Virus record (IMG/VR): IMGVR_UViG_3300035670_000971 | Span: 1-29,888 of that record | From: a virus | Strand: one strand, 5' to 3' | Length of the DNA stretch: 29,888 nt | Part shown: positions 1-29,888 of the stretch, piece after piece | Numbering within the stretch: position 1 is the stretch's first letter | How the letters are laid out: each line of letters opens with the position of its first letter | Program-made: the position numbers and the translations under genes | Notes under the pieces: model-generated | Seen by the model: only the letters and a program-made list of their open reading frames with translations | Database searches by the model: none | Told to the model about the DNA's origin: nothing

Positions 1-514
1 ACGAATTCATGTTTGTGTCGTAAACGATTTCAGCGTTTTTGATTCCCTGGGATACCTTGGCGGCTTCCTGAAGGCCCGTGGTCTTACCCGCACCCGTACC
101 ACCCGCGGTAAACAAAACCAGGTTGTCGCGGCCTGGTGGGGTGTCCTGGGACAGTTTTTCGGCATACATTTGTTTCACAAAGGCCGATGCGGGTTCGTGA
201 ACGTCTGCCGACCTGGTGCGATCCATCCGGTATTCAGGCGACATTTCACGGGCGTCGTCGGTGTTCAGAATGCGCCCGCCGTCGGTGCTAGGCAGCGCGG
301 AATACTCTGCCGCCAGGCCGGTGTAGTCATTGGCCAGGCGATCAAAGTAGGCCGATTCAATAGGATTTTGGCCCATGGCTGGGCCTTGCCCTGACACTTC
401 AGGCAACATAGGCTGCGGAACCAGCGACGCCAGGGTGGCCTGGGTCGGCGACCCCATGGGGGGCTGCGCCTGTTGCTGACCCGCCGCTGCTAAATCAGCA
501 AGCGGGATAGCCAT
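1..514 (-). CDS. N-terminal part of large P-loop (zeta-toxin-like) phage protein, cut by window edge
   Basis: The frame opens with ATG at 514, directly after the stop of the gene before it, and runs off the left edge without a stop, giving 171 residues. The first ~100 residues are Pro/Gln/Ala-rich, then acidic. Residues 133-146 (LVLFTAGGTGAGKT) are a strand plus Walker A P-loop, followed by a strand ending VYDTNMNS (164-171). This arrangement matches the zeta-toxin-like kinase domain carried by large phage polyvalent proteins as I remember the family. It is not a terminase ATPase, because the terminase end is at the other side of the window. The Shine-Dalgarno is weak, so translation may be coupled to the upstream gene. 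Catalytic residues beyond Walker A lie outside the window, so kinase activity is inference. Confidence 0.75.
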   Translation of the reverse strand, partial: MAIPLADLAAAGQQQAQPPMGSPTQATLASLVPQPMLPEVSGQGPAMGQNPIESAYFDRLANDYTGLAAEYSALPSTDGGRILNTDDAREMSPEYRMDRTRSADVHEPASAFVKQMYAEKLSQDTPPGRDNLVLFTAGGTGAGKTTGLQEAAKVSQGIKNAEIVYDTNMNS

Positions 515-739
515 TTATTTTTTCTGATAAGACTTGCGGTCGTGGGTGTAGCAAACGCCATTATGACGGCCACCATCGAATTGATGGTCGGGGCCAGTCA
601 GGTCGGCTTTGCCCATGCCAATGCCATTGACCATGGACGCGTTACGCGTACCGGTGTAATCGCTGGAATCGACGTGCTTCGGCATTTTGACGTCAGCGCC
701 ATAACCCTTGGGTTGCATTTCGGCGTTATCGTGTTTCAT
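515..739 (-). CDS. Hypothetical 74-residue phage protein
   Basis: This is a short, Gly/His/Lys-rich, hydrophilic protein with no membrane segment. The C-terminal third (GGRHNGVCYTHDRKSYQKK) has clustered His, Cys and basic residues. An in-frame ATG lies two codons upstream (745), but the AAAGGA Shine-Dalgarno abuts it. The ATG at 739 has the correct 5-base spacing and is preferred. The gene sits 10 bases after the Dps-like gene and directly before the P-loop gene, so the three are probably co-transcribed. I do not recognise a function. It could be a small virion or maturation protein given that it is linked to the P-loop gene. Confidence 0.7.
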   Translation of the reverse strand: MKHDNAEMQPKGYGADVKMPKHVDSSDYTGTRNASMVNGIGMGKADLTGPDHQFDGGRHNGVCYTHDRKSYQKK

Positions 740-749
740 GGTCATCCTT

Positions 750-1109
750 TCAGTCTAGGAATTTAAGTTTGTACAGCGTGGAATCAATCAACTGACTGAT
801 TTCGTCAATGATATTCTGGATTTCGGATTCTTGGGGCAAATCTTCGCGGGCCTCGTCCACAAACTGCTGCATGGATTTCAGGTACTTGACGGGGTCTGTA
901 CCGCTGTGGAATTCGTCAGGGTACTTTTTGATCTTGTTGTACCGGCCCTGGTAAGCCTCGGCAAAGTTGTCCACCAGGTCAACGATGCGAGTGTAATAAC
1001 GCGCCAACGCCTTATGCGCCGAAAACGAATCGGTCGATAGGTGCATGAAATGGGCCACGGTGCTGCTATGCAGCAGGGCGGCTATAAACTCGGCGGCGTC
1101 ATCATCCAT
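750..1109 (-). CDS. Small Dps/ferritin-like helical phage protein (DUF5856-like)
   Basis: The 119-residue product is predicted to be all-helical. It carries H20, H32, D47 and E51 in the context HxxH...FSAHKAL...DLVDNFAEAYQG. The intervals 12, 15 and 4 are the same as those of the E. coli Dps ferroxidase ligands H51, H63, D78 and E82, and the DxxAE pattern is shared. The protein is shorter than Dps (about 167 residues) and lacks the Dps N-terminal tail. I recall similar phage proteins under DUF5856 but cannot confirm membership. A role in iron or oxidative protection of DNA is inference. No convincing Shine-Dalgarno precedes the ATG. The gene follows a terminator, so it may have its own promoter. 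Confidence 0.7.
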   Translation of the reverse strand: MDDDAAEFIAALLHSSTVAHFMHLSTDSFSAHKALARYYTRIVDLVDNFAEAYQGRYNKIKKYPDEFHSGTDPVKYLKSMQQFVDEAREDLPQESEIQNIIDEISQLIDSTLYKLKFLD

Positions 1110-1121
1110 GGGCCGATGATA
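1107..1121 (-). promoter_or_regulatory. Possible -10 element and leaderless start for the Dps-like gene
   Basis: On the minus strand TATCAT (1116-1121) is followed by six bases and then the ATG at 1109. This is the same geometry as at the cro start. The -35 region is poor (TTTGCG in the loop of the upstream terminator), so the call is weak. Confidence 0.25.
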
Positions 1122-1125
1122 AGGG

Positions 1126-1151
1126 AAAAATGGGGGGCCGCAAAGCCCCCC
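1126..1151 (-). terminator. Rho-independent terminator of the cro-replication-nin type operon
   Basis: Read on the minus strand there is a perfect 7-bp GC stem, GGGGGGC/GCCCCCC (1145-1151 with 1132-1138), a 6-base TTTGCG loop, then ATTTTTCCC. It lies between the YbcO-like nuclease gene and the Dps-like gene and separates the early operon from what follows. Confidence 0.8.
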
Positions 1152-1169
1152 GAAAGCCAGGAGACATGG

Positions 1170-1538
1170 CTATTGCAAAAAAGAAAAAAGCCGTTGCCAT
1201 TCTGTATCACTCGGCACGGGAACGTCAACCGGCCAACGATCCTGTTCGATCAGGGTTTCCACCGTTCGTCGGTGGGCCAGCCACCAGGCTTGCTGTCGCT
1301 CATGTTTTGACCACTTGGCGCCCTGGTCAATCTCGAAATGGCAAAACATACACAACGCCGCCACCAGGTTGTCGTCCGATTTGATGGAACGCCCCTTACC
1401 ACCGCCCCAATTCGTATGCGCCGCCTGGACGTGGGAACCGGAACCGCATAGTTGGCAGTCCAGTTCCGACACCAACTTCAGGAGTTTTTTGCTTCGGACG
1501 TACTGGCGTTTAGGGTACGCAACTGGGCTTTCATCCAT
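1170..1538 (-). CDS. YbcO/DUF1364-like HNH (His-Me finger) nuclease
   Basis: From the ATG at 1538 the product is 122 residues. It has a zinc-binding CQLC (C28, C31), an AAH with H41 as the likely catalytic or metal histidine, GGGKGRSIKSDDNLVAALC, then CMFCHFEID (C63, C66, H67, D71). This layout matches the DUF1364/YbcO family of lambdoid nin-region endonucleases, which may act in recombination or DNA processing late in replication. The start at 1538 has GAGGA at good spacing. An in-frame ATG 13 codons upstream (1577) lacks one. It is the last gene before the operon terminator. Confidence 0.8.
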   Translation of the reverse strand: MDESPVAYPKRQYVRSKKLLKLVSELDCQLCGSGSHVQAAHTNWGGGKGRSIKSDDNLVAALCMFCHFEIDQGAKWSKHERQQAWWLAHRRTVETLIEQDRWPVDVPVPSDTEWQRLFSFLQ

Positions 1539-1708
1539 TTCGCTTCCTCGGCTCGGTGGTGGTATTTTCTGTTCCAAGTGGCCTTAAATCGTGAATTTAA
1601 GTGGGCTATTCTTTGCTCAATTATTCGTGCGATCTCACCGTCATACGCTCGGTCGCCTGGCGTGTTCGCCAAATCTCGATTTCCAGTCGTGCTGCTTCCA
1701 ATTCCCAT
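1478..1708 (-). CDS. Possible overlapping small helical protein (76 residues)
   Basis: An open frame starts at ATG 1708, with GAGGA about 9-10 bases upstream, inside the preceding gene. It runs through the 82-base gap and ends inside the YbcO-like gene. The central part (EIARIIEQRIAHLNSRFKATW and the following charged helix) looks like a genuine amphipathic protein rather than an antisense shadow. It would overlap its neighbours by about 88 bases on one side and 61 on the other. I do not recognise it. A chance open frame cannot be excluded. Confidence 0.4.
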   Translation of the reverse strand: MGIGSSTTGNRDLANTPGDRAYDGEIARIIEQRIAHLNSRFKATWNRKYHHRAEEAKWMKAQLRTLNASTSEAKNS

Positions 1709-1962
1709 TTCAACGTTTCCTCTTTTTCGATAGCAGCCGCTAGGCCTTGCAGCAAAGCAATGTATTCGGGGTCGGCCAAGGCTTCCCTTTCCTGGGCGTT
1801 GGCTGCTTCCACGCCCATGGCCATGCAATCTTTCATCAGCATGGCCCGCTTGCTGCGTTTGAATTCTTCCAGGTAGGTGCGCTGCGCCTTGGCTTCGCCG
1901 TAAGCCGGCGCCAGTTCGCGGATTTGCCCCGCGGATAATTCAGGATCAATTCGTCTGTCCAC
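1621..1962 (-). CDS. Hypothetical helical phage protein, nin-like region
   Basis: This 113-residue, highly charged and strongly helical product has no membrane segment or cysteine motif. It starts at GTG (1962), overlapping the end of the VRR-NUC-like gene by 17 bases, with a G-rich Shine-Dalgarno (GGGGGTG) just upstream. Segments such as YLEEFKRSKRAMLMKD and YIALLQGLAAAIEKEETLKW resemble a family often found beside small nucleases in phages, but I cannot name a function. It is probably translationally coupled to the nuclease gene. Confidence 0.75.
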   Translation of the reverse strand: MDRRIDPELSAGQIRELAPAYGEAKAQRTYLEEFKRSKRAMLMKDCMAMGVEAANAQEREALADPEYIALLQGLAAAIEKEETLKWELEAARLEIEIWRTRQATERMTVRSHE

Positions 1963-2248
1963 TTAACACCCCCAATGCTCTTAATGCAGCGTCCACGTCT
2001 TCAACAATGGCCACGGGGCCGCCGCGCCATGCCCCATGCCACTTCAGTTGGTCTTCAGTCAATCGGCGTTCAGACGGCGCTTTACTGCCGTCTTTAACTT
2101 CAATAAGTAGGGTTTTCCCTTGGTGACCCACCAGGAGATCAGGGACGCCTTTGCCAACTGCCGCCAAAGTCTGAACAGTTGCACCCGCTGCGCGTAAAGC
2201 CTCGACAATTTGTTTTTGGTTGTCATCAATTTTTGCCGCCCTTCGCAT
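1946..2248 (-). CDS. VRR-NUC-like PD-(D/E)xK nuclease
   Basis: The 100-residue single-domain protein has the catalytic signature PDLLV (D37), then E50-V-K52 in LLIEVKDG, with a helical QKQIVEALRAAG (E16) near the N-terminus. This fits the VRR-NUC branch of PD-(D/E)xK nucleases, structure-specific enzymes often compared with Holliday-junction resolvases. It is likely to process replication or recombination intermediates before packaging. It overlaps the genes on both sides (22 bases with the gene before, 17 with the gene after), typical of a compact early operon. Substrate is inferred from the family. Confidence 0.8.
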   Translation of the reverse strand: MRRAAKIDDNQKQIVEALRAAGATVQTLAAVGKGVPDLLVGHQGKTLLIEVKDGSKAPSERRLTEDQLKWHGAWRGGPVAIVEDVDAALRALGVLSGQTN

Positions 2249-2519
2249 TTTTTTCCTTTAACTTCGATTGAACAGCCGTTGCACATGACCAAACATCCAA
2301 CGTTTCACCGGCCACGGCCAGGATTTCGTCATTGGTCAAATCTTTCCAGGGTTGTTGGGTATAGCCATGTTCAGCCCATCCGACTTCCTGTTTCAGCAGT
2401 TCAACGTATCGGCGCTGTTCTTTAAGCATTGCTTCCAACTCGGCCAGCCTGGCTTTCAGGCTCTGATTGTCGCGCAGCAGTTGGTCGAATTCGACGGCGT
2501 TGACCATAATTTGATTCAT
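2226..2519 (-). CDS. Coiled-coil protein with C-terminal W-x-x-LT-x-x-E module
   Basis: The 97-residue product has an N-terminal coiled coil (VEFDQLLRDNQSLKARLAEL and the following helix) and a C-terminal module, PWKDLTNDEILAVAG...W...A.AVQSKLKEKN. The same module ends the preceding gene's product, which suggests duplication or a shared partner. Start ATG 2519 has GGAG eight bases upstream and overlaps the upstream stop as ATGA. Function is unknown. The module occurs widely in small early phage proteins in my recollection. Confidence 0.75.
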   Translation of the reverse strand: MNQIMVNAVEFDQLLRDNQSLKARLAELEAMLKEQRRYVELLKQEVGWAEHGYTQQPWKDLTNDEILAVAGETLDVWSCATAVQSKLKEKNAKGGKN

Positions 2520-3010
2520 CCGTTCTTCTCCTTTAGTTTGGCTTCAATGGCACGGGCAAACCCCCCTATGTCAAACGCATCTTCCCAGTGCCACCACTTT
2601 CTGCTTGCAACTTCCAAGCGTTCTTCATCAGTCAGCCCAACCCATTCACGCCTTGCTAAATGCCTTCCCCTTGGTGTGCATGGCTCTGTGCAAGTGTCAT
2701 ACTTTTGGCAACATAACCTTGGCTCATGTCGTTGTTTTGCCGTTTCATCGACACGTTCTTGCGATATGTCGCTGGCGTGTACAGGTGCGGTGTAGAAGGC
2801 AACGCCTTGTGTGCTCTCTTTGTCTTGCACCCACGCATCTAGTTTTATGTCGTATCTAAAGTACCCATAAGGCTCTTGCTTTGGTGCGGGAGGATTAAAC
2901 CGCCAGTGCGCTATCTCGTTGCCGTCTTTGTCATGCTGAATAGCATCAGGTTTTGCCATAGGTACACCAGTGCTGTAAATGTGCGTTATGCCACTTGACT
3001 CTAGTTTCAT
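2516..3010 (-). CDS. Hypothetical early phage protein with Cys-rich centre and W-x-x-LT-x-E module
   Basis: The product has 164 residues. The N-terminal half has YGYFRYD...LDAWVQDKEST, like proteins that describe short substrate-like repeats in phages. The centre holds a cluster CCQKYDTCTEPC that could bind metal. The C-terminus is WVGLTDEERLEVAS...W...GFARAIEAKLKEKNG, shared with the next gene. The start at 3010 has GGAGAAG upstream and overlaps the previous stop as ATGA. A second ATG at residue 18 is possible. Function is not recognised. The base composition is more AT-rich than the neighbouring replication genes. Confidence 0.7.
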   Translation of the reverse strand: MKLESSGITHIYSTGVPMAKPDAIQHDKDGNEIAHWRFNPPAPKQEPYGYFRYDIKLDAWVQDKESTQGVAFYTAPVHASDISQERVDETAKQRHEPRLCCQKYDTCTEPCTPRGRHLARREWVGLTDEERLEVASRKWWHWEDAFDIGGFARAIEAKLKEKNG

Positions 3011-3219
3011 ATGTTCTTCTCCGTGACTGTTGCAATGGCTTTCGCTATCAATTCGCTAAGTTCATCCCATTCTTTTAGGCTAAACAGGCTCATGTGAAAG
3101 TCCCCAAGTTGTGCTTCGTCTGGTGATGCCTCTTTTGTGTCTGGTGCTGAAACAGTTGTTATGTGTAGTCCATCCATCTCAATGGTGACTTCGCTAATTC
3201 TTGCGTGAAAGTTGCTCAT
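3007..3219 (-). CDS. Hypothetical 70-residue early phage protein
   Basis: This is an acidic protein with a beta-rich first half (ISEVTIEMDGLHITTVSA) and a helical end (LKEWDELSELIAKAIATV). It overlaps both neighbours by four bases (ATGA), so it is translated as part of the operon. I see no motif and do not assign a function. Confidence 0.65.
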   Translation of the reverse strand: MSNFHARISEVTIEMDGLHITTVSAPDTKEASPDEAQLGDFHMSLFSLKEWDELSELIAKAIATVTEKNI

Positions 3220-3605
3220 TTCGACACCCTCATTCCTTTCAAAAACTCTTTAAGTTTTGCACGGGCCAGGTCTGCTTTGCGCTTTTCCTCGGCCAATTCA
3301 GCCTGGGTCTTTTGCTTTTCAATCATCGAATTCGGTTTGTCAGGAATGACTGGGCCTTCGTTCAGCAACTTAGCAAACGCCAAGGCCGACGGTGGCCGTT
3401 CGGGGTTCATGTACTGCAACGCGTAGTCCATCTTGGGCCGGTAAGTCAGCCCAATACCGCAGACTTCCTTCCATGTCTGCCGGACAATTTTGGCGTCCAC
3501 GTTGCGCCAGTTGTTTTCAAAGGCTGCACCAAAGACCGCGTTCATCTTGGTGAAAACGTAATCAAAACCCGTGTCGGGATCACAAAAGTCCTTTTGGTTC
3601 CACAT
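3216..3605 (-). CDS. Replication protein P-like (putative helicase loader)
   Basis: The product is 129 residues from ATG 3605, with GAGGT upstream. A TTG two codons earlier (3611) is a less likely start. The pattern W..VDAKIVRQTWKEVCGI...YALQYMNPERPPSALAFAKLL fits the small P-like proteins that follow DUF1376 genes: a helical domain with a Pro-Pro turn and a conserved F..LL. The C-terminus is a long charged helix. The gene overlaps the DUF1376 gene by 26 bases, and the pairing of initiator and loader is as in lambda O-P. The assignment rests on context and this pattern. Helicase binding is inference. Confidence 0.6.
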   Translation of the reverse strand: MWNQKDFCDPDTGFDYVFTKMNAVFGAAFENNWRNVDAKIVRQTWKEVCGIGLTYRPKMDYALQYMNPERPPSALAFAKLLNEGPVIPDKPNSMIEKQKTQAELAEEKRKADLARAKLKEFLKGMRVSK

Positions 3606-4335
3606 TGGCAATTACCTCGACGTTGTCATCTTTGGCCCAAAACGGTTTCGCCTTGGGAACGGATAGGCCACGGGTCAGTTGGGCCATTTGGTCGCGCCTT
3701 TCTTCGGCTGCGGTTTTCTTCGGTATTTGCTGCCGCCTGACCCAATTGCGCCAGGTAGCCGTCCAATCGGTCTTTACGCCCTTCTGACCAGGTTGGGCTA
3801 CCCAGTAGTCACGGAACCCCTCGAAAACCTCTCTAGCGTCCAATTCGGGCCTTTGCTGGGTACAAAAAGCAATCCAATCACCTGGCAACTGAAAGTCTTG
3901 GGGCAAGCGCGTACCACGCGCTGCACTAGTCTTTTTAATTGGTTCTCGGTTATCGGTTCTCGGTTCTCGGTTGGCATCGTTTTTTGTTCTCCGAGTATGC
4001 CCGTCAGATGCGTCGGGTATGCTCTGAGCATTTTTCCACCTGGCTGTGGCTGCTTTCCGACCATGATCCTGGCGTGATCGATAGGCTTCAATTTCAGCGT
4101 CGCACCGCTTATGGCGGTATGTTTGGCCGTCTTCAAAGAAAAAATGTTCCAGGATTGCTTGGGTATCCTGGGGGGATGCTCCGAGCATAAACGCCAGTTT
4201 GTTAGGGTCTTTAGGAAGTGGGTTTTCGGTGTCGTAATACATCCAAATCAGGCGCAAGTAGGTCATGGCCTGACTGTCCGTTAGCCTGGACGTATCCCGA
4301 ATGAAATCCCCAATATGGTGGGGGTATGAGTACAT
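3580..4335 (-). CDS. DUF1376 (YdaU-like) phage replication initiator protein
   Basis: The N-terminal ~100 residues, YPHHIGDFIRDTSRLTDSQA with LRLIWMYYDTENPLP, DPNKLAFMLG and HKRCDAEIEAYR, are the DUF1376 domain of lambdoid-type replication proteins. A Gln/Arg/Asn linker (about residues 115-140) contains a tandem peptide repeat (NREPRTDNREP). The C-terminal domain, DWIAFCTQQRPELDAREVFEGF with DYWVAQPG, DWTATWRNWVRRQ, is also typical of the family. It is expected to bind the phage origin. The ATG at 4335 has GGAG eight bases upstream. It lies directly downstream of cro. Confidence 0.85.
   Translation of the reverse strand: MYSYPHHIGDFIRDTSRLTDSQAMTYLRLIWMYYDTENPLPKDPNKLAFMLGASPQDTQAILEHFFFEDGQTYRHKRCDAEIEAYRSRQDHGRKAATARWKNAQSIPDASDGHTRRTKNDANREPRTDNREPIKKTSAARGTRLPQDFQLPGDWIAFCTQQRPELDAREVFEGFRDYWVAQPGQKGVKTDWTATWRNWVRRQQIPKKTAAEERRDQMAQLTRGLSVPKAKPFWAKDDNVEVIANVEPKGLL
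3941..3975. repeat. Five tandem 7-bp repeats within the replication initiator gene
   Basis: On the plus strand the units are GGTTCTC, GGTTATC, GGTTCTC, GGTTCTC and GGTTGGC, back to back. They encode the NREPRTDNREP linker on the minus strand. Location inside the initiator gene recalls the iterons in lambda O, but microsatellite slippage would give the same picture. Confidence 0.75.
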
Positions 4336-4408
4336 CAATCAATCTCCATCGGTGGGCGGCCCAGAGTGGAAATTCCGGGTCGGCCCACCCCTGTTAGGGT
4401 GTTTGTTA

Positions 4409-4448
4409 CGGTATCTAGACCGCCCCCGATAGAGACTGACTGATACCG
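4409..4448. repeat. Inverted repeat between cro and the replication initiator gene
   Basis: CGGTATC (4409-4415) and GATACCG (4442-4448) form 7-bp arms 26 bases apart in the 146-base untranslated gap. There is no T-tract, so it is not an obvious terminator. The rest of the gap (4336-4481) shows only a short CACCC/GGGTG hairpin near 4387-4402. Confidence 0.45.
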
Positions 4449-4481
4449 ACCTATGCGCTTTCCACGGCGCTGGTGGACATT

Positions 4482-4640
4482 CTACTTCCCAAACCATTCA
4501 GGCTTCAAGGCCTTCAACTGCCAAACCCTTGCTTGCGGCAGGGCATCGCCCCATTGGCTGATCGCCTGGCGCGTGATTCCCAACAACTTGGCCAGCGCCA
4601 TGGCTGACCCCGCTTTCTGAATGGCTTGTAATTTGTCCAT
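4482..4640 (-). CDS. Cro-like repressor (52 residues)
   Basis: The reading frame ATG 4640 to TAG 4482 encodes MDKLQAIQKAGSAMALAKLL, then GITRQAISQWG, then LPQARVWQLKALKPEWFGK. This is the small helix-turn-helix architecture of phage Cro proteins: helix 2 AMALAKLLG, turn, recognition helix TRQAISQW, and a conserved VWQLK..KPEWF tail. It heads the replication operon, as cro does in lambdoid phages. It probably represses the divergent early promoters by binding the dyads at 4650-4663, 4693-4706 and 4715-4728. There is no Shine-Dalgarno, and the predicted transcription start falls on the A of ATG, so the mRNA is likely leaderless. No CI partner is present in the window. Confidence 0.88.
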   Translation of the reverse strand: MDKLQAIQKAGSAMALAKLLGITRQAISQWGDALPQARVWQLKALKPEWFGK

Positions 4641-4646
4641 GCTCGC

Positions 4647-4675
4647 ATGGTAAGCCAACTTTCGCTTTTTTGCAA
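4647..4675 (-). promoter_or_regulatory. Sigma70 promoter for cro and the replication operon
   Basis: Minus strand: -35 TTGCAA (4670-4675), 17-base spacer, -10 TACCAT (4647-4652). Six bases later comes the A of the cro ATG (4640), the expected transcription start. Confidence 0.72.
4650..4663 (-). promoter_or_regulatory. Operator-like dyad O3 on the cro promoter
   Basis: Minus strand GAAAG-TTGG-CTTAC overlaps the first bases of the -10 of the cro promoter. It differs from the perfect dyad GTAAG-N4-CTTAC in one position. Confidence 0.6.
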
Positions 4676-4692
4676 CACCCTAAAATAATTTT

Positions 4693-4706
4693 GTAAGGGG
4701 GCTTGA
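4693..4706 (+). promoter_or_regulatory. Operator-like dyad O1 on the -35 of the rightward promoter
   Basis: GTAAG-GGGG-CTTGA. It covers the first four bases of the TTGACA -35 and lies 22 bases (about two helical turns) upstream of the next copy. Confidence 0.5.
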
Positions 4707-4731
4707 CATGGTAGGAAAGCGGGCTTAACAT
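4703..4731 (+). promoter_or_regulatory. Sigma70 promoter of the plus-strand early operon (P1)
   Basis: -35 TTGACA (4703-4708, consensus), 17-base spacer, -10 TAACAT (4726-4731). Start is expected near 4738, giving a leader of about 50 bases before the LPD29 gene. Confidence 0.8.
4715..4728 (+). promoter_or_regulatory. Operator-like dyad O2 on the -10 of P1
   Basis: GAAAG-CGGG-CTTAA overlaps the start of the -10. The wider 15-mer 4717-4731 matches the copies at 4695-4709 (plus), 4647-4661 (minus) and 5872-5886 (plus) in the pattern AAG-N2-GGCTT-N3-AT. Confidence 0.55.
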
Positions 4732-4753
4732 AGGAACCGTAGTGATTGATAAC

Positions 4754-4786
4754 GCCCTCACGGGTCTTTTTAGAAAGGAAGTCAAA
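4754..4786 (+). promoter_or_regulatory. Leader with small hairpin, T-tract and strong Shine-Dalgarno
   Basis: CCC-TCAC-GGG (4755-4764) is followed by TCTTTTT and GAAAGGAAGT. The same order of elements recurs at 5896-5930 downstream of the second promoter, so it looks like a shared leader module. Confidence 0.45.
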
Positions 4787-5329
4787 ATGTCCAAGCAATA
4801 TTTCTCTTGTGCCGAAACCGCCAAGTTGGTTCGTGCAGCCCTCAAAGAATCATTCCCTGGCGTCAAGTTCAGCGTTCGCAGCAGCGTGTACAGCGGCGGC
4901 GCCAGCATCAGGGTTTCATATGTCAACGGCCCGTCGTATGACCAGGTTAAGCGCGTTGTCGGAATGTTTGAAGGCAGTTACTTCGACGGCATGACCGACT
5001 ACAAAGGCTTGAATTACAGCAGTTTCAATGGCCAGGAAGTTCGGTTCGGCGCTGACTTTATCTTCGTTGAACGCAAATTCACGGTCGCTTTTCTTGAGGC
5101 TGCTGTTGATGCTGCGGCTGCTGAATTGGGATTCGCAGCGCCCAAAGTTGTTGACGGCAGTTTTGGTGCTTACGTCGAGTATTCAGCCGATAACGCCCAG
5201 CGATTAGTCATGGGCAGGGTTGACGATGTTAGTGAAGTCGAAACGAAAGCCAGCGCCACGCTGGCCCAGGTCGGCTTCCTGGGTGACGACGGTTATGGAT
5301 ACGGCGCCGTTGGCCGTATCGCAGCGTAA
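4787..5329 (+). CDS. LPD29-domain protein (polyvalent-protein-associated), first gene of early operon
   Basis: The product is 180 residues from ATG 4787, preceded by GAAAGGAAG. It opens with YFSCAETAKLVRAALKESFP and continues FSVRSSVYSGGASIRVSY, VGMFEGSYFDGMTDYKG and EVRFGADFIFVERK. This is the pattern I know from LPD29, a domain attached to phage and plasmid polyvalent proteins and also found alone. The C-terminal ~75 residues are Ala/Gly-rich and less conserved-looking. Being first in the operon suggests an early host-interaction or defence-countering role, which is inference. The N-terminal part of another putative polyvalent protein lies at 1-514. Confidence 0.72.
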   Translation: MSKQYFSCAETAKLVRAALKESFPGVKFSVRSSVYSGGASIRVSYVNGPSYDQVKRVVGMFEGSYFDGMTDYKGLNYSSFNGQEVRFGADFIFVERKFTVAFLEAAVDAAAAELGFAAPKVVDGSFGAYVEYSADNAQRLVMGRVDDVSEVETKASATLAQVGFLGDDGYGYGAVGRIAA

Positions 5330-5339
5330 GGGGATGGCC

Positions 5340-5438
5340 ATGGACAAGGAACCTAGTGATTTTCAAATCCTGTTGATGGCCTTGGCAGCGGGGGCCGTGC
5401 TTTACCCGCTGCTGTTTGTAGTGATGGCAATTTTTTAA
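5340..5438 (+). CDS. Small single-pass membrane protein (32 residues)
   Basis: MDKEPSDF is followed by one hydrophobic segment (ILLMALAAGAVLYPLLFVVM). ATG 5340 has AAGGGG six bases upstream. An in-frame ATG at 5334 abuts the Shine-Dalgarno and is less likely. The gene lies between two clearly translated genes with close spacing. Function is unknown; inner-membrane small proteins of early operons often target host membrane complexes. Confidence 0.6.
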   Translation: MDKEPSDFQILLMALAAGAVLYPLLFVVMAIF

Positions 5439-5448
5439 GGAGACTGGA

Positions 5449-5640
5449 ATGTTTGAAGACAAATATCAGTTGGAAACCTGGGCGGGGCCGTCGATGGCCA
5501 CCGTGCGGGCCAGGCAGTTGGCTGCGTTTGGTGGTCGTTGCAAATGCGGAAAACTCAAAGACCCAGTAATGAAGCAAACCGGCAGCCGCAAATGGCTTGC
5601 TTGCTTGCGTTGCTTGGGTACTGTGAAGGCGGTGTCGTAA
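5449..5640 (+). CDS. Small zinc-ribbon-like protein (63 residues)
   Basis: The C-terminal half has CKCGKL (C31, C33) and ACLRC (C52, C55), which can make a compact four-Cys zinc ribbon. The N-terminal half is polar. AAGGAG stands 6-7 bases before the ATG. The stop overlaps the next start as TAATG. I do not recognise a specific family. DNA or protein binding is inference. Confidence 0.7.
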   Translation: MFEDKYQLETWAGPSMATVRARQLAAFGGRCKCGKLKDPVMKQTGSRKWLACLRCLGTVKAVS

Positions 5641-5873
5641 TGGCCACGGGAACAATTCGCACGTTACTGGCCGGCGCGGTCATGGGTGGGGCAGTTGTCA
5701 TGGCGGCTTGGTGGGTTGATAACCAGCCGCCTAGACCCACGCACCGCGAAATCATCCTGGCTTACCAGCAGGGCCGCGTTGATGCTTTGAAACTCAATCC
5801 GGTGTCCTGGGATTTGGAACAGGCTTGCGTTGGTTTGTGGGCCGGTCGTTTGCCTGTTGACACGCAAAAGTAA
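5640..5873 (+). CDS. Small membrane-anchored protein (77 residues)
   Basis: The start at 5640 overlaps the previous stop (TAATG), so translation is probably coupled. Residues 4-24 are a single hydrophobic anchor (TIRTLLAGAVMGGAVVMAAW). The soluble part (HREIILAYQQGRVDALKLNP, then LEQACVGLWAGRL) contains the 'YxxGxxDALK' pattern common in small phage proteins of unknown function. The 3' end of the gene contains the -35 of promoter P2. Confidence 0.7.
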   Translation: MATGTIRTLLAGAVMGGAVVMAAWWVDNQPPRPTHREIILAYQQGRVDALKLNPVSWDLEQACVGLWAGRLPVDTQK

Positions 5874-5886
5874 GTTGGCTTACAAT
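5857..5886 (+). promoter_or_regulatory. Second early promoter (P2) for the recombination genes
   Basis: -35 TTGACA (5857-5862), 18-base spacer, -10 TACAAT (5881-5886). The start is expected near 5893. The -35 is consensus and the -10 matches five of six positions. Confidence 0.72.
5870..5883 (+). promoter_or_regulatory. Operator-like dyad O4 on P2 (perfect copy)
   Basis: GTAAG-TTGG-CTTAC has two perfect 5-base arms and overlaps the first bases of the -10. It is the best copy of the dyad found at the other two early promoters. Confidence 0.62.
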
Positions 5887-5895
5887 GAAGTCATG

Positions 5896-5915
5896 CCGCA
5901 ATCGTGCGGTCTTTT
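5896..5915 (+). promoter_or_regulatory. Hairpin near the 5' end of the P2 transcript
   Basis: CCGCA-ATCG-TGCGG followed by TCTTTT. It begins about three bases after the predicted start, then leads into GAAAGGAAG and ATG 5931. It may be a 5' stabiliser or a weak attenuator. Confidence 0.5.
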
Positions 5916-5930
5916 ATGAAAGGAAGTGAA

Positions 5931-6185
5931 ATGCAAGTTAATCAATCAATCCAGCAGCGCCAAATGTTTGGCTGTGATCCTGACCAATTTTTGGACAGTC
6001 TCAAAAACAGCAGCACATACAAGTTCACCGGCGCCCTTATGTCAGCGGCCAGCGTACTTAGCGACGCTCAAGAATTGATGGCCATGGGCGATGTTGAACG
6101 CGCCCGCCAGGAAATCAACTTGGCCAAACTGATTATTTTTGAAATCATGGACGGCAATTTGGTTGCCAATGTCCCACGCCAATAA
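5931..6185 (+). CDS. Hypothetical helical early protein (84 residues)
   Basis: The protein is soluble and mostly helical: TGALMSAASVLSDAQELMAM, then DVERARQEINLAKLIIFEIM. It is the first gene behind promoter P2, with AAAGGAAG before ATG 5931. It resembles small phage proteins found just before ERF or Bet recombinases, but I know no function. Upstream in-frame ATGs lie inside the leader and are not favoured. Confidence 0.7.
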   Translation: MQVNQSIQQRQMFGCDPDQFLDSLKNSSTYKFTGALMSAASVLSDAQELMAMGDVERARQEINLAKLIIFEIMDGNLVANVPRQ

Positions 6186-6195
6186 GGGAAACGTA

Positions 6196-6525
6196 ATGAC
6201 AAAACTTCCCTTTGGCATTGAAGGCCCGTTCAGGGCCAAACGCCAGGTCAAACGTTACGCCACCATCGCGGCCCTCGTGGCCGTCGGCCTGGTGGTCGTA
6301 TCGCTGACCGGCTGCTCAAACCTTCCGGAAAACACCACCGTCGATGGCCAGCAGCAGTTGGTCATTGACAAACAAATCCAGCCCATGTCGCGCAATGAAG
6401 TCATCACCGCGGTGACCGAATGTACGTCCATGGGGCTGCGGGCCGTGATGCTGTACGGCAAACGGAAGATCAACGGATTCACCACCGACATTGTGGTGGA
6501 TGTTACTTGCGCCCCTAAATACTGA
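6196..6525 (+). CDS. Phage lipoprotein with lipobox
   Basis: The 109-residue product has a basic N-terminus (FRAKRQVKR), a hydrophobic stretch at residues 21-38 and a lipobox LTGC with Cys40, followed by SNLPENTT. Mature protein would be about 70 residues, anchored in the periplasm. Two later cysteines (in TECTSM and DVTCAP) could pair. It is an early gene, which fits superinfection exclusion or envelope modification better than lysis, but that is inference. The N-terminal region before the hydrophobic stretch is longer than usual for a signal peptide. AAGGGAA precedes ATG 6196. Confidence 0.75.
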   Translation: MTKLPFGIEGPFRAKRQVKRYATIAALVAVGLVVVSLTGCSNLPENTTVDGQQQLVIDKQIQPMSRNEVITAVTECTSMGLRAVMLYGKRKINGFTTDIVVDVTCAPKY

Positions 6526-6535
6526 AAGGCAAATC

Positions 6536-7138
6536 ATGGAACCATCATTCAATAAAGTTGCGGCGGCGCTGGTCAAAGCGCAAAAGGAATTTGGCCCCGC
6601 GTTAAAGTCCAGCAGCAATCCGCATTTCAAGTCCCGTTACGCCGACCTGGCCGCTTGCGTTGAAGCGGTGATCGACGCGCTCAACAACAACGGCATTGCA
6701 TTGACCCAGCGGGTCAGCCCATGCGACGACGGCGTGGTTGTCGAAACCGTGTTTATTCACGAATCCGGCGAAATCATCAACTGCGGCCAACTACACGTTC
6801 CGGCCACTAAACAAGACGCCCAGGGCTACGGGTCAGCATTGACTTATGCCCGCCGCTACTCGCTCATGGCGGCCTGTGGTATCGCCCCTGAAGACGACGA
6901 CGGCAACGCAGCCACCAGGCGCCCGACCGCACCGGCCCAGCCGATTCCTGACATTACCGACCACCTGGCGGCCATTGAAGCATCGGCCAACAGCGACGAA
7001 ATGACTGCCGCATATAAGGCAGCCTATGACGCCTGTAAGGGCAACCAGCAACTTCAGGCAAAAGTCATCGCGGCCAAGAAAGCCCGCATTGAACGCGCCA
7101 AGAAGGAAAAACTAGCAAAGGAAAACGAAAATGAGTGA
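6536..7138 (+). CDS. erf: ERF-family single-strand annealing recombinase
   Basis: The N-terminal ~125 residues, VAAALVKAQKEFGPALKSSS, NPHFKSRYADLAACVEAVIDALNNNGI, VVETVFIHESGEII and the closing QDAQGYGSALTYARRYSL with DDDGN, are the ERF core of P22-type annealing proteins. The C-terminal part is a Pro-rich linker and a Lys-rich helix. It pairs with the YqaJ exonuclease, the start of which overlaps this stop by eight bases, giving a two-component homologous recombination system. ATG 6536 has GAAAGG upstream; the earlier in-frame ATG is inside the lipoprotein gene. Confidence 0.92.
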   Translation: MEPSFNKVAAALVKAQKEFGPALKSSSNPHFKSRYADLAACVEAVIDALNNNGIALTQRVSPCDDGVVVETVFIHESGEIINCGQLHVPATKQDAQGYGSALTYARRYSLMAACGIAPEDDDGNAATRRPTAPAQPIPDITDHLAAIEASANSDEMTAAYKAAYDACKGNQQLQAKVIAAKKARIERAKKEKLAKENENE

Positions 7139-7769
7139 CATTGAGCAACGCAGCGATGATTGGTATGCCGCCCGTTTGGGCAAAGTTACGGCCAGCAGCC
7201 TTCATAAAGTCTTGGCCAAAACTAAAACAGGTTACGGGGCCGACCGTGGCAATTACATGACCCAGTTAGTTTTGGAACGGCTGACCAGTAGTAAAGCCGA
7301 TTCCTACGTCAACGCGGCCATGCAATGGGGCATTGACCAGGAACCCTTCGCCAGGGCGGCCTATGAAGCCGCCAAAGACGTTTTGGTGGATGAAGTGGGG
7401 TTTGTACCGCACCCGACCATTGAAATGGCTGGCGCCTCGCCTGACGGCCTGGTGGGCGACGATGGCATGGTGGAAATCAAATGCCCTGAAGTTAAAACCA
7501 CTATGGAATGTTGGCTGTTGTCAGTTGAAGACAAGAATTACATTGAAGGCAAATACTTTGCCCAAATGCAATGGCAAATGCGCTGCGCTAATCGCGCTTG
7601 GTGCGATTACGTCATATTCGATTCCAGAATGCCAGACAAAGCCCAATTGCTTGTTACTCGCGTTATGCGTGACGATAAATGGCTGGCCGCCACGGAAGCG
7701 GAAGTTATCAAGTTCCTGGCTGAAGTCGATGCCAAGGTCGCAGCACTCAAAAAAATCATAGGGGAATGA
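7131..7769 (+). CDS. YqaJ-family (lambda Exo-like) exonuclease
   Basis: The 212-residue product starts with QRSDDWYAARLGKVTASSLH, has WGIDQEPFARAAYE (E71, E80) and the nuclease core GASPDGLVG (D105) with VEIKCP (E115, K117), then YFAQMQWQMRC. These are the conserved blocks of YqaJ viral recombinases with the PD-(D/E)xK fold. It degrades one strand from dsDNA ends to supply ssDNA for the ERF protein encoded directly upstream. Length and order of motifs are normal for the family. Confidence 0.93.
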   Translation: MSDIEQRSDDWYAARLGKVTASSLHKVLAKTKTGYGADRGNYMTQLVLERLTSSKADSYVNAAMQWGIDQEPFARAAYEAAKDVLVDEVGFVPHPTIEMAGASPDGLVGDDGMVEIKCPEVKTTMECWLLSVEDKNYIEGKYFAQMQWQMRCANRAWCDYVIFDSRMPDKAQLLVTRVMRDDKWLAATEAEVIKFLAEVDAKVAALKKIIGE

Positions 7770-7770
7770 A

Positions 7771-8028
7771 ATGTCAAAAGTCGTTAAGGAAATCAGTTGC
7801 GTTGTCGGCCAGTACACCAATGCCCAGGGCCAGCAAAAAAACCGCTACCAGCGGATCGGCTCGATCATCAACACCCGAAACGGGGAAATGCTCAAACTTG
7901 ACGTTATACCGCTGCGGGAAGGGGGCTGGGACGGTTGGGCCTACCTGAACGACCCCAAACCCAGGGAAGACCAGGCGCCCCGCCATGGTGGCTTTCCTGA
8001 CGACGATTCCGACATTCCAGGATTCTGA
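7771..8028 (+). CDS. Small SSB-like protein with acidic C-terminal tail
   Basis: The 85-residue protein has a beta-rich body (SCVVGQYTNAQGQQKNRYQR, then GEMLKLDVIPL and a GGWDGWAYL aromatic stretch). It ends in PDDDSDIPGF, close to the acidic tail with terminal Phe of single-stranded DNA-binding proteins. It lies one base after the exonuclease stop, in the usual place of a recombination accessory protein. I recall similar genes next to phage YqaJ genes annotated as hypothetical. ssDNA binding is inferred from tail and context, because the OB fold cannot be confirmed by eye. Confidence 0.65.
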   Translation: MSKVVKEISCVVGQYTNAQGQQKNRYQRIGSIINTRNGEMLKLDVIPLREGGWDGWAYLNDPKPREDQAPRHGGFPDDDSDIPGF

Positions 8029-8030
8029 CC

Positions 8031-8234
8031 ATGAAAGCGGCCAACTTTGAAAAGTCTGACCGCCTTCAGCGGGTCTTCAAGTTGCTGCGACGGGGTGGGG
8101 AATACACCACCCTGGACATAGTGACCAAGGCCCAGGTCTGCGCGGTCAATAGCATCATCGCGGAGTTACGGCAAAACGGCTACAACATCAGTTGCCAGCG
8201 CCGCGGTGACCGTTGGTTTTACCGTCTAAAGTAG
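8031..8234 (+). CDS. Winged-helix/HTH protein (67 residues)
   Basis: RLQRVFKLLRRGGEYTTLDI, then VNSIIAELRQNGYNI followed by a basic beta-wing (CQRRGDRWFYRLK) fit the small HTH_39-like proteins of phage genomes. It is the last gene of the plus operon. Its stop overlaps the end of the opposing endolysin gene by nine bases, so no terminator can lie between them. It may regulate transcription or act as a DNA-binding accessory; the target is unknown. Confidence 0.75.
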   Translation: MKAANFEKSDRLQRVFKLLRRGGEYTTLDIVTKAQVCAVNSIIAELRQNGYNISCQRRGDRWFYRLK

Positions 8235-8678
8235 TTCAAAATGCGGCGCGTCTATGAAAGGTCTACGGCCCTGGGCGCGTCGCTCATCAATGTAGGCGTT
8301 CATGGCTGACGCCATGTTGCCTTGCCACTTCCGAATGTCTTTGACCGACCAGGCTGCACCCCAGCGCAACGGCACGTCAAACTCGATTGCAGCGGTTTTC
8401 ATGGCGTCGGCTATGTCATCGTATAGGTTCAGTTCCCAAGACGCCCTGGCGCCCAAATAAGCCATTAGATCGACCGCTTTGCCTTCCAGGTGTTTGCTGG
8501 CCATGACTTGACTGGCGCCCTGATTGACCAGTTCGCGCTGGCGTTCCTGGGTGCGCAGCCCTTCAACCACGCCAAAGTCCACTTTGGTGATTTCAATGGC
8601 CCGCTTGACTACTTTGACCAGTTGTTCATCCACGCCGGCCAGGTTATCCAGCGACCGCTGCGACAGTTTAAACGTCAT
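8226..8678 (-). CDS. Endolysin, M15 (VanY-like) L-alanyl-D-glutamate peptidase
   Basis: The 150-residue single-domain enzyme has the zinc-binding signature SKHLEGKAVDL (H63, D70) and C-terminal DAPHFEL (H146). EGLRTQERQRELVNQGAS and RWGAAW are the other conserved blocks of T5-endolysin-like peptidases. It cleaves peptidoglycan peptide cross-bridges at lysis. No signal peptide is seen, so it depends on the holin encoded immediately upstream (ATGA overlap). It is the last late gene. Confidence 0.9.
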   Translation of the reverse strand: MTFKLSQRSLDNLAGVDEQLVKVVKRAIEITKVDFGVVEGLRTQERQRELVNQGASQVMASKHLEGKAVDLMAYLGARASWELNLYDDIADAMKTAAIEFDVPLRWGAAWSVKDIRKWQGNMASAMNAYIDERRAQGRRPFIDAPHFELL

Positions 8679-9046
8679 TTTCTAGCCCAGCCGGCCACAA
8701 TCCTGGCGCCAAACAAAAACCCAAACGCAATGTTGGCGGCTTCCAGCGCCAGCGTCCTGATCTGTTCTTGAACCGGAATGTATAGGGTCGAAATGCCCAC
8801 GCCAATGACCACCAGCGCCCCGACATAACGGGCCGCTGCGCGTAGATCAATGACCCATTGGCTCGGTGTTCCAACGGGGGTGTCTAGGCGGGCCAGGGCT
8901 TCTAGCCTGGCGACCTCGGCCTGGTCAAGTTTGATCTGTTCGTCAATGGTGGTGGGCTTGACGCCGCCGACCCATTTGGTAATCAGTTGCTTGCCGCTTT
9001 CAACAGCCACCGGCAGCAGCGCCCCGACAATGGTTTCAATCAACAT
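8675..9046 (-). CDS. Holin (GTA_holin_3TM-like)
   Basis: The 123-residue protein has an N-terminal hydrophobic helix (ETIVGALLPVAVES), a charged middle (DEQIKLDQAEVARLEALARL) and two C-terminal hydrophobic segments (about residues 71-90 and 98-118). This fits the three-TM holin family named after gene-transfer-agent release. Together with the endolysin it forms the lysis cassette. Membrane pore formation is by family analogy. Confidence 0.8.
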   Translation of the reverse strand: MLIETIVGALLPVAVESGKQLITKWVGGVKPTTIDEQIKLDQAEVARLEALARLDTPVGTPSQWVIDLRAAARYVGALVVIGVGISTLYIPVQEQIRTLALEAANIAFGFLFGARIVAGWARK

Positions 9047-9049
9047 GGT

Positions 9050-9292
9050 TTACCCCAGTTTTTTGAAGTACGACATAAAGTACCCAACGGCGGTGGACAC
9101 GAACGACACAATGGCCATTCCAGCCCAAAAACCGCCGCGGCCCTGGTTGGCCAGCGCGACCAGTTTTTCCAGGTTGTCTTCCATCTTGTCCATTTTTTTG
9201 GCCATCTCATCAAAACGGCGTTCGTAGTCTTGAACCTTCTGCCACAAAACGCCGTATTTGACTGGATCAAAATTGGTGTCATCAAACGCCAT
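9050..9292 (-). CDS. XhlA-like holin-associated protein, coiled coil plus C-terminal TM
   Basis: The N-terminal two-thirds is a charged heptad-like helix (YERRFDEMAKKMDKMEDNLE). One hydrophobic segment (FWAGMAIVSFVSTAVGYFMS) and a basic end (YFKKLG) follow. This is the topology of XhlA-type proteins encoded beside holins. There are two adjacent ATGs (9295, 9292). The second has the better spacing from AAAGGG, while the first overlaps the upstream stop as ATGA. It may be a holin partner or antiholin; a spanin is less likely, as it has a C-terminal anchor. Confidence 0.7.
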   Translation of the reverse strand: MAFDDTNFDPVKYGVLWQKVQDYERRFDEMAKKMDKMEDNLEKLVALANQGRGGFWAGMAIVSFVSTAVGYFMSYFKKLG

Positions 9293-11730
9293 CATTGCCC
9301 TTTCTTGCTAACGTCTTCTAAAGTTGAACCAGCACCAGGTTTTAGTGCCTTTTCCGCTTCACGACGCTCACGCGCTGACCGAATTACTCGTCGGGCTTCG
9401 CTGCCAATCGGGTAGCCAAATGTCTTCAATCCCATGATGTTGCCAGTCTGTTCCAATCCACCAGCGGCTTTTTCTGCTAAGTATCCAACAAGGGTGTTGG
9501 AATTATTGACGAACGACCCACGCGGCTGGAATTGCGTATAAGCGGCCACGTTGCCAAGGGTGCGCAACTGCAACTGACTGTCAGGGTCAAAAATAACCCC
9601 AAAATTCTTGACGTCGTCCAGTTTTTTGACGGCCTTGTTGTAGTTTGCCTGGCTAAAATTACCCTTGCCATCAACAATGCCGGCCTTGTCTGACAGCCAG
9701 TTGATTGTTCCGGCTTTTATATGCTGGTGGCCAACTGAATCACGGCCCAGGGTGTCCACCATGGTGTTGATGTTTTTGTTAACGCCGTTAATCACAAACT
9801 TGTCGAAATACTTGTCAGCCGGCACGGTGTCATTGACCGCGGCTTTGTAGGCTGGGTCTTTTTTCAACGCATCAAAACGGGCTTTGGCCAGGCTACGGGC
9901 TTCGTCAGCAATTGGTTTTAATGCCGCGGTTTCATTCGTCAACGGTAAGTTGTCCAATTCCTGAACCATGGTTCGCGCAGCCTGGCGAACGTTTCCATCT
10001 TTGGCTTCGGCAGACAATCGACTAAGGTTGCGCCTCATGGACAAATACTGATCGAATGTCATCGTGCCGGTTTCGGCCAATGATTTAAGTTCTTTGTACT
10101 GCGAAATGCTTTGGCCGTCTGTTAGCAGCAGTTCATCTGCCAATGATTTGTCAACATTTTTGAGCAACTTAGCCGAATCCACCGGCAGTTCACCGCCAGC
10201 CAGGTTCCGCAATTCATCGTATTTATTGGTAATGGTTACATTGCGTTCTTGATCCAATGCTTTGTACGCATCAATCAACGCCTGGCTGGATTCGATGGTT
10301 TTGGTGGCGTACACGTCCGGCGCTGCGTTTTGGCGAATCAACGGCACGTTGTCCACCAACTGTTTGTTTTGTTCGTCAAAACGACGGGCAAACTCTGTTT
10401 GTTTGCCTTTCAAATTCTGTTCGCGGGACAACTTCACCACGTCGCCGGTGGCCTGGCCTTCAGTCAGCCGAACGGGAATGGGCAACGAATCGCCCTCTAA
10501 ATGGCGCAGCACCACGGGGGTGTTGACCTTATCCAAAGGCATATTGCCGTACAACTGCTGGAATTCAGGGGTGGCCGTCTGCAACGCTTGTTGAATAATC
10601 GTCGCATCGGGTACACCGGCAGCACCCACGCTGGCGCGGCCAGGCACGACCGGTGGTACTGGGGCTGTGGGCTGGCCAGGTACGCCAAGGGTCGGCGCCC
10701 TGGTGGGCATGGTGGTCGTGCCAGGCGCAATGGCTTCCACGGCCCCAGCAACACGACGCTGCACCCCGACAGGGGTAACGTCTTTGGCGGCTTCCAAAAC
10801 CTTGCCACCGGCTGCTTTTGCCGCTTGGCCAGCCATTCCAACTTCACGCTGCACCGTCTTGCTAAACGGCAGCGCAGTCGCGCCCAGTTCCATGTAGTAC
10901 TGAACGTCTTGTTTTGGCATACCGGTTCGCTGGCTGATCCAGTCGGCGCCTTTTTCGATGTTTTGGCCGATAAATTCCATCATTTGCTGGGTGGCCTCGC
11001 CCTTGTATTCAGGCGTTTCGGTAATGCCAAAGGCTTTACCAAAGGGTCGGTCAATGGCGCTGACCACTTTGCCTTTGGTGGCCTCGGCTTCTTCAGGGGT
11101 TTGACCCATGGCCCGTGCGCCCGCGTAGGTGACCATGCCAGCCACGCCAGGAACAACGCCGGTGATTGTGTCGGCCAGGGCGGCGCTCGACCGCAAAAAC
11201 TGGGTAACCTTGCCTGAAACGCCTTTCAGTTTAGGCTTTTCGCCAAAGGCTTCAGCCACGGCAGCGGCTACTGCTTCCGGTTTCATCAGGTCGTCAACGG
11301 TAATTTGACCAGGGGTTTCCATGGCTGCCGGCTGCGCGGCTGTGTCACCGGTCACTTTTTGAACATATTGGGTCGGGTCTTTAGTGACAAACCCACCGTA
11401 GTCTTTTAAGGCCAGGTTAATGTCACCGCCGCGGCGCTCGACCAGTTGGCCAAGGTAAGTCCTGGCCGCTTCGCGGGCTTCCTTTTCGTCGAACGGGTTA
11501 AATTTCATGCCCTGTTTGTGCAGCATTTGAACCGTGTCAGGCATAAATTGATATGGCCCCATGGCCTTGGTCTTTTTGTTGATGGCAAACGTGTCACCAC
11601 CGCTTTCAACCTGGCGCAGCCGGTCTAACAACTGATCTGTAATAACAGCAGTTTGGCGATTAGTTGGCGTTTTTATACCAAACGCTTCATTAACTGCTGC
11701 GTTAATTGTTTTGGGGTCAAATTCGTTCAT
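9292..11730 (-). CDS. Internal virion (ejection) protein with N-terminal lytic transglycosylase domain
   Basis: The product is 812 residues. Residues ~30-128 are an SLT/lysozyme-like domain: LRQVESGGD with catalytic E42, GPYQFMP, and INLALKDYGG. The rest is helical with Gly/Ala-rich, partly hydrophobic stretches (about 183-215) and long charged helices, as in P22 gp16 or T7 gp16-type proteins that exit the capsid and form a conduit through the envelope. The domain would open peptidoglycan on entry. It shares TAATG overlap with the gene before it. Position after two other ejection-type genes supports the call. Confidence 0.8.
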   Translation of the reverse strand: MNEFDPKTINAAVNEAFGIKTPTNRQTAVITDQLLDRLRQVESGGDTFAINKKTKAMGPYQFMPDTVQMLHKQGMKFNPFDEKEAREAARTYLGQLVERRGGDINLALKDYGGFVTKDPTQYVQKVTGDTAAQPAAMETPGQITVDDLMKPEAVAAAVAEAFGEKPKLKGVSGKVTQFLRSSAALADTITGVVPGVAGMVTYAGARAMGQTPEEAEATKGKVVSAIDRPFGKAFGITETPEYKGEATQQMMEFIGQNIEKGADWISQRTGMPKQDVQYYMELGATALPFSKTVQREVGMAGQAAKAAGGKVLEAAKDVTPVGVQRRVAGAVEAIAPGTTTMPTRAPTLGVPGQPTAPVPPVVPGRASVGAAGVPDATIIQQALQTATPEFQQLYGNMPLDKVNTPVVLRHLEGDSLPIPVRLTEGQATGDVVKLSREQNLKGKQTEFARRFDEQNKQLVDNVPLIRQNAAPDVYATKTIESSQALIDAYKALDQERNVTITNKYDELRNLAGGELPVDSAKLLKNVDKSLADELLLTDGQSISQYKELKSLAETGTMTFDQYLSMRRNLSRLSAEAKDGNVRQAARTMVQELDNLPLTNETAALKPIADEARSLAKARFDALKKDPAYKAAVNDTVPADKYFDKFVINGVNKNINTMVDTLGRDSVGHQHIKAGTINWLSDKAGIVDGKGNFSQANYNKAVKKLDDVKNFGVIFDPDSQLQLRTLGNVAAYTQFQPRGSFVNNSNTLVGYLAEKAAGGLEQTGNIMGLKTFGYPIGSEARRVIRSARERREAEKALKPGAGSTLEDVSKKGQ

Positions 11731-13337
11731 TATTGCCCCTTTATCAACTTACCCATTTGTTCGATATTTTGTTCCAAACGTTTGTAGCCTGGTGAATTGG
11801 GGCCACCAGCCGCAGTAATTACTTCGCGGATCGCCTCTTTGTCGTTGTTGCGCATCGCATCAAACAGCCGAACGGCGTTAATGTCCACGGTCTGCGACCA
11901 CTTGTTTTGGAAATCACGGGCGGCAAACGGGTCGTTGGATTTGGCAAACGAATTCTGAATGCCCTGGTTAAACAGGTCGGTGGCCGTGGACAGCGCGCGG
12001 TTGACCCGCGCCGTCTGTTTAATGGCTGGCGCAGTCCAACTGGTTGTGCCGGAAATTTCCCCAGCAATGCCGCGGGCCGCGTCAGTACCGCCAAGGCCTG
12101 ACGAATTGGCCAGGGAAGCGGTTTGCAGCGCCATGTAATGACCCAACTGGTTTAGGTTGGTGGCGTTGTCGGTCGTAAACGGCAGCGCAGCATATCCACC
12201 GGAAAGCGCACCAATAAAGTTTGCGCCCCGACCAGTAATGACGTCGTCGGCCAGTTTGATAATTTGGTTGTTGTTGAATGTCTGAAGCGGAACCTGTTGG
12301 GCTGCGTTCATGCTAGTGCTGCGCAGTTCGTTGGCTTGTTGTAACGTCTGCGCCGTTTCGCCTGGGCGCACCCGTGTAGTAGGAACAACGCCGCTTGGTG
12401 CTGCGGGCGCACCAGGCGCTGCTGAAACTCCACCGGCGGCAGGGCGACCGGTCGGTGTTGGCATAGTTGTTCCAGGCATAGGCGCACCAGCCGGTAAATC
12501 GCCCGCGCTGATTACCCCCATAAATTCGCCGTTTGGCCCAAGAATGTTTAAAATTTCTCGGTTGTTTATATCCATACGGCCTGTTGGAACAGTACGACTT
12601 CCAGGCGGCAATTGGGCTGTGGCCAAAGGCTGCTGGCCGACTGTGACAGTAGGCGCTTGGCCCGCCACCGACGGGGTGGTGACGGTCGGGAATGTCGCTG
12701 CACCGGTGCTGATCGTTCCGGCCTGGGGGGCAAATGTTTGTTGTTGGGCTGCGGGCGACAGCAACGAATTAGCGCCCGATATGGCCAGGGATGGCAAGTC
12801 AGCGCCTTCAGGAACGTTTTGCAACGTTGTTTTGTAAGCATCCACTAGGCTGGCCAACTCGCGGTTATTAGGGTTTTCCTTAACCAGTTGATTCAGTTCG
12901 CCCATGTATGCGCGTTTGTCGTTCACGCCCAAACGGCCCATAACTGCCAGGCGTGATGCAATGATTTCGCGCTGGCTTTGCGTTAATGCCTGGGCAGCGG
13001 TGCTGGCCTGGGTTTGCGCGGTCGACAGCGTGGTGTATTTGTTTATCCAGTCCGACCCCGTCAACGGGGCCAGGCGGGGAATCTCTGCGTTCAGTTTGTT
13101 AATGTCTACGCGCCCGTCGGTTTGGAAGTTTTCGGGGCGGGCCAAAAAGTCCTGAATGGCCATGCGCTCACGTTCTTTTTGCTGTTCCAGCGTCAGGCCA
13201 ATTTTTTCCTGTTGGTATTGCTGCGCCCCGCGGGCCAAGTTGACCACGTCGCCCAGCGACATAGTCGGCTGCGGCTTGACCATGCCGGCCACCGGCGTAA
13301 ACGATACTGCGGGGATTGAATAAGATACGTCAGCCAT
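11730..13337 (-). CDS. Internal virion/ejection protein (P22 gp20 position)
   Basis: The 535-residue protein has a helical N-terminus (GDVVNLARGAQQYQQEKIGL onwards), a Pro/Thr/Gly-rich low-complexity middle (about 200-340) and a helical C-terminus ending EQNIEQMGKLIKG. I recognise no enzyme motif. Its place between the p32-like gene and the transglycosylase gene matches the three-gene ejection cassette of P22-type phages. Membrane or DNA contacts are inferred from position only. Confidence 0.65.
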   Translation of the reverse strand: MADVSYSIPAVSFTPVAGMVKPQPTMSLGDVVNLARGAQQYQQEKIGLTLEQQKERERMAIQDFLARPENFQTDGRVDINKLNAEIPRLAPLTGSDWINKYTTLSTAQTQASTAAQALTQSQREIIASRLAVMGRLGVNDKRAYMGELNQLVKENPNNRELASLVDAYKTTLQNVPEGADLPSLAISGANSLLSPAAQQQTFAPQAGTISTGAATFPTVTTPSVAGQAPTVTVGQQPLATAQLPPGSRTVPTGRMDINNREILNILGPNGEFMGVISAGDLPAGAPMPGTTMPTPTGRPAAGGVSAAPGAPAAPSGVVPTTRVRPGETAQTLQQANELRSTSMNAAQQVPLQTFNNNQIIKLADDVITGRGANFIGALSGGYAALPFTTDNATNLNQLGHYMALQTASLANSSGLGGTDAARGIAGEISGTTSWTAPAIKQTARVNRALSTATDLFNQGIQNSFAKSNDPFAARDFQNKWSQTVDINAVRLFDAMRNNDKEAIREVITAAGGPNSPGYKRLEQNIEQMGKLIKGQ

Positions 13338-13340
13338 GTT

Positions 13341-14048
13341 TTATCCCTTCAACAGCGAGTACATAAGGGCGGTGTTGCCCACGTTACCCAACGCACCAGA
13401 CATTAAATTGGCCGATGCAATGTTGCCCGATGCCAACGCATTGGCCCCAGCAACACCCAGTTGACCAATCGCGCCAGCCGTTGTGCCTGAAATGTTGGCT
13501 ATGTTGGCGCCATATTGTTGACCAGCACCAACAGCGCCCGTGGTCGCGGTTTGACCAATGCCAGCAATGCCGGCCAGGGTGTTGTAAATGTTTTGACGCT
13601 GCGCAATAACCTGGGGCATTGCAGTCCCAAGGGTGTAGTCGATGGCAAACTTTTGGGCGGCACGGTCAATATTTGATCCACCCCCGCCGACGTTGGCCAT
13701 TTGCCTGGCTGATCCAACGCCTTGTTCCATGGCAAATTGATAACCAGGAAGATTTTGAATTTCCTCGCGGGTTACTGGGGCGGTCAAACCTGGCAGCAAT
13801 TGACCAATGCGGGTTAGCGCCCCATAACCCGCTTCGCGGTACGGTTGCCCAAGGGTCAAACCCTTTTCATACATTTCCCGCTGAAGTTCAAGCGTATCCT
13901 GGGCGGTTTGGTATTGAAGGGCAGCCGCGTCACTCATTGCCCCTGCTTGCGCTTGGGCGCCTTTTTGTGCCGCCCTAGACTGCATACTAGACCCAATTAG
14001 TCCAGCGCCAGCGCCTAGCAGTAATGCGGTTCCTGTTCCGATTGCCAT
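13341..14048 (-). CDS. DNA transfer (ejection) protein, p32/gp7-like
   Basis: The 235-residue protein has a hydrophobic Gly/Ala N-terminus (GTALLLGAGAGLIGSSMQSR), a helical segment (AQDTLELQREMYEKGLTLGQ), the motif REEIQNLPGYQFAMEQG..SARQMA, and an Ala/Gly-rich end. This layout is typical of podoviral proteins annotated 'DNA transfer protein p32'. It is the first of three ejection genes. AAGGAG stands about eight bases before ATG 14048. Confidence 0.75.
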   Translation of the reverse strand: MAIGTGTALLLGAGAGLIGSSMQSRAAQKGAQAQAGAMSDAAALQYQTAQDTLELQREMYEKGLTLGQPYREAGYGALTRIGQLLPGLTAPVTREEIQNLPGYQFAMEQGVGSARQMANVGGGGSNIDRAAQKFAIDYTLGTAMPQVIAQRQNIYNTLAGIAGIGQTATTGAVGAGQQYGANIANISGTTAGAIGQLGVAGANALASGNIASANLMSGALGNVGNTALMYSLLKG

Positions 14049-14050
14049 AA

Positions 14051-14506
14051 TTACAACTCCTTAATGAACGTTCTCTCTAGCGGTCGAAAACCGGCCCGAA
14101 AGTAAACTTTTTCCATCGCTGCTGCGCGTTCATCCTCTAATGCAATCATAAACAGCGCCCTTGCGTTTTTGTTCTTTGCCCAGGCTTCAATCCCTTTGAA
14201 CATCGCCTGGCCGATTCCGCTGCCCCTAGCCGCGAGTGTCAGCCACCACCACAATTCCTGTGCCACTCGGTAGTTTGGGCTGAAATACAGGGGGTAAAGC
14301 AAACACGACGTTACCCCAACAATTTCGCCATTCAACTCGCCCACCAGCAACAGAATGTCATCATTTTCTAACGAACCAGTCAAAAAAGCACGAATTCCGT
14401 CAGGGTCGTAGTCAGCCACGCCCGTCATGGGGCTGGCAGCGTGAAAGTTGGCCAACAACTCAATGTAAACATCCAGGTCGGCAGCGGTGGCGGGTCTGAC
14501 GTTCAA
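14051..14506 (-). CDS. GNAT-family N-acetyltransferase in the virion gene cluster
   Basis: The 151-residue single GNAT domain starts NVRPATAADLDVYIELLANF and contains VGELNGEIVGVTSC, the acetyl-CoA loop ARGSGIG (93-99) in LTLAARGSGIGQAMFKGI, and the typical YFRAGFRPLERTF end. It starts at TTG (14506), overlapping the previous stop as TTGA, with Gly codons of that gene acting as Shine-Dalgarno. GNAT genes do occur among phage structural genes. The target (virion protein, host protein or small molecule) cannot be read from the sequence. Confidence 0.85.
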   Translation of the reverse strand: MNVRPATAADLDVYIELLANFHAASPMTGVADYDPDGIRAFLTGSLENDDILLLVGELNGEIVGVTSCLLYPLYFSPNYRVAQELWWWLTLAARGSGIGQAMFKGIEAWAKNKNARALFMIALEDERAAAMEKVYFRAGFRPLERTFIKEL

Positions 14507-14526
14507 AACGTTCCCCCGCCAATACC
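14501..14526 (-). repeat. 26-bp junction repeat, copy A
   Basis: Minus strand, 21 of 26 bases identical to 21608-21633. It encodes the C-terminal GIGGGTF of the 78-residue protein and includes the G-run and TTGAAC start of the next gene. Confidence 0.65.
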
Positions 14527-14739
14527 GTTTAAGGCCGTCAGCAGCGTGAAAGTGCCTTGGGCTGGCGTCACGTTACCAATGACCGTGTTGTTGATCTCAC
14601 CCCCGTTGATGATTTCGTACTCAACAGACAGGCTAACAATTTGGGGGTTTTGCAGCCAACTAATCCATTCCCGCGACGGGCGCCCAGTCGTTTGATCCAA
14701 AAAAGGCGACGTCGGAAACCGGATGTTTGTACTGGTCAT
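14503..14739 (-). CDS. Small fibre-like virion protein with SREWxxWLQNP motif
   Basis: The 78-residue protein has GRPSREWISWLQNPQI, a motif frequent in neck/tail proteins of environmental phages. It is followed by NTVIGNVTPAQGTFT, close to SSVIGGNAPAAAYFT in the 828-residue fibre, and it ends GIGGGTF (fibre: GIGGGAF). It may be a small tail component or the remnant of a longer fibre. It is coupled to the gp10-like gene (TAATG) and to the GNAT gene. Confidence 0.65.
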   Translation of the reverse strand: MTSTNIRFPTSPFLDQTTGRPSREWISWLQNPQIVSLSVEYEIINGGEINNTVIGNVTPAQGTFTLLTALNGIGGGTF

Positions 14740-16208
14740 TAGTTATCCCCAGCCGACGCCTTCAGGTTGGCAGACACCACGACAGCCTTAACCGGATCGG
14801 TCATGGCCACCTCGAAAATGCGGTCACGCGCCCAGCCCAGCCGGCGCCAAATGGCTCGGTTTTGATAAGCACCCTGTTTGCCAATGCTGACCCAATGCTC
14901 ATTCGACCAGGTCGAACCGCCGTCATTAGACCAACGCAGCATGGCCTGGGGGTCTTGGCCCTGGCCGGTGGTCAAACCAACACCAGGCTGAAACTGAATT
15001 TGGAATTCCTCGAAATATTGACGTTGCAAGTCAGTCGTAATATGCGGGGCGCGGCGCAGCCGACGGATCGGGTTGCCGGCGTCGGTGTATTGGTCAAAGT
15101 CCAGGCTGTAAATCTTGCCGTTCTCAAAGTCGCCCACCAGGTTTTTGTTGGCAAACGCAATGCCGCATTGGGCGCGATGGCGCTTATAAACCGCATTTGG
15201 GCTGTCCCACCACAACCACTTAAACCATTGGCCGGTAGTCAGGTCATAAACCCAGGTCAGGTCAATGCTGGGGAACGAAATGACGTAAAACTCATGGCCT
15301 TCAATCTGAAACGACCAGGCCCGCGCATCGGACACAACCTGGCCTTGCAGACTGGTTTCGACCGCGTGGGTCGATACCCGCTGGTATTCGTAGCCTTTCA
15401 TCATGCCAATGGTGGCGGTTCCCAGCGTATCGCGGGACAGGAACATAAAGGTTTCGGCGTAGCGGGCAACGGAAAAGGGCGCACCGCAGCCGTTTTGGCT
15501 CGACGTGCCGGACACCCGCTGGAATGGAAACGTAACCAGACCAGGAATTGTGCCGCCGACGTTGATCCATACTTCGGTGGTGACTTCGCCCAACAAATAG
15601 ACCTGACGGTGGTCAGCAATTAGGGTCACTAAAGTGTCGGGTGATCCGTCTTTTGTGCCGTACAGCAACGTGGTGGACAGGGGCGATCCCAGGTCAGTCA
15701 CGGCCCAGTTTTGGGTATTGGGTTCGTTGTAGGCAACATAATTGTCCACCGTATCACATACAGTAGCACCCAACCAGTCGCCATCATTTCCAGGCAATTG
15801 CACAAACGTGTTAGTGGCCACTACATAGTAATAACGACGCTGTCCGTCCACAATATAAGCGGTAAGTCCCTGGGCGGTCATTATGTTGTCGGTAATCGAC
15901 ACCGGCCCGCTGCCGGTGGTCAGCGTTCCCACTTGAATGTAATTCAGACTTTGGTCGATCCGGTACACCCGATTGCCACAGACTGCGATGGCATACTGAA
16001 GGCCGGACAGCGCCCGCATCCCACGCACTTCAGCGGAAATTGGGAATTGAATTTCAGTTACCAGGCCAGGCGTGGGGTATAGCGCAACAATCCCACGTTC
16101 ACCAGGCTGTTTGGTCGGGTCGATTTCGGGGTAAAAGTTGATCGTTTCTTGATCGTCTTGATAAATTGATCGAGTTGTATAAGACGCTCCTACAAAGCCA
16201 AAATCCAT
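14739..16208 (-). CDS. P22 gp10-like packaged-DNA stabilisation (head-closure) protein
   Basis: The 489-residue protein (P22 gp10 has 472) starts MDFGFVGASYTTRSIYQDDQ with ETINFYPE, then GIVALYPTPGL, and is rich in beta-strand repeats (VYRIDQSLNYIQVGTL, WVYDLTTGQWFKW, IGMMKGYEYQRVSTHAVE). These are features of the phage stabilisation protein family that plugs the tail channel below gp4. ATG 16208 is chosen because AGGGGG precedes it; an earlier ATG at 16253 lies inside the HNH gene. The Shine-Dalgarno is within the last codons of the HNH gene. Confidence 0.85.
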   Translation of the reverse strand: MDFGFVGASYTTRSIYQDDQETINFYPEIDPTKQPGERGIVALYPTPGLVTEIQFPISAEVRGMRALSGLQYAIAVCGNRVYRIDQSLNYIQVGTLTTGSGPVSITDNIMTAQGLTAYIVDGQRRYYYVVATNTFVQLPGNDGDWLGATVCDTVDNYVAYNEPNTQNWAVTDLGSPLSTTLLYGTKDGSPDTLVTLIADHRQVYLLGEVTTEVWINVGGTIPGLVTFPFQRVSGTSSQNGCGAPFSVARYAETFMFLSRDTLGTATIGMMKGYEYQRVSTHAVETSLQGQVVSDARAWSFQIEGHEFYVISFPSIDLTWVYDLTTGQWFKWLWWDSPNAVYKRHRAQCGIAFANKNLVGDFENGKIYSLDFDQYTDAGNPIRRLRRAPHITTDLQRQYFEEFQIQFQPGVGLTTGQGQDPQAMLRWSNDGGSTWSNEHWVSIGKQGAYQNRAIWRRLGWARDRIFEVAMTDPVKAVVVSANLKASAGDN

Positions 16209-16209
16209 G

Positions 16210-16797
16210 TTATACCCCCTGACGCAATCTATTGCGGCGCAATAAAGAATCAATGGTTGGGCGTTTTTTATTCATGGTCATTGCTATTTGTCTTGCTGTT
16301 TGTCCTGATTTCCGCATTTCCAACACTTGTTGAATTTCATCATTGGTAAAAACCGACTTATGATGATTTTCGCCTATTGGTAACTTTTTGCGTCCCTTTT
16401 TTACACAATCTTCATTGTTTGTTTTTATATCGGCAACACGCAAATGCGCTGGATTGCAGCAGATTCGGTTGTCACAGGTATGCATCAAAAATCCCATGGC
16501 TCGTCGATTTGTTGGGGCTTTCAAAGTAATTTCACCTGGATAAGCCAGGTTGTAAATAACTCTGTGAGCGTAATAACCAACATCGTTAATCCAAGTTCTT
16601 CCATATCCTGATTTAGTTGCCATTCCTTTCCACGTCCAACATTCGTTTTCACTTCGTACATCGACCTTGCTCCACAACACTTCCGGCGTATTTGCTGGCC
16701 TTCCAGGATTCAAATAATCAATTGTTCCTTTTTTCTTTCTTAAGTATTCCCTCATGTATGCGTTGTATTTCAAACGCTGTTCTTCAGTCTTTTTCAT
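16210..16797 (-). CDS. Free-standing HNH homing-type endonuclease
   Basis: The 195-residue protein has NECWTWKG and GYGRTWI, AHRVIYNLAYPGEI, then the HNH core MHTCDNRICCNPAHLRVAD (H106, C108, N110, C113, C114, N115, H118), and a C-terminal helix-turn-helix (FTNDEIQQVLEMRKSGQTAR onwards) for DNA binding. It sits between two head-tail connector genes and is more AT-rich than they are, as expected of a mobile gene. Start ATG 16797 has GAGGAG upstream; an in-frame ATG at 16827 with AGGA is an alternative that adds ten residues. No intron is evident. The target is probably a neighbouring connector gene in related phages. Confidence 0.87.
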   Translation of the reverse strand: MKKTEEQRLKYNAYMREYLRKKKGTIDYLNPGRPANTPEVLWSKVDVRSENECWTWKGMATKSGYGRTWINDVGYYAHRVIYNLAYPGEITLKAPTNRRAMGFLMHTCDNRICCNPAHLRVADIKTNNEDCVKKGRKKLPIGENHHKSVFTNDEIQQVLEMRKSGQTARQIAMTMNKKRPTIDSLLRRNRLRQGV

Positions 16798-16798
16798 A

Positions 16799-16824
16799 AC
16801 AACTCCTCTCATTAAAGAAGTTGT
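16799..16824 (-). promoter_or_regulatory. Hairpin that buries the Shine-Dalgarno of the HNH gene
   Basis: Minus strand: ACAACT (16819-16824) pairs with AGTTGT (16799-16804), and TCT with AGA inside, leaving a GG bulge. The AGAGGAG Shine-Dalgarno lies in the 3' arm. Similar hairpins limit expression of free-standing and intron endonucleases in T4. Confidence 0.55.
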
Positions 16825-16853
16825 CATCTTATCCTAAATCCTCACATTTAAAC

Positions 16854-16859
16854 ATTATA
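16854..16859 (-). promoter_or_regulatory. Possible private -10 element of the HNH gene
   Basis: Minus strand TATAAT, a perfect -10, lies in the AT-rich gap after the gp4-like gene. The -35 region (TCGATG at 17-base spacing) is poor, so promoter activity is uncertain. Confidence 0.4.
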
Positions 16860-16863
16860 TAAA

Positions 16864-17844
16864 TCAGTTGAAGCCCCCATCGAGGATAAAGGCTGCATCC
16901 TTGGGCCGTCCAGTCATTAAGACGTCGGGGTACTTAGACACTTGCGGCGGCTTCATGTTGGTGCGTTTAATTGTAGCCTTGGCCTGGGCAGCGTAAGCGG
17001 TGATCTGACTGACCTGGATTTGATTGACTTTGCCAAACATCGGCATTAAGCGTTCAGCCAAACACCAGCGCAACGCCATGTTGTAGCCCTGGGGAAATTG
17101 AATGTCGCCGTACAGGTCTTGGAACACGCGAAAAATGGTCTGCGTAAACAAATGCATTTCGCCTTGGGCGGGGTTTGGCCACAGATAAATGGTTCCCAAC
17201 TGTTCCGACGGCTGGTAATACAGCGACTTAGGCCACGGGCCGTTTAAGGTTTTCAAGCCAATGGATTCGTATTCTTCCAGGCTTAAAATGGCGATGGGAT
17301 AGTCTAGCCCGCCACCATAAATCGGAACGCCGTTGGACGTCGTGGTAACCCTCACAAAGGCCGATTCAATGGTCAAGGGGCGTTCATAGTAGGCGTCAAT
17401 GGTCTGACTAACCACCGGAGTGGAATGGTTGCGGCTGACCGTGTAAGTCCCGCCCTCGTTAACGTTGCCACCGGCGCCGGTTCCAAACCCGACAATGGTC
17501 GTGCCGGACAGTACGCCAGGGCCGGTCAGGGTCATGCCCATAGTAATTGCGCCCTTGGTCACACCGTCAGTCGGAACCGTTAGGGTCGTGCCGCTGATTG
17601 ATCCCGTGAACCGTGCCGACACGTTACCGCCTGGGCCAATAGTGTATTGCACCTGGTTTTGAACGCACGGAAACACAATTTCGGTGCGGTAAAACACCAT
17701 CATGTTTTCGTTTGACCATTGGGCAATCATGTCGTTTAGCATATCTAAACCGTCTTGGGCTTCATCTGCTGTTGGATTCTCACCGCTGGCCAACGCGCCA
17801 ATGTCTTTCATGGCGCGGGTAATAACATCGTATGGCGTAGTCAT
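16864..17844 (-). CDS. P22 gp4-like tail accessory factor with an inserted beta-rich domain
   Basis: The N-terminus (DVITRAMKDIGALASGENPT, ADEAQDGLDMLNDMIAQW) and C-terminal part (LTIESAFVR, FPQGYNMALRWCLAERLMPM) match the P22 gp4 head-to-tail joining family. At 326 residues it is about twice P22 gp4 (166). Part of the excess is an insertion at about 75-150 (GSISGTTLTV ... GMTLTGPGVLSGTTIVGFGT ... GTYTVS), a beta-rich module common in phage tail proteins. It follows the tail gene block, and 24 bases upstream of the HNH gene's hairpin region. Confidence 0.85.
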   Translation of the reverse strand: MTTPYDVITRAMKDIGALASGENPTADEAQDGLDMLNDMIAQWSNENMMVFYRTEIVFPCVQNQVQYTIGPGGNVSARFTGSISGTTLTVPTDGVTKGAITMGMTLTGPGVLSGTTIVGFGTGAGGNVNEGGTYTVSRNHSTPVVSQTIDAYYERPLTIESAFVRVTTTSNGVPIYGGGLDYPIAILSLEEYESIGLKTLNGPWPKSLYYQPSEQLGTIYLWPNPAQGEMHLFTQTIFRVFQDLYGDIQFPQGYNMALRWCLAERLMPMFGKVNQIQVSQITAYAAQAKATIKRTNMKPPQVSKYPDVLMTGRPKDAAFILDGGFN

Positions 17845-17892
17845 ATTATTTCCTTAAATGCTCTAAATACAGTTTTTTTGGCAATAGTTAGA

Positions 17893-18369
17893 TTAAATTA
17901 ATTGGACTAACGCTACACCAAACTGCCCACCGCTGCTAAACGAAAGTGTTAATGTGTTTGATGATCCCGACGGTGTAATTGTTGCACCACTAACAGTTGC
18001 ACTTGTTACAGCACTAAATGCCCAAGTGTTGTTTGATGATTTAAGGGCGACAAATGTCGCTGAAGTAGCGTTGCTTGACGAACTTTCGGTTCTAACTTGA
18101 ACCAACAGACTAAGGCTACGGCTTCCAAAAGAAACATTGCCAAACAGGGTGGATAAATCTTGTGCAATGCTCGATACATTGCCCCAATCAAATGTGCGAA
18201 TTCCACCCAAACTGTCAAACGAAATGCCTTTAACCGACACATTTTTACCGGCTGTTAAGTTGTCAACCGACACTTTTGTGGTTGCGCCGCTTTGAACAAT
18301 AGGCAATTCTTCAGTACCCGCTAATGGAGTAGTTGACGAATTTAAAGCAGATATTTTTTTGTCGGCCAT
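17893..18369 (-). CDS. Small tail fibre/structural protein (158 residues)
   Basis: It starts MADKKISALNSSTTPLAGTE and continues LPIVQSGATTKVSVDNLTAG, an N-terminal pattern common to phage fibre-associated proteins. The remainder is Ser/Thr-rich beta-strand. No catalytic motif is seen. Base composition is AT-rich like the tailspike gene next to it, which suggests that they were acquired together. It could be a receptor-binding cap or tailspike adaptor. Confidence 0.7.
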   Translation of the reverse strand: MADKKISALNSSTTPLAGTEELPIVQSGATTKVSVDNLTAGKNVSVKGISFDSLGGIRTFDWGNVSSIAQDLSTLFGNVSFGSRSLSLLVQVRTESSSSNATSATFVALKSSNNTWAFSAVTSATVSGATITPSGSSNTLTLSFSSGGQFGVALVQLI

Positions 18370-18416
18370 GACGTTGTTCCTGTGTTAATTAACCAACTTC
18401 GTAACCATGTAATTTA

Positions 18417-20432
18417 TTAGTGAATAATAATTGCTATTTCTGCTCTGCCGTCATTAAGTAATCGATTTACACGACCAACTGCTTTTTTGTATTGATTAAA
18501 GTCTGGGTCAACAACAACAATACCAGTAATAGAACCATCTAACGATTCTGCTGCAACAATGTAATTGCCTGGATTTGCGCCGAATACATTTACCGGCACT
18601 TTTCCTGAATAAGCCACACGGTCAACCTTTATGCGCTCGGCCTCTAGTCTTGCTTTCCATGCTACTAAATCTACGGCGTACTGATCTTTTACTTTTTGAT
18701 CGGCTGCGTCATCGGGCTGTTTAGGTCGTTTACCAATAACATCTTCGCCACCCCATGTATCGCCACCAACATAAGACGGACTAGTTGATTTAACGCCAAA
18801 ACGGATCGCTTCTGAATATGTCAGCGTCAATGTACCGTCTGACTTAAATCCTACTATGTCGCCTTTGTTAATAACCAAACCGTTATTAGATTCATACTCG
18901 GCGTAGTCAGTTCCACTAGCGTTTACTGTTCCACTAGCGTTTATACTTCTTGATGTAGCCGTTTCGTTAGCAACCCTTAAAACGGTGTTTTGAGTAGATG
19001 CAGTATTGGCGTAATTTGCGCCAAGTGTTGCCAATAGCGCTACGCCACCAGTTGTAAAAGTAAACCCAGTCGCCGTAGAGTCAACCGTCATTGACCCATT
19101 AGTTTCTAAAGTAATGCTGATATTTTCATCTTGATTTGAGATTATTGTTTTATCGCTTGCATCACAATTTATAAGTTTTCGCGTCCCACCAGAGGCATCT
19201 CTAAACCAAAAACCTTGATTGTTTTCAACGCCTAGACCATGCTTGTAAAGGGCTGTGGGTCTTGCGCCTGGAGTCCAATAGGTTATAGAAGCGCCAACGC
19301 CACCTTCTATCCGTATATCAAAATCAAGGTTTTCATTAACATCTAAATTTGTAACTTCAAATCCTGTCGTAGCGCCGTCATACGCGATGCTTATTCCCTT
19401 TAATCTAGCGTTATATAGCCTACCGTTAGTCGCGCCAGACTTTAATGAACCAAACGCTGTTTGACCATCAGATAAATTGATAAATATATTTTCAAACGAG
19501 TTGTAACCAAAACTTGCAGTTCCACCGTCAACATTAAATACGATATTAGTTTTATTGTTGACCATTCTAATGTTGTTAAAAACACTACCTTCCGTCCAGC
19601 CAACTGTATTTCTTAAAGATATGCCAGCACCATTGGCGTAGTCAGAAATATATACATTTTGAATCGTAAAAGAAGTTATATTTCCTACTTCGATACCTTT
19701 TGCGCTGGCTCCGGATGTTGCTGATCCAATAGCAACTAAACGCAAATCTCGCAATATTGTTATGGAGTCTTGCTGCGACGCAAATAAAGCGTTTATGCCA
19801 ACACCATCTGCCGATTGATTCAAAATAGTGCTTTGCCCAGCGCCGCTAATAATCATAGATGGGCGCATCGTTAGAGTAGTAAAATTATATGTACCCTCTG
19901 GAATATGAACACAATACGCGGCATCAATTGCTGCTTGAATTGCTGCTGTATCGTCTACAACTCCATCACCAACAGCACCAAAATCTTTAACGCTAACAAT
20001 TTCTTGAAGTTTGTCGTTTACAGTTCTTGCAACAGCGTTTGTTAAAAAACCGCTGGCATTAGATTGTTTAAAACCGATAAGCGCGTCGCCTTTTGCATTA
20101 TTTGTTGTATTTGCTAAGTCTTGACCTAAATCGCTTGCTACTACTGATCCACCAATGTTGTCCCAAGTACGAATAACGTTATCAGTTGAATCAGCAACAA
20201 CATATTTGTAGAGCAAACCTTCAGTTGACCAAATTTGTTCCGGTGTGCGACCAGCAGCATCAAGAATAATTGGGTTTGTATTGGCTATAAGGCCAGTACG
20301 CGACGTAAATGTGGCTTGTGGCGTAGTTGTTCCGGCGGCGTATGTGTAAATCTTCCCGCCATTTAGCGGAATCCCATTGTTATCAAAAAATTGCCAACCT
20401 GCGCCGCCGATAAAAGATAAATTGACTGCCAT
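18417..20432 (-). CDS. Tailspike: head-binding domain, pectate-lyase-like beta-helix, self-cleaving C-terminal chaperone
   Basis: Residues 1-95 (GGAGWQFFDNNGIPLNGGKI, YTYAAGTTTPQATFTS, NPIILDAAGRTPEQIW) form a virion-attachment domain. VSVKDFGAVGDGVVDDTAAI (from 147) marks the first turns of a right-handed beta-helix that extends to about residue 480, probably cleaving or binding surface polysaccharide. The C-terminal ~175 residues, starting at DYAEYESNN with KGDIVGF, FGVKSTSPSYVGG and GKVPVNVFG, resemble the Peptidase_G2-type intramolecular chaperone that trims itself after trimer folding. The gene is markedly AT-rich. Substrate cannot be read from sequence. Confidence 0.82.
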   Translation of the reverse strand: MAVNLSFIGGAGWQFFDNNGIPLNGGKIYTYAAGTTTPQATFTSRTGLIANTNPIILDAAGRTPEQIWSTEGLLYKYVVADSTDNVIRTWDNIGGSVVASDLGQDLANTTNNAKGDALIGFKQSNASGFLTNAVARTVNDKLQEIVSVKDFGAVGDGVVDDTAAIQAAIDAAYCVHIPEGTYNFTTLTMRPSMIISGAGQSTILNQSADGVGINALFASQQDSITILRDLRLVAIGSATSGASAKGIEVGNITSFTIQNVYISDYANGAGISLRNTVGWTEGSVFNNIRMVNNKTNIVFNVDGGTASFGYNSFENIFINLSDGQTAFGSLKSGATNGRLYNARLKGISIAYDGATTGFEVTNLDVNENLDFDIRIEGGVGASITYWTPGARPTALYKHGLGVENNQGFWFRDASGGTRKLINCDASDKTIISNQDENISITLETNGSMTVDSTATGFTFTTGGVALLATLGANYANTASTQNTVLRVANETATSRSINASGTVNASGTDYAEYESNNGLVINKGDIVGFKSDGTLTLTYSEAIRFGVKSTSPSYVGGDTWGGEDVIGKRPKQPDDAADQKVKDQYAVDLVAWKARLEAERIKVDRVAYSGKVPVNVFGANPGNYIVAAESLDGSITGIVVVDPDFNQYKKAVGRVNRLLNDGRAEIAIIIH

Positions 20433-20441
20433 GTTTGTTCC

Positions 20442-21299
20442 TTATTCCGTCAATAGATTGTTGTAGGCCGCTGCGGACATAATCACCCAGTTTGTGCCGT
20501 CCGACACCAAGGTTGCCCAGTTTCCAACGACAGCCAATAAAATGGCCGTTCCAGCCGATCCACCGCCTTGCGGAACCACGTTACTTGATGCTGACACTAC
20601 CGTTTGCGCTTGGTAATTTTGAATGGTTAAAATTCGACCAGAAAAACTGGCCGGTGCGGGCAGCGTTACGGTCAGGCTCGACCCTGACTTATTGTTAATG
20701 ACATACGACACGCCCGCGGCCACCGTGTAGTCAGCGTTGACCGTTACAGGTGCGCTGGCCGTCAATGCGCCGCTAGACGCAATCGTGATCGAACCGTTGC
20801 CGTTTGTGACGGTTACACCAGCGCCAGCGGTCAACGTGGCCTTGGTCAAGGTGTTGCCGCTGGTATTACCAATCAGCAGTTCGCCGTTGGTGTAACTGGT
20901 CTGACCTGTGCCGCCGTTTGCAACCGGCAGGGTTCCGGTCACGCCATTGGATAGGTCAACTTGCGCCCAGGCTGGGTTGTTGTTGCTTCCGGTATTTGAC
21001 AGATAACGGGTGGCCGTGGTGTTTTTGGCCAGCGCGGTCAAAGTCGTGCCGGTGTTGTAATAGAGTAGGTCGCCTTGGGAATAAGACGTCAGGCCAGTTC
21101 CACCAGCAGTTGTAGGGGTGGTTTTCCAGGCTATGACTTGAACGTTATTGGCGTTGTCCTTATAAAACAGTTTGCCATCGGTAATGTTGATGGCAAGTTC
21201 CGACCCTAACGTGCTATTGGTCAGATTTCCGGCAGCAGGGGCCTGGCTGGCCGTGCTGCTGCTGTATATCAGAATAGGGGTGTAACCGGTTTGTGCCAT
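20442..21299 (-). CDS. Tail fibre protein (285 residues)
   Basis: TGYTPILIYSSSTASQAPAA, LAINITDGKLFYKD and repeated GGTGLTSYSQGDLLYY / GGTGQTSYTNGELLIG units are hallmarks of phage tail fibre proteins with repeating beta modules. The C-terminal half holds NNKSGSSLTVTLP with ILTIQNYQAQTV and NWATLVSDGTNW. No chaperone or peptidase domain is present. Composition is GC-richer than the tailspike gene that follows it, like the fibre gene upstream. Confidence 0.78.
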   Translation of the reverse strand: MAQTGYTPILIYSSSTASQAPAAGNLTNSTLGSELAINITDGKLFYKDNANNVQVIAWKTTPTTAGGTGLTSYSQGDLLYYNTGTTLTALAKNTTATRYLSNTGSNNNPAWAQVDLSNGVTGTLPVANGGTGQTSYTNGELLIGNTSGNTLTKATLTAGAGVTVTNGNGSITIASSGALTASAPVTVNADYTVAAGVSYVINNKSGSSLTVTLPAPASFSGRILTIQNYQAQTVVSASSNVVPQGGGSAGTAILLAVVGNWATLVSDGTNWVIMSAAAYNNLLTE

Positions 21300-21301
21300 G
21301 G

Positions 21302-21613
21302 TTAGCCCTCAATTTTAGGTTTGAACACCTTGGGCGCCCAGGGCAGCGGGGTGTTGGTTCGTTCAGCCAAGGCTTTTAACTGCGCGGCCATGCGTTTTTC
21401 AATAACGCCGTCGGATTCGGTCTTGATCCAGTCCACGACTAGGTCTTCTTTGACTTTATCGAACGGCACGACCAAGCGTTGACCTTTGAAAAACCAGGTT
21501 CCTTCGGTTTCCACGGCCATGTCATCTTGGGCAACGCGGGCGTGGTACTGGGCCTGGGTAATTAAACCCTGGTCGTTTGCCTTGACGCTAAGAATTTTCC
21601 AGGTGTAGTTCAA
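21302..21613 (-). CDS. Small phage protein between fibre genes (103 residues), TTG start
   Basis: MNYTWKILSVKANDQGLITQ with VEGTWFFKGQ-like beta strands then KEDLVVDWIKTESDGVIEKR fits small virion-region proteins in which N-terminal '(N/D)YTWKI' and 'VVxWI' recur; I recall DUF7936-like relatives but am not certain. The gene begins with TTG (21613), overlapping the fibre stop, and uses the Gly-codon G-run of the fibre as Shine-Dalgarno. It may assist fibre assembly. Confidence 0.65.
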   Translation of the reverse strand: MNYTWKILSVKANDQGLITQAQYHARVAQDDMAVETEGTWFFKGQRLVVPFDKVKEDLVVDWIKTESDGVIEKRMAAQLKALAERTNTPLPWAPKVFKPKIEG

Positions 21614-21633
21614 AATGCCCCCCCGCCGATGCC
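21608..21633 (-). repeat. 26-bp junction repeat, copy B
   Basis: Minus strand copy at the end of the 828-residue fibre gene, encoding GIGGGAF and the TTGAAC start of the next gene. It is 21/26 identical to 14501-14526. Confidence 0.65.
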
Positions 21634-24096
21634 GCCAGTTGGGGTCAAAACGCCCGTTGACGGATTGAATTTGAGTTTAGTACTTGACACCTTTGCGGGC
21701 AAGTTTCCGGTGCTGTTTGTGACCCAAACAGGGTAATAATCAGCGTTTGTGCTGGTGTCGTCCGTGATTCCGATGTTAACTGCGTCGGTCGCGGTCGTCG
21801 CGGTGGCTGCGTTGCCATCAATCGACACGCCGTTCAATGTTTGACTGGCGCTGCCGCGGTTTAGTGCAATCGACGTCGTGCCAATAAACAGGCTGGAATT
21901 GCCCAGCACCCCCGACGGAATCGTTCCTGACAACTGACCAGCGGGTAGGTTAGTCAGGCTTGCGCCCGATCCGCTAAATGTCGTGGCTGACAATACGCCC
22001 GTGGACGGATTAAATTGGTATTTGGTGGACGACGCGTAAGTTGTTGTTAAGTTTCCAGCCGTTTGGTTAGCAAAAAGCGGGTAAAACGTCGCGTTGGTCG
22101 TCGTGTCGTCGGTGACCGTCGCGTAGGCGACAGGCGTGACCCATGACGGGGCGCTGGCGCCGTTGCTTTGCAGCACTTTTCCGGCATCCCCCGCAGCAGA
22201 GGCCAAAAACGTCGTTGTACCGGCCCCCGATTGGTAGGGAATACTGGCGGCTGCACCACCCGCTAGATTCGTCGCTGTGGTGGCGCTGGTGGCGCTTGTG
22301 GCGTTTCCAACGGTGACGGTGGCTGGGTCAGTCCATTGGGGAGCGCTGGCCCCCGCGGTCATTAGGTAAGTTGATGTTCCAAGGCCCAGGAACGTAGTAG
22401 CGCCGGAACCTGTTTGGTACGGGACGGAACCGGCTGCGCCGCCAGCCAGGTTTGTGGCTGTGGTCGCTGTGGTTGCGCTTCCGGCGCTTCCCGCTGTGGC
22501 TGCGTAACTGACCGATAACGTGCTTGCCGCGACGTTTTGCCAGTATTGGCCCGTCGAGTTGTACTGGATAACGTCAAGGTTGTTAAGCGTACCGAATTGG
22601 ACGTTGCCATCGGTTCCCCCTAAAACCGACCCAAACGTAGGCCGGACAAACAAAATACCGTTCGATGATCCAACGTGAACCACCGCAGCCACCACCGCAA
22701 TGGCGTTGGGTGCGGCGGGTTTGGTTTTGGTCAGCCCACCGGTCACCGCTGGGTTGTAGTACAACACCTGACCCTGAATCCAGTTTTCTGCCCCGCCGGT
22801 GGTGTCAATGTTTTTGACTTCACCAAATTCGGTGACAAAAATCCAGTCATTGTTGTTGCCGGATTCGTCAGCCACGCCCAAGATGTAGTTGGCCTGGTCA
22901 ACGGTCAGTCCTGTGGCTGCTTTTCCGATCAGACCCCCTGAAGCGCCTAGCGTACCGGCAAACGATACGACCTGGCCTTTGGTAATGGTTCCCTGACACC
23001 TGATCCTGTAAAACTGTTCTTCGCCGACGTGCTGCACCACGTTTCCGTTCATTTGGAACACAAATGTTTGGAATTGGTCGTTGCTGTCGTAATACAGGCG
23101 CCCCGTTGCGTCGGTCGGCAGCGGGCTTTGCGTCGTATTGAAATCAATATAAGTCGGGGTGGCAATCGACCCTGTAATGGCCGACATACTGGTTATGTCG
23201 TTATTGGCCCCCAAAACAGCAGCCGACAGGTTTAGCCTGGCGTTTGCTGCGTCCGATGCGCCCGTTCCACCATGGGCCACGCCAACGTCGGAACCTTCCC
23301 AAACGCCCGTGCCAATGGTTCCCAGCGTCGTAATGCTGGTTTGGCCGGCATAAGTCGTCGAAATTCGCAATCCGCTGCTGCTGGCATCCAGCGTCGTGCC
23401 GTTCAGTTTGACTGAAAACGCGTTGGAAATCAGTTGCAGCCCGTTTCCGGCGGTGTAGGTTCCCGCCCCTGAAAACTGCGTCCAGGGCATATTGGTCACG
23501 CCAATTGTGCCGGTCGGGCCAGCGGTGGTGACCCAGCCAGTTGCCGATAGGCTGACGCCGTCTTCAATGAAAGTGAACGCGCCAGGCACTTCCGACCATA
23601 CGTTCATGTCGGCGGTGCGCGTCCAGCCCGATGCGGCTGCGGCATAAATGCCGTTTTCGGCCTGGTTGGTCTGATTCTTGACCAATATGCGGTCGCCCGC
23701 GGTCAGGGTCGAACCCCAGTCACCATTGGCCTGGGTGGCCAGGCCCGACAGCGTAATGTTGCCGGTGGTGGTGTAAAGACACGACGCCTTAATGTCCAGG
23801 CCTTGCGCGACGCTGTCAACGTAGGCCTTATTGGCCACGTCAGCGTCAGCGGTCGGGGTTGCTGCGACCTGGGCGGTCGTAAAATAGGCCGCTGCGGGCG
23901 CGTTACCACCAATGACCGACGAATCAATCGTCGAATTGGTAATGGTTAACCCTGACTGAACAGGGTCGATAGGGGCGAAAAAGGGCGTCCCAGCAGGGCC
24001 GACAAAATACTGAATCGCAAACGTCGGTTCAGGATCGAATACCCCCTGAACCGGAACGATGTTGATGGTCTGCTTACTGGCGACCTGATTGGCCAT
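21610..24096 (-). CDS. Large tail fibre protein (828 residues)
   Basis: The N-terminal part (INIVPVQGVFDPEPTFAIQY, PFFAPIDPVQSG) probably attaches to the tail. STIDSSVIGGNAPAAAYFT and ADVANKAYVDSVAQGLD follow, the latter typical of fibre head-binding units. A TAGDRILVKNQTNQAENGIY region (about 130-210) is a common phage fibre domain. The C-terminal third has two pairs of repeats (TATNLAGGAA.S.PYQ.G.G.TTFL and TDDT.TNA.YYP...TGNL). It ends GGIGGGAF with no chaperone domain. It is likely to be a receptor-binding fibre. Confidence 0.8.
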   Translation of the reverse strand: MANQVASKQTINIVPVQGVFDPEPTFAIQYFVGPAGTPFFAPIDPVQSGLTITNSTIDSSVIGGNAPAAAYFTTAQVAATPTADADVANKAYVDSVAQGLDIKASCLYTTTGNITLSGLATQANGDWGSTLTAGDRILVKNQTNQAENGIYAAAASGWTRTADMNVWSEVPGAFTFIEDGVSLSATGWVTTAGPTGTIGVTNMPWTQFSGAGTYTAGNGLQLISNAFSVKLNGTTLDASSSGLRISTTYAGQTSITTLGTIGTGVWEGSDVGVAHGGTGASDAANARLNLSAAVLGANNDITSMSAITGSIATPTYIDFNTTQSPLPTDATGRLYYDSNDQFQTFVFQMNGNVVQHVGEEQFYRIRCQGTITKGQVVSFAGTLGASGGLIGKAATGLTVDQANYILGVADESGNNNDWIFVTEFGEVKNIDTTGGAENWIQGQVLYYNPAVTGGLTKTKPAAPNAIAVVAAVVHVGSSNGILFVRPTFGSVLGGTDGNVQFGTLNNLDVIQYNSTGQYWQNVAASTLSVSYAATAGSAGSATTATTATNLAGGAAGSVPYQTGSGATTFLGLGTSTYLMTAGASAPQWTDPATVTVGNATSATSATTATNLAGGAAASIPYQSGAGTTTFLASAAGDAGKVLQSNGASAPSWVTPVAYATVTDDTTTNATFYPLFANQTAGNLTTTYASSTKYQFNPSTGVLSATTFSGSGASLTNLPAGQLSGTIPSGVLGNSSLFIGTTSIALNRGSASQTLNGVSIDGNAATATTATDAVNIGITDDTSTNADYYPVWVTNSTGNLPAKVSSTKLKFNPSTGVLTPTGGIGGGAF
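21650..22485 (-). repeat. Internal duplications in the large fibre gene
   Basis: Two diverged repeat pairs are seen: about 21650-21780 with about 22000-22115 (TDDT...FNPSTGVL units), and about 22195-22300 with about 22380-22485 (TATNLAGGAA units). Protein similarity exceeds DNA identity, so the duplications are old. Confidence 0.55.
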
Positions 24097-24099
24097 GGT

Positions 24100-24441
24100 T
24101 TACCCCGCGGCCAACGGTGTTACATAAACGTCGCCGTTTGCGGCACTACCGATTAGCGAAACGAAAAAGTTATTACGCGGGGCCGGAACCACAATGGGAT
24201 AAATCATGTTGGGCGGCAGCACGACGCCAGGCGTCGATGCGGTGGTTAGCGGAATAACGGGTGCGGGTGTCGTTCCTGAAGTCGTCCCCAGGCTAACCGA
24301 AACGGTGGCCGATCCAATGTTAATCAACGCAACGTAATTGTTTTCAACGTTGGTGTTGGGGGTGATTTGCAGGGGGGTGGTGGCGCTGGTCGCAACCGTA
24401 ATTCGGCTGGTCGGGCCATTGGGTCTGAAATTAGGCAGCAT
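24100..24441 (-). CDS. Small structural protein (113 residues), possible fibre or head accessory
   Basis: The protein is beta-rich, with Thr/Val/Pro-rich sequence (ISRITVATSATTPLQITP-like start, VENNYVALINIGSATVSVSL, PRNNFFVSLIG). There are no cysteines or enzyme motifs. Its position between coat-region genes and the large fibre suggests a virion accessory. The start is ATG 24441; a terminator lies 40 bases upstream, so it may be made at a lower level than the capsid proteins. Confidence 0.65.
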   Translation of the reverse strand: MLPNFRPNGPTSRITVATSATTPLQITPNTNVENNYVALINIGSATVSVSLGTTSGTTPAPVIPLTTASTPGVVLPPNMIYPIVVPAPRNNFFVSLIGSAANGDVYVTPLAAG

Positions 24442-24480
24442 AGGTTTCCCCTTTCAAGCGAAATTATAGGCGTTCAAAGC

Positions 24481-24513
24481 GAAAAAGCCACCCCTTTTGG
24501 GGGCGGCTTTCCC
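24481..24513 (-). terminator. Intrinsic terminator/attenuator between capsid and tail genes
   Basis: Read on the minus strand: GCC(G)(C)CCCC - AAAA - GGGG(T)GGC, then TTTTTC. The stem is about 8 bp with one bulge. It probably reduces read-through from the capsid genes into the fibre genes. The GGGAAAG flank gives only a weak signal in the other direction. Confidence 0.75.
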
Positions 24514-24534
24514 TGTTCATTATTCCATTCCAGG

Positions 24535-24960
24535 TTAGGACAGGAACGTAAGGTCGTAACCGTAAATGAACACGTCGGCGGTAGCGGCTGCGCCCTGAAC
24601 CGTGGTGCAACGAATGTAAAGACGATCAACGTCAATGGCGTCGGTCGAAGTTGCAGCCGTTACAACCACTTTGGCGCTAGTGCTGTTGCCGGACAGGGCA
24701 TAGGCCGACTTGATAGCCGTTCCTGTTGCGCCTGGGCCGGTATAAACAGCCAGTTCAGCGGTGTCAAGGTCAACGCTGGCGTTGGCCACAATGATGGACT
24801 GAACGCTAACGTTGCCGCTATCGTTCAACATCGCTGCGACGGTATCACCGACGGCGTTTAGATTCACCCCTTTAGCACTAGCCAAGACGCGAAGCGCCTG
24901 GTTGGTGGCTAGGTTGGAAGGGTGGTTGGTTTGGGTACTTGCGGGGCCTGGATTTGCCAT
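24535..24960 (-). CDS. Structural protein following coat, possible head decoration (141 residues)
   Basis: MANPGPASTQTNHPSNLATN is flexible; the rest is beta-rich (VQSIIVANASVDLDTAELAVYTG, VDRLYIRCTTVQG, VFIYGYDLTF). It is directly downstream of coat, 25 bases apart, and before the terminator, so it should be made in coat-like amounts. I infer a decoration or minor head protein; no family is recognised. Confidence 0.6.
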   Translation of the reverse strand: MANPGPASTQTNHPSNLATNQALRVLASAKGVNLNAVGDTVAAMLNDSGNVSVQSIIVANASVDLDTAELAVYTGPGATGTAIKSAYALSGNSTSAKVVVTAATSTDAIDVDRLYIRCTTVQGAAATADVFIYGYDLTFLS

Positions 24961-24985
24961 GATTGGTTTCCTTTCAGGTTAAAAG

Positions 24986-26242
24986 TTAAGCCGCGACACG
25001 GCAAGCGAGTTCTTGGTACAACGGCGCCCAACCATACAGCACGTCCAAGCGAGTTGGAATGCTGTCGTTGTTAATCGTGTACTGACGAACCACGCGGATC
25101 GACAGGCCAAGTTCTTTGTCTGACGCACGGCCAGCAAAGTGAACACCATCAGGCAGTTCCAGGTCAGCCGTTGCCAGCGTGAACGCATTGCGGTGCATCA
25201 CAATGTTTTGAGGGCTGACAGTACCGGTTGCCGACGTACCGATGCTGAACGGGGTGACCGTTGCAGTTGCGGAAGTGGTCGGAATGGTCACGTTTTGGAA
25301 TTGGCCGGCGGTAATGATGGCAGGGGCCACGGTCACCGAAATGGTGCTGGAACCGGAACCGGTAACGGTCGATTGAACGACAAAGTTACGCAGTTTGTTG
25401 GAACCATAAGCCTGACGGTTTTGTGGGTTGACGGCAAACACGTTGGCAATCTGAATCACGTCGCCCTGGTTCAGCGTCAATCCGGCGCTGTGGGTCAGGG
25501 TGATGGTGGACGTGGACGCCCAGCCAGTAGCGATACCGATTGATTGGGTGTTGGCAGTCAGCGTGCCAGCGGTCGTAGTCCATGCACCGAACGTTTGCGA
25601 GATAACGTTCTGATCCATTTTCCAGTTCATGCCGCCCGAATCACGGCCCATCAGACCCTTTTGGTACTGGGTGCTGACAGCGGATTGGGGGTTGAACAGA
25701 CCTTTGAGGCTGTCAACAATGGTGGCGCTGGTGAATGGCTCGATGATGCAAGACCGGCGTCCGTCGCGGGGCGCACCCTCTGAATCCAGGTAAGCCTGGG
25801 CGGTCAGGTAGGTGATAAGACCCGTGGGCGGGGTTCCAGCGGAACCAACAATGTTGGCGGTGCTGTTTTTGGCCATGGTCAGACCGTCAAAGTCGATCTT
25901 GTTGGCGATAGCGGCGACGGCGGGCTTTAGCACTCGGTCGCTGAACATATCCAACGAAAGGGCCAGGTCTTGTGTCGTGAATTGGGTGTCAACGTGGAAT
26001 TGAGTTGACAGGGTCACGGGGATACTGGTTTCGTTGAAATCTTCAACGTTAAGGGCGGGGCCGGTCGTACCGATAAAACGGCCAGGACGGCGAACGTTCA
26101 GGGTGTTACCAATTTTTGCGCCGACAACAGCGAATTGGTCGTCATATTCGCGGTTTACTTCGCTCGAAAAGGTAAGTTCGTTTTCCAAGACCATCAACGC
26201 TTCGTTGGTGATCTTGCTAATGGTTAGCAAATTGTTGGACAT
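24986..26242 (-). CDS. Major capsid (coat) protein, P22 gp5-like
   Basis: The 418-residue protein (P22 coat 430) begins NLLTISKITNEALMVLENEL, continues with FAVVGAKIGNTLNVRRPGRF and VDTQFTTQDLALSLDMFSDR, and ends VVRQYTINNDSIPTRLDVLYGWAPLYQELACRV-like. These are conserved blocks of the P22 coat family (HK97 fold). Residues ~230-345 form a Thr/Ser/Val-rich beta insertion at the place of the P22 I-domain. GAGGAAAC precedes the ATG. Position after scaffold confirms the role. Confidence 0.9.
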   Translation of the reverse strand: MSNNLLTISKITNEALMVLENELTFSSEVNREYDDQFAVVGAKIGNTLNVRRPGRFIGTTGPALNVEDFNETSIPVTLSTQFHVDTQFTTQDLALSLDMFSDRVLKPAVAAIANKIDFDGLTMAKNSTANIVGSAGTPPTGLITYLTAQAYLDSEGAPRDGRRSCIIEPFTSATIVDSLKGLFNPQSAVSTQYQKGLMGRDSGGMNWKMDQNVISQTFGAWTTTAGTLTANTQSIGIATGWASTSTITLTHSAGLTLNQGDVIQIANVFAVNPQNRQAYGSNKLRNFVVQSTVTGSGSSTISVTVAPAIITAGQFQNVTIPTTSATATVTPFSIGTSATGTVSPQNIVMHRNAFTLATADLELPDGVHFAGRASDKELGLSIRVVRQYTINNDSIPTRLDVLYGWAPLYQELACRVAA

Positions 26243-26270
26243 TTTAGTTTCCTCAAAAAAGGGTTAATTG

Positions 26271-27218
26271 TCAGCGGATTTTCTTTGCAGCACGGGCGGC
26301 TTTCCATTGTTGGTACGTTCCATGGAAATTGCCATCGGCATCCAGGCCCGCATCAACTGTGTTTACCGCACCGCGCAGCGGCGTAATCGGCGCTGGCGCT
26401 TTTGACTTCCCAACAACAGCCTTCACGTCAGGTTTGGCGTCGCCTTTATCAAAGCGGGCCTCAATCTTCCCAATCTCGCGCACGGCAGAAACAACTGACA
26501 TATCGCCCAACTTCTTTGCAAACTCGCTGTTTTCAGCAAGGTAATACAAAATTTTTGGGCCATGCTCTGATTCAATGATTGCATCGCGGATCGGGTCAGA
26601 AACCCTAACGTCGCTGCTTTGCACCATGTCATCAAAGTCGGGCAATTCGTTCTTGGCTGCGTTCACGCGGTCTGCCCAGGCTTTGAATTTCTGTTCCTGT
26701 TCAGCCGCGGCCTTGCGGGCCTTGTCCTCTTTGTCCCGTTCCATCAGTTTTCTATCAGCGGTATATTCGGCCAACGCTTTCGCGTATTCGTACATATCGC
26801 TGAATTGTTCCGGCTTCGGTTCCTCGCCCAGTTCGTCGTCCGGCTGCTCTGCCGGCGGGTTGACCTTGGCTTCTAGTTCCTTCAGCCTGGTTTCCAGGGC
26901 TTCCCTGGCTTCGCGCTCTCGCCGCGCTTCTTCGCGTGCTGCTTCGCGTTGCTTGGTAATCTCTGAAAACCGCCTTTCCAACTTCGGATTAGGCTTTTTT
27001 TCCTTCGGTTCCTCTGTTGCTGTCGCGTCCTTCCCTTCCTTATCCTGTCCACTTTGATCGTCCTGGGCATCCGGCTCGGCAACGGCGCTGTTCGCGTCTT
27101 CGTTGGCCGCCTCGTCTGCGGGTTCTGCATCAACTAGACCAAGTTTTTGGGCTGTGAATTCCGCTAAATTCTCGCTTGTCACCAAATTACTGGCGACGCG
27201 CTCTGCTGCTTCCGACAT
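26271..27218 (-). CDS. Capsid scaffolding protein
   Basis: The 315-residue protein (P22 gp8 is 303) is highly charged. It has an acidic Ala/Glu/Asp-rich N-terminus, a long Arg/Glu helix (EITKQREAAREEARREREAR), a helical centre and a basic C-terminus (YQQWKAARAAKKIR) of the type used by scaffolds to bind coat. Order portal-scaffold-coat is the canonical one. It would leave the procapsid at DNA packaging. Confidence 0.88.
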   Translation of the reverse strand: MSEAAERVASNLVTSENLAEFTAQKLGLVDAEPADEAANEDANSAVAEPDAQDDQSGQDKEGKDATATEEPKEKKPNPKLERRFSEITKQREAAREEARREREAREALETRLKELEAKVNPPAEQPDDELGEEPKPEQFSDMYEYAKALAEYTADRKLMERDKEDKARKAAAEQEQKFKAWADRVNAAKNELPDFDDMVQSSDVRVSDPIRDAIIESEHGPKILYYLAENSEFAKKLGDMSVVSAVREIGKIEARFDKGDAKPDVKAVVGKSKAPAPITPLRGAVNTVDAGLDADGNFHGTYQQWKAARAAKKIR

Positions 27219-27238
27219 AGGTTCCCCTAAGAATAAAC

Positions 27239-27256
27239 CCGATGAAAACCCATCGG
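27239..27256 (-). terminator. Possible terminator between portal and scaffold genes
   Basis: Minus strand CCGATG-GGTTTT-CATCGG followed by GTTTATTCTT. The stem is 6 bp with moderate GC and an interrupted T-tract, so termination may be partial. Confidence 0.5.
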
Positions 27257-27269
27257 TAGGTTTTGGTCA

Positions 27270-27298
27270 ATTTTTAACCAGTAATCTGTCAATGTCAA
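27270..27298 (-). promoter_or_regulatory. Possible promoter in the portal-scaffold gap
   Basis: Minus strand TTGACA (27293-27298), 17-base spacer, AAAAAT (27270-27275). The -35 is repeated in tandem (second TTGACA 27287-27292), but the -10 is weak (4/6). It would drive scaffold and coat. Confidence 0.35.
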
Positions 27299-29503
27299 TT
27301 ACATGACCCCAGGTGGCATTGGTTGGCCAGGCATCGGCTGTGCCATTGGCGCCATTTCAGGTTGCGGCGATGGTGCTGCCATCAATTCCTGGCCAGCCTG
27401 AATAAATGGATTTTGTGTTTGGTTGACTTCCATTTCAGCAAATGCAGCGGTGTCTTTTTGCTCGGTGTTGCGGCGTTCCATTTCGGCGGCCAGGGCTTCG
27501 GCGGGCAAGCCAGCCAGCACCAGGCGCACCATAGCATCCAGTTCCATGCGGTTTTGATCGGTCACCGCCTTAATATTGGATTGGTTGACCTTGGCTTCGT
27601 TAATTGTGTCGGTGTTGTAGGCGCGGCTAATGACGTCCATCAACTTGCGACGGTTTTGGCCGTCTTCCTTAATGGCTGCGACCTGGCCGCGGTTGTTGAT
27701 CTCTAATTGCAGCGCGATCATTTTTTGTTCCATGTCGGCTACGGCCTTTTGGGCCTGTAACAACTGCATTTGAACCTGGGGCGGCACGTCGGTGTCGGGG
27801 TTAATCTGCGACAGCGGGTTCATGGCAGCCAGTCGGTCGGCGATAACGTCGGCGCCAGGAAAATCCATGTTGCGGAACAACAGGTCACCGGCAGCCTGAA
27901 ACACTTGCGGGTCGGCCATTAGCGGCATCATGGTATCGACCGCTTGCTGGCGCTTGCTGTTGTAGCCTGGGCCGGTATCCATGACCACGTCATATAGGCC
28001 AACGGTCACGTTGTTCATAACCTCGCCGGTGGCTTGCATTTCGTTAATGGTTACCAGGTCAGGCTTGCCGTCCACGCCGATGATCCGCAGCACCCGCTGG
28101 GTGTCGTAAATCTTGGGGATTAGGTCAAGAATGATTTTGCCCGTGTGCTTAATGCTGCGGGTCATGTTGTCGTAAAAGTGGAAGTTCGACAGGTCAACTT
28201 GGGCCTGTTGGCCTTGCAGCGCCTTGCCTGAAATATTGCCAGGTAACGCCTGGGCTGGGTCAAAAATGCCCAGCACGGTCTTCAGGTCGTCGGCAATCGC
28301 ACCCGCGGCCACCATAATGCCTTCGGGCGGTGGTTCGGGCTGGATTCGGCTCGGCACGGGGGCAGGGACGCCCTCAATGTCTTTCTGTTTGTAACGTAGG
28401 ACAGGCGTTGATTTGATGTTGGCCAGCGCCCATTCAGATTCGTGGCCCTCGTCCTGACCCTCGGCGATCAGCCACTTGGGCTTTGGCGCCAGGGCGATGC
28501 TCTCGGTCATGCTGGTGCGCCAAAAGTTGTACATACGCTGGGGGTCTTTGGCAAACCTGACCAATCCGTACTTCTTGCGCTTGCCCTCAACAATGACCTG
28601 GGCGCCGTAGCACGGAATGATCGGAATGTATTTGCCTGGCCACTCGCGTTCTTCCAGCACTTCCATGGCGGTCAACTTGCACCACTTGACCTTTTTGCGG
28701 AACGACGGGCGCTTGTCCATGATCGTGATGTTGCTTGCATCCAACAGTTCAGGGCTGGGCAGTTCATCCTCATAAACCTTTGTGCCGTCCGACAGCATGA
28801 CCAGGGTGGCCTTTTCGCGCTCGATATACCAGTACTCGGCCAGGCGAATGTCCTCTTTGGTCACCCATTCGGCATCGCTGTCACCGGTGGCACGGGCGGC
28901 AAAGTTTGCCCCGTCATCAGCGCCAGGGTAGCGCCGGCGAAACTCGTATTTCGACATGACGCTGGTGATTAGGCAGCGTTCGGCGTCCGATCCATCAGGC
29001 GACACGCTGTTGGGGTCAAAATAGACCGAAAACGGGTCGTCGATTGGCTCGATGAATAGTTCCTGGTCGAAACTGTCTTCAGAAACGTAGTCGGTGGTTA
29101 CTCGCCAGTAGCCCCAGCCCATCTTGACGGCGTATTCAAAGGCCGTGTCGTAAGCGGTGTCAGCGTTGGAGTTGACCTCGATATGCCTGGTGATCCCTTC
29201 AATGACCTGGGCAATCTTTAAGTCGCCCTCGTTATTGACTGGGTGAACCTTGATGCGGGGCCGCTGCTGGCGCTGCTGGTTAGTGACCTGGCGCACATAG
29301 GCGTCAATCTTGTTGATGGTCAGGCAAGGGCGGGATTCCAGGTTGCGGCTGTTTTGAATCTCGACCGGCCATTGATCGCCCGCGGCAAACTTTAGGTCGC
29401 CCAGGGCTTCGGCTCGGTTTTGGCTGTCGGCTTCGCCCACCAGGCGCAAAAACTTGATTGCTTCGCCAATACGGCCATCTAAGTCGGTGTCTTGCCAGGG
29501 CAT
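27299..29503 (-). CDS. Portal protein, P22 gp1-like
   Basis: The 734-residue protein (P22 gp1 725) begins MPWQDTDLDGRIGEAIKFLR. It has FAAGDQWPVEIQ, SRPCLTINKIDAYVRQVTNQ with RIKVHPV, DTAYDTAFEYAVKMGWGYWR, DPFSVYFDPNSVSPDGSDAE and a C-terminal helical barrel region (MQLLQAQKAVADMEQKMIAL), then a Met/Pro/Gln-rich tail. These are conserved blocks of P22-type portals. Start 29503 has AAAGGA upstream; an ATG eight codons earlier lacks one. It forms the dodecameric DNA gate. Confidence 0.93.
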   Translation of the reverse strand: MPWQDTDLDGRIGEAIKFLRLVGEADSQNRAEALGDLKFAAGDQWPVEIQNSRNLESRPCLTINKIDAYVRQVTNQQRQQRPRIKVHPVNNEGDLKIAQVIEGITRHIEVNSNADTAYDTAFEYAVKMGWGYWRVTTDYVSEDSFDQELFIEPIDDPFSVYFDPNSVSPDGSDAERCLITSVMSKYEFRRRYPGADDGANFAARATGDSDAEWVTKEDIRLAEYWYIEREKATLVMLSDGTKVYEDELPSPELLDASNITIMDKRPSFRKKVKWCKLTAMEVLEEREWPGKYIPIIPCYGAQVIVEGKRKKYGLVRFAKDPQRMYNFWRTSMTESIALAPKPKWLIAEGQDEGHESEWALANIKSTPVLRYKQKDIEGVPAPVPSRIQPEPPPEGIMVAAGAIADDLKTVLGIFDPAQALPGNISGKALQGQQAQVDLSNFHFYDNMTRSIKHTGKIILDLIPKIYDTQRVLRIIGVDGKPDLVTINEMQATGEVMNNVTVGLYDVVMDTGPGYNSKRQQAVDTMMPLMADPQVFQAAGDLLFRNMDFPGADVIADRLAAMNPLSQINPDTDVPPQVQMQLLQAQKAVADMEQKMIALQLEINNRGQVAAIKEDGQNRRKLMDVISRAYNTDTINEAKVNQSNIKAVTDQNRMELDAMVRLVLAGLPAEALAAEMERRNTEQKDTAAFAEMEVNQTQNPFIQAGQELMAAPSPQPEMAPMAQPMPGQPMPPGVM

Positions 29504-29514
29504 AGTTTTTCCTT

Positions 29515-29888
29515 TCAGCCCATCCAATTGCCCGCGGTGGCCATGACTGGCCGCTTTTTGGGTTTGGCTGGTTCTTTAATCATCAACGCAATATATCGGA
29601 ACGCGTCAGCCCCGTGTGAATATTGGTCGTGCAGCGGTTGTTTGCTGAATTGGCCAGTTTCGGGGTCAACGTCATACCGATAATGACGTAGGCAGTTTAA
29701 TCCATCGGCGGTGTTTTCTCTATCAAAATAGCAGTTCGGAAACACCGTGCGGGCCGCGTTGATCGAATCCACGACCGGTACGCGATCCAATATGCGGGTC
29801 TTAAACCCAGCGTTACGGACAATGTCTTCAATCGACCGACCGGCTGCGGCCAGGGTTTTTGACTGGGCATCGTGCGGCAGCCATATCG
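29515..29888 (-). CDS. Terminase large subunit, C-terminal nuclease end (partial)
   Basis: The frame enters from the right edge and stops at 29515, giving 124 residues. WLPHDAQSKTLAAAGRSIED, then RVPVVDSINAARTVFPNCYF and DQYSHGADAFRYIALMIKEP are typical of the RNase H-like nuclease domain of large terminases, where the Asp in SHGADAFRY is a metal ligand. The ATPase domain lies outside the window. It is the first gene of the late order and ends 12 bases before the portal start. Confidence 0.9.
   Translation of the reverse strand, partial: IWLPHDAQSKTLAAAGRSIEDIVRNAGFKTRILDRVPVVDSINAARTVFPNCYFDRENTADGLNCLRHYRYDVDPETGQFSKQPLHDQYSHGADAFRYIALMIKEPAKPKKRPVMATAGNWMG

Follow-up and report, generated by a model that had tools for sequence, protein, structure and literature searches.

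Four similar dyads over the early promoters of a freshwater, P22-like phage are very probably operators of the 52-residue P22-type Cro encoded beside them, and would act in a joint early shut-off. The DNA analysed, referred to below as the window, is the whole of one IMG/VR virus record of 29,888 bases; it has no end repeats and represents an incomplete contig. The portal, coat and Cro proteins are P22-like in profile searches. The first-pass annotation had assigned the dyads to the Cro-like protein, and comparisons with relatives support this assignment: the operators are kept in place, and the half-site appears to follow the recognition helix of Cro, at internal promoters as well.

Candidate operators and the Cro-like protein in the window

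The cro-like gene is followed downstream by a replication gene (primosomal/DUF1376), and a rightward operon with genes for an Erf-like annealing protein and an exonuclease lies on the other side (Table 1). At the end of the rightward operon a small winged-helix protein is encoded (8031–8234, plus strand; HTH_39, 22.7 bits, cut-off 21.3), and the leftward operon includes a DUF5856 gene (750–1109, minus strand; phrog_858, "starvation-inducible transcriptional regulator"). Megablast with the window as query gave no match among isolated phages, and the first rightward gene as blastn query gave no match either. Rhodoferax phage P26218, reached via the portal protein, was rejected as an isolate counterpart; its early region differs and contains no annotated cro.

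The 52-aa protein is a member of the P22-Cro family. Its match to the Pfam profile has an E-value of 1.3e-12 and a score of 47.7 bits against a curated cut-off of 30.2. The AlphaFold model consists of five helices (pLDDT 89.6) and features the all-helical HTH Cro fold, the best PDB match being P22 Cro (1rzs, TM 0.78, rmsd 1.1), followed by N15 Cro.

The 15-mer pattern AAGNNGGCTTNNNAT occurs exactly four times in the 29,888 bp, at 4647–4661 on the minus strand and at 4695–4709, 4717–4731 and 5872–5886 on the plus strand. No further copy exists, as had been noticed on first reading; the expected number is 0.09, a figure biased on its own by the choice of the pattern after the sites were seen, and none of 100 shuffles reached four copies. 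The other details of the first-pass annotation were also reproduced. The perfect dyad GTAAG-N4-CTTAC is found at 5870–5883 only, where it overlaps the stop codon of the gene upstream; three sites overlap a −10 and one a −35 by direct reading, and two of the four are 22 bp apart. Within the window the motif does lie at each of the three early promoters; in relatives there are more promoters with sites.

Since the pattern had been chosen post hoc, matrices were built from other phages. A 22-bp matrix trained on 55 sites from close relatives, with the window left out, placed the four sites at ranks 1–4 with 20.1 to 22.2 bits (Table 1); the next-best match scored 13.9 bits, and the best score in 20 random sequences of 30 kb was 15.8 bits. 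The 13.9-bit match, at 26172, was discarded as an operator: it lies within the capsid gene and its score is in the random range. The identity of relatives to the window reaches 89% in the operator region, and therefore matrices from distant clades were also tried. The matrix of the diverged clade with the SL[AS]AISQ helix ranked the site at 5870 first and that at 4650 second. The matrix of the [SN][DS]AA-SQ clade had the four sites on top, but with all scores except one within the range of random maxima, and the matrices from clades with other helices (half-sites TCAAG, TTGAG and TATAG) did not pick out the four sites. The bare dyad was rejected as a detector. At two mismatches it was found 7 times versus 6.9 expected, which is chance level, and the flanks and position therefore carry information. 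The AT at the end of the 15-mer belongs in part to the −10, and the −10 hexamers raise the apparent likeness of three of the sites. Conservation of the dyad arms was 0.94, 0.73 and 0.86, versus 0.60 in the remaining intergenic region.

Table 1. Positions of genes, putative promoters, candidate operators and leader hairpins in the early region of the window
Feature	Position	Strand	Basis or remark
cro-like gene, 52 aa, recognition helix TRQAISQW	4482..4640	minus	Pfam P22_Cro PF14549, phrog_409
cro promoter: −35 TTGCAA (4675-4670), 17 bp, −10 TACCAT (4652-4647)	4647..4675	minus	direct reading
Candidate operator over cro −10, GAAAG-TTGG-CTTAC on minus strand	4650..4663	minus	22.2 bits; at −23 from ATG in relatives
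Candidate operator overlapping −35 of main rightward promoter	4693..4706	plus	20.1 bits
Main rightward promoter TTGACA-17-TAACAT: −35 TTGACA (4703-4708), −10 TAACAT (4726-4731)	4703..4731	plus	direct reading
Candidate operator over −10 of main rightward promoter	4715..4728	plus	21.3 bits
Leader hairpin GCCC-TCAC-GGGT, then TCTTTTT	4754..4765	plus	upstream of ribosome site and ATG 4787
First gene of rightward operon, phrog_15549, without assigned function	4787..5329	plus	PHROG match
Internal rightward promoter TTGACA-18-TACAAT: −10 TACAAT (5881-5886)	5857..5886	plus	
Candidate operator, perfect GTAAG-TTGG-CTTAC, over −10 of internal promoter	5870..5883	plus	20.4 bits
Leader hairpin GCCGCA-ATCG-TGCGGT of internal cassette	5895..5910	plus	starts about +3 of predicted transcript
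84-aa gene behind internal cassette	5931..6185	plus	family found after internal cassettes in 12 phages
Erf-like annealing protein, rightward operon	6536..7138	plus	phrog_2324, E=3.6e-43
Exonuclease, rightward operon	7131..7769	plus	phrog_149, E=2.9e-45

Conservation of the sites and co-variation with the recognition helix

A scan of viral contigs revealed 54 loci with a related Cro, and two further scans brought the number to about 100 relatives. Conservation of the sites and their rarity elsewhere had been set beforehand as tests of the operator assignment, and both turned out in its favour. In the 39 closest relatives the operators are kept in place, at −23, about −60 to −69 and about −87 to −106 from the cro ATG. 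The spacing of the two rightward operators comes in two discrete layouts, with 22 bp in one set of phages and 36 bp in another. The motif is not frequent elsewhere, as judged from the pattern count in the window and from scanning the records of relatives. The 15-mer pattern is present in 27 of 30 whole records, and the reversed control pattern gave zero in all of them; sites of at least 15 bits beyond the first 2 kb (391 kb) were found in one place only, in the leftward operon. Rightward DNA of 1.8 kb or more was available for 35 clade members. In 30 of them at least one internal operator is present, the positions falling mostly between 334 and 1,792 bp, and the other five show none.

In the leftward operon of relatives, the sequence GTAAG-N4-CTTGACA is located inside a zeta-like P-loop gene, 3.8–5.4 kb downstream of cro. 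Among 23 distinct sequences, the codons at this intragenic operator are fixed (Val GTA 21/21, Leu CTT 23/23, Asp GAC 23/23), and the neighbouring synonymous sites vary. Downstream of the TTGACA, at a distance of 17 bp, stands CATACT, CATAAT, CACAAT, GAAACT or GAAAAT, and then, 48–51 bases on, an overlapping ORF with some 60 codons. Coding coincidence, the first explanation for the matches between −3.8 and −5.4 kb on the leftward side, was overturned by the codon test and the fixed promoter spacing. The zeta-like P-loop gene of the window (GGTGAGK; 1–517, minus strand) belongs to the early leftward operon, and because the contig ends inside this gene, the window copy of the intragenic operator is out of view. 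Genes for a GroES-like co-chaperonin, recognised by reading or by annotation, are also present in the leftward operon of relatives: in L017 and L043 about 4.9–5.1 kb downstream of cro, in L179 at 7–198 and in L180 at 11032–11316.

The cro genes of the about 100 loci were grouped by recognition helix, and their upstream regions were examined for dyads. Co-variation of the helix with the dyad had been proposed as a check in the first-pass annotation, and the half-site does appear to vary with the helix in nine helix groups, which are clades and thus represent few independent events. The half-site GTAAG accompanies the helices TRQAISQ and SL[AS]AISQ; TTAAG accompanies TRAA(I/V)SQ, [SN][DS]AA-SQ and the helix of P22; TCAAG is found with SLQAVCQ, ATAAG with SQAAIAQ, TTGAG with TRGAIYH, and both TATAG and TCTAG with RGAVW. 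As GTAAG is common to two helices, the code is not one-to-one. Cross matches, with the half-site of each clade derived from the same data that were used for the comparison, occur only between half-sites 1–2 bases apart within the AAG-core clades, and there are none between AAG-core clades and the TTGAG or TATAG/TCTAG clades. The principle of agreement between half-site and recognition helix comes from Hall 2005, as cited in PMC4488713.

The internal sites change together with cro. Phages with the helix SLQAVCQ (L047, L142, L143) carry internal TCAAG dyad pairs over a −35 and a −10, and the internal sites of TRAA-SQ phages are TTAAG. Of all the evidence, this joint change argues most strongly for binding of these sites by this Cro. 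Dyads other than AAG-N4-CTT were seen beside Cro in L046 and L080 (helices NRSAISQ and DRRLVWN; CTTAAC..GTTAAG and TGTCCA-N6-TGGACA).

Only six bases separate the cro −10 from the cro ATG (4640) in the window. In nearly all relatives the −10 likewise ends 5–6 bases before the ATG, without a Shine-Dalgarno sequence, and this close layout is common to clades whose upstream sequences are unrelated; the exceptions are P22 cro and a small number of distant relatives. The cro transcript is thus predicted from its sequence to be leaderless. Upstream of cro, a number of loci (L144–L177, L062–L076, L044, L046, L050, L070, L072, L082 and L085) contain an almost invariant dyad, TAGGG-N4/5-CCCTA, centred about −42 to −47 from the cro ATG, the predicted start, and constant whatever the Cro helix. 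The cro promoter of these clades has no recognisable −35, and the dyad occupies the position of a class II activator. In the window clade a −35 of the TTGCAA type stands in place of this dyad, of which the window and L032 show just a half-site.

Proposed early shut-off and alternative readings

In the proposed mechanism, a Cro dimer on each operator would cover the −10 (or the −35) and block RNA polymerase. The targets would be the promoter of cro itself, the main rightward promoter with its paired operators and the internal rightward promoter 1.2 kb away. Accumulated Cro would throttle cro and the replication genes together with the recombination operon, and the operator at the internal promoter would keep that promoter from escaping Cro. 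We infer binding, repression and their timing, as well as leaderless translation and the hairpin function discussed below.

No CI-type repressor was found, and the system therefore looks like a lytic early shut-off and not a lysis-lysogeny switch. Peptidase_S24 and tyrosine integrase (PF00589) are absent from 30 records, with the exception of the isolate prophage L057. HTH_3 matches above the cut-off and tyrosine integrases are absent from 25 records, two circular genomes included, the search having covered integrases of the tyrosine type and, among repressors, HTH_3 and Peptidase_S24. The P22 positive control matches both HTH_3 and integrase. Those below-cut-off HTH_3 matches that were compared for place fall at cro, and the circular records MW202520 and MW202674 of the wider group have no HTH_3 match. 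Neither a divergent CI-type repressor nor a tyrosine integrase, as expected of a lambdoid CI/Cro immunity region, was found in the window and the relatives searched, L057 apart. A literature search retrieved no lytic phage with Cro but without CI.

It is very improbable that the dyads are bound by another regulator, of host or phage origin, and that Cro merely adjoins them. GTAAG is shared by two clades with different helices, and the Cro-independent TAGGG-N4/5-CCCTA at the cro promoter of other clades points to a possible second regulator within the wider family. Against this, the half-site tracks the Cro helix in the nine groups, at internal promoters too, no HTH_3 repressor exceeds the cut-off in 25 records, and AAG-N4-CTT also precedes P22 cro, where C2 and Cro bind. 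The idea that the sites are alike only as strong sigma-70 promoters, with no operator, is hardly credible. A −10 does lie within three sites and a −35 within one, and the final bases of the pattern are part of TANNAT, but the GTAAG arm falls in the spacer, a part for which sigma-70 shows no preference of this kind. Moreover, in some relatives, those with 36-bp spacing, the dyad precedes the −35, the GTA AGC codons of the coding gene are fixed just upstream of the −35, and the arms are different in clades that have a similar −10 together with another helix. It is also improbable that Cro serves as the sole immunity repressor of the phage, holding a carrier or pseudolysogenic state, and is not mainly an early-gene brake. 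Cro is the only repressor found and covers every early promoter, and leaderless translation is common to lambda cI and to PY54 cI and cro (PMC4488713). Arguments against this role are the transcription of cro from an early promoter that Cro itself would repress, the lack of a detected integrase and the finding of a single relative in 84,980 species genomes of bacteria and archaea.

The preferred operator reading agrees with what characterises a Cro operator set, several similar dyads over early promoters beside cro and a half-site in agreement with the helix. P22 has a Cro of the same family and fold, the AAG-N4-CTT core (the region before P22 cro reads TTAAGTCATCTTAA and TTTAAGTGTTCTTTAA), and the same arrangement of cro and replication genes on one side and an Erf recombination operon on the other, and the portal and coat of the window phage are P22-like. 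Unlike P22, the window phage has no C2 and no tyrosine integrase that could be found, its two divergent promoters are fused, with operator centres 66 bp apart, and it has operators with GTAAG arms, at internal promoters too. For its cro a leaderless transcript is predicted, in contrast to the cro of P22 with its ribosome site. The telomere phages PY54, N15 and phiKO2 have a Cro of the P22/N15 helical class, and PY54 cro was found to be leaderless by RACE (PMC4488713). However, PY54 Cro binds a single site and was suggested not to repress its own gene (PMC4488713), and CI is present.

Promoter–operator–hairpin cassettes

The internal rightward promoters are arranged in cassettes with the order −35, operator over the −10, leader hairpin and ribosome site; in the internal cassette of the window the hairpin is followed by a ribosome site and the gene at 5931. 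The hairpin motif was found behind 83 of 85 rightward operator sites, and in 58 of the 83 the stem starts eight bases past the −10, at approximately +3 of the RNA. The fourth stem pair is C-G in 16 and G-C in 8 distinct hairpins, the pairing being kept in 24 of 24. Four gene families are located behind the main promoter in some phages and behind an internal cassette in others (19/7, 4/2, 1/3 and 1/2, the first being the phrog_15549 family of the gene at 4787..5329). Hence, the cassette recurs as a unit before different genes, and the cassettes would have been moved by recombination.

Protection of the 5′ end of the mRNA is the preferred reading of the hairpin, consistent with the position of the stem near the start of the RNA. 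Its rival, an attenuator or terminator with which the cassette would end upstream transcripts and start new ones in the manner of PeSLs, is rather unlikely, and it is compatible with the operator assignment. The U-rich tract TCTTTT behind the stem at 5895–5910 and the resemblance to motifs of T4-type phages that combine a promoter and a terminator (cited in PMC4503421) speak for termination; most stems, however, have only 4–5 pairs, and the U tract is often broken (TCTATT, TCTCTT, TCTATC), whereas GGTCT and the hairpin are kept. Two other readings were rejected. A leader peptide was suggested by ATGCC...TAA in many leaders, but the ATG is missing in L037, L038 and the main leader of the window, where the hairpin stays; for boxA/boxB antitermination the hairpin loops are too variable to be boxB.

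The cassettes share with the PeSLs of T4-type phages, as described in papers that cite Arbiol 2010 and Comeau 2014, an early promoter with a stem-loop that is repeated before different early genes, and gene-cassette pairings that differ between relatives. Unlike in the PeSLs so described, the promoter of the window type carries a repressor operator, the hairpin stands directly behind the start and before the ribosome site, and the phages belong to another class. The scattering of repressor sites over the genome is also known for the stoperators of mycobacteriophages (PMC9283540). Stoperators are said to stop elongation and belong to an immunity repressor, whereas the present sites lie on a promoter −10 or −35 and are assigned to a Cro. 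A literature search on dispersed repressor sites of the phiC31 type found nothing.

P22-type Cro and its operators are already known. What is new is that operators extend to internal promoters and to one inside a gene, that they are part of a cassette, and that CI is apparently lacking. Cro is usually treated as the counterpart of CI in a switch. We tentatively consider that these phages may be a strictly lytic P22-like lineage, in which Cro without CI is the sole early regulator and Cro-repressible cassettes move as units by homologous recombination, with operators tracking the helix genome-wide, down to the intragenic operator. If this is true, newly captured early genes would fall under Cro at once, and Erf is encoded in the same operon; the cassettes would then be a concrete mechanism for putting newly acquired early genes under phage control. 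If a large environmental group keeps Cro and its operators while CI cannot be detected, nature would thereby provide evidence that early shut-off suffices for the retention of Cro. In addition, the cro loci, about 100 in number and of several distinct helix/operator types, form a natural data set on the recognition code of one small fold.

In a subset of internal cassettes (L006, L012, L013, L014, L015, L030 and L037–L042), a second inverted repeat is present in the −35 spacer. These repeats (GCCCG..CGGGC, GCCAG..CTGGC, GCCAA..TTGGC and GCCCA..TGGGC) mirror the operator centre and co-vary with the operator N4.
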